Origin: Cupriavidus oxalaticus | Lineage (GTDB): Bacteria > Pseudomonadota > Gammaproteobacteria > Burkholderiales > Burkholderiaceae | Assembly: GCF_016894385.1 (NCBI RefSeq) | Contig: NZ_CP069812.1 | Location: forward strand, 558,001-622,000 | Reading direction: 5' to 3' | DNA: 64,000 bases | In this document: positions 1 through 64,000 of the stretch, piece by piece | Layout of the letters: each line of letters begins with the position of its first letter | How positions within the stretch are numbered: the stretch's first letter is position 1 | Made by a program: the position numbers and the translations under genes | The notes under the pieces: generated by a model | The model's database searches: none | The model's input: only the letters and a program-made list of their open reading frames with translations | What the model was told of the DNA's origin: nothing

Positions 1-1154
1 CCGCCTGCCAGCTCGGCAATGAAGAACGCGTCGGCCTGGACTACCAGGACCTGCCGCGCGACGTCGGCCCGGGCGACCTGCTGCTGCTCAACGACGGCCT
101 GATCGTGCTGGTGGTGGACCGCGTGCTGGGTACCGAGATCTTCACCACCGTGCGCATCGGCGGAGAGCTGTCCAACAACAAGGGCATCAACCGCCAGGGC
201 GGCGGCCTGTCGGCGCCGGCGCTGACGGCCAAGGACATGGACGATATCAAGACCGCCATGGCCCTGGGCGCGGACTATGTCGCGGTCAGCTTCCCGAAGA
301 ACGCCACCGACATGGAAATGGCGCGCCAGCTGGCCGCCGTGGCCGGACAGCCGCACGGCCACAAGGCCCGCATGATCGCCAAGATCGAGCGCGCCGAGGC
401 CATTCATCCGGGCGTGCTGGAAGAAATCCTGCAGGCGTCCGACGGCATCATGGTGGCGCGCGGCGACCTCGCCGTGGAAGTCGGCAACGCCGCCGTGCCC
501 GCGCTGCAGAAGCGCATGATCCGGCTGGCGCGCGAAGCCAACAAGCTCACCATCACCGCGACGCAGATGATGGAAAGCATGATCGTCAACCCGGTGCCGA
601 CGCGCGCCGAGGTGTCGGACGTGGCCAACGCCGTGCTGGACGGCACCGACGCGGTGATGCTGTCGGCCGAGACCGCCGCCGGGCGCTACCCGGTCGAGAC
701 CGTCGAGGCCATGGCCGCGGTCTGCATCGAGGCCGAGAAGTCCGAGGTGGTGCAGCTCGACACCGACTTCCTGAACCAGACCTTCTCGCGCATCGACCAG
801 TCGGTGGCGATGGGTGCGCTGTTCACGGCCTATCATTTGCAGGTGAAGGCGATTGCCGCGCTGACCGATTCCGGCGCCACCGCGCTGTGGATGAGCCGTC
901 ACCGCATCCATGTACCGATCTACGCCATGACGCCCAACCTGGCCTCGCAGCGCAAGATGCAGCTGTACCGCAACGTGGTGCCGCTGCCGCTGCAATCCAG
1001 CGCCGACCGCGACACCGCGCTGGAGCAGGCCGAAGAGCTGCTGCTGGCGCAGGGCGTGGTGCAGCGCGGCGACTTCATCGTGCTGACCATCGGCGAACCG
1101 ATGGGGCAGCCGGGCGGTACCAACACCCTGAAGATCGTCAGGGTGGGGCATTGA
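1..1154 (+). CDS. pyk: Pyruvate kinase, 3' part (5' end outside window)
   Basis: Catalyses phosphoenolpyruvate + ADP to pyruvate + ATP, the last step of glycolysis, in the cytosol. The open frame is already running at position 3 with no stop upstream, so the gene is cut by the window edge. The visible part starts within the B domain region and carries the family stretch GINRQGG, the catalytic Lys in KIERAEAI, the Mg-site segment MVARGDLAVE, and the signature TATQMMESM followed by a C-terminal regulatory domain. About 384 residues are visible of a usual 470-480. The aldolase gene follows 50 bp downstream on the same strand, so the two glycolytic enzymes probably share a transcript. Confidence 0.97.
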   Translation, partial: ACQLGNEERVGLDYQDLPRDVGPGDLLLLNDGLIVLVVDRVLGTEIFTTVRIGGELSNNKGINRQGGGLSAPALTAKDMDDIKTAMALGADYVAVSFPKNATDMEMARQLAAVAGQPHGHKARMIAKIERAEAIHPGVLEEILQASDGIMVARGDLAVEVGNAAVPALQKRMIRLAREANKLTITATQMMESMIVNPVPTRAEVSDVANAVLDGTDAVMLSAETAAGRYPVETVEAMAAVCIEAEKSEVVQLDTDFLNQTFSRIDQSVAMGALFTAYHLQVKAIAALTDSGATALWMSRHRIHVPIYAMTPNLASQRKMQLYRNVVPLPLQSSADRDTALEQAEELLLAQGVVQRGDFIVLTIGEPMGQPGGTNTLKIVRVGH

Positions 1155-1204
1155 GCGCCGACAGAAGAATACAGAGACACCCCATTTTTATTTAGGAGTT
1201 AGAC

Positions 1205-2269
1205 ATGCCACTCGTTTCGATGCGCCAGCTGCTGGACCACGCAGCCGAGAACAGCTACGGCCTGCCGGCCTTCAACGTGAACAACCTCGAGCAGGTGCAG
1301 GCCATCATGCAGGCGGCCGACGAGGTCAACGCTCCGGTGATCATGCAAGCCTCGGCCGGCGCCCGCAAATACGCCGGCGAGCATTTCCTGCGCCACCTGA
1401 TCGAAGCCGCGGTCGAAGCGTACCCGCACATCCCCGTGGTGATGCACCAGGACCACGGCCAGTCGCCGGCGATCTGCCAGGGCGCGATCGACCTGGGCTT
1501 TTCGTCGGTGATGATGGACGGCTCGCTGCGCGAAGACGGCAAGACCCCGGCCGAATACGACTACAACATCGACGTCACCCGCAAGGTGGTGGAACTGGCC
1601 CACGCCGTCGGCGTGACCGTGGAAGGCGAACTGGGCTGCCTGGGTTCGCTGGAAACCGGTGAAGCCGGCGAAGAAGACGGCATCGGCGCCGAAGGCGTGC
1701 TGGACCACTCCATGCTGCTGACCGACCCCGAGCAGGCCGCCGACTTCGTCAAGGCCACCCAGCTGGACGCGCTGGCCATTGCCATCGGCACCTCGCACGG
1801 CGCGTACAAGTTCACCCGCAAGCCTACCGGCGATATCCTGGCGATCAGCCGCATCAAGGAAATCCACGCCCGCATCCCCAACACCCACCTGGTGATGCAC
1901 GGCTCGTCATCGGTTCCGCAAGAACTGCTGGAAGAAATCCGCAAGTTCGGCGGCGACATGAAGGAAACCTACGGCGTGCCAGTCGAGGAAATCCAGGAAG
2001 CCATCAAGTACGGCGTGCGCAAGATCAACATCGATACCGACATCCGCCTGGCCATGACCGGCGCGATCCGTCGCTTCTTTGTCGAGAACCCGAGCAAGTT
2101 CGACCCGCGCGAATACCTGAAGCCGGCCCGCGAAGCCGCCAAGCAGGTGTGCAAGGCGCGCTACCTCGCCTTCGGCTGCGAAGGCCAGGCCGGCAAGATC
2201 AAGCCGGTCACGCTGGTCGACGTCGCGCAGCAGTACAAGTCGGGCAAGCTTGCCCAGGTTGTGCAGTAA
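1205..2269 (+). CDS. fba: Class II fructose-1,6-bisphosphate aldolase
   Basis: Zinc-dependent aldolase interconverting fructose-1,6-bisphosphate with dihydroxyacetone phosphate and glyceraldehyde-3-phosphate (glycolysis, gluconeogenesis and, in autotrophs, the Calvin cycle). The 354-residue protein has the class II landmarks: zinc-binding His in [11 protein letters not shown], Glu in VEGELGCLG, a second zinc-ligand region around ISHGAYK-like GTSHGAYK, and [10 protein letters not shown]. The start follows a TTTAGGAGTTAG ribosome-binding site. It lies directly behind pyk. Cupriavidus carries paralogues called cbbA in its Calvin-cycle operons; the neighbours here suggest this is the general chromosomal copy, which is an inference. 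Confidence 0.97.
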
Positions 2270-2277
2270 GTTTTAAT

Positions 2278-2371
2278 CGTCGTTCCCGCGTAGGCGGGAA
2301 CCCAGCGTCTTTAACGCGGCGCTGACCAAAGGCAAAAGTCACTGGGTCCCCGCCTCCGCGGGGACGACGCA
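2278..2371. repeat. Paired REP-like palindromic element (family 1, copy 1)
   Basis: Two palindromes face each other in the fba-purC gap. The first has arms GTTCCCGC (2282-2289) and GCGGGAAC (2294-2301); the second has GTCCCCGC (2346-2353) and GCGGGGAC (2358-2365). They are joined by CCAGCGTC and AGTCACTGGG motifs. The same arrangement recurs at 51877-51945. This fits a bacterial REP/BIME-type repeat that could also act as an mRNA 3' stabiliser. Confidence 0.75.
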
Positions 2372-2432
2372 TTTTTAAGCGTCGGTGTTTTTTGCAGACG
2401 CTGTGCTTTACCTCCGCTCGATCGGAACCATC

Positions 2433-3341
2433 ATGTCCAACGCTCTCTACCAGTCCTCCATCAACTCGCTGCCGCTGCTGGGCCACGGCAAGGTGCGCGA
2501 CAACTACGCCGTCGGCAATGACAAGCTGCTGATCGTCACCACCGACCGCCTGTCGGCGTTCGACGTCATCATGGGCGAGCCGATCCCCGACAAGGGCCGC
2601 GTGCTGAACCAGATGGCCGATTTCTGGTTCAGGAAGCTGGCGCATATCGTGCCGAACCATGAGACCGGCATCGCGCCCGAGACCGTGGTTGCGCCCGACG
2701 AAGTGGAGCAGGTCAAGGGCCGCGCCGTGGTGGTCAAGCGCCTGAAGCCGATCCTGGTCGAGGCCGTGGTGCGCGGCTACCTCGCCGGCAGCGGCTGGAA
2801 GGACTACCAGGCCACCGGCAAGGTCTGCGGCATCGAACTGCCCGCCGGCCTGCAGAATGCGCAGAAGCTGCCCGAGCCGATCTTCACCCCCGCGGCCAAG
2901 GCCGAGATGGGCGAGCACGACGAGAACATCTCGTTCGCCGAGGTCGAAGCCCGCATCGGCATCGCGCTGGCGCGCCAGATGCGCGAGATCTCGATCCGCC
3001 TGTACAAGGAAGCGGCCGAGTTCGCCGCCACGCGCGGCATCATCATCGCCGACACCAAGTTCGAGTTCGGCCTGGACGACAACGGCGTGCTGACGCTGAT
3101 GGACGAGGTGCTGACCGCCGACTCGTCGCGCTTCTGGCCGGCCGATTCGTACCAGGTCGGCACCAACCCGCCGTCGTTCGACAAGCAGTTCGTGCGCGAC
3201 TGGCTGGAAGCCGTGCGCATCGACGGCAAGCCGTGGCCCAAGACCGCGCCAGCGCCGCAACTGCCGGAAGACGTGATCGAGAAGACCGCGGCGAAGTATC
3301 GTGAGGCGCTGACGCGGCTGACGGGTGAAGCGCTGAAGTAA
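2433..3341 (+). CDS. purC: Phosphoribosylaminoimidazole-succinocarboxamide synthase (SAICAR synthetase)
   Basis: Joins CAIR with L-aspartate using ATP to give SAICAR in de novo purine synthesis. The 302-residue protein matches the family in length and starts [25 protein letters not shown], which contains the GKVRDNY nucleotide-binding segment. [10 protein letters not shown] and the signature-like [19 protein letters not shown] are present further on. I chose the ATG at 2433 because the family begins there; a longer frame upstream (from 2385) runs through non-coding repeat-flanking DNA. It heads a purC-purE-purK run. Confidence 0.96.
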
Positions 3342-3373
3342 TTTCGTTGCCACCGGCTTTTCAGAAGCCAATG

Positions 3374-3491
3374 GTGTTCCCCTCTCCCCGCATGGCGAGA
3401 GGGTAGGGTGAGGGGTGGTTTAGCAAGGCACCACGCATCGAGAAGCGCATGGCCCTCACCCCCGGCCCCTCTCCCGCAAGCGGGAGAGGGG
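3374..3491. repeat. Intergenic CTCTCCC-type inverted repeat (family 2, copy 1)
   Basis: The purC-purE gap is filled by a repeat with outer segments rich in CCCCTCTCCC / GGGAGAGGGG and an inner conserved block GGTGAGGGGTGGTTTAGCAAGGCACCAC read in pieces. A second full copy lies between xseA and sodB (58941-59094) and a single hairpin of the same type follows the histidine kinase (25999-26039). The hairpin CTCTCCCGCaaGCGGGAGAG (3470-3489) is strong. Likely a chromosomal interspersed repeat. Confidence 0.7.
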
Positions 3492-3513
3492 AGCAAACAA
3501 GCAAGGATCAAAC

Positions 3514-4011
3514 GTGAGCAAGCAAGACAAGCCGCTGGTCGGCGTCGTGATGGGCAGCAGTTCCGACTGGGACGTGATGCAGCACGCGGTGGCCATGCTG
3601 AAGGATTTCGGCGTGCCGTTCGAAGCCCAGGTGGTGTCCGCCCACCGCATGGCCGACGACATGTTCCGCTATGCCGAGAGCGCGCGCAGCCGCGGCATCC
3701 GCGCCATCATCGCGGGCGCCGGCGGTGCCGCGCACCTGCCGGGCATGATCGCCGCCAAGACCATCGTGCCGGTGTTCGGCGTGCCCGTGCCGTCGAAGTA
3801 CCTGCGCGGCGAGGATTCGCTGCTGTCGATCGTGCAGATGCCCAAGGGCGTGCCGGTCGCCACCTTCGCCATCGGCGAGGCCGGCGCCGCCAATGCCGCG
3901 CTGCATGCCATCGCCACGCTGGCCACCACCGATGACACGCTGGCCGCCGCGCTGGAAGCCTTCCGCGCGAAGCAGACCGAAGCGGCGCGCGCCATGACTT
4001 TGCCGCTGTAA
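3514..4011 (+). CDS. purE: 5-(carboxyamino)imidazole ribonucleotide mutase, class I PurE
   Basis: Converts N5-CAIR to CAIR in purine synthesis. The 165-residue protein has the PurE landmarks: [12 protein letters not shown] near residue 10 (substrate loop), [10 protein letters not shown], the glycine-rich [14 protein letters not shown] and [22 protein letters not shown]. It starts with GTG after an AAGGATCAAAC ribosome-binding site. The partner ATPase PurK follows 55 bp downstream, which makes this the bacterial class I route. The stop codon sits inside a 14-bp tandem repeat. Confidence 0.97.
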
Positions 4012-4044
4012 TGCTGCCGCTGTAATGCTGCCGCTGTAATTCTC
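4003..4044 (+). repeat. 14-bp tandem repeat spanning the purE stop codon
   Basis: CCGCTGTAATGCTG occurs twice in a row (4003-4016, 4017-4030) and a third partial copy, CCGCTGTAATTCTC, follows. Each copy carries a TAA. The last purE codons and its stop have been duplicated into the spacer. Confidence 0.9.
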
Positions 4045-4066
4045 CGGACCCACACGGAACCGAGCA

Positions 4067-5311
4067 ATGCCGACCGATATCCATCCCTACCTCTCCGAAG
4101 CCCACACGCCGGAATCGCGCGCCGAGTTCGGCGTCGACCGTCCCGACGCGCCCATCCTGCCCGGCGCGTGGCTGGGCATGCTGGGCGGCGGCCAGCTCGG
4201 CCGCATGTTCACGCATGCGGCGCAGGCGATGGGCTATCGCGTGTGCGTGCTCGATCCCGACCAGGACAGCCCGGCGGGCGCGGTGGCCGACAGGCATATC
4301 TGCGCCCAGTACACCGACGAGGCCGCGCTGGCCGAGATGGCCAAGCTGTGCCCGGCGGTGAGCACCGAGTTCGAGAACGTGCCGTCGCTGTCGCTGGACC
4401 GGCTCGAGCAACTGGGTTCGTTTGTCGCGCCGCGCGGCTACTGCGTGTCGATCGCGCAGAACCGCATCGGCGAGAAGAAGTTCTTCGCCGCCTGCGCCGA
4501 GCGCACCGGTGTGCCCACGGCCCCGCACTGGGTGATCCAGCACGACGCCGACGTCGACCAGCTGCCCGACCACGTATTGCCCGGCATCCTCAAGACCGCG
4601 CGCATGGGCTACGACGGCAAGGGCCAGGCCCGCGTGAAGACGCGCGACGACGTGCGCGCCGCGTGGAAGGCGATGCAGCACGTGCCGTGCGTGCTGGAGC
4701 AGATGCTGCCGCTGGCCTATGAAGTCTCGGTACTGGCCGCGCGTGCCGCGGACGGTTCCACCGCGACCTGGCCGCTGGCCGAGAACGTGCACCGCGACGG
4801 CATCCTGTTCTCGACGGAAATGCCGTCGGCCAGCGTCTCGCCGGAGATCGCCGACCGCGCCCGCGCCGCCGCCGCCGCCATCGCCACGGAAATGGGCTAT
4901 GTCGGCGTGCTGTGCATCGAGTTCTTCGTGCTGACCGACGGTTCGCTGGTCGCCAACGAAATGGCGCCGCGCCCGCACAACTCGGGCCATATCACCATGG
5001 ATGCCTGCGAGACCAGCCAGTTCGAGCAGCAGGTGCGCGCCATGGCCCGCCTGCCGCTGGGCAGCACGCGCCAGCATTCGGCCGGCAAGATGCTGAACCT
5101 GCTGGGCGATGTGTGGTTCGAGTTCGGGCTGGAGCGCACGCCCGCCTGGGACGAGGTGGTGGCGCAGCCGGGCGCCAAGCTGCACCTGTATGGCAAGAAC
5201 GATGCGCGCCCGTCGCGCAAGATGGGGCACGTCAACTGCATCGGCGAACATGCCGAGGCTGCCGACGCTGCCTTTGCCGCCGCCGCGGCGGCACTGCATA
5301 TCCCGCTCTGA
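4067..5311 (+). CDS. purK: N5-carboxyaminoimidazole ribonucleotide synthase
   Basis: ATP- and bicarbonate-dependent carboxylation of AIR to N5-CAIR, the substrate for PurE just upstream. The 414-residue protein is an ATP-grasp enzyme. After an N-terminal extension of about 25 residues comes [22 protein letters not shown], read as a dinucleotide-like biotin-carboxylase N domain. Then come [12 protein letters not shown] (ATP-binding loop), [14 protein letters not shown] and the active-site segment [12 protein letters not shown]. The start follows GGAACCGAGCA. The next gene starts 13 bp after the stop. Confidence 0.96.
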
Positions 5312-5324
5312 CGCAAGGAACACG

Positions 5325-6314
5325 ATGTCGCCGCGCACGCCCACGGCCGCTGAACTCGATGAAGCCGTCCGCCTGCTCGAGGCGGGGCAACTGGTCGCTT
5401 TTCCGACGGAGACGGTCTACGGCCTTGGCGCCGACGCCGAGAATCCCGAGGCGGTCGGCCGCATCTTCGCGCTGAAGGGGCGGCCGTCCAACCACCCCGT
5501 GATCGTGCATGTGGTCGACGGCGCGGATATCGGCTACTGGACCGACGAGGTCCCGGAGGCCGCGCAGAAGCTGATCGATGCATTCTGGCCAGGGCCGCTG
5601 ACGCTGATCCTGAAGCGCGCTTCGCATATCGATGCCGCGGTGGCAGGCGGGCAGGACAGCATCGGCTTGCGCTGCCCGTCGCATCCGGTGGCGCAGGCGC
5701 TGCTGGCGCGCTTCAAGCGCGGTCGCGGCGGGATTGCGGCGCCTTCGGCGAACAAGTTCGGGCAGGTCAGCCCGACTACCGCGCAGCATGTGCGGGATGA
5801 ATTTGGCGATGCGGTTTATGTGCTGGAAGGTGATGGGGTCGAGGTCGGGATTGAATCGACCATCGTCGACCTGTCGCGCCTGGACGCCGGCGTCGGGCCG
5901 GTCTTGTTGCGTCCCGGTGCCGTCACGGTCGGGATGCTGGCCCAGGTACTGGGCGAAGCGCCGCTGCCCCCCGATGCCGCCGCGCCGCGCGCGTCAGGCA
6001 CGCTGAAGGCCCATTACGCGCCGCACACGCCCTTGTTGCTGGCGGATGCGCAGGCGGCTGCCGCGCGGCTTGTCGCGCTTCCCGGCGATGCGCGCGTGGC
6101 GTGGGTAGGACGCGCGCCATTGGCGGACCAGCGCTGCACCTGGGTGCAGGCGCCGGGGGATGCCGCTGCATATGCGCAGGAGCTATACCGGCTGTTGCGC
6201 AAGCTCGACAAGCAGGGCTATTCGCAGCTGGTGTTCGAGACGTTGCCTGAAGGGCAGGATTGGGCCGGGGTGCGGGATCGGCTGGAGCGGGCGGCTGCGG
6301 CGTTCGGGGGCTGA
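5325..6314 (+). CDS. L-threonylcarbamoyladenylate synthase, Sua5 type
   Basis: Makes threonylcarbamoyl-AMP from threonine, bicarbonate and ATP, the first step of t6A modification of tRNAs decoding ANN codons. The 329-residue protein has an N-terminal YrdC domain (residues about 10-200; PTETVYGLGADA, KGRPSNHPVIVHV, SANKFGQVSPT) followed by a C-terminal Sua5 domain. It is therefore the long Sua5 form, not the short TsaC. I chose the ATG at 5325, preceded by AAGGAA, because the open frame extends back into purK without conservation. The second t6A gene of this window, tsaE, is at 46536. Confidence 0.93.
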   Translation: MSPRTPTAAELDEAVRLLEAGQLVAFPTETVYGLGADAENPEAVGRIFALKGRPSNHPVIVHVVDGADIGYWTDEVPEAAQKLIDAFWPGPLTLILKRASHIDAAVAGGQDSIGLRCPSHPVAQALLARFKRGRGGIAAPSANKFGQVSPTTAQHVRDEFGDAVYVLEGDGVEVGIESTIVDLSRLDAGVGPVLLRPGAVTVGMLAQVLGEAPLPPDAAAPRASGTLKAHYAPHTPLLLADAQAAAARLVALPGDARVAWVGRAPLADQRCTWVQAPGDAAAYAQELYRLLRKLDKQGYSQLVFETLPEGQDWAGVRDRLERAAAAFGG

Positions 6315-6367
6315 AGCAGGACAAGGCGGGCGCTTCCAGGCGCACCAGCCCTTACTCGCACCAGCCC

Positions 6368-6691
6368 TTACCCCAATAACCGCAACGCCGTATAAACCGC
6401 CATCCCCACCGCAATCATCCCCACCATCCGCCGCGTCAGCAGGTAGAACGCAGTGGCCACCACCCCCGCCATCAGCTTGTAGTTCGACAGGGCCGCGGTG
6501 AAATGCCCCTGCCACGTCATCAGGTCCGGCAGGATGATCGCCGCCAGCGCAGCCGCGGGCGCATAACGCAGTGCCCGCTGGATGCGGTCAGGCACCGAGA
6601 CGTGCTCGCCGGCCATCAGGAACAACGCGCGCGTAATCACCGTGACCACGGCCATGCCCACCAGCGCGATCCAGATCTCGACATGGCTCAT
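6368..6691 (-). CDS. azlD: AzlD family branched-chain amino acid exporter, small subunit
   Basis: Small hydrophobic protein of 107 residues with three to four predicted membrane spans (WIALVGMAVVTVITRALFL, AAALAAIILPDL, MIAVGMAVYTALRL). It matches the AzlD family, which works with AzlC to export branched-chain amino acids and analogues such as azaleucine. Its start overlaps the azlC stop by 4 bp (6688-6691), so the two are co-translated. No regulator is adjacent. Confidence 0.9.
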   Translation of the reverse strand: MSHVEIWIALVGMAVVTVITRALFLMAGEHVSVPDRIQRALRYAPAAALAAIILPDLMTWQGHFTAALSNYKLMAGVVATAFYLLTRRMVGMIAVGMAVYTALRLLG

Positions 6692-7503
6692 GCCCGGTCT
6701 CCCGGCGGCGCATCGGCCGCATTGCCGATCGGCGCAGACTTGCGCCGACGGATACCCCGCAGTGCAGCGCGCGCCGCCAGCTCATCGCTCGCCATGCCCG
6801 CAGCGATCGCGCCCACCACCGCCACCACCAGCCCGAGCCGGTACGGCAGGTCAAAGCACAACAACGCCAACACTGCCGAAATCACCACGGCCATCAGCGT
6901 CGAGCGCGAATTGATGGTGGCGATCATCACCGGGATCAGCGCCATCGTGCCCGCCAGTCCCAGCCCCCAGCTGTCCGGAAACAGGCTCGCCAGCACGATG
7001 CCGAGGATCGACGACACCTGCCACATCGCAAAGTTGATCAGCGCCATGCCCCAGAAGTAGCCTTCCTTGCCGGGCTCGTAGCCCGGCGTCGAATACTTCT
7101 GCATGAAGTAGACGAAATGCAGGTCGCCGTTGAAGAACCCCAGCACCGTGCGCCGCGCCAGCGTCAGGTAGCTGAAGTGGGGCTGCATGGCGGCGCTGAA
7201 GATGACGAAGCGCAGGTTGACCATGGCGGCGGTCAGCCAGATGGTCCACAGCGGCAGCCCGGCGGCGAACAGCGGCAGCACCGCCAGCTGCGCCGAGCCG
7301 GCATAGACCAGCAGCGACATGCCGATGGCTTCGGGCACGGTCAGCACCGATTTGCTCATCGCCACGCCGGTCACCAGCCCCCACGAAAACACCGCGGGAA
7401 GGGATGGGGCAAAGCGGCGCACGCCGGCCATGAAGCCGTCGCGTTCGGCGGGTGCGAAGCGATGCCAGAAGCGCAACCACACCGAGGGTCGTCGGAAAGT
7501 CAT
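6688..7503 (-). CDS. azlC: AzlC family branched-chain amino acid exporter, large subunit
   Basis: Inner-membrane protein of 271 residues. The family motif region ERDGFMAGVRRFAPSLPAVFSWG at the start is followed by membrane segments including SVLTVPEAIGMSLLVYAGSAQLA. AzlC and AzlD together form an LIV-E type exporter. The gene precedes azlD with an overlapping ATGA-type junction. About 190 bp separate its start from the stop of the PBP4 gene, enough for its own promoter, although I found no convincing hexamers. Confidence 0.92.
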   Translation of the reverse strand: MTFRRPSVWLRFWHRFAPAERDGFMAGVRRFAPSLPAVFSWGLVTGVAMSKSVLTVPEAIGMSLLVYAGSAQLAVLPLFAAGLPLWTIWLTAAMVNLRFVIFSAAMQPHFSYLTLARRTVLGFFNGDLHFVYFMQKYSTPGYEPGKEGYFWGMALINFAMWQVSSILGIVLASLFPDSWGLGLAGTMALIPVMIATINSRSTLMAVVISAVLALLCFDLPYRLGLVVAVVGAIAAGMASDELAARAALRGIRRRKSAPIGNAADAPPGDRA

Positions 7504-7696
7504 GTCAGAGGAAGGGGGCGATGCAGGCCCGGGGCCGGGGGCCGGCCCGGAAAGCTGCCGCCGCAGAACGCGGCCGGCACCCTGGCATTATAGGGTCGGA
7601 ACGCGCCCTGGTAAGCGGGCGCTTAACAAAATGGCGCGCCGGCGTTGGCGGCAGGCCACGCCGGGTGGCCCGGCGGGCGCAATCGTGCGCGCAATC

Positions 7697-9340
7697 TCAG
7701 GGCGCGCCGCGATACACCCATTGCATCAGCGCGTCGTGCGCCCCCCGCGCCTGCGCGGCGTTGGGGTGGTTGATCATGCTCACCAGCACGTAGCGGCTGC
7801 CGTCTTCCGCGTCGACATAGCCGGCCAGCGCGCGCACGTCGGCCAGCGTGCCGGTCTTGAGGTAGCCGCTGCCGGCCGCATTGGCGCCGGTCAGCCGGTT
7901 GCGCAGCGTGCCGTCGACGCCCAGCACCGGCAGCGAATCGACCAGGGCCGGGCCCACGTTGCTGGCCGCGGCCTGCTGCAGCAGGCGCGCCATGTCGTAG
8001 GCGCTGATGCGTTCCTCGCGCGACAGGCCGGAGCCGTTGTCCAGCACCAGCCCGGGCATGTCCAGCCCCTGCTTCGCGAGCCAGCGCCGCACCACGCGGA
8101 TCGAGCGCTCGGGGCTGGCCGGGCCGCCGCGGTCCAGCTCGGCGCCGATGGTCAGGAACAGCTGGCGCGCCATCACGTTGTTGGAGAACTTGTTGATGTC
8201 GCGCACGATGTCGGACAGCGGCAGGCCATAGTGGCGCGCCAGCAGCACCGCGCCGCGCGGCACCTTGCCGCTGCGCAAAGCCGGCAGGTGGGTAAAGCGC
8301 CCGCCTGCGCGCTGCCATTCGGCGACAAAGCCGCCCCAGGTGAATTCCGCGTGCGACAGCGTGGCGATATTGAGCACGTGCTCGCCGCAGTCGCTCGAAT
8401 AGTCGCCGGCGAACGATGCCAGCACGGTGCCGTCGGACTGCGGCTGCACGCTGGGGGTGGCACGGCTCTGCCAGTCGCCGCAGCGGCCGTTGGTCAGCGC
8501 CAGCTGGTTGTCGAGCCTGAGTTGCGCCAGTTCCGGCGTGACGCTGACCGCCACCGTCTGCGTGACGGGATCCGGCGTCAGCGTGAACGACAGGGTCTTG
8601 AAGGCATAGAGCAGGGCATCGGGGCCGACGTTGTAGGCGCGCTGCGCTTCGCCGTCGATGGTGCCGTTGCCGTCCAGGCCATCGGCAAAGTAGCTGCGGT
8701 CCAGCACCAGGTCGCCGTTGATGGCGGTGGCCCCCCCGGCGCGGGCGCTGGCGACCAGCTTGGCCATTTCCTCCGGCACCAGCTTGGGATCGCCGCGGCC
8801 GCGCAGGTAGACATTGCCGTTGACGGTGCCGTCGAAGCCGGGCTGCGCGTCGGCGTAGAGCGAGGTCTGCCAGCGGTATTCGGGCCCCAGCAGCTGCAGG
8901 CCGGCGAAGGTCGTGACCAGCTTCATGGTCGAGGCCGGATTCATCGGCTGCTGCGCGTTCCAGCTGGCGCGCGCGCTGGGTGCGCCCAGCTTGACCACGT
9001 AGAAGCTCGTAGCCGAAGCCGGCACGCCGGCGCGGCGCAGGGCCGCGGCCACCTGCGCCGGCACGCCGGCCTGCATCAGGCCAGCATCGGCGGAAGGCGT
9101 GGCTCTTGCCGTCTTGCCGGCAATCTGGTCTTTCTGTGCCTTCGCGCTTTTCTGGACCTTCTGGGCCTTCTGGACCTTCTGGGATTTTTGTACCTTGGCC
9201 GGCGCCTTGGCCAGCGCCGGCGCGATGACAGGCCCGCCGGCCATCAACAAGGCGGCGGCAAGAAGAGGCGACAGGCGGCGCAGCAGCGCGCCAGGGCGCG
9301 ATGCGGTTCGCGTGGCGGTTGTTCTTGGCATGGCGGCCAT
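7697..9340 (-). CDS. dacB: D-alanyl-D-alanine carboxypeptidase/endopeptidase, PBP4 (class C)
   Basis: Periplasmic penicillin-binding protein that trims peptidoglycan stem peptides and cross-links. All three serine-peptidase motifs are visible: STMK in MNPASTMKLVTT, SNN in NKFSNNVMARQLF, and KTG in YLKTGTLADVR. The large insert between the first two motifs is typical of PBP4. The signal peptide (LLRRLSPLLAAALLMAGG...APALA) is followed by an unusual Lys/Gln/Ala-rich stretch, KVQKSQKVQKAQKVQKSAKAQ. The start is uncertain: TTG at 9355, ATG at 9340 and ATG at 9331 are all possible and none has a strong ribosome-binding site. I gave 9340. Confidence 0.93.
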   Translation of the reverse strand: MAAMPRTTATRTASRPGALLRRLSPLLAAALLMAGGPVIAPALAKAPAKVQKSQKVQKAQKVQKSAKAQKDQIAGKTARATPSADAGLMQAGVPAQVAAALRRAGVPASATSFYVVKLGAPSARASWNAQQPMNPASTMKLVTTFAGLQLLGPEYRWQTSLYADAQPGFDGTVNGNVYLRGRGDPKLVPEEMAKLVASARAGGATAINGDLVLDRSYFADGLDGNGTIDGEAQRAYNVGPDALLYAFKTLSFTLTPDPVTQTVAVSVTPELAQLRLDNQLALTNGRCGDWQSRATPSVQPQSDGTVLASFAGDYSSDCGEHVLNIATLSHAEFTWGGFVAEWQRAGGRFTHLPALRSGKVPRGAVLLARHYGLPLSDIVRDINKFSNNVMARQLFLTIGAELDRGGPASPERSIRVVRRWLAKQGLDMPGLVLDNGSGLSREERISAYDMARLLQQAAASNVGPALVDSLPVLGVDGTLRNRLTGANAAGSGYLKTGTLADVRALAGYVDAEDGSRYVLVSMINHPNAAQARGAHDALMQWVYRGAP

Positions 9341-9384
9341 GTTAACGCATGGCAAGCGCCTGCCGGATGACAGCGGGCTGGCGC

Positions 9385-9969
9385 TCAGCCTGCGCGCGGC
9401 GGGGCCAGCCGGGACAGCAGCGATTTCAGCGTGGCCTGGTCGCTGTCCGACAGCGCGCTGCCCACATGCGCGTCATGCTCGACCACGGCGCGCGTGGCAG
9501 CGTCCAGCGTCTTGCGGCCCGATGGCGTCAGCACCAGGCTGTAGGCGCGCCGGTCGCCCGCCGCCGGGCGGCGCGCCACCAGTTTCATCTCTTCCAGCGC
9601 ATCGACCAGCAGCACCGCGCCCGAGCGCGCAATGCCCAGGATGTGCGCCAGCTCGGTCAGCTTCAGGTGCGGATTGCGCGAGATGATCACCAGCGCCGAG
9701 AAGCGCGGCGGGGTGATCTGCCATTGCGACAGCGACAGCACGAAATCCTCATAGATGCGGATCTGCGCGCGGCGGATGGCGTAGCCGATCAGGCTGTCGA
9801 GCACGCCATAGTCGACATTCGGCACATGCGGATCGAAGCCGCCGTCGGCCACCGCCGGATCCGGCGCAAGCGGCTCGCGTGGCTTGCGCCGCGCGCTGGC
9901 GGTGTGGGTGCTGCCAGTCTTGCCTGCCGCGGCGGGTGCGTCGGAGGCACCGGATGCGTTTGGAATCAT
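9385..9969 (-). CDS. MarR family transcriptional regulator
   Basis: DNA-binding repressor of 194 residues. After a low-complexity N-terminal tail of about 45 residues comes a winged helix-turn-helix domain: LKLTELAHILGIARSGAVLLVDALEEMKLV as the recognition region and RRPAAGDRRAYSLVLTPSGRK as the wing. Its start overlaps the stop of the binding-protein gene by 4 bp, so it is the last gene of the monooxygenase operon. MarR proteins usually repress their own operon and release DNA on binding an aromatic ligand. The dyad at 12465-12492 in front of the operon is the natural operator candidate. Confidence 0.92.
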   Translation of the reverse strand: MIPNASGASDAPAAAGKTGSTHTASARRKPREPLAPDPAVADGGFDPHVPNVDYGVLDSLIGYAIRRAQIRIYEDFVLSLSQWQITPPRFSALVIISRNPHLKLTELAHILGIARSGAVLLVDALEEMKLVARRPAAGDRRAYSLVLTPSGRKTLDAATRAVVEHDAHVGSALSDSDQATLKSLLSRLAPPRAG

Positions 9970-11117
9970 TGCAGTAGTTTCCAGTTGCCGTTGTCGATCG
10001 TCAGCATAACGCGGCCGCGCTGGTCAAAGCCATAGTGGTCTTGCCCACTGTAATTGAGCACGCCGTGCGACACCACGATGTCCCGCTCGGTCTCCAGCGC
10101 GTGGCGCAGCGCCTGGCGGAAGGCGGGCGTACCCGGCTTGGCGTGCTTCAGCGCCACCGGCACGATCCGCTCCAGCACCAGCCCGGCATCGTAGGCATGG
10201 GCGCCGAACTGCGTGCGCGACTCGGCGCCGTATTGCTTCTCGTAGCGGGTGACGTAGTCGAGCCCCGGCTTGCGCACCGGATCGCCGGCTGGCAACTGCT
10301 CCGGCACGATCACCGGGCCCGCCGGCAGGATCGCGCCATTGACCAGGCGTCCGCCGATGCGGATCAGGTCCTTGGTGGCGGCCCCGTGGGTCTGGTAAAT
10401 GGCGCCGCCGTAGCCGCGCTCGCGCAGCGTGGTGTGCGGCAGCGCCGCACCGGTGCCTGCGCCGGCGATCAGGATGGCGTCGGGTTTGGCGGCGATCAGC
10501 TTGAGGGCCTGCGCGGTCACGCTGGTATCGGCGCGGCCGTAGCGCTCGGTGGCGATCAGGCGCAGGCCGTTGGCCGTCGCCGCGGCGGTGAAATCCTTCA
10601 GCCAGGTTTCGCCATACACGTCGGCAAAGCCGATAAAGCCGACGGTCTTGACGCCCCGGGTCTTGGCGGTGGCGGCGACGGCATTGGCCATCAGCCGCAC
10701 CGGCTGCGCCAGCCGGAAGGTCCAGGCGCCCCGGCCGGGCTTGAGCTCGATCGGCGAAAAGGCGAGCTGGACGGTCTGGCTTTCCTCGGCGACCTCGGCA
10801 ATGGCGATCGACGGCGCGACCGCGGATGAGCCGAGAATGATGTCGACCTTATCCTCGGAGACGAAGCGGCGCGCAACCCTGGCGCCCTGGCTCGGATCGG
10901 AGGCGTCGTCCAGCACGATGTAGCGCACCGCCTCTCCGCCGATCTTCTGCGGCAGGTACGGCATCGAGTTTTTCTGCGGGATGCCGAGCGAAGCGGACGG
11001 GCCCGTGGTCGACAGGCTGACGCCCACGGTGATGTCGGCCAGCGCGGCGGTGGTGCTGAAGGCGAGGGCGGTGGCCAGCGCCAGGCGGGTGAGCCGGGTT
11101 GGTTTCAGGGGCGCCAT
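9966..11117 (-). CDS. ABC transporter substrate-binding protein, branched-chain amino acid type
   Basis: Periplasmic binding protein of 383 residues with a Sec signal peptide (MAPLKPTRLTRLALATALAFSTTAALA). It then has the LivK-like fold: DITVGVSLSTTGPSASLG, YIVLDDASDPSQGARVARRFV and LGSSAVAPSIAIAEVAEE. The real start is the ATG at 11117, preceded by AAGAGGAGAC; the open frame extends further upstream without meaning. No permease or ATPase genes are nearby, so it must use components encoded elsewhere or have a sensing role. It sits between the flavin monooxygenase and marR, which suggests it binds an aromatic substrate. Ligand unknown. Confidence 0.92.
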   Translation of the reverse strand: MAPLKPTRLTRLALATALAFSTTAALADITVGVSLSTTGPSASLGIPQKNSMPYLPQKIGGEAVRYIVLDDASDPSQGARVARRFVSEDKVDIILGSSAVAPSIAIAEVAEESQTVQLAFSPIELKPGRGAWTFRLAQPVRLMANAVAATAKTRGVKTVGFIGFADVYGETWLKDFTAAATANGLRLIATERYGRADTSVTAQALKLIAAKPDAILIAGAGTGAALPHTTLRERGYGGAIYQTHGAATKDLIRIGGRLVNGAILPAGPVIVPEQLPAGDPVRKPGLDYVTRYEKQYGAESRTQFGAHAYDAGLVLERIVPVALKHAKPGTPAFRQALRHALETERDIVVSHGVLNYSGQDHYGFDQRGRVMLTIDNGNWKLLQ

Positions 11118-11164
11118 GTTGTCTCCTCTTGATTTTTTCTGGTTGGATCTGACGGATCGGGACG

Positions 11165-12421
11165 CTATCGCCCGCCGCCCTGCAACGACTGCCGGTCGAA
11201 CCCCGCCAGCTGCTTGTAGCGCAGCGAAATCGCCTCCAGTTCGGCGCGCGGAATCACCTCGCCGATATCGCTGAACCCCTGCGGCGCGCGTTCCTCCGCC
11301 AGCTGCATCACCTGCTCCGGCCCGTTCATGCGGTTGCGCAGCACGATACCGGCAGTGCGCGGCAGGCGCTCCGCCTCGTATTCGCGCAGCGCGTAAGGCG
11401 TGTCTTGCGTGCCCAGCAGGCTGTCGAGCAGGTAGCGCGCGTCCAGGATCGCCTGCGCGCTGCCGTTCGAGCCGATCGGGTACATCGGGTGTGCGGCATC
11501 GCCAAGCAGCGTGACGCGGTCGACGGTCCAGCGCGGCAGCGGGTCCTTGTCGACCATCGGGAATTCGTAGATCGCCCCGGCACCGTCGATCAGCGCGGGG
11601 ATGTCGATCCAGTCCCATTGCCAGCCGGCAAACTGCGCCCGGAACACCGACTTGTCGACCTGCTTGTTCCAGTCGCTACGCGGCGGCGTGTCGGAAACGC
11701 TGTCGGGCACGCGCAACTCGGCGATCCAGTTGACCAGCGCACGACCCTGCCGGCGCAACGGCTCGGAAATGGGATAGGCGACGAACTTCTGGTCCTGGTG
11801 GCCGGCCATGAACATCGAGCGGCCGTCGAGGTAGGGGGGCGCCTCGGTGACCGCGCGCCACAGCATGCGGCGCGAGAAGCGCGGCGCATCGCCGGTGGGG
11901 TAGAAGTGGCGGCGCACCGCGGAATGGATGCCGTCGGCGCCGACCAGCACGTCGGCGCTGGCTTCCACCCCGGCACCATCGCCGCGGCGGCGCAGGACGA
12001 AACGCGCCGGCCCGCGCGCGCCGGTATCGAGCACGGTCTCGAACGCATGCCCGGTGCGGACCGCATCGGCACCCAGCCGCTCGACCACGGTGCGATGCAG
12101 CAACATCTGGAACTCGCCGCGATGGATCGAGAACTGCGGCCAGTCGTAGCCCGCCGCCAGCCCGCGCGGCTCATGCCAGATGCGCTGGCCCAGCTTGTTG
12201 TAGTAGGCGAGCGACGAGGTCTCGATCGCGAGCTCGGCCAGCGCGTCGCGCAGGCCGAGCCCGGACAGGATGCGTACCGCGTGCGGCAGCAGGTTGATGC
12301 CCACGCCCAGCGGGCGCAGCGATTCGCTGGCTTCCCAGACTTCGGCGTCGATGCCGTGGCGGTGGCACAGCAGCGCCAGCGTCAGCCCGCCGATGCCGCC
12401 GCCGGCGATTGCGATCTTCAT
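11165..12421 (-). CDS. FAD-dependent monooxygenase, PhzS/salicylate-hydroxylase-like
   Basis: Single-component flavin hydroxylase of 418 residues. It has the FAD Rossmann motif IAGGGIGGLTLAL at the start, DVLVGADGIHSAVR (the DG motif contacting FAD and NADPH) and VTLLGDAAHPMYPIGSNGSAQAI (the GD motif). The stretches RPLGVGINLLPHAV, SIHRGEFQMLLHR and YEFPMVDKDPLPRW strongly recall the phenazine hydroxylase PhzS and its many relatives. The true substrate is probably another aromatic acid, since no phenazine genes are present. It is the first gene of an operon with the binding protein and marR, and a dyad operator lies just upstream. Confidence 0.9.
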   Translation of the reverse strand: MKIAIAGGGIGGLTLALLCHRHGIDAEVWEASESLRPLGVGINLLPHAVRILSGLGLRDALAELAIETSSLAYYNKLGQRIWHEPRGLAAGYDWPQFSIHRGEFQMLLHRTVVERLGADAVRTGHAFETVLDTGARGPARFVLRRRGDGAGVEASADVLVGADGIHSAVRRHFYPTGDAPRFSRRMLWRAVTEAPPYLDGRSMFMAGHQDQKFVAYPISEPLRRQGRALVNWIAELRVPDSVSDTPPRSDWNKQVDKSVFRAQFAGWQWDWIDIPALIDGAGAIYEFPMVDKDPLPRWTVDRVTLLGDAAHPMYPIGSNGSAQAILDARYLLDSLLGTQDTPYALREYEAERLPRTAGIVLRNRMNGPEQVMQLAEERAPQGFSDIGEVIPRAELEAISLRYKQLAGFDRQSLQGGGR

Positions 12422-12464
12422 GTTGTCTCCCCGCTTGCGGCGCGCAGCGACGCGCCCGGCCTGT

Positions 12465-12492
12465 CGAATTTGTTATGGAGTATAACAATTCG
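12465..12492 (-). promoter_or_regulatory. Dyad operator candidate for the MarR-controlled monooxygenase operon
   Basis: TTGTTAT (12470-12476) and ATAACAA (12482-12488) are perfect 7-bp arms separated by 5 bp. The symmetry extends outward to CGAATT on both sides with one extra base. It lies 44-71 bp upstream of the monooxygenase start. AT-rich dyads of this size are typical MarR-family operators. Confidence 0.65.
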
Positions 12493-12557
12493 CATCCGCA
12501 CGACAAGGTGGGAAAACACCCCGGCGTGGCCTGTCCGGGGTCAGGAAAAACCCGGCC

Positions 12558-13013
12558 TCAGCCGGCCGCAGCGCCGTCCGGCCGGGCGGCAGCGTGTTTC
12601 AGGGATGGCACCGGGAACACGATGTCGTAAAGCCAGTTGTACACCAGCGCGTAGACCATGTAGAAGACGGCCACGGCGATATCCATGACCAGCGCATCGA
12701 GCAGGCTGATGTTCAGGTACCACGCCAGCGCGGGCAGGAACACCACCAGCAGGCCCAGCTCGAACAGGATCGCGTGCAGCACCCGCACCACGACCGACTT
12801 GCGCAGCTGGCCGGTCCAACGCAGCATGGCCTTGTCGAACAGCAGGTTGTACAGGTAGTTCCAGCCCGTCGCGATCAGCGACGCGACCGCGCCGATCAGG
12901 CCCATCTGGTGCAGCTCGTAGCCAAAGGCCCAGCTGGCCAGCGGCGCGAAGATCAGCAGGCCGACGACCTCGAAGCCAACGGCGTGGCGGATCCGGTCCC
13001 GGGTAGTGCGCAT
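12558..13013 (-). CDS. PACE family biocide efflux transporter (AceI-like)
   Basis: Inner-membrane protein of 151 residues with four predicted spans arranged as two tandem bacterial transmembrane pair domains. The conserved Glu in the first helix (HAVGFEVVGLLIFAPLASW) and the repeat of the pattern at RVLHAILFELGLLVVFLPALAW match the PACE family, whose AceI member exports chlorhexidine and short-chain diamines using the proton gradient. The start at 13013 (MRTTRDRIRHA) matches the family and is preceded by CAGGAGAAAACC. It is divergent from a LysR gene 113 bp away, the same arrangement as aceI and its activator aceR in Acinetobacter. Confidence 0.92.
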   Translation of the reverse strand: MRTTRDRIRHAVGFEVVGLLIFAPLASWAFGYELHQMGLIGAVASLIATGWNYLYNLLFDKAMLRWTGQLRKSVVVRVLHAILFELGLLVVFLPALAWYLNISLLDALVMDIAVAVFYMVYALVYNWLYDIVFPVPSLKHAAARPDGAAAG

Positions 13014-13053
13014 GGGTTTTCTCCTGCGATGCAAGAATTCAGACCGGGCCAAG

Positions 13054-13107
13054 TCTATCTGCTTTGCAGGGATTGCCAAGTTGGATACTATCGTCAAAAC
13101 AGATAGA
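13054..13107. promoter_or_regulatory. Inverted repeat in the divergent PACE/LysR promoter region
   Basis: TCTATCTG (13054-13061) and CAGATAGA (13100-13107) form perfect 8-bp arms around a 38-bp centre in the 113-bp intergenic region. The arms flank the probable promoters of both divergent genes. This is a plausible LysR regulator site pair. Confidence 0.55.
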
Positions 13108-13126
13108 TCTTACAAAAGGGCGTCGT

Positions 13127-14029
13127 ATGAGTCTCTCGTTGGACCAACTCCAGGCTTTCGTCGCTGCTGCGGAAGCCGGCTCGTTTTCCGCCGCCGCGCG
13201 CCGGCTCGGCAAGGCCCAGTCAGTGGTCAGCGCCGCCGTGTCGAACCTGGAGATCGACGTCGGCAATGCGCTGTTCGACCGCGCCGGCCGCTATCCCGTG
13301 CTGACCCCGGCCGGCGAGCGGCTGCTGGCGGAAGCGCGCGTGATCCTGGAGCGCTGCGAGCATTTCCGCGGCGTGGCCAAGAGCCTGGGCGAGGGCGTGG
13401 AGACGCGGCTGGTGCTGGCCGTCGACGAGTTGTACCCGGAGGAAACGCTGGGCCAGCTGCTCGAAGCGTTCTCCGGCCGGTTTCCGGCGGTCGAGCTCGA
13501 AGTGCTGTTCCCGCTGATGGAAGACGTGAGCCGGCTGGTGCTGGAGGGCGGCGCCGACCTCGGCATCATGTGGCGGCAGGAAGTGCTGCCGCCCGAGCTG
13601 GGCTTTCATGCGCTGGGCTGGATGCCGATGCAGATCCTGTGCGCGCCCGATCATCCGCTGGCGTCGCAGCGCGTGGACTGGGAAGAGCTGAAGCGCTACC
13701 GCCAGCTGATGGTCGCCACGCGCACCGACAGCGAAGAGAAGATGCGCCTGCGCGTGGCGGCGGATGTGTGGTGGGTGGAGAGCCAGTGGGTCATCGTCGA
13801 GCTGGTCAAGCGCGGGCTGGGCTGGGCGTTCGTGCCGTGGCACGTGGTGGCCAACTCGCCGGCCGCGGCGCAGCTGGTGTCGCCGCCGCTGGCGTTCCAG
13901 CAGCAGGACTGGCCGGTGGCGATGGAACTGGTGTGGCACAAGCAGCGGCCGCTGGGCAAGGCCGCCACCTGGCTGCGCGAGCGCATCTGCGCGCAGCCAT
14001 TGCCGAACGCGCCGCAGCGCGGCGCCTAG
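13127..14029 (+). CDS. LysR family transcriptional regulator (AceR-like position)
   Basis: Regulator of 300 residues. It has an N-terminal winged helix-turn-helix (LDQLQAFVAAAEAGSFSAAARRLGKAQSVVSAAVSNLE) and a C-terminal effector-binding domain of type 2 periplasmic fold (ETRLVLAVDELYPEE onward). The ATG at 13127 fits the usual LysR N-terminus, MSLSLDQLQAF. Divergence from a PACE exporter gene suggests that it activates that gene in response to the exporter's substrate, as AceR does. The 3' end overlaps the convergent outer-membrane channel gene by 4 bp. Confidence 0.93.
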   Translation: MSLSLDQLQAFVAAAEAGSFSAAARRLGKAQSVVSAAVSNLEIDVGNALFDRAGRYPVLTPAGERLLAEARVILERCEHFRGVAKSLGEGVETRLVLAVDELYPEETLGQLLEAFSGRFPAVELEVLFPLMEDVSRLVLEGGADLGIMWRQEVLPPELGFHALGWMPMQILCAPDHPLASQRVDWEELKRYRQLMVATRTDSEEKMRLRVAADVWWVESQWVIVELVKRGLGWAFVPWHVVANSPAAAQLVSPPLAFQQQDWPVAMELVWHKQRPLGKAATWLRERICAQPLPNAPQRGA

Positions 14030-15570
14030 CGCTGGCCGACCGTCGTGGCGGGGGCGGCGGGTGCGGCGCCGGCGGTCGTACCCTCCAGTGGCTGCGGATG
14101 CCAGTTGCCGCCCAGCGCCTTGATCAGCACCACCGCCGCCGTGTACTGGCGTCCGGCGATCGACAGCGCGGTGCGCTCGGCGGTGTAGGCAGCGGTCTGC
14201 GCCGTCAGCACGTCGAGCAGGCCCGCGGTGCCGGCGCGGTAGCGGTTGTTGACCAGCGCCAGCGCCTCGCGCGCGGAGCGCAGCGCGTCGTTCTGCACTA
14301 CCGCCTCTTGCTCCAGCAGCCGCTGCGCGGCGAGGTTGTCCTCGACTTCCTGGAACGCCGACAGCACGGTCTGGCGATAGTTGGCCACGGTCTGGTCATA
14401 GGCGGCCACGGCCTGCGCCTTGGCCGCGCTGCGCAGCCCGCCGTCGAACAGCGTGCCGGCCAGTCCGCCGCCGATCGACCAGATGCGGTCCGGCAGCGAC
14501 ATCCAGCGCGCCAGCGTGCTGGCGGTCAGCCCGCCGCTGGCCGACAGCGACAGCGTCGGGTAGTACGCGGCCTGCGCCACGCCGATCTGCGCGTTGGCCG
14601 ACGCCATGCGACGCTCGGCCGCGCCGATGTCGGGCCGGCGCTCCAGCAATTCCGAAGGCACCGCGGCCGGCACGCGCGGCGGGGCCTTGCCGAATTCGTC
14701 CGCGGCCAGCGACAGCGCCGCGGGCGGCTTGCCGACCAGCACGGCGATGGCGTGCTCGAGCTGCGCGCGCGTGATCTGGATGTCGATCTGCTGCGCCTGC
14801 GCGCTCTTGAGCTGGGTCTCCGACTGCAGCACGTCGGAGCGTTGCGCGGTGCCGGCGGCGTACTGGTTCTGCACCAGCTGCAGCGACTTCTGGTAGTCGG
14901 CCACGGTGCGGTCGAGCAGCGCCTTCTGCGCATCGGCCACACGCAGCAGGAAATAGCTCTGCGCCAGCGTCGCCTGCGTCGACAGCAGCGTCGACGCCAG
15001 GTCGGCCTGGCTTGCCTGCGCGCTGGCTTCGCTGCTTTCCACCTGGCGGCGCACGCGGCCCCACACGTCGATCTCCCACGTCGCACCCAGCGTCAGGCTC
15101 TGCCCGTTGAGCGTATTGCCGCTGGCGCCGCGCGCACGCGACGCACCGGCCTGCGCATCGACGGTCGGGAAGAAGCCGGCGCGGGCCGCCTGCAGCGCGG
15201 CCACGGCCTGGCGGTACTGCGCTTCGGCCGCCTTGATGTTCTGGTTGGAGATCTGCACTTCCGACATCAGCGCATCGAGCTGCGGGTCGCCAAAGACCGT
15301 CCACCAGTCGGCGCGCGCGATGGCATCCTGCGGCTCGGCGGTCTTCCAGTCGCCGCGCCAGGCATTGGCATCGGTCGTGGTGTCGGTGCTCGCATCGGTG
15401 GCTTCCTTGAAGGCTTCCGTCACCGGTGCGTCGGGCCGCTTGTAGTCGGGACCGACCGCGCAGCCGGCCAGCAGCAGCGCGCACGCGAGCGGCAGCGGCA
15501 GGGCATGGGCCAGGAATCGGCCAAACACGGGCTTGAACAAAGGGCTAAACACAGGGCTAAACACAGTCAT
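14026..15570 (-). CDS. RND efflux system outer-membrane lipoprotein, NodT/OprM family
   Basis: TolC-like outer-membrane channel of 514 residues, the exit duct of the RND pump. It has a signal peptide with lipobox (PLACALLLAGC), then AVGPDYKRPDAPV, and two OEP repeats rich in coiled coil (AEAQYRQAVAALQAAR; NRYRAGTAGLLDVLTAQ). The ATG at 15570 is chosen; an in-frame TTG at 15585 would add five residues. The first residues contain a small repeat (FSPVFSPLFKPVFG) encoded by GGGCTAAACACA copies. It is the last gene of the adaptor-permease-permease-channel operon, 17 bp after the second permease. Confidence 0.94.
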   Translation of the reverse strand: MTVFSPVFSPLFKPVFGRFLAHALPLPLACALLLAGCAVGPDYKRPDAPVTEAFKEATDASTDTTTDANAWRGDWKTAEPQDAIARADWWTVFGDPQLDALMSEVQISNQNIKAAEAQYRQAVAALQAARAGFFPTVDAQAGASRARGASGNTLNGQSLTLGATWEIDVWGRVRRQVESSEASAQASQADLASTLLSTQATLAQSYFLLRVADAQKALLDRTVADYQKSLQLVQNQYAAGTAQRSDVLQSETQLKSAQAQQIDIQITRAQLEHAIAVLVGKPPAALSLAADEFGKAPPRVPAAVPSELLERRPDIGAAERRMASANAQIGVAQAAYYPTLSLSASGGLTASTLARWMSLPDRIWSIGGGLAGTLFDGGLRSAAKAQAVAAYDQTVANYRQTVLSAFQEVEDNLAAQRLLEQEAVVQNDALRSAREALALVNNRYRAGTAGLLDVLTAQTAAYTAERTALSIAGRQYTAAVVLIKALGGNWHPQPLEGTTAGAAPAAPATTVGQR

Positions 15571-15587
15571 GTGGAATCTCTGCAAAT

Positions 15588-18500
15588 TCAGACGGCGGCC
15601 GGCTGGTCAGGCGTGCCGCCGCGGCGGCGCCGGCGCCAGGCCTTGACCTTCAGGCGCCAGCGGTCCAGCGTCAGGTAGACCACCGGCGTGGTGTACAGCG
15701 TCAGCAGCTGGCTCACCACCAGGCCGCCGACAATCGAGATGCCCAGCGGCGCGCGCAGCTCGGCACCGTCGCCGCGGCCGATCGCCAGCGGCACCGCGCC
15801 CAGCAGCGCGGCCATGGTCGTCATCAGGATCGGGCGGAAGCGCAGCAGGCAGGCGCGGTAGATGGCATCGCGCGGCGACAGCCCTTCGCGGCGCTCGGCG
15901 TCGATGGCGAAGTCGATCATCATGATCGCGTTCTTCTTCACGATGCCGATCAGCAGGATCACGCCGATCAGCGCGATGATGCTGAAGTCCGTCTTCGACG
16001 CCATCAGCGCCAGCAGTGCACCTACGCCAGCCGAAGGCAGGGTCGACAGGATCGTCAGCGGGTGGACATAGCTTTCATACAGCACGCCCAGCACGATGTA
16101 GATCGTGACCAGCGCGGCCAGGATCAGGACCGGCTGGCTCTTGAGCGAATCCTGGAACGCCTTGGCGCCGCCCTGGAAGTTGGCGCGCAGCGTTTCGGGC
16201 ACGCCGATGCGCGCCATCTCGCGGTTGATCGCATCGGTTGCCTGCGACAGCGAAGTCCCTTGCGCCAGGTTGAACGAGATCGTCGATGCCGCGAACTGGC
16301 CCTGGTGGCTCACGCCCAGCGGCGTGCTGGTCGGGATCACGCGCGCGAACGCGGACAGCGGCACGCGGTTGCCGTTGCCGGTGACGACGTAGATGTCCTT
16401 GAGCGCGTTCGGGCCCTGCAGGTACTCCGGGCTCAGCTCCATCACCACGCGGTACTGGTTGAGCGGATGGTAGATGGTCGACACCAGCCGCTGGCCGAAG
16501 GCGTTGTTCAGCACCGCATCGACCTGCTGCGCGGTCACGCCCAGGCGCGATGCCGCATCGCGGTCGATGATCACGGAGGTCTGCAGGCCCTTGTCGTTGG
16601 TGTCGGTGTCGATGTCCTCCAGCCCCTTCAGGTTGGACAACGCCGCGCGCACCTTGGGCTCCCACGCGCGCAGCACCTCCAGGTCGTCGGACTGCAGCGT
16701 GAACTGGTACTGCGAGCTGCTCTGCCGCCCGCCGACGCGGATGTCCTGCACCGGCTGCAGGAAGAGCCTTGCCCCCGGTTCCTTCGCCAGCTTGTCGCGC
16801 AGCCGCGCAATGATCGCGTCGGCCGATTCCTTGCGCTCCGCCAGCGGCTTGAGCGTGACGAACATCTGCCCGGTATTGCGCTGCGAGCCGCCGGTAAAGC
16901 CGGTCACGTTCTCCACCGCCGGGTCCGACTGCACGATCTTGATAAAGCTGTCGAGCTTGCCGCGCATGGCCTGGAACGAGGTGGCCTGGTCGGCGCGGAT
17001 AAAGCCGATCAGCCGGCCCGTGTCCTGCTGCGGGAAGAAGCCCTTGGGCACGATCACGTACAGGTACACGTTGAGCGCGATGGTGGCGATCAGCACCAGC
17101 CACACCAGCGGGCTCAGCCGCAGCGCGGTGGACAGCGAACGCGCATAGCCATCCTGCAGCCACTGGAACATGCGCTCGGTGGCGCGGAAGAAGCGTCCCT
17201 GCTTCTCCGGTTCCACCGGCCGCAGCATGCGCGCGCACATCATCGGCGTGGTGGTCAGCGACACCACCAGCGACACCAGGATCGCCACCGACAGCGTGAT
17301 CGCAAACTCCTGGAACAGGCGCCCGACGATGCCGCCCATCAACAGCAGCGGAATGAACACGGCAATCAGCGACAGGCTCATCGACAACACCGTGAAGCCC
17401 ACCTCGCGCGCGCCGCGCAGCGCGGCCGCCAGCGGCTTCATGCCCTCCTCGAGATGGCGCGAGATATTCTCCAGCACCACGATGGCATCGTCGACGACGA
17501 AGCCGGTGGCGATCGTCAGCGCCATCAGCGACAGGTTGTTCAGCGAGAACCCGGCCAGGTACATCACCGTGAAAGTGCCGATCAGCGAGACCGGCACCGC
17601 CACGCTGGGGATCAGCGTCGCGCGCACGTTGCGCAGGAAGATGAACACCACCATGATCACCAGCGCCACCGAGATCATCAGCGTGTGCTCGACCTCGCGC
17701 AGCGAAGCGCGGATGGTGGGCGTGCGGTCCATCATCACGTCCATCGAGATCGCCGCCGGGATCATCTTCTGCAGGTTCGGCAGCATCTCGCGCACGCGGT
17801 CGACGGTCTCGATGATGTTGGCGCCGGGCGAGCGGTTCAGCACCAGCAGCACCGACGGCTTGCCGTTGGCCGAGCCGGCGTTGCGGATGTCCTGCACCGA
17901 ATCGACCACGTTGGCCACGTCGCGCAGTCGCACGGGCACCGCGAACGAGTTGGGGCCGCTGGTGGCGCTGGCGCCCCCGGTGGCGCCGCTGGTGATGGTG
18001 GTGGTGCCGCTGCTGGTGGTCAGCGTGGTCACGGTGACGCCGTTGACCACCTTGGTGCTGACGCCGCCGCTGGCGGTCGCATTGGCGGTGCTGGCGATCA
18101 GCGCGCCCGCCGACGCCGACGAGTAGGTGCCCGGCGTGGCGTAGCGGATGATCAGCGGCATGTAGTCTTCCGCCTTCATCATCTGGTCGTTGGCGTAGAC
18201 CTGCCAGTTGTTGCTGGCGTTCTCCAGCGTGCCGAGCGGCCGGTTGGCGTTGGTCGCACTGATGGTGTTGCGCACGTCCTCCAGCGAGATGCCGTAGTTG
18301 TTCAGCGCGGTCGGGTTCAGCTCGACCCGCACCGCCGGCAAGGAGGCGCCGCCGATGGTGACCTGTCCCACGCCTTCCACCTGCGACAGCTTCTGCGCGA
18401 GGATGGTCGAGGCCGCATCGTAGAGCTGCCCGCGCGTCATCGTGGGCGACGTCAGCGCGATGATCATGATCGGCGCGTCGGCGGGGTTGACCTTGCGGTA

Positions 18501-18884
18501 GGTCGGGTTGTTGGGCAGGCTGGTCGGCAGCGTCGCGCGCGAGGCGTTGATCGCCGCCTGCACGTCGCGCGCGGCGCCGTCGATATCGCGCGACAGGTCG
18601 AACTGCAGCGTCACGCGGGTCGAGCCAAGCGAGCTGCTGGAGGTGATTTCCGTCACGCCGGCGATGGTGCCGAGCGCGCGCTCCAGCGGCGTCGCCACGG
18701 TGGCGGCCATCGTTTCCGGGCTGGCGCCAGGGAGCGACGCCGAGACCGAGATGGTGGGGAAATCCACCTGCGGCAGCGGCGACACCGGCAGCAGCCGCAG
18801 CGCCGCCAGCCCGGCCAGCAGGATGCCGAGCGTGAGCAGCGCGGTCGCGACCGGGCGATGGATAAAGGCAGCCGAAAGATTCAT
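15588..18884 (-). CDS. RND multidrug efflux permease, MdtC-like
   Basis: Proton-driven inner-membrane pump of 1098 residues with the HAE1 layout of twelve membrane helices and two large periplasmic loops. Landmarks are [20 protein letters not shown] near the start, the helix-4 proton relay [13 protein letters not shown], and the helix-10/11 region [21 protein letters not shown]. The pairing with a second permease upstream recalls MdtBC, where the pump is a heterotrimer of both. It is about 50-70 residues longer than usual because of a Ser/Thr/Gly/Ala-rich insert at residues about 251-315 in the first periplasmic loop. Its start overlaps the previous stop by 4 bp. Confidence 0.95.
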
Positions 18885-21800
18885 CGCGGGGTGGACTCCT
18901 GCGCCGGCTCCTCGCCCGTGCCGCCTTCCTCCGGATCACCGAAGCGGCGCTTGCGCCAGCCCTTCACGCGCGTGGCCACGCGGTCGAAGGCCAGGTAGAT
19001 CACCGGCGTGGTGAACAGCGTCAGCACCTGGCTGACCAGCAGGCCGCCCACCATGGTCACGCCCAGCGGCTGGCGCAGCTCGCTGCCGATGCCGGAGCCC
19101 AGCATCAGCGGCAGCGCCGCCAGCAATGCCGCCATGGTGGTCATCAGGATCGGGCGGAAGCGCAGCAGGCAGGCCTGGAAGATCGCGTCGCGCGGCGTCA
19201 TGCCGCCTTCGCGCTCGGCCTCGAGCGCGAAGTCGATCATCATGATCGCGTTCTTCTTGACGATGCCGATCAGCAGGATGATGCCGATGATGGCGATGAT
19301 GCCCAGGTCCATCCCCGCCACCAGCAGCGCCAGCAGCGCGCCCACGCCGGCCGACGGCAGCGTCGACAGGATCGTGACCGGGTGGATCGTGCTTTCATAC
19401 AGCACGCCCAGCACGATATACATCGTCACCACCGCGGCCAGGATCAGCCACAGCGTGTTCGACAGCGACGCGCGGAACGCCAGCGCCGCGCCCTGGAAGC
19501 TGGTCTGCATCGAGATCGGCAGGCCGAGTTCCTGTTCCACCCTGGTGATCTTGTCGACCGCGGCGCCAAGCGATTCGCCATGCGCCAGGTTGAACGAGAT
19601 CGTCGCGGCCGGGAATTGCCCCTGGTGGTTGATCACCAGCGGCCCGGTGCGCTCGGTGATGCGCGCGAACGCGCCCAGCGGCACCTGTCCGCCGGAAGAG
19701 GAGGGCAGGCGCAGCTCGGTCAGCGATTGCGGGCTGGTGCGGAATTCCGGCATGGTCTCGAGCACCACGCGGTACTGGCTCGACTGCGTGAAGATGGTCG
19801 ACACCAGCCGCTGGCCGAAGGCGCTGTACAGCGCGCTGTCGATCACCGCCGTGGTGATGCCGAAGCGCGCCGCGGCGTCGCGGTCGATATCGACATAGGC
19901 GCGCAGGCCGTTGTTCTGCTGGTCGCTGGTGACGTCGCGCAGCTCGGGCTCCTGGCGCAGGCGCTCCACCAGCCTCGGCACCCACGTGGCGAGCGTCTCG
20001 GGATCCGGATCCTCGACGGTGAACTGGTACTGCGTGCGCGAGACCTTGTCCTCGATGGTCAGGTCCTGCACCGGCTGCGTGAACAGCGACACGCCGCCGA
20101 GGCTCTGCACCGCCTGCTGCAGGCGCTGCGTGACCACGTCGATCGGGTCGCGCTCGCCCTTGGGCTTGAGGTTGATCAGCATGCGCCCGGCGTTGAGCGT
20201 GGTGTTGCTGCCATCCACGCCGATGAACGACGACAGGCTCGCCACCGCGGGGTCCTGCATCACCACCTTGGCCACTGATTCCTGCTTGCGCGCCATGGCG
20301 CTGAACGAGGTGGTCTGCGCGGCCTCGGTGATGCCCTGGATTACGCCGGTGTCCTGCACCGGGAAGAAGCCCTTGGGCACCAGCAGGTACAGCAGCACCG
20401 TCAGCGCCAGCGTGGCCACCGCAACGACCAGCGTGGCCCTCTGGCGATCGAGCACCCACTCCAGCCCGCGGCCGTAGCGCTCGATCACGTTGTCGAAGAA
20501 GCGGCCGGTGGCACGGTGAAAGCGCGACAGCTTCTCTTCCGGCACATGGTGCAGCAGGCGCGCGCACATCATCGGCGTGAGCGTCAGCGATACCACCGCC
20601 GAGATCAGGATCGACACCGCCAGCGTGATCGCGAACTCGCGGAAGAGGCGCCCCACCACGTCGCCCATGAACAGCAGCGGGATCAGCACCGCCACCAGCG
20701 AGAAGGTCAGCGAGATGATGGTGAAGCCAATCTGCTTGGAGCCCTTGAGCGCCGCCTGCATCGGCGAATCGCCCTTCTCGATGTAGCGCATGATGTTCTC
20801 GATCATCACGATCGCATCGTCCACCACAAAGCCGGTGGCAATGGTCAGCGCCATCAGCGTCAGGTTGTTGATCGAGAACCCGGCCAGGTACATCACGCCG
20901 AAGGTGCCCACCAGCGACAGCGGCACCGCCACGCCGGGGATGATGGTGGCAGGGATATTGCGCAGGAACAGGAAGATCACCATCACCACCAGCACGATCG
21001 CCAGCAGCAGCTCGAACTGCACGTCCTCGACCGAGGCGCGGATGGTGGTGGTGCGGTCGGTCAGCAGCTGCACGTGCACCGATGCCGGCAGCGCGTTCTG
21101 CAACTGCGGCAGCAGGGCCTTGATGCGGTCGACCACCTCGATCACGTTGGCGCCGGGCTGGCGCTGGATGTTCAGCACGATCGCGGGCTTGTCGTTGGCC
21201 CACGCGGCCAGGCGGCTGTTTTCGGGGCCGTCGACGATCTCGGCCACGTCGGTAATGCGGATCGGCGCGCCGTTCCTGTAGCCCAGGATGATCTGGCGGT
21301 ACTCGTCGGCGGAGCGCAGCTGGTCGTTGGCGTCGATGGTCGAGGCGCGCTGCGGGCCGTCGAAGCTGCCCTTGGCGCCGTTGACGTTGGCCGAGCCGAT
21401 CGCGGTGCGCAGGTCGTCGATCGACATGCCGAGCGAGGCCAGCGCGGTCGGGTTGGCCTGGATGCGCACCGCCGGGCGCTGCCCGCCGCTGATGGTGACC
21501 AGGCCCACGCCCTGGATCTGCGAGATCTTCTGCGCCACGCGCGTATCGACCATGTCCTGCAGCTTGGGCAGCGGCATGGTGTCGGACGTCATGGCGATGG
21601 TCATGATCGGCGCATCCGCCGGGTTGACCTTGCTGTAGACCGGCGGCATCGGCAGGTCGGACGGCAGCAGGTTGCTGCCGGCATTGATGGCGGCCTGCAC
21701 CTCCTGCTCGGCCACATCCAGCGGCAGCGTCAGCTCGAACTGCAGCGTGATCACCGAGGCGCCGCCCGACGAGGACGACGACATCTGCTTCAGGCCGGGC

Positions 21801-22021
21801 ATCTGGCCGAACTGCCGCTCCAGCGGCGCGGTCACCGACGAGGTCATCACGTCGGGGCTGGCGCCGGGGTAGAGCGTGGTGACCTGGATGGTCGGGTAGT
21901 CGACCTCCGGCAGCGCCGACAGCGGCAGCAGCCGGTAGGCCACCAGCCCGGACAGCAGGATGGCCAGCATCAGCAGCGCCGTGGCGACCGGGCGCTCGAT
22001 GAAGAGGCGTGAGGGGTTCAT
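18881..22021 (-). CDS. RND multidrug efflux permease, MdtB-like
   Basis: HAE1-type RND pump of 1046 residues, the usual family length. It contains [20 protein letters not shown], the TM4 proton relay [13 protein letters not shown] and the TM10-11 segment [21 protein letters not shown]. With the MdtC-like protein encoded next it probably forms a mixed trimer like E. coli MdtBC, whose substrates include bile salts and novobiocin. The substrates here are unknown. It starts 9 bp after the adaptor stop and overlaps the next gene by 4 bp, so the operon is tightly coupled. Confidence 0.95.
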
Positions 22022-22030
22022 GCGCGGTCC

Positions 22031-23473
<1,443 letters not shown>

Positions 23474-23808
23474 GTCCGCAATCCTGGGAGCGGCGCGCCC
23501 GGCGCGCCGCGGTGTTCTGCTGGCAAGTGACGATGCAGCAGTATGCCGCAACGCAATCGGCGCCGGCCGGCCGCGCGGGCAGCGCGCTCAGGGGCCGACC
23601 GGCGTGCCGGCAAGTGCCGTGCAGCGCGCATGGCGCGGCGCCGACGGCAAGTCATGCGGCAAGGATAATGTGCGGGCGCGGACGCCCGTATTTCGGCGCC
23701 CGGCGCTTTTATTACAGAGGATTACCAACGAGCCGGGTGTAACCTCCGGAAACAAAACCGCCCGGCCGATCCGGCATGTGCGCAGCCCGGGCTGACTATC
23801 ATGTGCCT
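23474..23808. promoter_or_regulatory. Divergent regulatory region between RND operon and two-component genes
   Basis: 335 bp without a gene. It contains ATTACA (23711-23716) and ATTACC (23721-23726) as direct repeats with 10-bp periodicity, then TGTAACC at 23739-23745. Direct half-sites one helical turn apart are the usual binding pattern of OmpR-type regulators. No convincing -35/-10 pair could be assigned. Confidence 0.4.
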
Positions 23809-24552
23809 ATGCGAACGAACCAGCCTACCCAGATCCTCGTCGTCGACGACGATCCCGAACTCCGCGACCTGCTGCGCGAGTACCTGACCCAGCAGGGCTT
23901 TGCCGTCTCGGTACTGCACGACGGCGACGGCCTGCAGGCGCGCCTGGAGCGCGAACGGCCGGCGCTGATCGTGCTCGACCTGATGATGCCCAAGGTCGAT
24001 GGCCTGACCGCGCTGCGCAACCTGCGCGCCAAGAACGACGACATCCCGGTGATCCTGCTCACCGCCCGCAGCGACGAGATCGACCGCATCGTCGGCCTGG
24101 AGATCGGCGCCGACGACTATCTCGGCAAGCCCTTCTCGCCGCGCGAGCTGCTGGCGCGCATCAACGCCGTGCTGCGCCGCAAGCTGGCCCGCCCCGCCGC
24201 GGCGCCCGAGGACCGCGAATCGGTCGCGTTCGGCCCGTTCCGTGTCAATTTCCGCCAGCGCACGCTGACCCGCGCCGGCCAGCCGCTGTCGATCAGCGAT
24301 ACCGAATTCGCGCTGCTCAAGCTGCTGCTGATGCATCCGCTCGAAGTGCTGTCGCGCGAGCGCATCGTCGAGCTGATGTATGGCAGCGCCAGCGGCATCA
24401 GCGACCGCGGCATCGACGTGCAGATCTGGCGCCTGCGCCGCCTGCTGGACGAAGACGCGCAGCGCCCGCGCTATATCCAGACCGTGCGCGGCCGCGGCTA
24501 CACCTTCGTGCCCGACGAAGCGGAAGAGATTCCCGCCGAGCTTTCCGATTAA
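23809..24552 (+). CDS. OmpR family response regulator
   Basis: Response regulator of 247 residues. The receiver domain (about 8-120) has the acidic pocket VVDDDPE, phospho-acceptor Asp57 in IVLDLMMPKVDG, the switch Thr in ILLTARS and the Lys in GKPFSP. The OmpR/PhoB winged-helix output domain follows (DTEFALLKLLLMHPLEVLSRERIVE ... VQTVRGRGYTF-like IQTVRGRGYTFVPDE). I chose the ATG at 23809. The cognate kinase gene follows 66 bp later. Adjacency to an mdtABC-like operon recalls BaeSR, which controls mdtABC in E. coli, although here the arrangement is divergent. Confidence 0.95.
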   Translation: MRTNQPTQILVVDDDPELRDLLREYLTQQGFAVSVLHDGDGLQARLERERPALIVLDLMMPKVDGLTALRNLRAKNDDIPVILLTARSDEIDRIVGLEIGADDYLGKPFSPRELLARINAVLRRKLARPAAAPEDRESVAFGPFRVNFRQRTLTRAGQPLSISDTEFALLKLLLMHPLEVLSRERIVELMYGSASGISDRGIDVQIWRLRRLLDEDAQRPRYIQTVRGRGYTFVPDEAEEIPAELSD

Positions 24553-24618
24553 AGCCCGCGGCGGCCGGCCGTTTTATCGCCTGACGCGCCGCCGCGTGCC
24601 ACCCGAGCCTGCTTCCCG

Positions 24619-25893
24619 ATGAAGTTGCGACGTATCGACACCCTGTTCGGCCGCATTGCCTTGCTGATCGCGGCCGTGCTCGTGATCAGCCATTTCTCGT
24701 GGCTGGCCATCCTGCGCATGGACCGGCGCCAGCAGCAGGTCGACTATTCCGTGGAGCAGATGCTGTTCCAGCTCGACAGCATCGAGCGCGCGCTCGATGC
24801 GCGCCCGCCGGCGAAGCTGCCCAGCCTGGTGGAGACCGCCGACACCGCCAGCGCCGATGAGCACGCCACCGTGCCCAAGGGCGGGCGTTCGCGCCGCCTG
24901 GTCGAGCAGTTCATCGCGCGGCTGCCGCAGGGCACCGAGGTGCGCCTGGAAGACGAGACCACGCCGCGCATCTGGATCAAGCTGCCGAGCCGCGCGGACT
25001 GGATCGCGATGCCGATCCTGTGGGTCCACAACCCGCCGCCAGACAACCGCCTGGTGCCGGGCGTGATGCTGGTGGTGGGCGTGGCCATCGTGTTCGCGCT
25101 GCTGATCGCGTGGCAGCTGCAGCGGCCGGTGCGCGACATGGCCAACGCGGCCGAGTTGCTGTCGCGGCAGCGCGAAGTGCCGCGCCTGCGCGAACGCGGG
25201 CCGCATGAGCTGCGCCAGCTGATCGAGCGCTTCAATCGCATGGTGGCCGACCTGGCACGCATCGACCAGGAGCGCAACACCATGCTGGCCGGCATCGCCC
25301 ACGACCTGAAGACGCCGCTGGCGCGGCTGCGGCTGCGCGCCGAAATGCTGGCCGATCCCAAGGCCGCCGCGGGGGTGACGCGGGACGTGGATTCGATGCA
25401 GGCCATCGTCGAGCAGTTCCTGAGCTTCGCGCAGACCAGCGAATCCACGGCCCGCCCCGTGCCGGTGGACCGGCGCGTCAACGAACTGGCGGCGTCGCTG
25501 GCCGAGCAGGAGCGCCAGGTGGTGCTGTCGCTGGGTGCGGGCGAGGGCTTCCGCATGATCGCGACGCAGCTGGACCGGATCATCGGCAACCTGGTCGACA
25601 ACGCCTATGCCTATGGCAAGCCGCCGGTATGCATCGCGACCACGCGCACGCCGGACGGCTACCTGCTGGTGGTCGAAGACCATGGCGAAGGCATCCCCGA
25701 AGCGGACAAGGAGCGCGTCACGCTGCCGTTCGTGCGGCTGGACCCCGCACGCGGCGGCAATGCGCATTCCGGGCTGGGGCTGGCGATCGTGGATCGGCTG
25801 GTGCGGCAGGCCGGGGGCAAGCTCAACCTGGTCAATGCGCACGGCGGGGGTTTCCGTGTGGAGATGCTGTTTGGCGGGGCGACGGCGGCATGA
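24619..25893 (+). CDS. Sensor histidine kinase, EnvZ-like
   Basis: Membrane kinase of 424 residues that should phosphorylate the response regulator encoded just upstream. TM1 lies near residues 11-33 and a periplasmic domain of about 110 residues follows. TM2 is near 147-166 (PGVMLVVGVAIVFALLIAW), then a HAMP linker. The dimerisation domain carries His228 in GIAHDLKTPLARLRLR, and the ATPase domain has the N box NLVDNAYAYG and G boxes VEDHGEGIP and GLGLAIVDRLV. The periplasmic sensor shows no recognisable ligand domain, so the signal is unknown; envelope or drug stress is plausible from the neighbours. Confidence 0.94.
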   Translation: MKLRRIDTLFGRIALLIAAVLVISHFSWLAILRMDRRQQQVDYSVEQMLFQLDSIERALDARPPAKLPSLVETADTASADEHATVPKGGRSRRLVEQFIARLPQGTEVRLEDETTPRIWIKLPSRADWIAMPILWVHNPPPDNRLVPGVMLVVGVAIVFALLIAWQLQRPVRDMANAAELLSRQREVPRLRERGPHELRQLIERFNRMVADLARIDQERNTMLAGIAHDLKTPLARLRLRAEMLADPKAAAGVTRDVDSMQAIVEQFLSFAQTSESTARPVPVDRRVNELAASLAEQERQVVLSLGAGEGFRMIATQLDRIIGNLVDNAYAYGKPPVCIATTRTPDGYLLVVEDHGEGIPEADKERVTLPFVRLDPARGGNAHSGLGLAIVDRLVRQAGGKLNLVNAHGGGFRVEMLFGGATAA

Positions 25894-25998
25894 GTCGGAA
25901 GCGTGATGCTGCGGCTGCGGCTGCGGCTGAACGCGTCGCTGCGCTCGCTTAGCGTTTTCGCTGGAAACCCCCCTGGCCTTTGCTTCCCGCTGGTTTGC

Positions 25999-26039
25999 TC
26001 CCCTCTCCCGCGCGCGGGAGAGGGGCCGGGGGTGAGGGC
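25999..26039. repeat. CTCTCCC-type hairpin (family 2, partial copy)
   Basis: CCCCTCTCCCGCGCGCGGGAGAGGGG is a perfect palindrome 3' of the histidine kinase, followed by CCGGGGGTGAGGGC as in the other family 2 copies. It could double as a transcript end for the kinase operon, but it has no T-run. Confidence 0.6.
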
Positions 26040-26108
26040 CGGAGCCTCGACGAAGTCACGCCGTAACCCGCTCGCCAATCCCGCAGGTTGCCGATGCACC
26101 AAACTCAC

Positions 26109-27101
26109 TCAATCGCTCGCGGTGAAGCCCGAGGCCTCGACCGCGGGCTTCCATCGGGCCCGCTGTGCCAGGATGGTCTTGCGCAGCTCCGCCGCGGGCT
26201 GGCCGTTCATCTCCATCCCCAATGTCGCCATCTTGTCCCGCACGTCGGGCGCATTGACCGCTTCCAGCAGCGCTTTCTCTAGCCGGGCGGCCGTGGCGGG
26301 CGGGGTGCCGGGCGGCGCGAATGCCGCATACCATCCCGAGGCGGCCTCGAAGCCAGGCGCGCCGGCTTCGGCCAGCGTCGGCACATCGGGCAGCAGCGCC
26401 GAGCGGCGGGTTCCGGTCACGCCGAGGAAGCGGATCTTGCCGGCGCGGTACAGCTCCATCTGCCCCGCGATGGCATCGATGCCGATCGGCAGCGTGCCGC
26501 CGATTTCGTCGGTCAGCATCATGACCACGCCGCGGTACGCGGTGGGCACCAACGGCACGCCGATGGCCTTGCTGAGGTTCATCACGCCGAAATGGATGCT
26601 GCCGCCGAGCGTGACCAGCCCGACCCCGCCTTTTGACGGATCGCGCTTCACCCATGCCAGGTACTCCGGCATCGTGCGGTACGGCTGGCTGACGCTGGCC
26701 GATGCCACCAGCGGCACGTCGGCCAGGTAGGCGACCGGCAGCAGGTCCTTGTCCGGGTCATAGGGCAGGCGCTTGTAGGTCAGCGGAAAGATGGTGAAGG
26801 GTGGCGCCGGTGAAATCAGCAGCGTCTTGCCGTCGGCAGGCGCGCGGCGGACGTTGTCCAGCGCCAGCCGCGCCGACGCCCCCGGACGGTTTTCCACCAC
26901 CACCGGCGTGTCGAGGGAAGTGCGCAGCTTCTCCGCCAGCGTGCGGGCGAAGATGTCGAGGGCGCCGCCGGCCGCGAACCCGACCACGATGCGCAGCGGG
27001 GTATCGCCCGGGGCCGCCTGCGCGGTGGCCGGCAGCGAAGCGATGCCAAGGGCAAGGGAAATGCCGACTGCGAGGCTGCGCAGGGCGAATCGGACTGGCA
27101 T
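26109..27101 (-). CDS. Bug family (tripartite tricarboxylate transporter type) periplasmic binding protein
   Basis: Secreted binding protein of 330 residues with a Sec signal (MPVRFALRSLAVGISLALGIASLPATAQA). The TctC/Bug hallmark IVVGFAAGGALDIFARTLAEKL follows, with VVVENRPGASARLALDNV. Proteins of this family bind small carboxylates or other polar ligands, and most Burkholderiales genomes carry dozens without dedicated TctAB membrane partners. It is last in a run with an M81 peptidase and another Bug gene, 34 bp after the peptidase stop, with GGAGACACC before the start. Ligand unknown. Confidence 0.92.
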   Translation of the reverse strand: MPVRFALRSLAVGISLALGIASLPATAQAAPGDTPLRIVVGFAAGGALDIFARTLAEKLRTSLDTPVVVENRPGASARLALDNVRRAPADGKTLLISPAPPFTIFPLTYKRLPYDPDKDLLPVAYLADVPLVASASVSQPYRTMPEYLAWVKRDPSKGGVGLVTLGGSIHFGVMNLSKAIGVPLVPTAYRGVVMMLTDEIGGTLPIGIDAIAGQMELYRAGKIRFLGVTGTRRSALLPDVPTLAEAGAPGFEAASGWYAAFAPPGTPPATAARLEKALLEAVNAPDVRDKMATLGMEMNGQPAAELRKTILAQRARWKPAVEASGFTASD

Positions 27102-27135
27102 GGTGTCTCCTGTAGGAAGCGGGATACTTCGGTGA

Positions 27136-28647
27136 TCAGGCGGCGTGCATCGAGGTGTGCTCGTCCAGCGGGTAGATCGGGCGGCGCAGGTTGCGGAAAG
27201 GGAACTGGCTGTAGTCGGAGCTGCATACCCCCGGTCCGGCCACCAGCACGATCTCTTTCGCGATCGGCTCGAAGCCGGCCCGGAAATGCTGGCGCGACTT
27301 GATCAGGACATATTTGCGGCGCGACAGGTCGATGCCGGCGTGCGTGAACACGCCCGTATCGAACGGCTCCTGCGGTTGCTCGCAGACCACCACCAGCGTG
27401 CCGCCGACGTCGAGCACCGCCGTGCGCCCGAGGCTGAGCTGCATGCCGGTGAACATCGGTCCCGTCACCTGGTAGCTGCCGTCCGTCACGCAGCGGACGC
27501 GGCCGGTCAACCGTAGAGGCTTGCCTTTCAGGCCAAGCGCCGGCGTGTCGGTCTTGCCGCCCACGTCCACCGTCACGGTATTGCCGACACCGGCCGCGAC
27601 CAGGATGGCGACAGCGGCCGGATCCCAGTATGGGCCCGCGACAACATCCTCCAGCCCCTGGCGCAGCACTTCGCCAAGCACGGTCATTTCATCGGTCGGT
27701 CCGCCCGCGCCACAGTTGTCGCCGTGGTCGACCAGGATCACCGGGCCGGCCTGCGCAGCGCGCGCCCGCGCGATGGACACCTCCATCGGCTCGAGCGGAA
27801 AGACGAAGTCGGCGCGTCGTGCCCATGCCGCGGCGCAGAGTTCGTCGAGCAGCCGCGCGCCCGCGCTGGTGCGATCGGCCTGGTTGCCATCCGCCACCAC
27901 CAGCACCGTCAGCCCGGTATGCGGGATGTCCGCCAGCGGGAAGCCGCCGAACACGGAGACGTTCAGTACCTCGCCGTCGCGCTCGGCGGCGATGGCCCGG
28001 TCCATGATGTCCTTCATCGGCTGCTCGCGCGGCGTCTGGCGCAGCATGTGGGTGAGCATGGGCAAGGTCCGCCACAGCATCACGGGACGGGCTTCGCCCC
28101 GCAGCGCGGCCATCAGCGTCCGCGCCGCGCGCGCGCCGGTTTCGTACACGTCCACGTGCGGGTAGGTGCGGTAGCCGGCGATGACGGTGGCGTTGTCCAC
28201 CAGTGCCGCGCTGAAATTGGCGTGGAAATCGAGCGAGACGGCAATCGGGATCCCGGGCGCGGCGGCGCGGATCCGGGCCAGCAGTTCGCCTTCCGCGTCG
28301 GCAAGGCCCTCGGCCACCATCGCGCCGTGCAGGTCGAGCATGACGGCGTCGCAGCCTGCCCGCACGGCCTCGATGATCGTGGCCGACATCGATTCGAAGG
28401 CCTCGCGCGTGACCACGCCGCTGGGTACGGCATTGGCCATCAGCGGCATCACGAACTCGTCGCCCTGGGCCCGCACCAGGTCCATGAATGCCGCCGCCGC
28501 GCTGTTGGTGCCCTGGCACGCGCGGGCTGCGTCGTCGCCGTAGAGCGGGGCGCCGGTGCTGCTGCCGCGGCTGAAGGCCGACAGCGGCGTGGGAATCGGC
28601 GAGAAGGTATTGGTCTCGTGCCGCATCAGGGCGATGACGAAGCGCAT
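27136..28647 (-). CDS. M81 family metallopeptidase (MlrC-like)
   Basis: Zinc metalloprotein of 503 residues, named after MlrC, which degrades linearised microcystin in Sphingomonas. It starts MRFVIALMRHETNTFSPIPTP, the family opening with its putative metal-binding His-Glu, and contains MLDLHGAMVAEG, SLDFHANFSAALVD and ILVDHGDNCGAGGP, all rich in candidate ligands. The ATG at 28647 is preceded by GGGAGCAACC; the much longer frame upstream runs through the next gene. It lies between two Bug binding protein genes on one transcript, so its substrate is probably an imported amide- or lactam-like compound. That role is inference. Confidence 0.9.
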   Translation of the reverse strand: MRFVIALMRHETNTFSPIPTPLSAFSRGSSTGAPLYGDDAARACQGTNSAAAAFMDLVRAQGDEFVMPLMANAVPSGVVTREAFESMSATIIEAVRAGCDAVMLDLHGAMVAEGLADAEGELLARIRAAAPGIPIAVSLDFHANFSAALVDNATVIAGYRTYPHVDVYETGARAARTLMAALRGEARPVMLWRTLPMLTHMLRQTPREQPMKDIMDRAIAAERDGEVLNVSVFGGFPLADIPHTGLTVLVVADGNQADRTSAGARLLDELCAAAWARRADFVFPLEPMEVSIARARAAQAGPVILVDHGDNCGAGGPTDEMTVLGEVLRQGLEDVVAGPYWDPAAVAILVAAGVGNTVTVDVGGKTDTPALGLKGKPLRLTGRVRCVTDGSYQVTGPMFTGMQLSLGRTAVLDVGGTLVVVCEQPQEPFDTGVFTHAGIDLSRRKYVLIKSRQHFRAGFEPIAKEIVLVAGPGVCSSDYSQFPFRNLRRPIYPLDEHTSMHAA

Positions 28648-28706
28648 TAGGTTGCTCCCGGTGAAGTGGGTCTGACGCAAGGTCAGGTTCGATGCCAGTG
28701 TCGACG

Positions 28707-29693
28707 TCAGTTGGATTCGAGGTTGACCGTGCGCGCGATTGCGCCATAGCGCACGGTTTCCGCATGGATCAGGCGCCGGCTCTCGGCGGGCGTGGTCAGG
28801 ACCGGCTCGTAGGCGAGCGCCTGCAGCCGCTCCAGGAAATCCGTTTCCTGCACGCTGGCGCGGACTTCCCGGTACAGCCGTTCGACGATGGCATCCGGAG
28901 TGCCGGCCTTGGCGACCAGTGCCAGGTTGGCGCGCACGAGCAGGGCGTCCTTGTTGTCGGGCACCTGCCGCTCCAGCCTGGGGAACTGTGCGACCGTCTC
29001 GGTCTGCAGCACGGCAAGCGGCTTGACCTTGCCGTCGCTCACATAACTGACGGACGAGCCGATGACATCCACGTGCGCATCGGTCTGGCCACCGATCAGG
29101 TCCGACATCGCCGGCGGCGATCCACGGTACGGCACGATGGTGAAGTCCAGGCCGTTGCGGCGTTTCCAGTCCGCCAGGCCGAGGTGTGCCGCGCCGGCGA
29201 CCGCATTGATGCTGATCGAGACCTTGCCCGGATGCTTGACGATGTAGTCCTTCAGCCCGGCCAGCGTCATCGGCTTGCGGTCCGCGCGCGCCACGATCCA
29301 GTGCGGCACGGTGTTCACGATGGTGACGGGCGTGAGATCCCGGTCGGGGTGGTAGCGCAGTCCCTTGACCGTATGCGGGTTGATGTTCAGCGTGCCGTCG
29401 CTGGCCAGCAGCAGGGTATGGCCGTCTGCCTTTTCCTTCAGTACCGACATGACGCCGGGCACGGTGGCCCCGCCTGCAATGTTCTCGACCACGACCGGCT
29501 GGCCGAGCCGCTGCTCGAGCTTGCGGGCAAGGGTGCGTCCCACGATGTCGTAAGAGCCGCCGGCGGGGAACGGCACCACCAGCCGCAGTGGCCGGTCCGG
29601 CCAGGCTGCGGCGCCAGCCGCGTTCATGGCGAGCATGGTGGCGCCCGCAATCACGCCACGGATGATCGTGGCAAGCGAAATCGCTTTGTTCAT
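28707..29693 (-). CDS. Bug family periplasmic binding protein
   Basis: Binding protein of 328 residues with signal MNKAISLATIIRGVIAGATMLAMNAAGAAA. The family motif LRLVVPFPAGGSYDIVGRTLARKLEQ follows, with VVENIAGGATVPG. It is the first gene of the Bug-M81-Bug operon, with AGGAGGAGAACCG before the start. It is divergent from a LysR gene starting 161 bp away, which is the usual partner of such binding-protein operons in Burkholderiales. The two Bug proteins of this operon are clearly distinct in sequence, so they may bind different ligands. Confidence 0.92.
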   Translation of the reverse strand: MNKAISLATIIRGVIAGATMLAMNAAGAAAWPDRPLRLVVPFPAGGSYDIVGRTLARKLEQRLGQPVVVENIAGGATVPGVMSVLKEKADGHTLLLASDGTLNINPHTVKGLRYHPDRDLTPVTIVNTVPHWIVARADRKPMTLAGLKDYIVKHPGKVSISINAVAGAAHLGLADWKRRNGLDFTIVPYRGSPPAMSDLIGGQTDAHVDVIGSSVSYVSDGKVKPLAVLQTETVAQFPRLERQVPDNKDALLVRANLALVAKAGTPDAIVERLYREVRASVQETDFLERLQALAYEPVLTTPAESRRLIHAETVRYGAIARTVNLESN

Positions 29694-29854
29694 CGGTTCT
29701 CCTCCTGAGGTCTGTTGCCTCGTGTCTGCGCGATGGGATGGGCCGACTATAAGGGATCGATGTCTCTACCAAAAGCGAATAAAAGTCGTGTTATGTTGAG
29801 AAAATGGTTAACTCATGAAATGCGGCGAATCCCGCCTTTCCTCTTCATCTGCTC

Positions 29855-30895
29855 ATGCCGAACGATCCGCTTTCGCTTTCCGTTGCCGATGCGCGCGACG
29901 CCGCACACGCCCTGCTGGGCCGGCTGAAGCTGCGCCACCTGCGCCTGGTCCTGGCGCTCAGCGAAGCGCACACCGCCGCGGCGGTGGCCGAGCGCCTCCA
30001 CGTGAGCCCCGCCGCGGTGTCCAAGGCACTGGGGGAGATCGAGGACATCGTCGGCACGCCGTTGTATGTCAGGGGCCGCCGCGGCCTGGTGCTGACCGAG
30101 CCGGGGCGCGAGATGGCGGCACATGCCATGGTGCTGCTGGCACAGTTCGAGCGGCTGGCGGAGTCGCTCCACGCGGTGCGTGCTGGAAGCCAGGGCGAGG
30201 TACGCATCGCCTTCCGCACGATCTCCGTGCAGCCGCTGCTGGCGCAGGCCATGACCGATTTCCATCGCGACAATCCGCGCGTGGAAATCAGCGTGGTCGA
30301 GGGCGGCATCGGCGAAATGACCGAGCAGCTGGTCGACGGCTCGCTCGACCTGCTGTTTGCCTACGACGATCCCCGCTTGTCGCGGCGGGCCCTGCGCACG
30401 GCACCGGTGGTGCCGGCGCAGAAGGTGGTGGTCGTGGCCAGCCGCGACCATCCGCTGCTGTCGCGCCGAAAGCTCACGGCCCAGGCGTTGTCCTCCGAGC
30501 GGTGGTGCATACCCGCGGCCGGCTCGCGCATGCTGCATCTGCTTTACACGGCCTTCCACGGCTTTGGCGTGGCGCCGCCAACATCCGGCATCCGCACCAG
30601 CGACGTGGCCGCTACCGCGAGCCTGATGCAGACCGGCCACTACCTCGGCGTATTCCCCGAGCGGATTGCCGCCCAGCTTTGCGAGGCCAAGGTGGCGCGG
30701 ATCCTCCGCTTCGATCTGTGCAGCCACGTGGAGCCGGTAGTCGCGGTCTGGAATGGCGAAGTCACGCCGCGGCCAGCGGCGCAGCGTTTCCGCGAGCTGG
30801 TCGTCGACCGCGCCAACCTGGGCACGTGGCGGCACGAGGACGTGCCCCTGCTGGGTGCGCGCGCCGTGGCCGCGGCAAGCATCGTGGACCGGTAA
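29855..30895 (+). CDS. LysR family transcriptional regulator
   Basis: Regulator of 346 residues. It has an N-terminal extension of about 20 residues, then LGRLKLRHLRLVLALSEAHTAAAVAERLHVSPAAVSKALGEIE as the DNA-binding domain and a LysR substrate domain starting at QGEVRIAFRTISVQP. The helix-turn-helix and the phrase LAYDDPRLSRRAL-like FAYDDPRLS resemble GbpR/CbbR-type regulators. It is divergent from the Bug-M81-Bug operon and on the same strand as the peptide ABC importer 400 bp downstream, so it could control either or both. Confidence 0.92.
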   Translation: MPNDPLSLSVADARDAAHALLGRLKLRHLRLVLALSEAHTAAAVAERLHVSPAAVSKALGEIEDIVGTPLYVRGRRGLVLTEPGREMAAHAMVLLAQFERLAESLHAVRAGSQGEVRIAFRTISVQPLLAQAMTDFHRDNPRVEISVVEGGIGEMTEQLVDGSLDLLFAYDDPRLSRRALRTAPVVPAQKVVVVASRDHPLLSRRKLTAQALSSERWCIPAAGSRMLHLLYTAFHGFGVAPPTSGIRTSDVAATASLMQTGHYLGVFPERIAAQLCEAKVARILRFDLCSHVEPVVAVWNGEVTPRPAAQRFRELVVDRANLGTWRHEDVPLLGARAVAAASIVDR

Positions 30896-30896
30896 G

Positions 30897-30944
30897 CGAA
30901 CCGCTCAACGAACCGCTCAACGAACCTCTCAACGGATCGCTCGA
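30897..30944 (+). repeat. Imperfect 12-bp tandem repeat after the LysR stop
   Basis: Four consecutive 12-bp units: CGAACCGCTCAA twice, then CGAACCTCTCAA and CGGATCGCTCGA. They begin directly behind the LysR stop codon. If read through in frame they would encode a Glu/Pro/Leu/Asn repeat, but the stop precedes them. Confidence 0.85.
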
Positions 30945-31293
30945 CCGGTCAGCACGCAGCCGGCAACAATCGCGCAGCGGGCCAAAAGCCGTCTCAGGAT
31001 TTCCTCCATTGACAAAGCGGCAAGCGGCCGCACAGCCACGCGCCTGCTCGCCGGCGGCGCAGGGCGGCGCCGGCTGGCCCAAGCGAATCTCCCCAACTGG
31101 ACCTATCGAGCCCAGCGCCGCCGCGCCTATAAGACCAGGGGGCCGCAACGATCCACGCGCCCCGACCGTCCCGCAGTCAGTGACATCCCACCGCCGCCTT
31201 GCCTGCCCGCGGCGCCTTTAGGTCCTTTAGGTCGTGCCATCTCTGGTGGTGCCGGTGCTGTCCGCCGGCACCCCGGACATGAAGGGAGAGCCG
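30945..31293 (+). other. Non-coding gap before the peptide ABC operon
   Basis: About 350 bp upstream of the binding-protein gene with no supported gene on either strand. It should contain the operon promoter. A short direct repeat CCTTTAGGT appears twice at about 31215-31232. I could not assign promoter hexamers. Confidence 0.5.
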
Positions 31294-32898
31294 ATGTTGA
31301 CGTGTTTCAAGCAGATGGTGCGCGCCGGCGCGCACTGCGGTACCGCCGCCTTGCTGATGTCCGCCGCCGTCCAGGTGCAAGGCCAGGAAGCCACCCGCGG
31401 CGGCAATCTCAATGTCCTGTCGATCACCGCCATCAATTCGCTCAACCCGGCGATCCAGTCGGGCGTGGCCACGGGCGTGCCGGCGGCACAGTTGTTCGCC
31501 AGCCTGCTGCAGGCCGATGCGAAATGGCAGTTCCACCCCTACCTGGCCGATAGCTGGAGCGTGTCCGCGGACGGACTGCGCTATACCTTCAAGCTCAACA
31601 AGGACGCGAAGTTCCATGACGGCAAGCCCGTCACCTCGGCCGACGTCGCGTTCTCCGCCGAGACCGTCAAGGCCAACCATCCCTTCGGCCCGGCCATGCT
31701 GGCCGCGCTGGACAAGGTGGAGACGCCGGACGCCCATACCGTGGTGTTCCAGCTGAAGCAGCCCAATCCGGCGCTGCTGCTGGCCTCTTCCACGCCGGCG
31801 CTGATGCCCATCCTGCCCAGGCATGTCTACGGCGACGGGCCGATCCGGCAGAACCCGAAGAACAATGCGCCGGTCGGGTCGGGGCCGTTCCGCTTTGTCG
31901 AGTACAAGCCGGGGGAATACCTCACGCTGGCGCGCTTCGACGGCTACTTCCGCAAGGGCAAGCCGTACCTGGACAAGATCACCTACAACATCGTGCCGGA
32001 CCGCGCGGCCGCGGCGCTCGCCATGCAGCGCGGCGACATCCACTACGTTGCGTTCGCGCCGTTCCGCATCGCGGACGTGGACCGGCTGGCGGCGGATCCC
32101 AAGCTGACCGTCACCCGCAGCGGCTACGAGGGCGTGGGCTCGCTCAACTGGCTGGCGTTCAACATGCGCGAAGGCCCGCTCGCGAACGTCAAGGTGCGGC
32201 AGGCCATCTCGTACGCCATCGACCGCGACTTCATCTCGCAGAAGCTGCAGCGCGGCCGCTCGCAGCCGGCGTGGGGGCCGGTGCATCCGGCCAGCCCCTT
32301 CTACAGCAAGACGCTGGAGCCGTACAAGCTGGACCTGGCGCGCGCCAACAAGCTGCTGGACGAGGCCGGCTACCCGCGCAAGGCGGACGGCACGCGCTTC
32401 GCGCTGCGCCTGGATTTCCTGCCGGGCGCGCCGGATACCTCGCAACTGGTGGCGGAGTACCTGCGCCCGCAGCTGGCCAAGGTCGGCATCCAGGCCCAGC
32501 TGCGCCCCTCGCCGGACTTTCCTACCTGGTCGCAGCGCATCGCCAACTGGGATTTCGACATGACCACGGACTCGGTCTTCAACTGGGGCGACCCGGTGAT
32601 CGGCGTGGCGCGCACCTACCTGTCGGGCAACATCAAGAAGGGCGTGATCTGGTCCAACACGCAGGGCTACGCCAACGCCGAGGTGGACAAGCTCCTTGCC
32701 GAAGCCGCCGCCGAGACCGACGCCGCCAGGCGCGCCGCGCTCTACGAGCGCTTCCAGAAGATCGTCAACAGCGAGGTGCCGGTGGCCTGGCTCAACACCG
32801 CGCCGGTCAGCACGGTGGCCAGCAAGAAGCTGCGGGGCGTGCCCAACAGCATCTGGGGCGCGTTCGCGCCGTTCGACGAGGTGTACTGGGCCCGGTGA
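31294..32898 (+). CDS. ABC transporter substrate-binding protein, family 5 (dipeptide/oligopeptide type)
   Basis: Periplasmic solute-binding protein of 534 residues. The signal peptide (VRAGAHCGTAALLMSAAVQVQGQ) is followed by the SBP family 5 pattern: LADSWSVSADGLRYTFKLNKDAKFHDGKPVTSADVAFS in pieces, NNAPVGSGPFRFVEYKPGE and QAISYAIDRDFI. I chose the ATG at 31294 because AGGGAGAG lies just upstream; an earlier ATG at 31279 is possible. It opens a five-gene importer cassette followed by an amidohydrolase and a CobW-type GTPase. The ligand may be a peptide, an opine or an amide taken up for the amidohydrolase. Confidence 0.94.
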   Translation: MLTCFKQMVRAGAHCGTAALLMSAAVQVQGQEATRGGNLNVLSITAINSLNPAIQSGVATGVPAAQLFASLLQADAKWQFHPYLADSWSVSADGLRYTFKLNKDAKFHDGKPVTSADVAFSAETVKANHPFGPAMLAALDKVETPDAHTVVFQLKQPNPALLLASSTPALMPILPRHVYGDGPIRQNPKNNAPVGSGPFRFVEYKPGEYLTLARFDGYFRKGKPYLDKITYNIVPDRAAAALAMQRGDIHYVAFAPFRIADVDRLAADPKLTVTRSGYEGVGSLNWLAFNMREGPLANVKVRQAISYAIDRDFISQKLQRGRSQPAWGPVHPASPFYSKTLEPYKLDLARANKLLDEAGYPRKADGTRFALRLDFLPGAPDTSQLVAEYLRPQLAKVGIQAQLRPSPDFPTWSQRIANWDFDMTTDSVFNWGDPVIGVARTYLSGNIKKGVIWSNTQGYANAEVDKLLAEAAAETDAARRAALYERFQKIVNSEVPVAWLNTAPVSTVASKKLRGVPNSIWGAFAPFDEVYWAR

Positions 32899-33002
32899 GC
32901 CCCGCCATGCCGCGGGGAAGGGGGCATCCGCATCGGCGGCAGGCCGCCTTCCCCCCGGCAGACCGACCATCGCAGATCGTCAACCAAGGGGAGCCGTTCC
33001 GC

Positions 33003-33980
33003 ATGCATACCCTGTTCTACCTGTCGCGCCGCGTCGGCGCCGGCGCCCTGATGGTGCTGGCCGTGGTGGTGCTCAATTTCCTGCTGCTGTCGGCCGCGCC
33101 CGGCGATGTCGCGGACGTGATCGCGGCGCAGTCCGGCGGGGCCACCGCCGAACAGCTGGCCGCGCTGCGTGCGCAGCTGGGCCTGGATGCCGGGCTGCCG
33201 CAGCGGCTGATGGCCTACGTCGGCAACGTGCTGGCGGGACGCCTGGGCGATTCGCTGTTCTTCCACCAGCCGGTGACCACGCTGATCTTCGAACGCGTGC
33301 CCAACACACTGATGCTGGTGCTGCCGGCGCTGCTGCTGGCAGTGGTGGCCGGCACCCTGCTGGGCGCGGTGTCGGCACATCGCCCGCGCGGCGCCGTCAG
33401 CGGGCTGGTGACCTTCCTGTCGCTGGCCGGCTTCGCCGCGCCGGTGTTCTGGAGCGGCATGATGCTGCTGATCGCCTTTGCCTACTGGCTTCCCGTCTTT
33501 CCGGCCTCGGGCATGTACACCATGGGGCAGCGCGCCGAAGGCTGGGCGCTGGCGCTGGATGTGCTGCACCACCTGGTGCTGCCGGTGGTGTCGCTGGCGC
33601 TGATCTACCTCGCGCAGTACAGCCGCCAGGCGCGCGCCACCATGCTCGACGTGCTGGGCGCCGACTATATCCGCACCGCGCGCGCCAAGGGTATGAGCGA
33701 GCGCGTGGTGGTCTACCGGCACGCGCTGAAGAACACGCTGCTGCCCATCGTCACCCTGGCCGGGTTGCAGTTCTCGCATGCGCTGGCAGGCGCGGTGCTG
33801 GTCGAGACAGTGTTCAACTGGCCCGGGCTGGGCCGGCTCGCGTCGGACGCGGTGCTCAACCGCGACTATCCGCTGATGCTCGGCATCCTGCTCATGTCCA
33901 GCCTGCTGGTGGTGGTGGCCAACATCCTCACCGACTACCTCTACAGCCTGCTGGATCCCCGCATTCGCACCGGAGACTGA
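33003..33980 (+). CDS. ABC transporter permease, DppB type
   Basis: Inner-membrane subunit of 325 residues with six predicted spans. The N-terminus MHTLFYLSRRVGAGALMVLAVVVLNFLLL is typical of DppB/GsiC permeases. The EAA loop that contacts the ATPases is visible (RTARAKGMSERVVVYRHALKN). The start at 33003 follows AAGGGGAGCCGTTCCGC. The next permease gene starts one base after the stop, so the two are translationally coupled. Confidence 0.95.
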   Translation: MHTLFYLSRRVGAGALMVLAVVVLNFLLLSAAPGDVADVIAAQSGGATAEQLAALRAQLGLDAGLPQRLMAYVGNVLAGRLGDSLFFHQPVTTLIFERVPNTLMLVLPALLLAVVAGTLLGAVSAHRPRGAVSGLVTFLSLAGFAAPVFWSGMMLLIAFAYWLPVFPASGMYTMGQRAEGWALALDVLHHLVLPVVSLALIYLAQYSRQARATMLDVLGADYIRTARAKGMSERVVVYRHALKNTLLPIVTLAGLQFSHALAGAVLVETVFNWPGLGRLASDAVLNRDYPLMLGILLMSSLLVVVANILTDYLYSLLDPRIRTGD

Positions 33981-33981
33981 C

Positions 33982-34809
33982 ATGAATACCGGATGGAAGC
34001 TGTTCCTGCACAACCGCGGCGCGGTGCTTGGCGCCCTGGTGCTGCTTGTTATCGCGCTGACCGGACTGGTCGGCCCGAGCCTCTACCCCGTCGATCCGCA
34101 GGACGTGGTGGCCGCGCCGCTGTCGCCGCCATCGGCCGATGCGCCGCTGGGTGCCGATTACCTTGGGCGCGATGTGCTGGCGGGCCTGGTCCATGGCGCC
34201 GGTGTCACGCTGGCCATCGGCCTGGCGGCGACCGCGGCGACGCTGGCGATCGGCGTGCTGGTCGGCGCGCTGGCCGGCTATTACCGTGGCTGGATCGACA
34301 ACGTGCTGATGCGCCTGACCGAGTTCTTCCAGGTGCTGCCGCCCATCCTGCTGGCCATGGTGCTGGTGGCGGTGTTCGGCGCCAAGATCGGCACGGTGAT
34401 CCTGGTGATCGGCCTGGTCAGCTGGCCGCCGCTGGCCCGGCTTACCCGCGCGGAATTCCTCAAGCTGCGGGAGCGCGAGTTCGTGCGTGCCGAGCGCGCC
34501 ATCGGCACCGGGAGCGGCAACATCATTTTCCGCGTGATCCTGCCCAATGCCTCGCCGCCGCTAATCGTGGCGCTGGCGCTCAATGTCGGCGTGGCCATCC
34601 TGTTCGAATCCGGCCTGGCCTTCATCGGGCTGTCCGACCCGGACATCACCAGCTGGGGCTACATGATCGGCAGTTCGCGCGACCAGATCTTCGAAGCCTG
34701 GTGGTCGGTGATGTTCCCGGGCATGGCGATCTTCTTCACCGTGCTGGCCATCTGCCTGGTAGGAGACGGCCTCAACGATGCCCTCAACCCGAAACTGCGC
34801 CAGCGATAA
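33982..34809 (+). CDS. ABC transporter permease, DppC type
   Basis: Second membrane subunit, 275 residues, pairing with the DppB-type protein. The N-terminal OppC region (LFLHNRGAVLGALVLLVIALTGLVG) and the typical PLGADYLGRDVLAGLVHGAG are present. The EAA loop is RAERAIGTGSGNIIFRVILP. The gene starts one base after the previous stop and ends 10 bp before the first ATPase gene. Confidence 0.95.
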   Translation: MNTGWKLFLHNRGAVLGALVLLVIALTGLVGPSLYPVDPQDVVAAPLSPPSADAPLGADYLGRDVLAGLVHGAGVTLAIGLAATAATLAIGVLVGALAGYYRGWIDNVLMRLTEFFQVLPPILLAMVLVAVFGAKIGTVILVIGLVSWPPLARLTRAEFLKLREREFVRAERAIGTGSGNIIFRVILPNASPPLIVALALNVGVAILFESGLAFIGLSDPDITSWGYMIGSSRDQIFEAWWSVMFPGMAIFFTVLAICLVGDGLNDALNPKLRQR

Positions 34810-34819
34810 AGGAGGCCGC

Positions 34820-35833
34820 ATGCCGCTGCTAGAAGTCGAAGGGCTGTGCGTGGACTTCCGCACTGCCAGGGGCCCGGTACGGGTGCTGGACGAGGTGGGC
34901 TTCCACCTGGAGGCTGGCGAGGTGCTGGGCATCGTGGGGGAGTCGGGCTGCGGCAAGAGCATGACCAGCCTGTCGCTGCTGCAACTGGTGCCGGCGCCGG
35001 GCCGCATCAGCGGCGGCGCCATCCGCTACGGCGGGCAGGATCTGCTGGCGCTCGGCCCCGCGCGCATGCGCGACGTGCGCGGCCGCGACATCGCCATGAT
35101 CTTCCAGGAACCCATGACCGCGCTCAACCCGGTCTTCACCGTGGGCCAGCAGATCGTCGAAACCATTGTGCGCCATCGGGGCATGGGCCCGCGCGCTGCC
35201 CGCGCCGAAGCGGTGGCGCTGCTGGACGCGGTCAGGATCCCGGAGCCGGCCCGCCGCGTGGACCAGTATGCGCACGAGCTGTCGGGCGGCATGCGCCAGC
35301 GCGCCATGATCGCCATGGCACTGGCCGGCCAGCCCAAGGTGCTGATCGCCGACGAGCCGACCACCGCGCTCGACGTGACCGTGCAGGCGCAGATCTTCGA
35401 CCTGCTGCGCGACCTGCGGCGCCAGCTCGGCACGGCGATCATCCTGATCACGCACAACATGGGCGCCATCGCCGAGCTGGCCGACCGCGTCATGGTGATG
35501 TACGCCGGACGCAAGATCGAGGAAGGGCCGGTCGATACGGTGCTGGCCCATCCCTCCCATCCCTACACGCGCGGCCTGCTGGATTGCGTGCTGCATGTGG
35601 ATGCCGCCAGAGCCGTGCATGACAACGCGCCAGCGCCGCTGCCGGAAATCCCGGGCGTGGTGCCGGCGCTGGACCAGCTCGGTGCCGGCTGCGCCTTCGC
35701 GCCGCGCTGTACGCGGGCGGCAAGCCGCTGCGGGAGCCTCCCGCCGCTGTTCGACAACGGTGGCCACCTGGCCGCCTGCTGGCTGCGCGAATCCGCCAAT
35801 GCGGCGCCGGCCGCCATGATCGGAGAGGGTTGA
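34820..35833 (+). CDS. ABC transporter ATP-binding protein, DppD type
   Basis: ATPase of 337 residues: Walker A GESGCGKSM, Q-loop FQEPMTALNP, signature LSGGMRQR, Walker B VLIADEPTTALD and switch His in ILITHNMG. The C-terminal oligopeptide/dipeptide transporter tail carries the Cys cluster CAFAPRCTRAASRCG, which in this family can bind an iron-sulfur cluster. The start at 34820 follows a perfect AAAGGAGG. It works with the DppF-type ATPase encoded next. Confidence 0.95.
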   Translation: MPLLEVEGLCVDFRTARGPVRVLDEVGFHLEAGEVLGIVGESGCGKSMTSLSLLQLVPAPGRISGGAIRYGGQDLLALGPARMRDVRGRDIAMIFQEPMTALNPVFTVGQQIVETIVRHRGMGPRAARAEAVALLDAVRIPEPARRVDQYAHELSGGMRQRAMIAMALAGQPKVLIADEPTTALDVTVQAQIFDLLRDLRRQLGTAIILITHNMGAIAELADRVMVMYAGRKIEEGPVDTVLAHPSHPYTRGLLDCVLHVDAARAVHDNAPAPLPEIPGVVPALDQLGAGCAFAPRCTRAASRCGSLPPLFDNGGHLAACWLRESANAAPAAMIGEG

Positions 35834-35836
35834 ACC

Positions 35837-36907
35837 ATGTCGATGCCCATGTCACCACCATCCAGCCACGACGTCCTGCTCGACGTGCGCGACCTGCGCG
35901 TGCACTACAGCCTGCGCCGCCCGCACCCCTTTGCCGCCGCGCCCAAGGTATATGCCCTGGATGGCATCAGCTTCCAGGTCCGGCGCGGCAGCGCCTTCGG
36001 CATCGTCGGCGAATCGGGCTGCGGCAAGTCCACCACCGCGCTGGCCCTGATGCAGCTGATCCAGGCCACCGGCGGCCATGCCTCGCTCGATGGCATCGAT
36101 TTGCTGCATGCGCGCGGCAATGCGCAGGCGCGGATGCGCCGCCAGGTCCAGATGATCTTCCAGGATCCGTATTCCTCGCTCGATCCGCGCCAGCGGGTGG
36201 AAGCCATCATTGCCAAGCCGATGCGCCAGCTGACGGGCATGGATGCGGCACAGATCGCTGCCAGGGTCGATGAACTGATGGGGCTGGTGGGCCTGCGGCC
36301 GGACCAGAAGCATCTGTTCCCGCACCAGTTCTCGGGCGGGCAGCGGCAGCGCATCGGCATTGCGCGCGCCCTGGCCGTGGATCCCGCGCTGGTGGTCTGC
36401 GACGAGCCGGTTTCGGCGCTGGACGTGGCGATCCAGGCCCAGGTCATCAACCTGCTGGCGCGCATCCAGCGCGAGCGCAGGCTGACCTACGTGTTCATCT
36501 CGCATGACCTGGCGGTGGTGCAGCACCTGTGCGACGAGGTGGCGGTGATGTACCTGGGCCGCATCGTCGAGCGCGGCAGCCGGGCGCGCCTGTTTGGCGC
36601 GCCGCTGCATCCCTATACGCATGCCCTGATGTCCGCCGAGCCTGCGCGGCATCCCGCGGAGCGCGCCAGCCGCTCGCGCATCCGGCTGGAGGGCGATCCG
36701 CCCAGCCCGCTGAATCCGCCCGCCGGCTGCCATTTCCATACGCGTTGCCCCGTTGCCGAGGCCCGCTGCCGGACCGAAGCGCCCGCGCTGCGCCAGTTCG
36801 GCGCCGACCATGCGGTGGCCTGCCATCGCGTGGAACTGGTGCAAGGCCTGCCACGCTCGCCCATGGGCGGCAGCGCCGCAGGCCGGCTGGCGCTGGTCGC
36901 GGCGTGA
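35837..36907 (+). CDS. ABC transporter ATP-binding protein, DppF type
   Basis: Second ATPase, 356 residues: Walker A GESGCGKSTT, Q-loop FQDPYSSLDPRQ, signature FSGGQRQR, Walker B LVVCDEPVSALD and VFISHDLAVV. The C-terminal tail again has the Cys pattern CHFHTRCPVAEARC. It starts 3 bp after the DppD-type stop. Several in-frame ATGs are clustered at the start (MSMPMS), so the exact initiation site is uncertain by a few codons. Confidence 0.94.
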   Translation: MSMPMSPPSSHDVLLDVRDLRVHYSLRRPHPFAAAPKVYALDGISFQVRRGSAFGIVGESGCGKSTTALALMQLIQATGGHASLDGIDLLHARGNAQARMRRQVQMIFQDPYSSLDPRQRVEAIIAKPMRQLTGMDAAQIAARVDELMGLVGLRPDQKHLFPHQFSGGQRQRIGIARALAVDPALVVCDEPVSALDVAIQAQVINLLARIQRERRLTYVFISHDLAVVQHLCDEVAVMYLGRIVERGSRARLFGAPLHPYTHALMSAEPARHPAERASRSRIRLEGDPPSPLNPPAGCHFHTRCPVAEARCRTEAPALRQFGADHAVACHRVELVQGLPRSPMGGSAAGRLALVAA

Positions 36908-36990
36908 ATGCACACGGCCTTGGTGGCGTCCTTCCCGCCATCGCCATCCCAACCACGATCCCGCAAGCAGGATCAACCCGGAGACCAGAT

Positions 36991-38640
36991 ATGAGCCAAG
37001 CGACCGTCACCGTCTACGCGGCGCGCAAGATCATCACCATGAACCCCATCCAGCCTGTTGCCACCCATGTCGCCGTGCGCGACGGGCGCATCCTCGGCGT
37101 GGGGCGTGCGCAAGACATGGCCGGGTGGGGCGCGGCGACGCTGGATACCCGTTTTGCCGACAAGGTGCTGATGCCCGGCCTGATCGAGGGGCACTCGCAC
37201 CTGCTCGAGGGCGGCATGTGGAAATTCGTTTATGTCGGCTACTACGACCGGCGCGGACCCGACGGACGGCTGTGGCCCGGCCTGAAGAGCTTCGACGCCG
37301 TGGTGGCGCGCCTGCGCGAAGCCCAGGCGCAGCTGCAGGATACCGCGCAGCCGCTGCTGGCGTGGGGCTTCGATCCCATCCACTTCGGCCGTGCGCGCAT
37401 GACCGTGCGGCACCTGGACCAGGTGTCGGCCACGCGCCGGATCGTGGTCATGCACGCCAGCATGCACCTGATGAACGTCAACACCGCCATGCTCGACGCC
37501 GCCGGTATCGATGCCGAGACCCCCGTGGACGGCATTGCGAAAGACAGCGACGGCCTGCCCACCGGCGAACTGCAGGAGTTCGCCGCCATGTTCCTGGTGT
37601 TCAAGACCATCGGCAATGTGTTCTTCGATGCCGGACAGACCGAAGAGGGCATCCGCAACTTCGGCCGCGTGGCGCAGCAGGCCGGAGTGACCACCGCGAC
37701 CGACCTGGTCAACAGCCTGGACGCGGATGCCGTCGCGAACCTGAGCCGCGTCACCGCCGATCCGGACTTCCCGGTGCGCATGGTGCCCGCCTACGCACCG
37801 CTGCGGGACCTGCAAGGCGGCGGCGCGCAACGCGTGGCCGAAGCCATGGCAAGCAACACCGACAAGCTGCATTTCGGCCTGGTCAAGCTGGTGGTCGACG
37901 GCTCGATCCAGGGCTTTACCGCGCGGGTGCGCTGGCCGGGCTACCACAACGGCGCCGCCAATGGCCTGTGGCTGGTGCCGCCGGCGCAGATCGAGGAACT
38001 GCTCGCCGTCTATCACCGGGCCGGGCTGACCGTGCATATCCATACCAATGGCGACGAAGCCACCGAGCTCGCGCTGGACGCGGTCGAGGGCGTGCTGCGC
38101 GCGCATCCGCGCTGGGATCATCGCCACACGCTGCAGCACTGCCAGCTTGCCGATGCCGCCCAGTTCCGGCGCATGGCGGCGCTCGGCATGTGCGCCAACC
38201 TGTTCGCCAACCACCTCTACTACTGGGGCGATGCGCACCACGCCATGACGGTGGGGCCGGATCGCGCCAACCGCATGAACGCCGCCCATACCGCGCTGCG
38301 CAGCGGCGTGCCGTTTTCCCTGCATTCGGATGCGCCGATCACGCCGATCGGGCCGCTGTTCACCGCCTGGTGCGCGGTCAACCGCCAGACCGCGAGCGGG
38401 CGCATCCTGGGCGAGGGCGAGCGCATCCCGGTGCAGGACGCGCTGCATGCCATGACCCTGGGTGCCGCCCATACGCTGCGCCTGGACCACCTGGTGGGCA
38501 GCATCGAGGTGGGCAAGCAGGCGGACTTCGCCGTGCTCGACGACGACCCGCTGGCGGTGCCCCCCGCCGCGCTGCGCGATGTGCCGGTATGGGGCACGGT
38601 GCTGGGCGGCAAAGTGTTCGCCGCACCCGGAAACGCATGA
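36991..38640 (+). CDS. Amidohydrolase family 3 protein (YtcJ-like)
   Basis: Metal-dependent hydrolase of 549 residues. The beta-sandwich entry (TVTVYAARKIITMNP) leads to the HxH metal motif in PGLIEGHSHLLEGG. Further on are the VHIHTNGDEAT segment, SLHSDAPITPIGP and the closing VGSIEVGKQADFAVLDDDPL, all in the order usual for the YtcJ group. Such enzymes act on amides, N-formyl compounds or cyclic imides; the exact substrate cannot be read from sequence. It follows the ABC importer by 83 bp and overlaps the CobW-type GTPase gene by 4 bp, which suggests uptake followed by hydrolysis with help in metal loading. Confidence 0.92.
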   Translation: MSQATVTVYAARKIITMNPIQPVATHVAVRDGRILGVGRAQDMAGWGAATLDTRFADKVLMPGLIEGHSHLLEGGMWKFVYVGYYDRRGPDGRLWPGLKSFDAVVARLREAQAQLQDTAQPLLAWGFDPIHFGRARMTVRHLDQVSATRRIVVMHASMHLMNVNTAMLDAAGIDAETPVDGIAKDSDGLPTGELQEFAAMFLVFKTIGNVFFDAGQTEEGIRNFGRVAQQAGVTTATDLVNSLDADAVANLSRVTADPDFPVRMVPAYAPLRDLQGGGAQRVAEAMASNTDKLHFGLVKLVVDGSIQGFTARVRWPGYHNGAANGLWLVPPAQIEELLAVYHRAGLTVHIHTNGDEATELALDAVEGVLRAHPRWDHRHTLQHCQLADAAQFRRMAALGMCANLFANHLYYWGDAHHAMTVGPDRANRMNAAHTALRSGVPFSLHSDAPITPIGPLFTAWCAVNRQTASGRILGEGERIPVQDALHAMTLGAAHTLRLDHLVGSIEVGKQADFAVLDDDPLAVPPAALRDVPVWGTVLGGKVFAAPGNA

Positions 38641-39617
38641 TGCGGCGCCCGGACATTCCCCTGACGGTGCTCGGCGGCTTCCTCGGCGCCGGCAAGACCA
38701 GCCTGCTCAACCACCTGCTGCGCACGCAGCAGGGCGAGCGCGTGCTGGTGATGGTGAACGATTTCGGTGCCATCAACATCGATGCCGAACTGATCGCGAA
38801 AGCAGCGCCAGGCATGCCCGAGGGCATCGTCAGCCTGACCAACGGCTGCGTGTGCTGCTCGGTTGGCGGCGACCTGATGCAGGCCTTCCTGACGGTGCTG
38901 AAGCTCCCCGAGCCGCCCGGGCGCATCGTGGTCGAAGCCAGCGGAGTGGGCGACCCGGCCCGCATCGCGCAGCTCGGCCGCGCCGGCGGCGGCTTCCGCA
39001 GCGAGGGCGTGGTCACGGTGGCAGACGCCGAAGCCGTGCGCCGGCTCGCCGGCGACCGCTATGTGGGCGATACGGTGCGCGCCCAGTTGCGCGCGGCGGA
39101 CCTGGTGCTGCTGAACAAGGCCGACCTCGTCGGCGCGGGTGAGCTCGACGCGCTGCGCGGCTGGCTGGGCACGCAAGTACCGGATGCCCGGGTGATCGCA
39201 TGCCAGCACGGCCAGGTCGATGCGCGCCTGATCCTGGGACCGGCACCGGGCGCCATCGAAGCCGCGGCACGGGCCGGGGCAGGCAGGGAGGGCGGGCATG
39301 GCGTGGCGATGGACACCGACCACGCTGCGGCGTTTTCCGGCAGCAGCTTCGCTTCCTCCATCCGCTTCCGCCGCGCGGCGCTGGAGGGCGCGCTCAATGC
39401 CTTGCCGCCGCAAGTGTTGCGCGGCAAGGGCATGGTGTTCCTGGAGGGGGAGGACAGCCCGCGGCTGCTGCAGATCTGCGGCAAGCGCTGGACCCTGGAG
39501 CGTCCCGGGCCACCGGAAGCGGCAGCGCGCTCACGCATCGTCTTCATTGCCGCGAAGCAGGCAGAGGGGGCGACGTTCGATCCCTGGCGCCATTTCAGTC
39601 CGGCGCTGGCCGGATAG
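38637..39617 (+). CDS. CobW/P47K family GTPase (G3E metallochaperone)
   Basis: GTPase of 326 residues: P-loop GGFLGAGKTSLLNHLL, the metal-binding CxCC motif in NGCVCCSVGG, a Walker B-like IVVEASGVGDP, and NKAD for guanine recognition. A CobW_C domain follows from about residue 225. Members deliver Zn, Co or Fe to client enzymes. It begins ATGATG within the stop of the amidohydrolase gene, so the two are coupled, and the amidohydrolase is the obvious client candidate. The linker before CobW_C (VAMDTDHAAAF) is short and has only one His. Confidence 0.93.
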   Translation: MMRRPDIPLTVLGGFLGAGKTSLLNHLLRTQQGERVLVMVNDFGAINIDAELIAKAAPGMPEGIVSLTNGCVCCSVGGDLMQAFLTVLKLPEPPGRIVVEASGVGDPARIAQLGRAGGGFRSEGVVTVADAEAVRRLAGDRYVGDTVRAQLRAADLVLLNKADLVGAGELDALRGWLGTQVPDARVIACQHGQVDARLILGPAPGAIEAAARAGAGREGGHGVAMDTDHAAAFSGSSFASSIRFRRAALEGALNALPPQVLRGKGMVFLEGEDSPRLLQICGKRWTLERPGPPEAAARSRIVFIAAKQAEGATFDPWRHFSPALAG

Positions 39618-39620
39618 CGC

Positions 39621-40238
39621 TCAGACCTTCTTCTTGTCCCCGATCCGGCTTTCCTTGCCGGCCAGCAGCTTGGCAATATTCTGCCGGTGCCGGGCGATCA
39701 GCAGCACGCTGATCGCGAAGATGGCGCCGGTCATCACGTCCACACCATTCATCAGCACATAAAAGAACGGCGCGAAGATGGCAGACACCAGCGCCGCCAG
39801 CGACGAATAGCGGAAGAAGAACGCAATGATCAGCCAGGTGGCCAGCGTGCCCAGCCCCAGGACCGGGTCGATCGCCAGCAGGATGCCGGCCGCCGTGGCC
39901 ACGCCCTTGCCGCCGGCAAAGCGGTGGTACAGCGGGAACAGGTGGCCGAGGAATACCGCCAGCGCCACCATGGCCAGGCCGGTTTCATTCAACCCGTAGG
40001 CGGGGCCGAAGCGCGCCGCCAGCCACACCGCCAGCCAGCCCTTCAGCGCATCGCCGATCAGCGTCAGGATCGCGGCCTTCTTGTTGCCGGTGCGCAGCAC
40101 GTTGGTCGCCCCCGGGTTGCCCGAGCCGTACGAATGCGGGTCCGGCAGCCCCATCAGCTTGCTGACGACGACAGCAAAGGAAATCGAGCCGATCAGGTAG
40201 GCGGCGAGGGCGAATATCAGGTTAGGCAGGTTAGCCAT
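39621..40238 (-). CDS. plsY: Glycerol-3-phosphate acyltransferase PlsY
   Basis: Integral membrane enzyme of 205 residues that transfers acyl groups from acyl phosphate to glycerol-3-phosphate, the first step of phospholipid synthesis. The family motifs are clear: [41 protein letters not shown], and hydrophobic spans between them. A Lys-rich C-terminus ([12 protein letters not shown]) faces the cytosol. The stop converges 3 bp from the CobW-type gene end; the start is separated by 135 bp from the next gene. Confidence 0.96.
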
Positions 40239-40373
40239 GTGCAGTGGGGTGTTTTCAAGCTGGCGCGATTGTAGCGCGGCGGCGCCCTCACCACGTCCGT
40301 GACTTCCCGGATTGGCATGCGCGGCCGCCGTGCGCGTGGCGCGAGGTGACGGCTGGGGCGCCTGGCCGGTGTT

Positions 40374-40865
40374 TCAGTCAGGCAGCGCGCATTGGACCGG
40401 TTGGGCATCGACCAGTCCGTGCAGCAGCTTCGGGTTCAGGCTGACGAGGTAGCCGCGCCGCCCGCCGTTGATGTAGATGCGCTCCAGCTCCAGCACCGTG
40501 GCCTCCACATACACCGGCATGCGCTTGCGCGTGCCGAACGGCGAGGTGCCGCCGACCATGTAGCCGCTGTGGCGCTGCGCCACCTCCGGCTTGCACGGCT
40601 GCACGCTCTTGCGCCCGGTCTGGCGCGCCAGGTTCTTGGTCGAGACCGAGCAGTCGCCGTGCATCAGCACCACCAGCGGCTGCGCGCGCTCGTCTTCCAT
40701 GATCAGGGTCTTGACCACGTCGTGCTCGGGAACGCCGAGCTGGCGCGCCGATTCTTCGGTGCCGCCATGCTCGACGTATTCATAGGGGTGTTCGCCGAAG
40801 GCCACGCCCTGCTTGCGCAGGAACTGGGTGGCGGGGGTTTCGGAGACGTGCTTGTTCTTGCTCAT
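40374..40865 (-). CDS. ybaK: Cys-tRNA(Pro)/Cys-tRNA(Cys) deacylase, YbaK/EbsC
   Basis: Trans-editing enzyme of 163 residues that hydrolyses Cys mischarged on tRNA-Pro. The YbaK-type core is visible: EHDVVKTLIMEDERAQPLVVLMHGD carries the catalytic Lys region, and GYMVGGTSPFGTRKRMPVYVE is the family's glycine-rich loop. The start at 40865 (MSKNKHVSETPATQFL) matches family N-termini better than the ATG eight codons upstream. It follows xerD in the same direction, 24 bp downstream of its stop. Confidence 0.93.
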   Translation of the reverse strand: MSKNKHVSETPATQFLRKQGVAFGEHPYEYVEHGGTEESARQLGVPEHDVVKTLIMEDERAQPLVVLMHGDCSVSTKNLARQTGRKSVQPCKPEVAQRHSGYMVGGTSPFGTRKRMPVYVEATVLELERIYINGGRRGYLVSLNPKLLHGLVDAQPVQCALPD

Positions 40866-40889
40866 GGCGATGGTGCCGCTCAGTGCCAC

Positions 40890-41846
40890 TCAGCCGCGCG
40901 GATGGTGCTGCTGGTGCAGCTCGCGCAGGCGCTCGCGCGCGACGTGGGTGTAGATCTGCGTGGTGGAGATATCGGCGTGGCCGAGCAGCAGCTGCACCAC
41001 GCGCAGGTCGGCGCCGTGGTTGAGCAGGTGCGTGGCGAAGGCGTGCCGCAGCGTGTGCGGCGACAGCGGCGCGTGCACGCCGGCATCGCGCGCGTGGCGC
41101 TTGATCAGGTGCCAGAACGCCTGCCGCGTCATGCCTTCGCCGCGCTGCGTGACGAACAGCGCGTCGCAGGCGCGCCCGGCCAGCAGCGCGGGACGCGCGC
41201 TGGCGAGGTAGCTGCGCAGCCAGTCGGCGGCCTGCTGGCCGAACGGGACCAGCCGTTCCTTGTCGCCCTTGCCGCCGACCACGCGCGCCACGCCCTCGTT
41301 CAGGCCGATCTCGATGGTCTTCATCTGCGTCAGCTCGGACACGCGCAGGCCGCTGGCGTACATCAGCTCCAGCATGGTGCGGTCGCGCAGGCCCAGCGGC
41401 GTGCCGGTGTCGGGCGCTTCCAGCAGCGCATCGACCTGCGCCTCGGTCAGTGTCTTGGGGTAGCGCGGCGGCTGCTTGGCGGGGCGCAGCAGCAGGCAGG
41501 GATCGGCTTCGACGATGTGCTCGCGCAGCGCCCACTGGTAGAAGCGCCGGAACACCGCCAGCCGGCGGTTGGCCGACGACGCGCGCGTCTGCGTGTGGCG
41601 TGCGTTGAAGTAGGCCGACAGCACGCTGTCGTCCACGCCGGGCAGCTCGCCATGGCCTTCGTGGCGCAGCCAGCGCGCCAGCAGGGTCAGGTCGCGCCGG
41701 TAGGCGTCGATGGTGTTCTGCGACAGGCCGTCTTCCAGCCACAGCGCGTCGCAGAAGCGGCTGACCAGCGCCGCGTCGGCATCGCCGGGAGCCGTGGCGA
41801 GCTCTGGTGGTGTGTCCGCCGCCACCGTCCGTGACACGGGGCTCAT
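40890..41846 (-). CDS. xerD: Site-specific tyrosine recombinase XerD
   Basis: Resolves chromosome dimers at dif together with XerC at the FtsK-driven septum. The 318-residue protein has the N-terminal core-binding domain (FCDALWLEDGLSQNTIDAYRRDL) and the catalytic domain with Arg in YASGLRVSEL, the HxLRH motif in SPHTLRHAFATHLL, LGHADISTTQIYTHV with the nucleophilic Tyr, and the C-terminal LHQQHHPRG. This ending, HPRG, is characteristic of XerD rather than XerC. Its start overlaps the ogt stop by 4 bp, so it is the second gene of an ogt-xerD-ybaK run. Confidence 0.96.
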   Translation of the reverse strand: MSPVSRTVAADTPPELATAPGDADAALVSRFCDALWLEDGLSQNTIDAYRRDLTLLARWLRHEGHGELPGVDDSVLSAYFNARHTQTRASSANRRLAVFRRFYQWALREHIVEADPCLLLRPAKQPPRYPKTLTEAQVDALLEAPDTGTPLGLRDRTMLELMYASGLRVSELTQMKTIEIGLNEGVARVVGGKGDKERLVPFGQQAADWLRSYLASARPALLAGRACDALFVTQRGEGMTRQAFWHLIKRHARDAGVHAPLSPHTLRHAFATHLLNHGADLRVVQLLLGHADISTTQIYTHVARERLRELHQQHHPRG

Positions 41847-42337
41847 ATCAGCATGGCGCCTTCATGGCGCAGCAGCCAGCGTTTGACGTCGAGGTAGAAA
41901 CCATCTTCGGCATGATGGGAGAAACCGCCGATGCCGCGGGCCGAGACCACGCGATGGCAGGGGATCACGATCGGGAACGGGTTCTGGCCGCAAGCCTGGC
42001 CCACCGCGCGCGGCATCGCGCCGATGGCCCCGGCAATGGTGCCGTAGGTGGTGGTGGCGCCGCGCGGCACGGCGGCGATGGCCTGCCAGACGCGCTGCTG
42101 GAAATCGCTGCCCGCCGGTGCAAGGGGCAGGTCGAAGCGCGCGTCGGGGTTGGCATAGTAGGCCGCCAGCTGGGCTTCCAGCCGGGCCACGAGTTCTCGC
42201 GTCAGCGCATCGGCTGCCGGCGCGCGTGCTTCGACGTGTCCGGGCAGGTAGACGATGGCCCGGATGCGTTCGCCGTCCGTGCGCACGCCGACCTTGCCGA
42301 ACGGGGCAGGGAGGATGGCATCGTAAGTGGCTGGCAT
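41843..42337 (-). CDS. ogt: Methylated-DNA--protein-cysteine methyltransferase
   Basis: Suicide repair protein of 164 residues that moves the alkyl group from O6-alkylguanine to its own Cys. The catalytic motif IPCHRVVS is intact, and AVPRGATTTYGTIAGAIG and the downstream GIGGFSHHAEDG fit the family. There is no Ada-type regulatory domain, so it is the constitutive single-domain form. The 3' end overlaps xerD by 4 bp, an arrangement I believe is common in Burkholderiales. Confidence 0.95.
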   Translation of the reverse strand: MPATYDAILPAPFGKVGVRTDGERIRAIVYLPGHVEARAPAADALTRELVARLEAQLAAYYANPDARFDLPLAPAGSDFQQRVWQAIAAVPRGATTTYGTIAGAIGAMPRAVGQACGQNPFPIVIPCHRVVSARGIGGFSHHAEDGFYLDVKRWLLRHEGAMLI

Positions 42338-42394
42338 GGCGGTCCGACTGCTGACTGGGGCGAATGCTGGATTTTAGTGCTTTTTGCGTTGGCA

Positions 42395-42421
42395 AGAAAA
42401 AAGGCCGCCTTCCGGCGGCCC
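42395..42421 (-). terminator. Rho-independent terminator after the Bug gene
   Basis: GGCCGCC (42403-42409) and GGCGGCC (42414-42420) form a stem with a TTCC loop. On the minus strand it is followed by a run of six T (42402 downward). It lies 35 bp beyond the stop of the Bug gene and before ogt. Confidence 0.88.
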
Positions 42422-42455
42422 CTTGCTGCAAGTCTGGCAAGTGCTGCAAGCCGGA

Positions 42456-43424
42456 TTACTGCTCCAGCTTGATGTTCTGCACCTTCACCAGGTTCTTCAT
42501 CTTGTCGAACTCCTTCTTGATCTCGGCCGCGTGCTGCGCCGGCGTATTGCCCGACGGCTCGGCGCCGGCGGTGCGCAGGCGTTCCTGGAAGCCCTTGTCC
42601 TGCAGCGCCTTGACCGCGGCGTCGTTCAGCTTCTTGATAACGTCGTCAGGCGTGCCGGCCGGCGCCACCAGGCCGTACCAGGCCGGGTCGTTCGGCTCCT
42701 TCAGGCCCATTTCGCCGAAGGTCGGCACGTCCGGCAGCGAGTCCAGGCGCTTGTTCCAGGCCACTACGATCGGGCGCAGCTTGCCGGCCTTGATGTAGGG
42801 CATCGACGACGGCAGGTTGTCCACCATGATCGGCACCTGGCCGGCCAGCACGTCGTTCAGCGCCGGGCCCGCGCCGCGGTAAGGGATATGGACCATGAAG
42901 GTCTTGGTCGAGACCTTGAACTGCTCGCCCAGCATGTGGCCGAAGCCGCAGGTGCCCGACGACGCATACGAATACTTGCCCGGATTGGCCTTCAGCACAG
43001 CCAGGAATTCCTTGTAGTCCTTGGCCGGGAAGTTCGGGTTGACCGCGATCACGTTGGCCACGTTGGCCAGGTTGGTGATGGGCTTGAAGTCCTTGATCGG
43101 GTCGTACGACAGCTTGGGGTTGCAGGCCGGGTTCACGGCCATGGTCGACACCGTCGAGATGCCGATGGTGTAGCCGTCCGGCGCCGCCTTGGCGATCGCG
43201 TCCGCACCGATCGAGCCGCCCCCGCCGGCGCGGTTTTCCACGACCACCGGCTGGCCCAGGATGCGGCTCATCTGGTCGGCGGCACCGCGGCCGACGATGT
43301 CGGTGGTGCCGCCCGGTGCGAACGGAATAATCAGGCGGATCGGCTTGGTCGGATAGCTCTGGGCGTGCGCCGTGGTGGCGGCGGCGGCCAGGGCCAGGGT
43401 CAGAGCGAGTTTGCCAGCTTGCAT
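42456..43424 (-). CDS. Bug family periplasmic binding protein
   Basis: Binding protein of 322 residues with signal MQAGKLALTLALAAAATTAHA and the TctC motif IRLIIPFAPGGTTDIVGRGAADQMSRILGQ, then VVENRAGGGGSIGADAIAKA. It is a single-gene unit closed by the terminator at 42395-42421, with CGGGAGACATGATCTC before the start. No membrane components are adjacent. This third Bug gene of the window is closer to the family average than the two near the M81 peptidase. Ligand unknown. Confidence 0.93.
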   Translation of the reverse strand: MQAGKLALTLALAAAATTAHAQSYPTKPIRLIIPFAPGGTTDIVGRGAADQMSRILGQPVVVENRAGGGGSIGADAIAKAAPDGYTIGISTVSTMAVNPACNPKLSYDPIKDFKPITNLANVANVIAVNPNFPAKDYKEFLAVLKANPGKYSYASSGTCGFGHMLGEQFKVSTKTFMVHIPYRGAGPALNDVLAGQVPIMVDNLPSSMPYIKAGKLRPIVVAWNKRLDSLPDVPTFGEMGLKEPNDPAWYGLVAPAGTPDDVIKKLNDAAVKALQDKGFQERLRTAGAEPSGNTPAQHAAEIKKEFDKMKNLVKVQNIKLEQ

Positions 43425-43538
43425 GAGATCATGTCTCCCGTCAGAAATCCGGGCAGGGTGCTGCCCGGAAGCAAAGAAACCGTCGCGGTGCCACAGGTAA
43501 AGGCACGGCGGCGGCAGCGTAAAAGAGGTCGGCCCTTG

Positions 43539-44135
43539 TCAGCCGCCGAGCAGTCCGCGCTTGACGTCCGGGTCGACCGGATGGTCGCCCAGGAACACCC
43601 GCAGCACGGCCTGGTAGAAGTCTTCGCCAGGGATCGGACGGCCGCGCGGCGTGCCGTTGATGGCGATGACCGTGCCCGTCTGCGGGGCAAAGTCCAGGTT
43701 GATCACGTCGCCCTTGTGCGCGTTGCCGACCTCGCCCAGGGTGCGCTCGAACTGCACCAGCCGCGCGGCCAGGCCCTGCACCTGCGCTTCGCTGTGGTTA
43801 TCGCGGATGCCCTGGCGGATGGCGCGGGCAAAGGCGGGCGGTTCGGCCTCGCGCAGCATGCGCAACTGTAGCCGCTTGGCGCCGGGCGTGCCGAGTACCA
43901 CGGTCGCGTTGCGGGCTTTTTCCTGCAGGTACAGCGCGGCCACGTAGCCCTTGGTCAGGAAGCGCGCGCGCAGCGCGGCGCCGTTGAGCTGCAGCTCCTT
44001 GCCGCCCACGCGCGCGGCATCGTCGAAGCGGATCCCTTCCATCTCGACCGCGCGCGCCGGCATGGCACCGGCAGCCGTGGTGGCGCACAGCATCACCAGC
44101 AGGGCGGCCGCGCGCGAGCGCAGGCGGCTGGTCAT
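43539..44135 (-). CDS. Periplasmic chalcone-isomerase-like domain protein
   Basis: Protein of 198 residues with a Sec signal (AAALLVMLCATTAAGAMPARA) and a chalcone isomerase-like domain: VEMEGIRFDDAARVGGKELQLNGAALRAR, GYVAALYLQEKA and GTPRGRPIPGEDFYQAVLRVFLGDHPVD in pieces. Bacterial members are not known to isomerise chalcones; related proteins have been linked to fatty-acid binding. I chose the ATG at 44135 because it gives a proper signal peptide. Its role is unknown. Confidence 0.85.
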   Translation of the reverse strand: MTSRLRSRAAALLVMLCATTAAGAMPARAVEMEGIRFDDAARVGGKELQLNGAALRARFLTKGYVAALYLQEKARNATVVLGTPGAKRLQLRMLREAEPPAFARAIRQGIRDNHSEAQVQGLAARLVQFERTLGEVGNAHKGDVINLDFAPQTGTVIAINGTPRGRPIPGEDFYQAVLRVFLGDHPVDPDVKRGLLGG

Positions 44136-44397
44136 GACGGTGGGCAGGCCAGGGCGTGAACGGGAGCGAAAGTGGGTGTCCGGGCCTGGCGGCGCGGAAC
44201 GGATGCGGGACAACATGGCGGCAGGGCATACAACTTGGCATGCCATGCTGACCCAAATCTGGAAAAATACCTATCCGTATCTGCCCTAGTCTGCACATTC
44301 CCGCGCACCGGCCGTTATTTCTTCCCCCACGCGGCCGGGACCATGGCCGGATGCGAGGCAGATGCCGCGCCGTGCCCTCGCCCTAACAACAACGACA

Positions 44398-45291
44398 ATG
44401 TCTTCTGCTCTCCTGCTGGTGCCGGACTTCAGCCTGATCCTGATCGGCTGGCTGCTGGTGCGCTATTCCCCCTTCGACCGCGCCTTCTGGGGCGGGGTGG
44501 AGCGGCTGGTCTACTTTGTGCTGTTCCCGGCGCTGCTGCTGCAGTCGACCAATGCCGCGGTCTTCGATTTCTCTTCCACCTCGGCGATGCTGGGCCTGGC
44601 GCTGCTGGCGCTGGCCGTCGGCATGGCCGGCGGCTACGCCGTCAAATGGGTGCTGAAGCCCGATGCGCTGAGCTTTGCCTCGGGCCTGCAGACCGCCTTT
44701 CGCTTCAATTCCTATATCGGCCTGGCGCTGGCGTCGCGCCTGGGCGGCAGCGAGGGGCTGGCGCTGATGGCGGTGATCGTCGGCTGCACCGTGCCGCTGT
44801 GCAACGTGGCGGCGGTGTGGGCGCTGGCCCGGCACGGCGAGACCGCGCTATGGAAGGAACTGGCGCGCAACCCCCTGATCCTGGCCACCGCCGGCGGCCT
44901 TGCGACCAACCTGCTGGGCCTGCACCCGCCCGAGGTGGTGGCGATGACGCTGAACCGGCTGGGCTCGGCGTCGACCGCGCTGGGGCTGATGACGGTGGGC
45001 GCCGGGCTGCAGATGAGCGGGGCGACCGGCACGGTGGGGCCGGTGGCGTGGTGGACCGGGGTCAAGCTGCTGGCGATGCCGTGCGTGGCGTGGCTGGTGG
45101 GCCGGCACCTGCCGCTGACCGCGCTGCAGTACCAGGTCGTGGTGCTGTATGCCTCGCTGCCGACCGCGTCGAGCGCCTATATCCTGGCGGTGCGCATGGG
45201 CGGCAACGGGCCCATGGTGGCGGCCACGATTTCGGTGATGACGGTGGGGGCCATCGTTACCACGCCGCTGTGGCTGGCGCTGGTCAGCTAG
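44398..45291 (+). CDS. AEC family transporter (auxin efflux carrier type)
   Basis: Inner-membrane carrier of 297 residues with about ten hydrophobic segments. The family N-terminus (VPDFSLILIGWLLVRYSPFDRAFWGGVERLVYFVLFPALLL) and the central FRFNSYIGLALASRLGG fit PF03547. Bacterial members move malonate, malate or other small carboxylates. The ATG at 44398 matches family starts; the earlier ATG at 44362 lies in non-coding DNA. The 3' end overlaps the convergent queG gene by 8 bp. Confidence 0.92.
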   Translation: MSSALLLVPDFSLILIGWLLVRYSPFDRAFWGGVERLVYFVLFPALLLQSTNAAVFDFSSTSAMLGLALLALAVGMAGGYAVKWVLKPDALSFASGLQTAFRFNSYIGLALASRLGGSEGLALMAVIVGCTVPLCNVAAVWALARHGETALWKELARNPLILATAGGLATNLLGLHPPEVVAMTLNRLGSASTALGLMTVGAGLQMSGATGTVGPVAWWTGVKLLAMPCVAWLVGRHLPLTALQYQVVVLYASLPTASSAYILAVRMGGNGPMVAATISVMTVGAIVTTPLWLALVS

Positions 45292-46519
45292 TGCGTGCGG
45301 GCTCGCCCTGCGCGAGTGCCCAGTCGATATGCTCCTGCACCAGCGGCGAAGCGGAATCGCGCCGCGCCTGCAACGCGGCCCGGACGCGCGCGGCCAGCGC
45401 GGCGTCTTCCGCGCGCGTGCCCGACAGCGCCGCGCGCAGGCTGTTGCCAAGCCCCACCGCCAGGTTGCGCAGCCAGCGCTCATGGCCGATGCGGCGGATC
45501 GGGCTGCCCTCCAGGCGCTGGTTGAACTCGTCTTCGGTCCACTGGAACAGCGCCATTATGTCGGGCGCGTCCAGGCCATTGCGCACGTCGAAATCCGGCA
45601 CGCTGGCCACGTGCGCGAACTTGTTCCACGGGCAGGCCAGCTGGCAGTCGTCGCAGCCATAGACGCGGTTGCCCATCGGCGCGCGGAATTCGACCGGGAT
45701 CGGGCCCTTGTGCTCGATGGTCAGGTAGGAGATGCAGCGGCGCGCATCGAGCCGGTAGGGCGCGACGATGGCGCGCGTGGGGCAGATGTCGAGGCAGCGG
45801 TGGCAGTTGCCGCAGTGGTCCGTTTCGGGCGCATCGGCCGGCAGCGGGATATCGACCAGGATCTCGCCCAGGAAGAACATCGAGCCGCCGTCGCGGTCGA
45901 GCAGCAGCGTATGCTTGCCGCGCCAGCCGAGTCCGCCCTGGCTGGCCAGCGCCACTTCCATCACCGGCGCGGAATCGGTGAAGACACGGTAGCCGAATTT
46001 GCCGATCTCAGCCTCGATCCTGCTGGCCAGCTGCTGGAGACGGCTGCGCAGGACCTTGTGATAGTCGCGGCCGCGCGCGTACAGCGACACCACCGCGGTG
46101 GCCGGGTCGCCCAGCCGCGCCAGTTCGCGCCGGCGCCAGTCGGGGGCGCCCGGCGGGGTCTCGGTGGCGGGGACATAGGGCATGCGCGCCACGATGGCGC
46201 GGACCGTGCCCGGCACCAGTTCGGCCGGACGGGCGCGCCGCAAGCCGTGGTTCGCCATATAATCCATGTCGCCGTGGCAACCCTGCTCCAGCCAGGCCAG
46301 AAGCCCCGGTTCGGCGTGGCCAAGATCGACGTCGGCGATGCGCACCGACGCAAAACCCAGCGCGGCGCCCCAGGCGCGGATGGATTCCGCAAGCGCCGCC
46401 AGCTCCTCAGGGTCGGCCTGGCCGGCGTGGCCGGCGTGGCCGGATTGCCCTGGAGCGTTTGCGGGAACACTGTGCGCGCCTGGCGCGCTGGCCGGCGGCT
46501 TGACTGCTGGGTCGATCAT
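45284..46519 (-). CDS. queG: Epoxyqueuosine reductase QueG
   Basis: Cobalamin- and iron-sulfur-dependent reductase that performs the last step of queuosine synthesis in tRNA. The 411-residue protein has an N-terminal QueG domain (AWGAALGFASVRIADVDLG...) and two 4Fe-4S motifs, CGNCHRCLDICPTRAI and CDDCQLACPWN, then a HEAT-like C-terminal part. The N-terminus carries an extra low-complexity tail with GHAGHAGQA, encoded by a short GGCCGGCGT tandem repeat. The ATG at 46519 is chosen, with only 16 bp to the divergent tsaE start. Confidence 0.95.
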   Translation of the reverse strand: MIDPAVKPPASAPGAHSVPANAPGQSGHAGHAGQADPEELAALAESIRAWGAALGFASVRIADVDLGHAEPGLLAWLEQGCHGDMDYMANHGLRRARPAELVPGTVRAIVARMPYVPATETPPGAPDWRRRELARLGDPATAVVSLYARGRDYHKVLRSRLQQLASRIEAEIGKFGYRVFTDSAPVMEVALASQGGLGWRGKHTLLLDRDGGSMFFLGEILVDIPLPADAPETDHCGNCHRCLDICPTRAIVAPYRLDARRCISYLTIEHKGPIPVEFRAPMGNRVYGCDDCQLACPWNKFAHVASVPDFDVRNGLDAPDIMALFQWTEDEFNQRLEGSPIRRIGHERWLRNLAVGLGNSLRAALSGTRAEDAALAARVRAALQARRDSASPLVQEHIDWALAQGEPARTS

Positions 46520-46535
46520 CCCTGAATTGTACGCA

Positions 46536-47069
46536 ATGCCCTTGCTCGAAGAACGCACCCTGACGCTGCCCGACGAAGCCGCCACCGCGCGCCTGGGCGC
46601 CGCGCTGGCCGCCACCGTGCAGACCATGCCGCCGCGCGCGGTGCATGTGCAGCTGTCCGGCGACCTCGGCGCCGGCAAGACCACGCTGTCGCGCGCGGTG
46701 CTGCGCGCGCTCGGCCATGCCGGCAAGGTGCGCAGCCCCACCTACACGCTGTGCGAGCCTTACGAGGTGGCCCGCGCCGACGGCTCGCCGCTGACGGTCT
46801 ACCATTTCGACCTGTACCGCTTCGCCGATCCGGAGGAGTGGATCGACGCGGGTTTCCGCGACTGTTTTGCCGAACCGGCCTTCAACCTGGTCGAATGGCC
46901 GGAGAAGGCGGGCCGCCTGCTGGGGGAACCCGACCTGCACGTGTTGCTCCAATCGGACATGGTACGGCCGGCCGACAGCGAAAAGCTCGCGGGCGATGCC
47001 GGCGAGCGGCGCATCGCGACGTTGCGCGCCTATACTCACACTGGACTTTCCTTGCTGAACGCATGCTGA
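46536..47069 (+). CDS. tsaE: tRNA threonylcarbamoyladenosine biosynthesis ATPase TsaE
   Basis: P-loop ATPase of 177 residues in the TsaBDE complex that completes t6A modification of tRNA. Walker A is GDLGAGKTTLSRAVL, followed by VRSPTYTLCEPYE and the conserved FDLYRFADPEEW. The start at 46536 is 16 bp from the divergent queG start, so both genes, each modifying tRNA, share one control region. The stop overlaps the amiC start by 7 bp. The tsaE-amiC pair is widespread in proteobacteria. Confidence 0.96.
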   Translation: MPLLEERTLTLPDEAATARLGAALAATVQTMPPRAVHVQLSGDLGAGKTTLSRAVLRALGHAGKVRSPTYTLCEPYEVARADGSPLTVYHFDLYRFADPEEWIDAGFRDCFAEPAFNLVEWPEKAGRLLGEPDLHVLLQSDMVRPADSEKLAGDAGERRIATLRAYTHTGLSLLNAC

Positions 47070-48562
47070 TCAAGCGACTAGCCACCGACCGCCCCGATGG
47101 ACCAGACGGCCTGCTGCCGGCGCGCCGCAAATGGATGGCGCAGGCGCTGAAGCTGGGCGCGGGCACTGCCGTGCTGACGTTGGCCGGCCCGCAGATCGCG
47201 TTCGGCGCCGGCATCGTCGCGGTGCGCGTGTGGCCGGCCGAGGACTACACCCGCGTCACCATCGAATCCGACGCGCCGCTGGCCGCGGTGCACCAGATGA
47301 TTCGCGATCCGGACAGGCTGGTGGTGGATATCGACGGCCTGGACCTGTCGCCCACGCTGCGCGAGCTGGTGGCCAAGATCACTCCCAACGACCCGTATAT
47401 CCAGACCGTGCGCGTCGGCCAGAACCGCCCGCGCGTGGTGCGGATGGTGTTCGACCTGAAGGAGAGCGTGGCGCCGCAGGTGTTCACGCTGTTGCCGATC
47501 GGCAGCTACCGCAACCGGCTGGTGTTCGACCTGTACCCGGTCAACCCGCCCGACCCGCTGTGGAAACTGGTGCGCGACACCGAGGACAAGCAGCGCCGCT
47601 TCGCCACCTCGGACCCGGCCCCGGGTCCTGACAGCATCGCCGGCGCCCCGGCCGGGGCCGAGGAAGATGCCATCGGCGCGCTGGTGCGCAAGTTCGACGA
47701 GAAGGGCGAAGTGCCGGCCACGACTGCGCCGCCGCCCCCGGTGGTTGCGGCCCGGCCCAGGCCATCGGCCCCCGTGGTGCCCAAGCCTGATGCCCCGGTG
47801 GTGCCGCCGGTTGCGCGCGACAACCCCACCGCCGAGCGCCCGTTCAAGATGCGCCGCCTGCTGACGGTGGCCATCGATCCCGGCCACGGCGGCGAAGACC
47901 CGGGCGCGATCGGCGCCGCCGGCTCGCGCGAGAAGGACGTGGTGCTGCAGATCGCGCACCGGCTGCGCGCCAAGATCGACGCGCAGCCCAATATGCGCGC
48001 GATGATGACGCGCGACGCCGATTTCTTCGTGCCGCTGAACGTGCGCGTGCAGAAGGCGCGCCGGGTGCAGGCCGACCTGTTCGTGTCGATCCACGCCGAT
48101 GCCTTCCTGTCGCCGGAAGCCAATGGCGCTTCGGTGTTTGCGCTGTCCGAGCGCGGCGCCTCCAGTACCGCGGCGCGCTGGCTGGCCAACAAGGAAAACG
48201 CCTCCGACCTGATCGGCGGCGCCAACATGGGCAACAAGGATGCGCAGGTCGCGCGCGTGCTGCTGGACCTGTCCACCACCGCGCAGATCAATGACAGCCT
48301 GCAGGTCGGCAAGACCGTGCTGGGCGAGATCGGCGGCATCAACCGGCTGCACAAGGCGCACGTGGAGCAGGCCGGGTTTGCGGTGCTGAAGGCGCCGGAC
48401 ATCCCGTCGATCCTGATCGAGACCGCGTTTATCAGCAACCCGGCGGAGGAGCGCAAGCTTAACGACAGCGCACACCAGGAACAGCTGGCGAATGCCATCC
48501 TGCGCGGGATCAAGGCGTACTTCGCGAAGAATCCGCCGCTGTCGAAGAATCCGTCGGTGTGA
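47063..48562 (+). CDS. amiC: N-acetylmuramoyl-L-alanine amidase AmiC
   Basis: Zinc amidase of 499 residues that splits septal peptidoglycan during cell separation. A twin-arginine signal is visible (ARRKWMAQALKLGAGTAVLTL), matching Tat export of E. coli AmiC. The AMIN domain (about 50-150; VAVRVWPAEDYTRVTIESD) directs it to the septum, a Pro/Val-rich linker follows, and the Amidase_3 domain has zinc ligands in VAIDPGHGGEDPGA, VSIHADAF and ILIETAFISNP. The start at 47063 lies within tsaE (7-bp overlap). A strong terminator follows. Confidence 0.96.
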   Translation: MLIKRLATDRPDGPDGLLPARRKWMAQALKLGAGTAVLTLAGPQIAFGAGIVAVRVWPAEDYTRVTIESDAPLAAVHQMIRDPDRLVVDIDGLDLSPTLRELVAKITPNDPYIQTVRVGQNRPRVVRMVFDLKESVAPQVFTLLPIGSYRNRLVFDLYPVNPPDPLWKLVRDTEDKQRRFATSDPAPGPDSIAGAPAGAEEDAIGALVRKFDEKGEVPATTAPPPPVVAARPRPSAPVVPKPDAPVVPPVARDNPTAERPFKMRRLLTVAIDPGHGGEDPGAIGAAGSREKDVVLQIAHRLRAKIDAQPNMRAMMTRDADFFVPLNVRVQKARRVQADLFVSIHADAFLSPEANGASVFALSERGASSTAARWLANKENASDLIGGANMGNKDAQVARVLLDLSTTAQINDSLQVGKTVLGEIGGINRLHKAHVEQAGFAVLKAPDIPSILIETAFISNPAEERKLNDSAHQEQLANAILRGIKAYFAKNPPLSKNPSV

Positions 48563-48569
48563 TCGGAAT

Positions 48570-48609
48570 GGACGTAAAAAAACCGGGCATGCCCGGTTTT
48601 TTTACGTCC
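48570..48609. terminator. Bidirectional rho-independent terminator (amiC / symporter)
   Basis: A perfect 19-bp inverted repeat (48570-48588 with 48591-48609) around an AT loop. The GC core CCGGGC/GCCCGG is flanked by seven A on one side and seven T on the other, so it should work in both directions for the convergent genes. Confidence 0.95.
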
Positions 48610-48617
48610 GTGCCGCC

Positions 48618-49643
48618 TTACGCCCGCGCCGCCGCGCGATCCTCCAGCAGCGCATCCCGGTTGGCGTAGCGCGACGCAATCACCGAGCAGACGATCAGCT
48701 GCAGCTGGTGATAGACCATCAGCGGCAGTACCAGCAGCCCCAGCGCGGGATGTCCGGCAAACAGGATCTTTGCCATCGGGATGCCGTTGGCCAGGCTCTT
48801 CTTCGAGCCGCAGAACACCGCGGTGATTTCGTCCTCGACCGAGAAACCCATGCGGCGGGCGGTCAGCGTGGTGAAGCCCAGCACCACGAACAGCAGCACC
48901 GCGGCAATCAGCATCACCGCGCCGATGGTCTGCCACTGGTACTGGTGCCACAGGCCTTCGGCAGTCGCATCGCAGAACGACGAATAGACGATCAGCACGA
49001 TCACGCCACGGTCGATCTTGGTGGTGATCGGCTTCTTCTTCGCCAGCCAGTTGCCGATCAGCGGGCGCAGCAGCTGGCCCAGTGCGAACGGCAGCAGCAG
49101 CTGCAGCGCCACGCCGGTGAGCGCCTTGCCCAGCGGCATCGAGGCGCCGCTGGCGCTGATCACCAGCCCCATCAGCAGCGGCGTGACCAGCATGCCGATC
49201 AGGCCCGAGATGGTGGCGTTGAAGATGGCGCCCGACACGTTGCCGCGCGCCATCGAAGTCATGGCGACCGACGACGACACCGTCGACGGCAGCGCGCACA
49301 GGAAGAACACACCCAGCAGCAGGTCCGCCGGCAGCGTGTTGTGCAGGGCCAGCATCAGCAGCGCGCCGACCACCGGGAAGACCACGTAGGTGAACGACTG
49401 CACGAACACATGCAGGCGCCAGTTCTTGGCGCCCGCCACCAGCTTGTCGCGCGACAGTGCCGCGCCATGCAGGAAGAAGACCAGTGCCACGCCCACGCTG
49501 GTGACCACGCCCAGGTGCAGCGGACCCTTGCCGGTGCCGATTTCCGGGGCCGCCAGGGCGATCGCGATGGCGGTCAGCATGATGAGGACGAAGCCGTCGA
49601 TCAGGTCATAAAGTTTCTTGAGTTTGGCAAAAAGACGAGACAT
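48618..49643 (-). CDS. Bile acid:sodium symporter family protein (SBF-like)
   Basis: Inner-membrane carrier of 341 residues with about ten spans. It fits the bacterial SBF-like branch (YfeH-like): LYDLIDGFVLIMLTAIAIALAAPE at the start, FFLCALPSTVSSSVAMTSMARGN and EDEITAVFCGSKKSLANGIPMAKILF are typical. Substrates of this branch are mostly unknown organic acids. It is divergent from a LysR gene 92 bp away, which probably controls it, and ends at the bidirectional terminator. Confidence 0.92.
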   Translation of the reverse strand: MSRLFAKLKKLYDLIDGFVLIMLTAIAIALAAPEIGTGKGPLHLGVVTSVGVALVFFLHGAALSRDKLVAGAKNWRLHVFVQSFTYVVFPVVGALLMLALHNTLPADLLLGVFFLCALPSTVSSSVAMTSMARGNVSGAIFNATISGLIGMLVTPLLMGLVISASGASMPLGKALTGVALQLLLPFALGQLLRPLIGNWLAKKKPITTKIDRGVIVLIVYSSFCDATAEGLWHQYQWQTIGAVMLIAAVLLFVVLGFTTLTARRMGFSVEDEITAVFCGSKKSLANGIPMAKILFAGHPALGLLVLPLMVYHQLQLIVCSVIASRYANRDALLEDRAAARA

Positions 49644-49709
49644 GACTGCGGTTGGTTAGGGTTTTGCCTAGTATTGGACGCCAGCCGGGTCTAGAATGCA
49701 AATTCATTT

Positions 49710-49720
49710 ATAGAATCTAT
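49710..49720 (+). promoter_or_regulatory. LysR-type dyad in the symporter/LysR intergenic region
   Basis: ATAGAATCTAT is an 11-bp dyad with a single central base, placed 16 bp before the LysR start and 67 bp before the symporter start. It lies in an AT-rich patch. It has the size and position expected for a LysR autoregulatory site. Confidence 0.45.
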
Positions 49721-49735
49721 TTATCCGGTCGTTGC

Positions 49736-50653
49736 ATGAATTACACACTGCGCCAGTTGCGCGTCTTCCTGGCGGTGGCCAGCAGCGGCGGTTTCAGCCG
49801 CGCCGCCGACGTGGTGGGACTGACCCAGCCGGCTGTCAGCCGCGGCGTGGCGGAGCTGGAAGAGGCACTTGGCGTCAAGCTGCTTGACCGCACCACGCGT
49901 GAAGTGGTGCTGACCGATGCCGGGCACGCGCTGGTGCCGGCGCTGGAGCGGCTGCTGGGCCAGCTCGACGATACGCTCGAAGAAACGCGTCAGTTAGGTG
50001 AACGCTATCGTGGGCGCGTCGTCATAGCCGGCGCTCCGACCATTTCCGCGCGGCTGATGCCGATGTATGTCGCCGCCTGCGCCGCGCAATACCCCGATAT
50101 CCGCCTGACCGTGCGCGACAACGTGCAGGCCGACGGCCTCGAGCAGGTCCGCGCCGGCGCCGTCGATTTCGGCGTGCTGATCGATCCGCTGGTGCGCGAA
50201 GGGCTGGCGGTAGAGCCGGTGGCGACCGACCCGTTCTGCTTTGTCTGCCGGCGCGACCACCCGCTGGCGCAGTCGGCAACGGTGCCTTGGTCGGCGCTGC
50301 ACGGCATGCGGCTGGTGCTGCTGGACTTCGCCTCCGGCAGCCGGCCGCTGATCGACCGCATCTTCGGCCGCCACGGCGTGGCGCCGCAGGTGGTGCAGGA
50401 ACTGGGGCACTCGGCCAGCGTGTTCGGCATGGTCGAGGCCGGCATCGGCGCTTCCGTGCTGCCCTCTTTCTCGCTGCCGCTGCCCGCCGCATCGCCGCTG
50501 GTGTGGCGGCCGCTGGTGCCGCGCGAGGAGCGCAGCATCGTCATGGTCCGGCGCGAGGACCGCTCGCTGTCGCCGGCCGCGGCGGCGGTGTGGGCGCTGG
50601 TGCGGCGCCTGACGCTGCGCGTCGAGGCGCCCGCGATGGGCGCTGCGGCCTGA
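49736..50653 (+). CDS. LysR family transcriptional regulator
   Basis: Regulator of 305 residues, the usual length. The DNA-binding domain is MNYTLRQLRVFLAVASSGGFSRAADVVGLTQPAVSRGVAELE in pieces, and the ligand domain begins at RGRVVIAGAPTISARLMPMYV. I chose the ATG at 49736 since the family starts with a short lead before LRQLRVF. It is divergent from the SBF-like symporter and probably regulates its transcription in response to the transported compound. Confidence 0.93.
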   Translation: MNYTLRQLRVFLAVASSGGFSRAADVVGLTQPAVSRGVAELEEALGVKLLDRTTREVVLTDAGHALVPALERLLGQLDDTLEETRQLGERYRGRVVIAGAPTISARLMPMYVAACAAQYPDIRLTVRDNVQADGLEQVRAGAVDFGVLIDPLVREGLAVEPVATDPFCFVCRRDHPLAQSATVPWSALHGMRLVLLDFASGSRPLIDRIFGRHGVAPQVVQELGHSASVFGMVEAGIGASVLPSFSLPLPAASPLVWRPLVPREERSIVMVRREDRSLSPAAAAVWALVRRLTLRVEAPAMGAAA

Positions 50654-50667
50654 GCGCCGGAGCCTGC

Positions 50668-51426
50668 TTACTTCGGCTGCATCCGGATCGCGCCGTCGAG
50701 GCGGATCACTTCGCCGTTCAGCATCGTGTTTTCGATGATCGCGCGGGCCAGCCTGGCGTACTCCGCCGGGCGGCCCAGGCGCGGGGGGAACGGAACCATC
50801 TTGCCGAGGGCGTCCTGCACTTCCTGCGGCATGCCGAGCAGCATGGGCGTTTCAAAGATCCCCGGGGCGATGGTCATGCAGCGGACGCCGTCGCGGGACA
50901 GGTCGCGGGCGATGGCCAGGGTCATGGCGACCACGCCGCCCTTGGAGGCGGCATAGGCGGCCTGGCCGATCTGGCCATCGAAGGCGGCCACCGAGGCGGT
51001 GTTGATGATCACGCCGCGCTCGCCCTCGCTGTCGGGAGTGTTCTGGACCATGGCGGCGGCGGCCAGGCGGATCATGTTGAAGGTGCCGACCAGGTTGATG
51101 CGGATGGTCTTGTCGAAGGCATCCAGCGGATGCGGGCCGTTCTTGCCGACCGTCTTGTTGGCGGTGGCGATGCCGGCGCAGTTGACGAGGCCGGACAGGC
51201 GGCCCAGTGCCTGGGCGGCGGCGACCACGGCCTGGCCGTCGGCCTCGGAGGTGACGTCGCAGCGGATGAACAGGCCGTTCAGTTCGGTGGCGAGGGACTG
51301 GCCGGTTTGTTCGTTGAGGTCGGCGATGACGACTTTGGCGCCGGCTTCCGCCAGCATTCTTGCCGTGCCGGCGCCCAGGCCGGAGGCGCCGCCGGTGATG
51401 ATGAAGACGTTGTCTTGGATTTGCAT
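50668..51426 (-). CDS. Short-chain dehydrogenase, 3-hydroxyacyl-CoA dehydrogenase type
   Basis: NAD-dependent SDR of 252 residues. It has the cofactor motif [22 protein letters not shown], the catalytic Tyr-Lys in [25 protein letters not shown] and PGIFETPML. Overall it resembles human HSD17B10-type and bacterial 3-hydroxy-2-methylbutyryl-CoA/3-hydroxyacyl-CoA dehydrogenases of fatty-acid and isoleucine breakdown. The start at 51426 follows AAAGGAGACACCG. A 14-bp perfect palindrome lies 30 bp upstream and is a likely operator. Confidence 0.92.
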
Positions 51427-51455
51427 TTTGCGGTGTCTCCTTTGGGTGGTGTTTC

Positions 51456-51469
51456 CGTTTACGTAAACG
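51456..51469 (-). promoter_or_regulatory. 14-bp palindromic operator upstream of the SDR gene
   Basis: CGTTTACGTAAACG is a perfect palindrome; on the minus strand it is preceded by TTGA, giving TTGACGTTTACGTAAACG. From memory, sites with this core are bound by regulators of branched-chain amino acid and acyl-CoA breakdown (LiuR of the MerR family) in proteobacteria; this is unverified. Confidence 0.6.
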
Positions 51470-51572
51470 TCAACTATTGTACGGGGTGGGGGTTGTTGTG
51501 CAAGGGGGATGGGCCCCGTGCTGGCATCTGGTGGATACTTGATGTGCCCGGTTCCGCCCTGAAGGGCGGGTA

Positions 51573-51597
51573 ACTTTTTGTCCGAGCGACAAAAAGT
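51573..51597. repeat. Perfect hairpin ACTTTTTGTC/GACAAAAAGT
   Basis: Arms of 10 bp (51573-51582 and 51588-51597) around CGAGC, followed by CACCAAAAAGCGCG. I recall close variants scattered in many betaproteobacterial genomes. It sits in the 580-bp gap between the SDR and adk genes, otherwise without a supported gene. Confidence 0.6.
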
Positions 51598-51829
51598 CAC
51601 CAAAAAGCGCGTTTACGGCCCTGCGGGCGGCCATTCTTATCGTAGTAGGCGACGGCTTTCGTACGGGGCTTTGCTTCGTTGCAGGGCAGGACTGCCTGAC
51701 GCCTTGGTGCGCCACGGTGGCTTGGGATTGAAGCGGGGATTGAACGAGCCCAGAGCTGTGAGTGGGCCCTGCTGCTGGCGGCGTGGTAGGAACGCCTTCG
51801 GCTGCGCTGCGCGCGGCCCCAAAGAAAAA

Positions 51830-51981
51830 GCGGCCCGTGGGCCTAATGCCGTTCAGTTAAGGTATCAAGCCCCACCGTCATTCCCGCGAAGGCGGGAATC
51901 CAGCGTCTTTTGAAGTCACTGGGTTCCCGCCTTCGCGGGAACGACAGTGGTTAACTGAACAGCATTAGGCCCCTGGGCCGC
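51830..51981. repeat. Nested palindromic element, 31-bp imperfect terminal inverted repeats (MITE-like)
   Basis: Left arm 51830-51860 and right arm 51951-51981 match at 28 of 31 positions when inverted. Inside lies the family 1 REP pair (TTCCCGCGAAGGCGGGAA at 51881-51898; TTCCCGCCTTCGCGGGAA at 51924-51941), joined by CCAGCGTC and AGTCACTGGG as at 2278-2371. Each outer arm also contains a small GGCCC/GGGCC hairpin. No transposase is present. A-rich and T-rich flanks mean the outer part could also be an old terminator for adk. Confidence 0.75.
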
Positions 51982-52010
51982 CTTTTATTGTCGTATCGTT
52001 CGACTGCCGA

Positions 52011-52676
<666 letters not shown>

Positions 52677-53036
52677 TTACGGGTCCTCAGAGTTTTGAAT
52701 CTGGTGTGGCGGGAGATCAGAAGGAGGGTAATGCCGCAACTTGACGCAAGACTTACTGCTGTCTTGTCGGATGTCGACGGCATTTGGCGCAGGCACACGC
52801 CCACGCGGACGTCCGGCGGCGGCTGCCAGGGGGATGGCGGCGCGGCGCACCAGTCGGGCTCTATCTTTATCTCCCCACCGGGCCTTGGCCGGCAGCGCGT
52901 TGGCGCACAGCCGGGGCGGCCCTGTATCGGCAAGCATTATGCCATGAGGCGGCGCCGATCCGGCCTGAAATCCGCCCCCCGGTTCAGGTTGCAGCAGTTT
53001 GAACCTGAGCGGGCGGCCGGCCGGGCCGGGTGGCGT
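52677..53036. other. Gap between kdsB and adk with no supported gene
   Basis: 360 bp. Short frames exist on both strands but none has family resemblance or a convincing ribosome-binding site. It should carry the adk promoter on the minus strand, but I could not place good hexamers, and I see no terminator hairpin with a T-run. Confidence 0.5.
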
Positions 53037-53846
53037 TCAGGGCCCGTCCTGCGCCATCGACTCGGCCCACAGCACGCGCACGCGCTCCAGGTCGGCCGGG
53101 GTGTCGACGCCGGGCGCCGGCGCGGCAGCGGTTTCCACCACCGCGATGCGCTCGCCATGCCACATTGCGCGCAGTTGCTCCAGCGCCTCGGTCTGTTCGA
53201 GGGGCGCGGCGGCCAGGGTCGGGAAGCGCCGCAGGAAGCCGGCGCGATAGGCGTACAGGCCGATATGGCGCAGCACCGGCATGGCCGGCAGCGGCACCTG
53301 GGCCATGGCGGCGGGCACGGCCGGCACGCCCGCCCAGGCGTCGCGCGCCCACGGGATCGGCGCGCGCGAGAAGTACAGCGCGCGTCCGGCGGCGTCGCAC
53401 ACGACCTTGACCACGTTGGGATTGAAGACCTCGGCGATGTCGTGCAGCGGGTGGGCCGCGGTGGCGATGGCGCAGTCGGCGTGCTGCGACAGGTGCAGCG
53501 CCACCTCGTCGATCAGCGTCGGGTCGATCAGCGGCTCGTCGCCCTGTACGTTGACCACGATGGCGTCGTCGGGCAGCCCGAGTTGCGTTGCCACTTCCGC
53601 CAGCCGGTCTGTGCCGGTGGGGTGGTCGGCGCGGGTCAGCACGGCTTCGATGCCATGGTCCGCGCAGGCCTGCGCCACGGACGGGGCGTCGGTGGCGACC
53701 ACGGTGCGCCGGGCCGACGAGGCATGGGCGCGTTCGGCCACGCGCACGATCATCGGGCGCCCGCCGATATCGGCCAGCGGCTTGTCAGGCAGGCGGGTCG
53801 AAGCGAGCCGCGCGGGGATGACGACGGTGAAGGCCGGGACGGTCAT
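53037..53846 (-). CDS. kdsB: 3-deoxy-manno-octulosonate cytidylyltransferase (CMP-KDO synthetase)
   Basis: Activates KDO with CTP for lipopolysaccharide inner-core synthesis. The 269-residue protein has the nucleotidyltransferase start [40 protein letters not shown], the signature [11 protein letters not shown] and [12 protein letters not shown]. It is about 15 residues longer than the E. coli enzyme at the C-terminus. It follows the Trm112-like gene by 19 bp and belongs to an envelope cluster with lpxK. Confidence 0.96.
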
Positions 53847-53865
53847 GGTGCTGACTCAGTGGTTC

Positions 53866-54072
53866 TCAGTTGCCGTTGGCCGGCGCGTCCGGGTCGATGG
53901 CACGGCCCGGCACCGACTGGCGCGCTTCGTCGGCCAGCATCACCGGGATGCCGTCGCGGATCGGGTATGCGAGCTTGTCGGCGTGGCAGATCAGTTCCTG
54001 CGCGGCGCGGTCGTACTCCAGCTTGCCCTTGCACAGCGGGCAGACCAGGATTTCAAGCAGCCGGTTGTCCAT
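53866..54072 (-). CDS. Trm112 family small zinc-ribbon-like protein
   Basis: Protein of 68 residues ([20 protein letters not shown] ... [20 protein letters not shown]). It matches the Trm112/UPF0434 (YcaR) family. One CPLC pair is present and the second pair is reduced to a single Cys (LICHADK), as usual in bacterial members. In eukaryotes Trm112 stabilises methyltransferases; the bacterial role is unclear. It overlaps the lpxK 3' end by 20 bp and lies between lpxK and kdsB, a conserved position. Confidence 0.93.
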
Positions 54073-55162
54073 CTCGGTGTTCCTCGTTGCGCCCGGCGCT
54101 GCCGGACGTGGCCGCCGCGGACTGCGCGGTCGGTGCGGTGTTGATATGCGCCAGCACGGCGCTGCGGATTTTGTCGATCAGGCCCGCGTCGATCACCGGC
54201 CTGGTCGGCACGACCCAGATGCGCGGGTCGTCGAAGCGCTCGCATTTTACGGCATCCTTCTCGGTGATCAGGATCACGTCGGCATCGAGCGCGTCGGCGT
54301 TGCCGGCGAACGGGTCGTCGGCAAAGTCATAGTGGTCGGGCAGCGGCAGCGTCTTCGGCGACAGGCCGGCACCGCGCAGGCTGGCGAAGAAGCGCTCGGG
54401 GTTGCCGATGCCGGCCGCGGCCAGCACGCGCCGCCCGGCAAAGGCGGAAACCGGCCGTGCCATGGCCGGGTCGTTGAGCTGCCAGGCGTCTTCCAGCTCC
54501 AGCCGCATGCCGTAGACAGCGGGGCGGTCGGGCGTGGCGCGGAAGTTGGGATCGTTGACCAGCGTGGCGTCGCGCGGGCGCGTCAGCGGTTCGCGCAGCG
54601 GGCCGGCCGGCAGCATCAGGCCATTGCCGCCCATGCGCGTGTCGAACATCACGATCTCGAAATCGCGCTGCAGCTTGTAGTGCTGCAGGCCGTCGTCGAG
54701 CAGCAGCACGTTGACGCCGGGGTGCGACACCAGCATGGCCTGCGCGCACAGCGCCCGGTCCGGGAACACCCACACCGGCACATCGGTGGCGCGTGCGATC
54801 AGCAGCGGCTCGTCGCCGACGTCGCTGGCCTGCGAGGTCGGCTTGACCCGGCGCGGATGCTTCAGCTCGACGCCATAGCCGCGCGATACCACGCCGGGCC
54901 GCAGCCCGGCTTCGGTCAGCGCATGGGCCAGCGCGATCACGGCCGGCGTCTTGCCGGTGCCGCCCACGGTCACGTTGCCGACCACCACCACCGGCATCGG
55001 CAGCCGCGTGGACTTGAACCAGCCGCGCCGGTAGCCGTGCCGGCGCACCCGCGCCACCAGCCCGAACAGCAGCGAGAACGGCAGCATGACCCAGGCAAAC
55101 CAGCCGCGGCGCTGCCATTGGGCGGTCACGAAGTCGGCGAGGGCATGGCGGGGAGCGGGCAT
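54053..55162 (-). CDS. lpxK: Tetraacyldisaccharide 4'-kinase
   Basis: Phosphorylates the 4' position of the lipid A precursor at the inner membrane. The 369-residue protein has an N-terminal membrane anchor ([21 protein letters not shown]), then the P-loop [57 protein letters not shown] and [10 protein letters not shown] chose the ATG at 55162, preceded by GATCTGACCGACCCGCC without a clear ribosome-binding site, because family proteins start near this point. The stop lies inside the next gene. Confidence 0.96.
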
Positions 55163-55366
55163 GGACGCGGCGGGTCGGTCAGATCGTGGATGGGATGGGA
55201 TTGTAGTGCGCTCGGGATCTCGCATCCCGAAAGGGAGGGTCGGCAGAAACGCGCAAATCAACCCATTATGGGCACTGCGCAGCGCATGGGGCAAGCCCGG
55301 CCAGGCGCCGTGCCCGACCGCAAGGCCGCCGGTCCCTGCTTATGCGGGGATGACGATGGCCCGCGC

Positions 55367-55798
55367 TCAGCGCGGCTGCGCGCCCTGCGTGGCGAAGGTC
55401 AGGCGCGACAGCCCGGCCAGCCGCGCGGCTTCCATCACGTTGACCACCGCCTGGTGGCTGGCCTGCGCGTCGGCGTTGACGATCACCACCGGTGGCTGGC
55501 CATCCCCGGCGGGCCCGGAGGCGGCGCGCAGGTGGTCGGCCAGGCTGGTGACGTCCTTCTGCTCCAGCACTTTCTTGTTGACCGAGTAGACCCCGCGCGA
55601 CGACACCGACACCACGATTTCCTGCGGCCGCTGCTGGGCGCGCTCGGCGTCGGCGGTGGGCAGCTGGATCTGCAGCTCGGTATAGCGCGAGTAGGTGGTC
55701 GTGATCATCAGGAAGATCAGGATCACGAGCAGCACGTCGATCAGCGGGATCAGGTTGATCTCCGGCTCTTCGCGCCGCTGGCGGGAACGGAATCGCAT
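55367..55798 (-). CDS. exbD: ExbD/TolR family biopolymer transport protein
   Basis: Part of a proton-driven ExbB-ExbD motor that energises TonB- or Tol-type systems. The 143-residue protein has one membrane helix with the essential Asp: INLIPLIDVLLVILIFLMITTTYS, followed by a periplasmic domain (LQIQLPTADAER...). It follows exbB by 18 bp. The two genes lie next to lpxK rather than next to tonB, and no tolA, tolB or pal is present, so the exact partner is open; in related genomes the pair is usually annotated as ExbBD. Confidence 0.93.
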   Translation of the reverse strand: MRFRSRQRREEPEINLIPLIDVLLVILIFLMITTTYSRYTELQIQLPTADAERAQQRPQEIVVSVSSRGVYSVNKKVLEQKDVTSLADHLRAASGPAGDGQPPVVIVNADAQASHQAVVNVMEAARLAGLSRLTFATQGAQPR

Positions 55799-55816
55799 GG
55801 CGTGGCGGGTCCGTGA

Positions 55817-56437
55817 TCAGCTGCGGCGCTGCGGCAGGATCGCGTCCAGGAACGCGGTGGCACGGAATTCCAGCTCGGCCACGTAGTCGTCCACGCGGCG
55901 GCGGAAGTAGCGCCAGAAGATCAGCGCCGGGATCGCCACGATCAGGCCGAAGGCGGTGTTGTACAGCGCCACCGAGATGCCGTGCGCGAGCTGTTCCGGG
56001 TTGGCGCCGGTGCCGCCCTGGCTGCCGAAGATCTCGATCATGCCGATCACGGTGCCCAGCAGGCCCATCAGCGGCGCCACCGAGGCGATCGTGCCGAGTG
56101 CGTTCAGGTAGCGCTCCAGCTCATGCGCGACGGCACGGCCGGCTTCCTCGACCACATCCTTGGCGGCGTCGCGCGAGGTGTGCGGTTGCAGCACCACATG
56201 GCGCAGGCCGGCGGCCAGCACGCGGCCGAGCGGCGAATCCTGTTCGAGCGTGTTGACCACTTCCGGCGTGGCGCGGCGCTGCTGCGCGGCGGCCAGCGCT
56301 TCGTCATAGAGCCGGGGCGGCAGCACCTTGCTGCGCTTGAGCGACAGGAAGCGTTCGACGACCAGTGCCAGCGCAAGGACCGAGGCCAGCAACAGCGGCC
56401 AGATCGGCCAGCCGGCCGCTTGAATGATGGAAAACAA
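55817..56437 (-). CDS. exbB: MotA/TolQ/ExbB proton channel family protein
   Basis: Inner-membrane channel subunit of about 206 residues with three spans: SIIQAAGWPIWPLLLASVLALALVVERF, then APLMGLLGTVIGMIEIFGSQGG and VALYNTAFGLIVAIPALIFWRYF. The long cytoplasmic loop between the first two is typical. The start is uncertain. TTG at 56437 gives the family N-terminus MFSIIQAAGWPIWP and has GGGGG five to six bases upstream. An ATG at 56491 would add 18 residues. The open frame continues further into repeat DNA and should be ignored there. Confidence 0.92.
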   Translation of the reverse strand: MFSIIQAAGWPIWPLLLASVLALALVVERFLSLKRSKVLPPRLYDEALAAAQQRRATPEVVNTLEQDSPLGRVLAAGLRHVVLQPHTSRDAAKDVVEEAGRAVAHELERYLNALGTIASVAPLMGLLGTVIGMIEIFGSQGGTGANPEQLAHGISVALYNTAFGLIVAIPALIFWRYFRRRVDDYVAELEFRATAFLDAILPQRRS

Positions 56438-56629
56438 TTGGACCCCCGGGATCACAACCCAATAAAGAAACCCCAACCAGCTGGTCGGCATGCCTTGAGG
56501 CACGTCTGCACGCAGCGCGCTCCGGCATTGCTCTGAAAAATCAGGCGCAACTCTAACCCGCGGCCTGCCGCGCGGCAAGCGACGGCAGGGCTGGCTGTCT
56601 CGGGCGCGCATCGGCGCCGGCCGATGTCG

Positions 56630-56751
56630 CCGGCGGCTTTCCACAGGGTGCAGGGACAGCATTGTGGATCGATTGTGGAAAGCCGCCGGACAAGCGATGC
56701 AAGTGCTTGATTCGCAAAAGGAAGCTTGGGTCTGCTTAAAAATTGTGCAGA
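56630..56751 (+). repeat. DnaA-box-like module A
   Basis: TTCCACA (56639-56645), 16 bp, TTGTGGA (56662-56668), 4 bp, TTGTGGA (56673-56679). The outer elements are part of a perfect 16-bp inverted repeat (56630-56645 with 56674-56689). It is followed by CTTGATTCGCAAAAGG and by the hairpin TCTGC...GCAGA (56731-56735 with 56747-56751) with an A-rich loop. Confidence 0.8.
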
Positions 56752-56853
56752 GCCGCGTGGAAGGCTCGCGACGCTTGCCGCACATCAGGGAAAAACGGCT
56801 GGGATGCAGTTGTAACCCCCTGTCTGGTCGCTGGCGCGCGATGCGAGGCGGTC

Positions 56854-56965
56854 TTCCACATGAGTGCGGGACAGGATTGTGGACCGGTTGTGGACAGGTG
56901 TCGGAGAAGCCACCTAAGTCATTGATTTTAAAGGTTAGGAATGTGATTGCTTAAAAAACAGGCAA
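56854..56965 (+). repeat. DnaA-box-like module B
   Basis: TTCCACA (56854-56860), 16 bp, TTGTGGA (56877-56883), 4 bp, TTGTGGA (56888-56894). The geometry is identical to module A. It is followed by AAGTCATTGATTTTAAAGG and a small dyad TTGC(TT)...(AG)GCAA (56947-56965) with an A-rich loop. Confidence 0.8.
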
Positions 56966-57025
56966 ATGCGCGCTGACGCGTCCCCCAGCGGGGCGGCGGC
57001 GCGTCGCGTGGGTAAACCCGTGCTT

Positions 57026-57137
57026 TTCCACACCGGGCAGGGAGAGGATTGTGGACGGCCTGTGGATAAAGTCTGGAGAGGTAGGCTAACCCATTGATTT
57101 TATGAGGTATGCGAGGGGCTGCCTGGAAATTAGGCAA
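57026..57137 (+). repeat. DnaA-box-like module C with one consensus DnaA box
   Basis: TTCCACA (57026-57032), 16 bp, TTGTGGA (57049-57055), 4 bp, CTGTGGA (57060-57066). The second box extends to TGTGGATAA (57061-57069), the exact consensus DnaA box in reverse. It is followed by CCATTGATTTTATGAGG and the hairpin TGCCT/AGGCA (57120-57124 with 57132-57136). Confidence 0.8.
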
Positions 57138-57269
57138 TCCATCGCTTATCGCCGTTCCACATGATGCCTTGCCGACGCGTGGCATGACATGCCGGCTACG
57201 CCGCCTGGGGCGTGACGCTGACCACGCTTGACCGGCAAGGCCGCGGTAAAGTCGGGTAAACCCCGTACT

Positions 57270-57345
57270 TTATCCAGAGAATCTGTGGATAACTTTGTGA
57301 ACAAGCCCCATCCGTACTCGCTAAGTGGTTGATGCAAAAGAGAAT
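57270..57345 (+). repeat. DnaA-box-like module D with one consensus DnaA box
   Basis: CTGTGGA (57283-57289), 4 bp, TTTGTGA (57294-57300). The first box extends to TGTGGATAA (57284-57292), an exact consensus DnaA box. TTATCCAGA (57270-57278) lies just upstream in inverted orientation. It is followed by GGTTGATGCAAAAGAG. The distance to the inverted element is shorter than in modules A-C. Confidence 0.75.
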
Positions 57346-57512
57346 TAGTTATATTGCCTACTTTTTATTGCGGTCATAAAACTCATAAAAATCAAAGAGT
57401 TGTACGAAACAATGCGGCCTGCGGGGCAGCATCCGGCTATCATCGCTACCCTCTTGACAGACCAGTTATGCTGTGGACATGTCCCATTAACGCCGCTCGA
57501 CCGGCGTGCGCC

Positions 57513-58898
57513 ATGCCCGACCTGACCAGCTTTTCGCGTGACGCTTCCCCCACCGGTTCACGTAGTGGCCGTGAAGTCATTCCTGTCGGCGAGCTGAACC
57601 ACACCATCGCCCGATTGCTGGAGCGCAGCTTCCCGCTGGCCTGGGTGCGCGGCGAGATCTCCAACTTCACCCGTGCGGCCAGCGGCCACTGGTATTTCTC
57701 GCTCAAGGATGCGCGCGCCCAGATCCGCTGCGTGATGTTCCGCGGCCGCAACCAGCATGTCGACTTCCAGCCGCGCGAGGGCGAGGCGGTCGAGGTGCGC
57801 GCCGTGGTCACGATGTACGAGGCGCGTGGCGAACTGCAGCTCGGCGTGGAGGCGATGCGCCGCGCCGGCCTGGGCAACCTGTACGAAGCCTTCCTGCGGC
57901 TGAAGGAAAAGCTGGCGCAGGCCGGGCTGTTCGCCCCCGAGCGCAAGCGGCCGGTGCCGGTGCACCCGCGCACCATCGGCGTCATCACCTCGCTGCAGGC
58001 CGCCGCCCTGCGCGATGTGCTGACCACGCTGCGCCGGCGCGCGCCGCATGTGCCGGTGGTGGTCTACCCGGTACCGGTGCAGGGTGCCGGCGCAGCGCAG
58101 AAGATCGCCGACATGATCGACCTGGCCGATGCGCGCCGCGAGTGCGACGTGCTGATCCTGTGCCGCGGCGGCGGCAGCATCGAAGACCTGTGGTCGTTCA
58201 ATGAAGAAGTGGTGGCGCACGCGATCGCGCGCTGCGCGCTGCCGCTGATTTCCGGGGTGGGCCACGAGACCGACTTCACCATTGCCGATTTCGTTGCCGA
58301 CGTGCGCGCGCCCACGCCGACCGGCGCGGCCGAACTGGTCAGCCCCGACCGTGCGCACCTGCTGGCGCGGACCCTGCGCGGCCGCGACGCGCTGGCGCAG
58401 GCCATGCGCCGTGCGCTGGACCTGCGCGCCCAGCACCTGGACTGGCTGGCGCGGCGCGTGCGCAGCCCGCAGGCGCAACTGCAGGAGCGCCGCGCGCGCG
58501 TCGACAATCTGGCCCGACACTTGCGGTCGGCATTGCGCGACACCGTGGTGTCGCAGCGCCACCGCCAGCAAGTGCTGGCGATGCGCTGGCGCGCATGCCG
58601 GCCCGACACGGCCGCGGCACAGGCGGACCTGGCACGGCTGCGGCAGCGGCTGCAGGCCGCCGCCACGCGCCGCCACGAGCGCGCCGGCCAGCGCCTGGCG
58701 CGCGCCGCCGGTGCGCTGGAGCTGCTGGCGCCGCAGCGCACGCTCGAGCGCGGCTACGCGGTGCTGCTCGACCAGCGCGGACGCGCGCTGCGCTCGCCCA
58801 CCGAGATCCGCCCGGGCAGCGTGGTCGAGGCGCACCTGGCCGAGGGCGTGGCCGACCTGTCGATCGCCGGCGTGCAGGCGAAGCTGGGCGATTTCTGA
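57513..58898 (+). CDS. xseA: Exodeoxyribonuclease VII large subunit
   Basis: Catalytic subunit of exonuclease VII, a single-strand-specific nuclease in mismatch repair and damage tolerance. The 461-residue protein has an N-terminal OB fold ([33 protein letters not shown] in pieces; [22 protein letters not shown]), then the nuclease core with [28 protein letters not shown] and [29 protein letters not shown] in pieces, a long coiled coil, and a C-terminal beta strand segment. I chose the ATG at 57513 ([11 protein letters not shown]), although MLW at 57471 is in frame. The small subunit gene xseB is not in the window. Confidence 0.96.
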
Positions 58899-58940
58899 GG
58901 GTGCTCCTTAGTGGCCCGAACTTGCCCAAGCAAGGTGTTC

Positions 58941-59094
58941 TCCCTCTCCCCTCAGGGGAAAGGGCTGGGGTGAGGGTGGTCTAGCCAGGCACCACATCAA
59001 GCAAGGCCAACGGTTTTCACCCGCGGGTGTCAGCCTTTGACCCGCCTGCCCTCACCCCCGGTTGCTCTCCCGCCAAGCGGGAGAGGGGAGCAAA
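58941..59094. repeat. Intergenic CTCTCCC-type inverted repeat (family 2, copy 2)
   Basis: CCCTCTCCCCTCAGGGG leads into GGTGAGGGTGGTCTAGCCAGGCACCAC and ends with CTCTCCCGCCAAGCGGGAGAGGGG, closely matching the purC-purE element at 3374-3491 in both ends and centre. It fills most of the xseA-sodB gap. Confidence 0.7.
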
Positions 59095-59171
59095 CCGGCG
59101 CCTTTCTCAATCGCCCCGGAAACCCGCCTCCGGACCAACTAACATCGGAGCAGGGGGCATAGGCCTGCGGT

Positions 59172-59200
59172 TTGCGTGGGTATTACAAGTCCCCTACAAT
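59172..59200 (+). promoter_or_regulatory. Probable sigma-70 promoter of sodB
   Basis: TTGCGT (59172-59177), 17 bp, TACAAT (59195-59200), located 44 bp before the sodB start. This is the best-spaced promoter-like pair I found in the window. The ACAGAGACAGAACA leader before the ATG has only a weak ribosome-binding site. Confidence 0.6.
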
Positions 59201-59244
59201 CGGCAATTCCGGACCCTACAACCCCAACCCACAGAGACAGAACA

Positions 59245-59826
59245 ATGGAACACAAGCTCCCCCCGCTTCCGTACGCGCATGATGCCCTGGCTCCGCACAT
59301 CTCCAAGGAGACGCTGGAGTTCCATCATGACAAGCATCACCAGACCTACGTCACCAACCTGAACAACCTCATCAAGGGCACCGAGTTCGAGAACGCGACC
59401 CTGGAAGAGATCGTCAAGAAGTCGTCGGGCGGCATCTTCAACAACGCTGCCCAGGTGTGGAACCACACCTTCTACTGGGATTCGCTGAAGCCGAACGGCG
59501 GCGGCCAGCCGACCGGCGCCCTGGCTGATGCCATCAACGCCAAGTGGGGCTCGTTCGACAAGTTCAAGGAAGAGTTCACCAAGGTTGCCGTCGGCACCTT
59601 CGGTTCGGGCTGGGCCTGGCTGGTGAAGAAGGCCGACGGCTCGCTGGACCTGGTGTCCACCTCCAACGCCGCGACGCCGCTGACCACCGACGCCAAGCCG
59701 CTGCTGACCTGCGACGTGTGGGAACACGCCTACTACATCGACTATCGCAATGCCCGTCCCAAGTACGTCGAGGCATTCTGGAACGTCGTGAACTGGGACT
59801 TCGCCGGCTCGAACTTCGCTGGCTGA
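59245..59826 (+). CDS. sodB: Iron superoxide dismutase
   Basis: Cytosolic dismutation of superoxide to peroxide and oxygen. The 193-residue protein has [18 protein letters not shown] at the N-terminus and metal ligands in [13 protein letters not shown], in [10 protein letters not shown] and in the signature [18 protein letters not shown]. The segment GGGQPTG and the length fit the iron-type enzyme. The start at 59245 follows the promoter-like pair listed above. A strong terminator comes 25 bp after the stop. Confidence 0.97.
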
Positions 59827-59850
59827 TCCACGGCCAACGCTGCACCAGTG

Positions 59851-59876
59851 AAAAGCCCCGGAATTCCGGGGCTTTT
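59851..59876. terminator. Bidirectional rho-independent terminator (sodB / DUF4142 gene)
   Basis: A perfect 26-bp palindrome (13-bp arms), AAAAGCCCCGGAA / TTCCGGGGCTTTT, followed by another T. The genes on either side converge on it. Confidence 0.93.
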
Positions 59877-59926
59877 TGCTGGGTATTTGATTTTGCCGGG
59901 TACTTGAAGTTCGCCGTTCGCGCCGC

Positions 59927-60478
59927 TCACGGCTTCTGCGAGGTCACCTGCGAAGCCAACTGCCGCGCCATCTCGAGGTGGTGGTTCAGCGTCGGCAGCG
60001 TCTGCCGCGCGAAGGCCTTGACGCCCTCGTCCTTGGCGTCGTCGGCGGCCTTGCGGAACAGCGCCACCGCCTCCTGGTGGGCATCGACGCCGATCTGCCG
60101 CGCGTAGGCGCTGTCGAACGCGCTGCCGCTGAGCTTGCCCAGGTTTTCCAGCTCCTGCTTCTTTACTTCCGGCGGCGACGCTGGCAGCTGAATGCCGAGC
60201 TTTCTCGCCAGCTGGAGCATCTTCTCGTCCGCGGCCTGGTGGTCGCGGATCATCTGCGCGGCGAAGGCCTTGACCGCTTCGCCGCTTGCGCGCGTCTGCG
60301 CGAGCTTGCTGGCCGCGATCTCCAGTGCGCTGGCCTCGGCCGCGTCGCGCAGGAACAGCGCGTCCTTGTTCGGCGCCATCGCGGTGCCTGGCTTGTCCGA
60401 CAAGGGCGCCGCATAGGCACCGGTGGCAAGCAGCAGCGCCATCGCTGCAAGGGTCGTCTTGGGGATGGATCGCAGCAT
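59927..60478 (-). CDS. DUF4142 domain protein, exported
   Basis: Protein of 183 residues with a signal peptide (LAAMALLLATGAYAAPLSDK) and a helical DUF4142 domain of ferritin-like shape: FLRDAAEASALEIAASKLAQTRASGEAVKAFAAQMIRDHQ in pieces, DSAYARQIGVDAHQEAVALFRKAADDAKDEGVKAFARQTLPTLNHHLEMA in pieces. The family is widespread in soil proteobacteria, often several copies per genome, and is linked to stress responses only by context. It lies next to a short-chain dehydrogenase 10 bp upstream in the same direction. Confidence 0.88.
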   Translation of the reverse strand: MLRSIPKTTLAAMALLLATGAYAAPLSDKPGTAMAPNKDALFLRDAAEASALEIAASKLAQTRASGEAVKAFAAQMIRDHQAADEKMLQLARKLGIQLPASPPEVKKQELENLGKLSGSAFDSAYARQIGVDAHQEAVALFRKAADDAKDEGVKAFARQTLPTLNHHLEMARQLASQVTSQKP

Positions 60479-60488
60479 GACAGCCTCC

Positions 60489-61253
60489 TCAGTCCTGTTT
60501 CGGTTGCCCGTTCGACGCCATCAGTCCGCCATCGACGGGGAGGTTCACGCCGGTGACAAAGCGCGCATCGTCGCTCGCCAGGAACGCGATCACCGCGGCG
60601 ATGTCTTCGGGCTCCGCGGTACGGCCCAGCGCGATACGGTCGCGAAAGCGCTCAATCAGCGCTTCGTCCTCGAACATGTCCCTGGTCAGGTCGGTGCGCG
60701 TCAGCGACGGGCACACGGCATTGACGCGCACGCCGTCGCGGCCATAGTCCATGGCCAGCGCGCGCGTCAGGTTGCTGACGCCGCCCTTGGCGGCGTTATA
60801 GAAGGACAACCCCCAGTCGCCGCCCAGTCCCGATACCGACGACACATTGACGATGCAGCCGCGCGACTTGAGCAGCGCGGGCATGGCGGCGCGGCAGCCG
60901 TGGAAGACACCGTCGAGGTCGATCGCGGTCACCTTGCGCCAGTCGTCGAGGCTGGCCTCGGTGATGCGGCCCTCGACCGCCACGCCGGCGTTGTTCACCA
61001 TCACGTCGAGCCGCCGGAACCGCTGCAGCGCCGCCGACACCAGCGCTTGGACCTGCTCCCACTGCGAAACGTCGGTGACCTGCACCAGGCGGCGGCCCTC
61101 GGGCAGCGTGCCGGCGATGGTGTCGAGCTTCTCGCGCGTGCGCCCGGCAAGCACCACGCTGGCGCCTTCTTCGGCAAAGCGGCGCCCGGTCGCCGCGCCG
61201 ATGCCCGATCCTGCGCCGGTCACGATGACCACCTTGTCGGTAAAGCGTTGCAT
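60489..61253 (-). CDS. Short-chain dehydrogenase/reductase
   Basis: SDR of 254 residues: cofactor motif VTGAGSGIGAATGRRFAEEG, NNAGVAVEG, the catalytic Ser in VNVSSVSGLGG, the Tyr-Lys pair in SFYNAAKGGVSNLTRALAMDYG, and a C-terminal NLPVDGGLMASNG. It belongs to the classical FabG-like group; its substrate cannot be predicted. The ATG at 61253 is preceded by AGAGGAGGCAGACTTC. It is read together with the downstream DUF4142 gene. Confidence 0.92.
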   Translation of the reverse strand: MQRFTDKVVIVTGAGSGIGAATGRRFAEEGASVVLAGRTREKLDTIAGTLPEGRRLVQVTDVSQWEQVQALVSAALQRFRRLDVMVNNAGVAVEGRITEASLDDWRKVTAIDLDGVFHGCRAAMPALLKSRGCIVNVSSVSGLGGDWGLSFYNAAKGGVSNLTRALAMDYGRDGVRVNAVCPSLTRTDLTRDMFEDEALIERFRDRIALGRTAEPEDIAAVIAFLASDDARFVTGVNLPVDGGLMASNGQPKQD

Positions 61254-61293
61254 GAAGTCTGCCTCCTCTGTGAACACGCGGGTTCGAGCCGAT

Positions 61294-61332
61294 TTCAACG
61301 TCCTTTTTCAACGTCCCTTTTTTTCAACGTCC
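61294..61332 (-). repeat. Triplicated TTCAACGTCC at the 3' end of a small secreted protein gene
   Basis: TTCAACGTCC occurs at 61294-61303, 61307-61316 and 61323-61332, separated by T-rich spacers. The last copy contains the stop codon (TGA on the minus strand) of the gene ending at 61324, so the gene's end has been duplicated into the spacer, as at purE. Confidence 0.85.
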
Positions 61333-61716
61333 CTTGGAATCGGGTACGCGGGTCTGGTCGATGCTGGCGCCGCCGCTGCCGGTGCGCGGCTTGCCGTGCA
61401 AGCCATCGCGGTCGACCTTGCCGGCGCTTTCCGACGCCGGCTTGGGTTGGTCGCGGCCAGGCAGGCCGCCCGCCGTATGCGGTTCCCTGGGCACGTCGCC
61501 CAGATCCCGGGCGAGCCCGCCGGGATTGGTCGGCGTGGCGCCCGGCGTGCTCGCCGGCGCCACCCCGGCGCCGGGCGGCGGGATGGTCTGGCTGCCTATG
61601 GGGCCCTTGTCGGTGCGCACGCCGGTGCTGTCGATCTTCTGGGCCAGCGCGCCGCCGGCCAGCAGCGACAGCAGCGCGGCGGCGGCTGCAAAGCGCGAGG
61701 AAAAGCGGATGCGCAT
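61324..61716 (-). CDS. Small secreted Pro/Gly-rich protein of unknown function
   Basis: Protein of 130 residues. The Sec signal (RFAAAAALLSLLAGGALAQ) is followed by a low-complexity mature part rich in Gly, Pro, Thr and Asp, with IGSQTIPPPGAGVAPAST and GGLARDLGDVP. No domain was recognised. The start at 61716 follows CAGGAGAGATCC, a good ribosome-binding site. The codon use and GC content are like the neighbours. It is likely real because of signal plus ribosome-binding site, but it could be restricted to related species. Confidence 0.7.
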   Translation of the reverse strand: MRIRFSSRFAAAAALLSLLAGGALAQKIDSTGVRTDKGPIGSQTIPPPGAGVAPASTPGATPTNPGGLARDLGDVPREPHTAGGLPGRDQPKPASESAGKVDRDGLHGKPRTGSGGASIDQTRVPDSKGR

Positions 61717-62019
61717 GGATCTCTCCTGGAGTGACAGTGTCCTGCTGTTGTTGCGCAAAGCATTTGCCGGGCCATGGACTGGACACCGGCCTGCGTCAGC
61801 GCGGCCGGTCGCTGGCGGGTCGTCATATCGCACTTTCTACAAGCGCTGGCGGTTCTTACAGGCGTCATCGGCGGCATGCCGTGTGGTCGGGGAGGGGCCG
61901 GGGAGGGGCCGGGGATGGGCCCCCCATGTGTCCGGTCCGCCGCAGCCGCGCTGCCGTGGAACGAAAGTTGCGCGCCATGCAGAAGTGGCCGCGCCGCGGC
62001 CGATGCCTCAGGAGGTGCC
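61717..62019. other. Divergent non-coding gap with an 11-bp tandem repeat
   Basis: 303 bp between two divergent small genes. It contains GGGGAGGGGCC twice and GGGGATGGGCC once in direct succession (61889-61921). Presumably it also holds promoters in both directions; no clear hexamers found. Confidence 0.6.
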
Positions 62020-62313
62020 ATGAAACAAAGCAAGCACGACACGTCGGGCGACCCGTCGCTCGACCAGCGCCAGGGACTGGATGACCGCGAACTGCAGGAA
62101 AACGCGGCGGAAAACCAGCGCGCGCGCGAACGCGCCGCGGCGGACTGGGAGCATGCGGCTTCGCATCGCAAGGACGAACCCAAGGAGCAGTCCGCACGGC
62201 GGCGCGAAGAGAGGCCCGGCCGCGGAGACTTCCCGCCCGGCGTCGGCAAGCGCGACCTGCACGACCCGGGCAGCCGCGATCCCGATGCGCCGCCCACCGT
62301 GAACCGTTCCTGA
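62020..62313 (+). CDS. Small charged hydrophilic protein, unknown function
   Basis: Protein of 97 residues, MKQSKHDTSGDPSLDQRQGL..., extremely rich in Asp, Glu, Arg, Gln and Ala, with no hydrophobic segment and probably intrinsically disordered. A strong AGGAGGTGCC precedes the ATG at 62020, which supports translation. It resembles small stress-related hydrophilic proteins in composition only. It is divergent from the secreted protein gene and converges with the uracil-DNA glycosylase gene 6 bp away. Confidence 0.72.
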   Translation: MKQSKHDTSGDPSLDQRQGLDDRELQENAAENQRARERAAADWEHAASHRKDEPKEQSARRREERPGRGDFPPGVGKRDLHDPGSRDPDAPPTVNRS

Positions 62314-62319
62314 TACTGG

Positions 62320-62925
62320 CTAGCTTTCACCGCGCGCCAGCCGCGCGGCGGCGCGCAGGCTGCGCACGATGCGGTCGAACGCGGCCGCGCGCGCGTCGTC
62401 GGAACGCTGGCGCAGCGCGAACGACGGGTGATACGTGGCGATGACGAGCCGGCCCTCGTGCTCGACCGGCGTATCCATCATCGTGCCCAGCGTCACGCTC
62501 TTGCGGCCCAGCACCGCGCGCGCGGCGGTGGCGCCCAGCGCGACGATGATCCTCGGATCCACCTGCTTCAGCTCGCGCTCGAGCCACAGGTGGCAGGCTT
62601 CGATCTCCAGTTGGCCCGGCGACTTGTGCAACCGCCGCTTGCCACGCAACTCGAACTTGAAGTGCTTGACCGCATTGGTCATGAACAGCTTGTCGCGGTC
62701 CAGCCCGGCCTGTTCCAGCGCATCGTCCAGCAGGTGTCCCGCGGGGCCCACGAACGGCGAGCCCTGCAGGTCTTCCTGCGAGCCGGGCTGCTCGCCCACC
62801 AGCATGATGCGCGCGTGCGACGCGCCGGCGCCGGGCACGCCCTGCGTGGCGTTGCGCCACAGCGGGCAACGCCGGCATTCATTCAGTTCGGCACGGCTGA
62901 CTGGTGGCTTCCTGCGCTCGGGCAT
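62320..62925 (-). CDS. UdgX-like uracil-DNA glycosylase superfamily protein
   Basis: Protein of 201 residues with the family 4/UdgX architecture: a Cys pair in ECRRCPLW (Cys17, Cys20) for the 4Fe-4S cluster, VGEQPGSQEDLQGSPFVGPAG as motif A, the loop GKRRLHKSP and ATYHPSFALR as the C-terminal motif. The KRR(I/L)H loop with its His (His100 here) is the hallmark of UdgX, which forms a covalent bond with the abasic site after removing uracil. Ordinary family 4 enzymes lack this loop. I chose the ATG at 62925; the longer frame starts in the neighbouring gene region. Confidence 0.88.
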   Translation of the reverse strand: MPERRKPPVSRAELNECRRCPLWRNATQGVPGAGASHARIMLVGEQPGSQEDLQGSPFVGPAGHLLDDALEQAGLDRDKLFMTNAVKHFKFELRGKRRLHKSPGQLEIEACHLWLERELKQVDPRIIVALGATAARAVLGRKSVTLGTMMDTPVEHEGRLVIATYHPSFALRQRSDDARAAAFDRIVRSLRAAARLARGES

Positions 62926-62944
62926 GGCATCGCTACAACATCGG

Positions 62945-63883
62945 TTATTGGAAAGGAAGGGAATCAGCCTTGCGCGGCTCGCTGGCCGACAGCGACCAGT
63001 AGCGCTCCGGCGCGCACAGGTCGCACAGCTGCGCTTCGCCGAGCATCTGCACCTGGCTCTGGTAGGCATTGACCGCGTAGCTCTTCTGGGCCAGGAGCTG
63101 GTTGACCGGCAGGTTCACGGGGGTCGCGTGCAGGCCCGCACGCAGGCATTCGGCCAGCCGTTGCTGCAGCACACCGGGCAGGCGGCGGTAGATCGCGTCT
63201 TCGTAGTACAGCCACTGCACCGGCAGTGCCGGCGCCGCTTGCGCGCGCGCGGGCACCAGCAGCGCCGCCCCCGCCGACGCGCGCGCCTGCGCCTCGTGCA
63301 TCAGCAGGCGGCAGGCGTCATGCGCCAGCACGTGGTCGGAATGGAACAGGCCGAGCGGCGCCGCCACCATGCCGTCGGCCAGCATCAGCAGCACCGGCTG
63401 CAGGCTGTCGGCGATCTCGCGCGGCGTATGGCTGCGGCCGTACTGGCTGTCCGGGAAATCGAGCCAGACCGCCTGCGCGCCCAGCATGCCAAGCGCGCGG
63501 TTGTCTTCGCGCCGGCGCGCGAGCATCGCCTGCTCGGCGCTGTCGAAGCCCGCGGCGCGGTCCCGGCCCGGTGCCACCACGCCGGCGGCCGGCACGCCGG
63601 CGAAGATCGTCACCACGCGCGCGCCGCGTGCCGCGGCGATCAGGCCGCCGCAGCTGAACACCGCGTCGCCCAGGTGCGGTGAAATCACCGTCACCGGGCC
63701 GGCTATGTCGGTCACCATGGAATCACCATTGCCATCGCCACTCTGCCGTCGCCACTCCAGGTAGCCGCGGCTGCCCAGTTGGCGGGCGAGGTGCGCCACG
63801 TAGATATTCTGGCCGCCGCAATCCGTGCTGCCGACACTGGCCAGCGGCGAAGCGTGTTCACTGATGAGCGCGATCTTGCGCAT
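62945..63883 (-). CDS. Chimeric ORF: glycosyltransferase N-terminus fused to PIG-L deacetylase-like domain
   Basis: Frame of 312 residues. Residues 1-40 (MRKIALISEHASPLASVGST, then DCGGQNIYVAHLARQLGSRG) look like the opening of a GT-B glycosyltransferase of group 1, where GGQN(V/I)YV is typical. After a non-conserved joint (LEWRRQSGDGNGDS) comes a PIG-L domain from about residue 56: VTVISPHLGDAVFSCGGLIA and the zinc motif HSDHVLAH (His181, His184). The strong ribosome-binding site ACAGGAGTCCACC serves the GT start at 63883; the internal ATG at 63718 has none. The usual PHxDD motif reads PHLGD, so the first Asp is Gly72. Probably a deletion product, perhaps still expressed. Confidence 0.75.
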   Translation of the reverse strand: MRKIALISEHASPLASVGSTDCGGQNIYVAHLARQLGSRGYLEWRRQSGDGNGDSMVTDIAGPVTVISPHLGDAVFSCGGLIAAARGARVVTIFAGVPAAGVVAPGRDRAAGFDSAEQAMLARRREDNRALGMLGAQAVWLDFPDSQYGRSHTPREIADSLQPVLLMLADGMVAAPLGLFHSDHVLAHDACRLLMHEAQARASAGAALLVPARAQAAPALPVQWLYYEDAIYRRLPGVLQQRLAECLRAGLHATPVNLPVNQLLAQKSYAVNAYQSQVQMLGEAQLCDLCAPERYWSLSASEPRKADSLPFQ

Positions 63884-63950
63884 GGTGGACTCCTGTTTGC
63901 CGCCACGCCCGCCAATGCGGGCCGACCTGGGCAGGCGCTGGCCTCAGCAG

Positions 63951-64000
63951 CTAGGGTGCCAGTGCGGGAACCCGGTGCATGCGCTGCGGAATGGGACGAG
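63951..64000 (-). CDS. Possible 3' end of a gene running out of the window
   Basis: The minus-strand frame entering from the right edge reads RPIPQRMHRVPALAP and then stops at 63951-63953. It would be the tail of an upstream gene, 67 bp before the chimeric ORF. Fifteen residues are too few to identify it, and other frames are also open at this edge. Confidence 0.25.
   Translation of the reverse strand, partial: RPIPQRMHRVPALAP

Follow-up and report, generated by a model that had tools for sequence, protein, structure and literature searches.

What is the purpose of a chromosomal gap in which motifs resembling the binding box of the initiator DnaA recur in a strictly regular manner? Such a gap occurs in Cupriavidus oxalaticus, where it is bounded by an exbB-type gene on the minus strand and, on the plus strand, by xseA, which we take to be a DNA-repair gene. 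The window considered here is the whole stretch of 64,000 nucleotides that was analysed, and the gap belongs to C2, the larger of two contigs (3,885,446 bases) of a 6.69-Mb genome. The original prediction distinguished four modules in the gap (A to D) and offered as candidates a DnaA titration or reactivation locus, a secondary origin-like element or a tandem family of structured RNAs. This list of functions is partly supported by our analysis: the DARS candidate is well supported by geometry, namely by the core spacing of module D and by IHF and Fis-like sites at fixed offsets, and the RNA and origin candidates are disfavoured. We propose that the gap is probably a DARS-type DnaA-reactivating locus which has been expanded into a tandem array; the binding of DnaA and the exchange of its nucleotide at the array are predicted from sequence.

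The description of the modules could be partly confirmed, since A, B and C are built as originally drawn and D had to be corrected. Each of A, B and C has a pair of TTGTGGA-like boxes with starts 11 bp apart and an inverted TTCCACA that ends 16 bp before the first of them, as the box scan and three genome matches agree, so that the core has 17 bp between boxes I and II and 2 bp between boxes II and III (Table 1). Direct-repeat operators of OmpR/PhoB type also have an 11-bp spacing, and such an operator was considered as a further candidate. The perfect 16-bp inverted repeat of module A and the exact consensus DnaA box TGTGGATAA in both C and D are present as claimed. Searched in the 6.69-Mb genome with up to three mismatches, the pattern TTCCACA-16-TTGTGGA-4-TTGTGGA gives three matches, all of them in the gap, and the reversed-pattern control gives none. 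When the gap was simulated 20,000 times with a first-order Markov model, neither a module nor a DARS-core pattern appeared, and TCCACA/TGTGGA hexamers occur in it 12 times against a simulated mean of 0.41 and a maximum of 5. The four-module array is real, and chance is excluded as its source. Seven of the nine boxes of A-C differ from TTATNCACA by two or three bases, two of these falling under the scan cut-off. A lone TTCCACA is also seen between C and D (57155-57161), with no partner boxes at module spacing.

Table 1. Features of the exbB-xseA gap and its neighbours (positions in the window)
Feature	Positions	Strand	Basis or remark
exbB-type gene (MotA/TolQ/ExbB, PF01618)	55817..56461	-	upstream neighbour; start approximate
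Module A DnaA box I (CTTTCCACA)	56637..56645	+	box scan
Module A spacer element X (CAGGGACAG)	56651..56659	.	5 bp past box I, 3 bp ahead of box II; putative role
Module A DnaA box II	56663..56671	-	box scan
Module A DnaA box III	56674..56682	-	box scan
Module A IHF consensus, exact	56700..56712	-	17 bp past box III
Module A Fis consensus, exact	56734..56748	.	21 bp past IHF site
Module B DnaA box I	56852..56860	+	box scan
Module B spacer element X (GCGGGACAG)	56866..56874	.	putative role
Module B DnaA box II	56878..56886	-	box scan
Module B DnaA box III	56889..56897	-	box scan
Module B IHF consensus, exact	56915..56927	-	consensus match
Module B Fis-like site, 1 mismatch	56949..56963	.	consensus match
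Module C DnaA box I (TTTTCCACA)	57024..57032	+	box scan
Module C spacer element X (CAGGGAGAG)	57038..57046	.	putative role
Module C DnaA box II	57050..57058	-	box scan
Module C DnaA box III (TTATCCACA, exact consensus)	57061..57069	-	box scan
Module C IHF consensus, exact	57087..57099	-	consensus match
Module C Fis-like site, 1 mismatch	57121..57135	.	consensus match
Module D DnaA box I (TTATCCAGA), DARS-type core	57270..57278	+	deviating box
Module D DnaA box II, exact consensus	57284..57292	-	5 bp past box I
Module D DnaA box III	57296..57304	-	3 bp past box II
Module D IHF-like site, 1 mismatch	57322..57334	-	17 bp past box III
Module D Fis-like site, 1 mismatch	57356..57370	.	consensus match
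IHF consensus, exact, +85 bp from D core (after box III)	57390..57402	+	consensus match
Distal DnaA box, core TGTGGA	57472..57480	-	188 bp from D box II, close to xseA start
xseA, exonuclease VII large subunit (PF02601)	57513..58898	+	downstream neighbour

Module D is the one that carries the proposed identity. Its two boxes had been described as lying 11 bp apart and, by implication, as lacking the inverted partner; they start 12 bp apart (57284 and 57296), and an inverted box, TTATCCAGA, precedes them by 5 bp at 57270-57278, so that D reads as box I TTATCCAGA, 5 bp, box II TGTGGATAA, 3 bp, box III TGTGAACAA. The spacing of the DARS core is the same in both E. coli sites, with box I opposite to II and III (PMC5742627, in the part available). 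Scanned in E. coli MG1655, DARS1 (bioD-uvrB) is TTATCCACT, 5 bp, TGTGGATAA, 3 bp, TGTGTATTA, and DARS2 (upstream of mutH) is TTATTCACC, 5 bp, TGTGGATAG, 3 bp, TGTGAAGAA; the orientation and the 5- and 3-bp gaps are those of D. The DARS2 region has a second core-like place 316 bp on, with two mismatches, and we took the first core as DARS2 because it is followed by two IHF sites 3 bp apart, as described in the accessible part of PMC4245941. In the genome of C. oxalaticus the DARS-core pattern at up to three mismatches occurs at D with 0 mismatches and at one other place with 3, and the control pattern gives one match. Three boxes with box I opposite to II and III are found in D and in A-C alike, and the 5- and 3-bp gaps in D; in A-C the gaps are 17 and 2 bp, for which reason we term A-C DARS-like and not DARS.

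The distance from box I to box III is 17 bp in D and 28 bp in A-C, that is, it has grown by exactly 11 bp, or one helical turn, and the additional space is filled by a conserved GGGACAG-type element. As an exact string it is kept in 40, 38 and 15 of 45 Cupriavidus genomes in modules A, B and C, respectively. A cryptic DnaA box was considered for it and rejected, as comparison by hand gave 2 of 9 matching positions at the 11-bp register and 4 of 9 at a 3-bp gap; given this poor fit we call it a conserved element only.

The TTGAT block, which had been noticed in every module, is present in all four and is the minus-strand form of the IHF consensus (WATCAANNNNTTR; for Fis the consensus is GNNYANNNNNTRNNC; both from the available text of PMC4585315). 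It always lies 17 bp after box III, being exact in A-C and having one mismatch in D. We followed this slot in 45 Cupriavidus genomes out of the 60 of the genus searched, own genome included, choosing the modules by their boxes with the IHF site ignored and taking the best match within 60 offsets, with ties assigned to 17. All 135 A-C modules had their best match at exactly 17 bp, 134 of them with at most one mismatch and one with two, and the simulated chance of a match with at most one mismatch is 2.4e-4 per position. In D it fell at 17 bp in 41 of 45 and at 18 bp in 4 of 45, with one or two mismatches. At 21 bp beyond the IHF site the Fis consensus is matched with no more than one mismatch in 44/45 modules A, 44/45 B, 38/45 C and 39/45 D, and exactly in 23, 20, 22 and 0 of 45, respectively; the motif is a loose one, which 1.4% of simulated positions satisfy at one mismatch, and its weight rests on the repeated position. 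What the sequence shows is four three-box groups, each with an IHF and a Fis-like site at fixed offsets.

D is part of a larger unit. Of 45 Cupriavidus loci one was too short; each of the other 44 has a second, exact IHF site at +84/85 and a distal box at 187/188 bp. By hand arithmetic, both are also present in the plus-strand loci scanned from g64, a Ralstonia genus. The +85 site is absent from A, B and C in 44 of 44 Cupriavidus loci each. D has an IHF site beside its core, as in the DARS2 subtype, by consensus only (the 17-bp slot and the +84/85 site in 44/44), and the loose Fis consensus, with at most one mismatch, follows the IHF site of the 17-bp slot by 21 bp and precedes the one at +85. 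The segment 57330-57415, which spans the Fis-like site of D and the +85 IHF site, has 30% GC compared with 68% in the window. The genome encodes IhfA and IhfB, both above NCBIfam cut-offs, and a Fis-family protein above the NF002517 cut-off and below that of the E. coli Fis model (82.3 vs 99).

The A-B and B-C distances vary among genomes in steps. The A-B distance takes the states 118.5, 141, 152, 174, 184, 194, 204.5 and 215, and the B-C distance 160.5, 171, 182.5 and 216, distances within 1 bp having been merged into states to reduce the effect of shared descent. The steps are of about 10.5-11 bp (A-B p 0.00035, B-C p 0.005, joint p 0.0013) in a test against uniform values, maximised over periods of 10-11.5 bp and not phylogenetic; by the same test helical phasing was not found for the C-D spacing (p 0.33).

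Conservation of the spacings in relatives had been suggested as a check, and it holds within a narrow circle. The exact pattern TCCACA-17-TGTGGA-5-TGTGGA of A-C occurs in 75 of 398 genomes of the family and 3 of its 25 genera, with 0 for the reversed control: 58 of 59 Cupriavidus genomes contain it, 57 of them three times and one twice (the genome without it is 78% complete), as do 16 of 16 of g64 and 1 of 1 of genus g44, and it is present in 0 of 322 genomes of the 22 other genera. At up to two mismatches it was found in 58 of 60 Cupriavidus genomes and in none of 40 genomes drawn from other families within the order. All seven g64 genomes examined have three A-C modules (at most one mismatch) and a D whose single mismatch to the pattern falls in box I. 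In the 17-bp slot, all 21 of these A-C modules match IHF with no more than one mismatch, and D has two.

The DARS core itself is spread much more widely. At up to one mismatch its pattern is found in 140 of 200 genomes of the order and 80 of 108 genera, with 0 for the control among the matches listed. Of 29 such loci besides our own, taken in listing order (L068-L096) and not at random, xseA is the neighbour of 18 (one of them from the same genus), priA of 5 and uup of 2, the remaining 4 being at other places or unassigned. The 17 xseA loci of other families, which were chosen for the core, have an IHF site with at most one mismatch at 84/85 bp in 16 cases and, in all 17, a distal TGTGGA at 176-198 bp. 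Class-wide, 63 of 229 genomes have boxes II-III together with a relaxed match to IHF near +85, again with 0 for the control among the matches listed; of 12 such loci 3 adjoin priA, one is the window and 8 gave no match to the proteins tried.

Counted from the side of the gene, the association is looser. Among 29 xseA loci (7 of g64, 1 of g44 and 21 of other genera or families; L127, a partial match of 28% identity, was omitted from 30) the core within two mismatches is found in only 2 of the 21 others, and many genera of the same family have no full core before xseA. Of 80 named xseA loci 78 had enough upstream sequence, and 43 of these have the core within two mismatches in the up to 1.8 kb of upstream sequence scanned (reversed control 0); 13 of the 43 belong to Cupriavidus, Ralstonia or close relatives, and among the others, a few of which have the core 560-1560 bp away, are Nitrosomonas, Sulfuricella, Sideroxydans, Thiobacillus and Massilia. 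At 83-86 an IHF site (at most one mismatch) accompanies 30 of the 43 cores, 17 of the 30 outside Cupriavidus/Ralstonia. The core was not found in 35 of the 78, including Methylotenera, Polynucleobacter and some Nitrosomonas.

A second place of the DARS core is upstream of priA, in several families (L078, L081, L082, L090, L094 and L177 in the order, L180 and L181 in the class), with hemE on the other side in several. Among 22 priA loci the core is present within one mismatch in 4 and within two in 9; boxes II-III are kept in 3 of 5 Cupriavidus priA loci, and before priA of our own genome (L152) they are kept without box I. DARS-type cores were also seen beside uup in two genomes (L069, L072), in the latter with parE on the other side.

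In another family, f8, the xseA side carries three (G042, L167) or four (G453, L168) tandem modules of the 5/3 core geometry with partly degenerate boxes. The modules of these two genomes have an IHF site with at most one mismatch in the 17-bp slot, and G536 has one such module; none of the several cores of G570 has IHF in this slot, and the Fis match at +21 fails in the f8 tandem cores (2-6 mismatches). Units of DARS type with the standard core have thus been multiplied in tandem at xseA in f8, and modules A-C look like a derived form.

Several other readings of the array have to be weighed. The one that survives best, although we regard it as unlikely, is that DnaA controls transcription of xseA, and perhaps of exbB, the boxes being operators, the distal one close to the xseA promoter, and IHF shaping a promoter loop, with reactivation not being the function. 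The distal box lies between core and xseA in all 17 other-family loci (chosen for the core), in several other genera of the family (L106, L110, L112, L113) boxes II-III of TGTGGATAACTCTGTG type are retained before xseA and box I is absent, and replication and repair genes are among the ChIP targets of DnaA in E. coli, according to the excerpt of PMC11317965. However, a consensus scan of 56440-57560 found no sigma-70-like promoter, which is weak evidence, and an inverted box I at exactly 5 bp together with three modules up to ~870 bp away would be superfluous for simple repression. In E. coli, too, DARS1 and DARS2 are found at promoters, those of uvrB and mutH (PMC5835720, part of the text), so the promoter position of the array is not decisive.

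There is a small chance that the locus is datA-like, that is, that IHF-directed oligomers of ATP-DnaA hydrolyse ATP there and switch DnaA off after initiation. E. coli datA also pairs DnaA boxes with an IHF site, and the boxes of A-C are weak and in tandem at 11 bp, as expected of ATP-DnaA oligomers; but D has a DARS core, of which the datA stretch scanned shows none at up to three mismatches. The box positions scanned in E. coli datA differ from those of the array. Passive titration, in which the cluster would merely soak up DnaA, seems improbable to us: thirteen boxes (twelve in A-D and the distal one) within ~850 bp would suit it, yet it needs no fixed spacings of 5/3, 17, 21 and 85 bp, no IHF sites and no helical phasing.

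A tandem family of structured RNAs is very improbable. The inverted repeats in A and the TGC...GCA palindromes speak for it, and the latter are what is left of the A-rich hairpins described originally: the palindrome is there, is short and fits the loose Fis consensus, but its flanks, the would-be stem extensions, pair at about shuffled level, with scattered exceptions (of 45, the first flanking pair in A 35 vs 26 shuffled and in B 26 vs 18, and others such as one C pair, 30 vs 18). Rfam gave no match at gathering thresholds in the whole window, and consistent covariation beyond the boxes, as covarying stems would show, was not found. The toxic small RNAs of Burkholderia were considered and dropped, as there was no Rfam match and no other link. 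A secondary origin, for which the DnaA boxes beside the AT-rich stretch 57330-57415 could be cited, is just as hard to credit, because dnaA (the only match to the DnaA C-terminal domain, at C2:3882032) and a box cluster near it (about C2:3880178-3880238) are ~620 kb away. The skew goes from slightly positive to slightly negative, where an origin would give a rise, but over the 24 kb profiled this change does not exceed the noise and adds little.

The DARS-type reading, which we prefer, has its own difficulties: the 17-bp gap and deviating boxes of A-C, the deviating box I, weak 17-bp IHF slot and site order of D, the looseness of the Fis motif and its failure at +21 in f8, the unphased C-D spacing, the Fis-family protein below cut-off and the xseA loci with no core. 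Relying on the E. coli work (PMC4245941, PMC8682772 and PMC5742627, each in part), we suggest that ADP-DnaA would assemble on boxes I-III of D, with box I facing II and III; that IHF would bend the DNA, possibly helped by a Fis-like protein, and bring the distal box and modules A-C beside the core; and that ADP would then leave DnaA, the released apo-DnaA taking up ATP and firing oriC. Modules A-C may serve as extra DnaA-loading or reactivating modules, in phase, which raise or time the output, and replication of the locus, ~620 kb from the dnaA-linked cluster (16% of the contig, if it is a closed circle), would double its dose.

A bolder proposal, which we regard as possible and hold tentatively, has two parts. 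DARS-type switches may be old and general in beta- and gammaproteobacteria and placed in promoters of repair and restart genes (xseA and priA; uvrB and mutH in E. coli), which would couple the recharging of DnaA to these genes. From such a switch Cupriavidus and Ralstonia, in addition, may have developed a machine of four modules in helical phase whose new core reads box I, 5 bp, GGGACAG element, 3 bp, II, 2 bp, III; IHF would fold it into one superstructure with a graded or timed output of ATP-DnaA. Among the matches listed, subscription papers being outside the scope, we found no paper dealing with this locus, nor any on DARS in Cupriavidus, Ralstonia or Burkholderia; the listed work on DnaA recharging sites concerns E. 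coli and near relatives. A review extends the conserved DARS2 spacing to 'beta- or gamma-proteobacterial' species near E. coli (available part of PMC5742627), and the source it cites speaks, in its available part, of gamma only (PMC4245941). Should Betaproteobacteria, genera with two large replicons among them, possess a conserved counterpart whose geometry can be measured, initiator recycling would thereby be shown to be old; loci with one, three and four modules would provide a natural series for testing how such sites work, and the array would open replication control in the biotechnological Cupriavidus to study.

Compared with known systems, the pairs II-III recall the low-affinity arrays and double boxes of E. 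coli oriC, where boxes of the same direction stand 2-3 bp apart (excerpts of PMC11317965 and PMC5742627), and the in vivo preference of E. coli DnaA for box pairs 2 or 3 bp apart (same portion of PMC11317965) fits boxes II-III of all four modules; the Cupriavidus pairs, however, are opposed by a third, inverted box and are remote from dnaA. The closest relatives of D are DARS1 and DARS2, with which it shares, besides the core, a position upstream of a DNA-repair gene, as xseA presumably is. Unlike them, the Cupriavidus array is found at xseA and not at mutH or uvrB, has four tandem modules and two IHF positions, and in A-C has gaps of 17 and 2 bp with a conserved GGGACAG-type element. With DARS2 in particular D shares IHF sites, by consensus only, and has, by a loose motif, Fis-like sites near the core, in a different order: core, IHF and Fis in DARS2, and core, Fis-like site and IHF at +85 in D.
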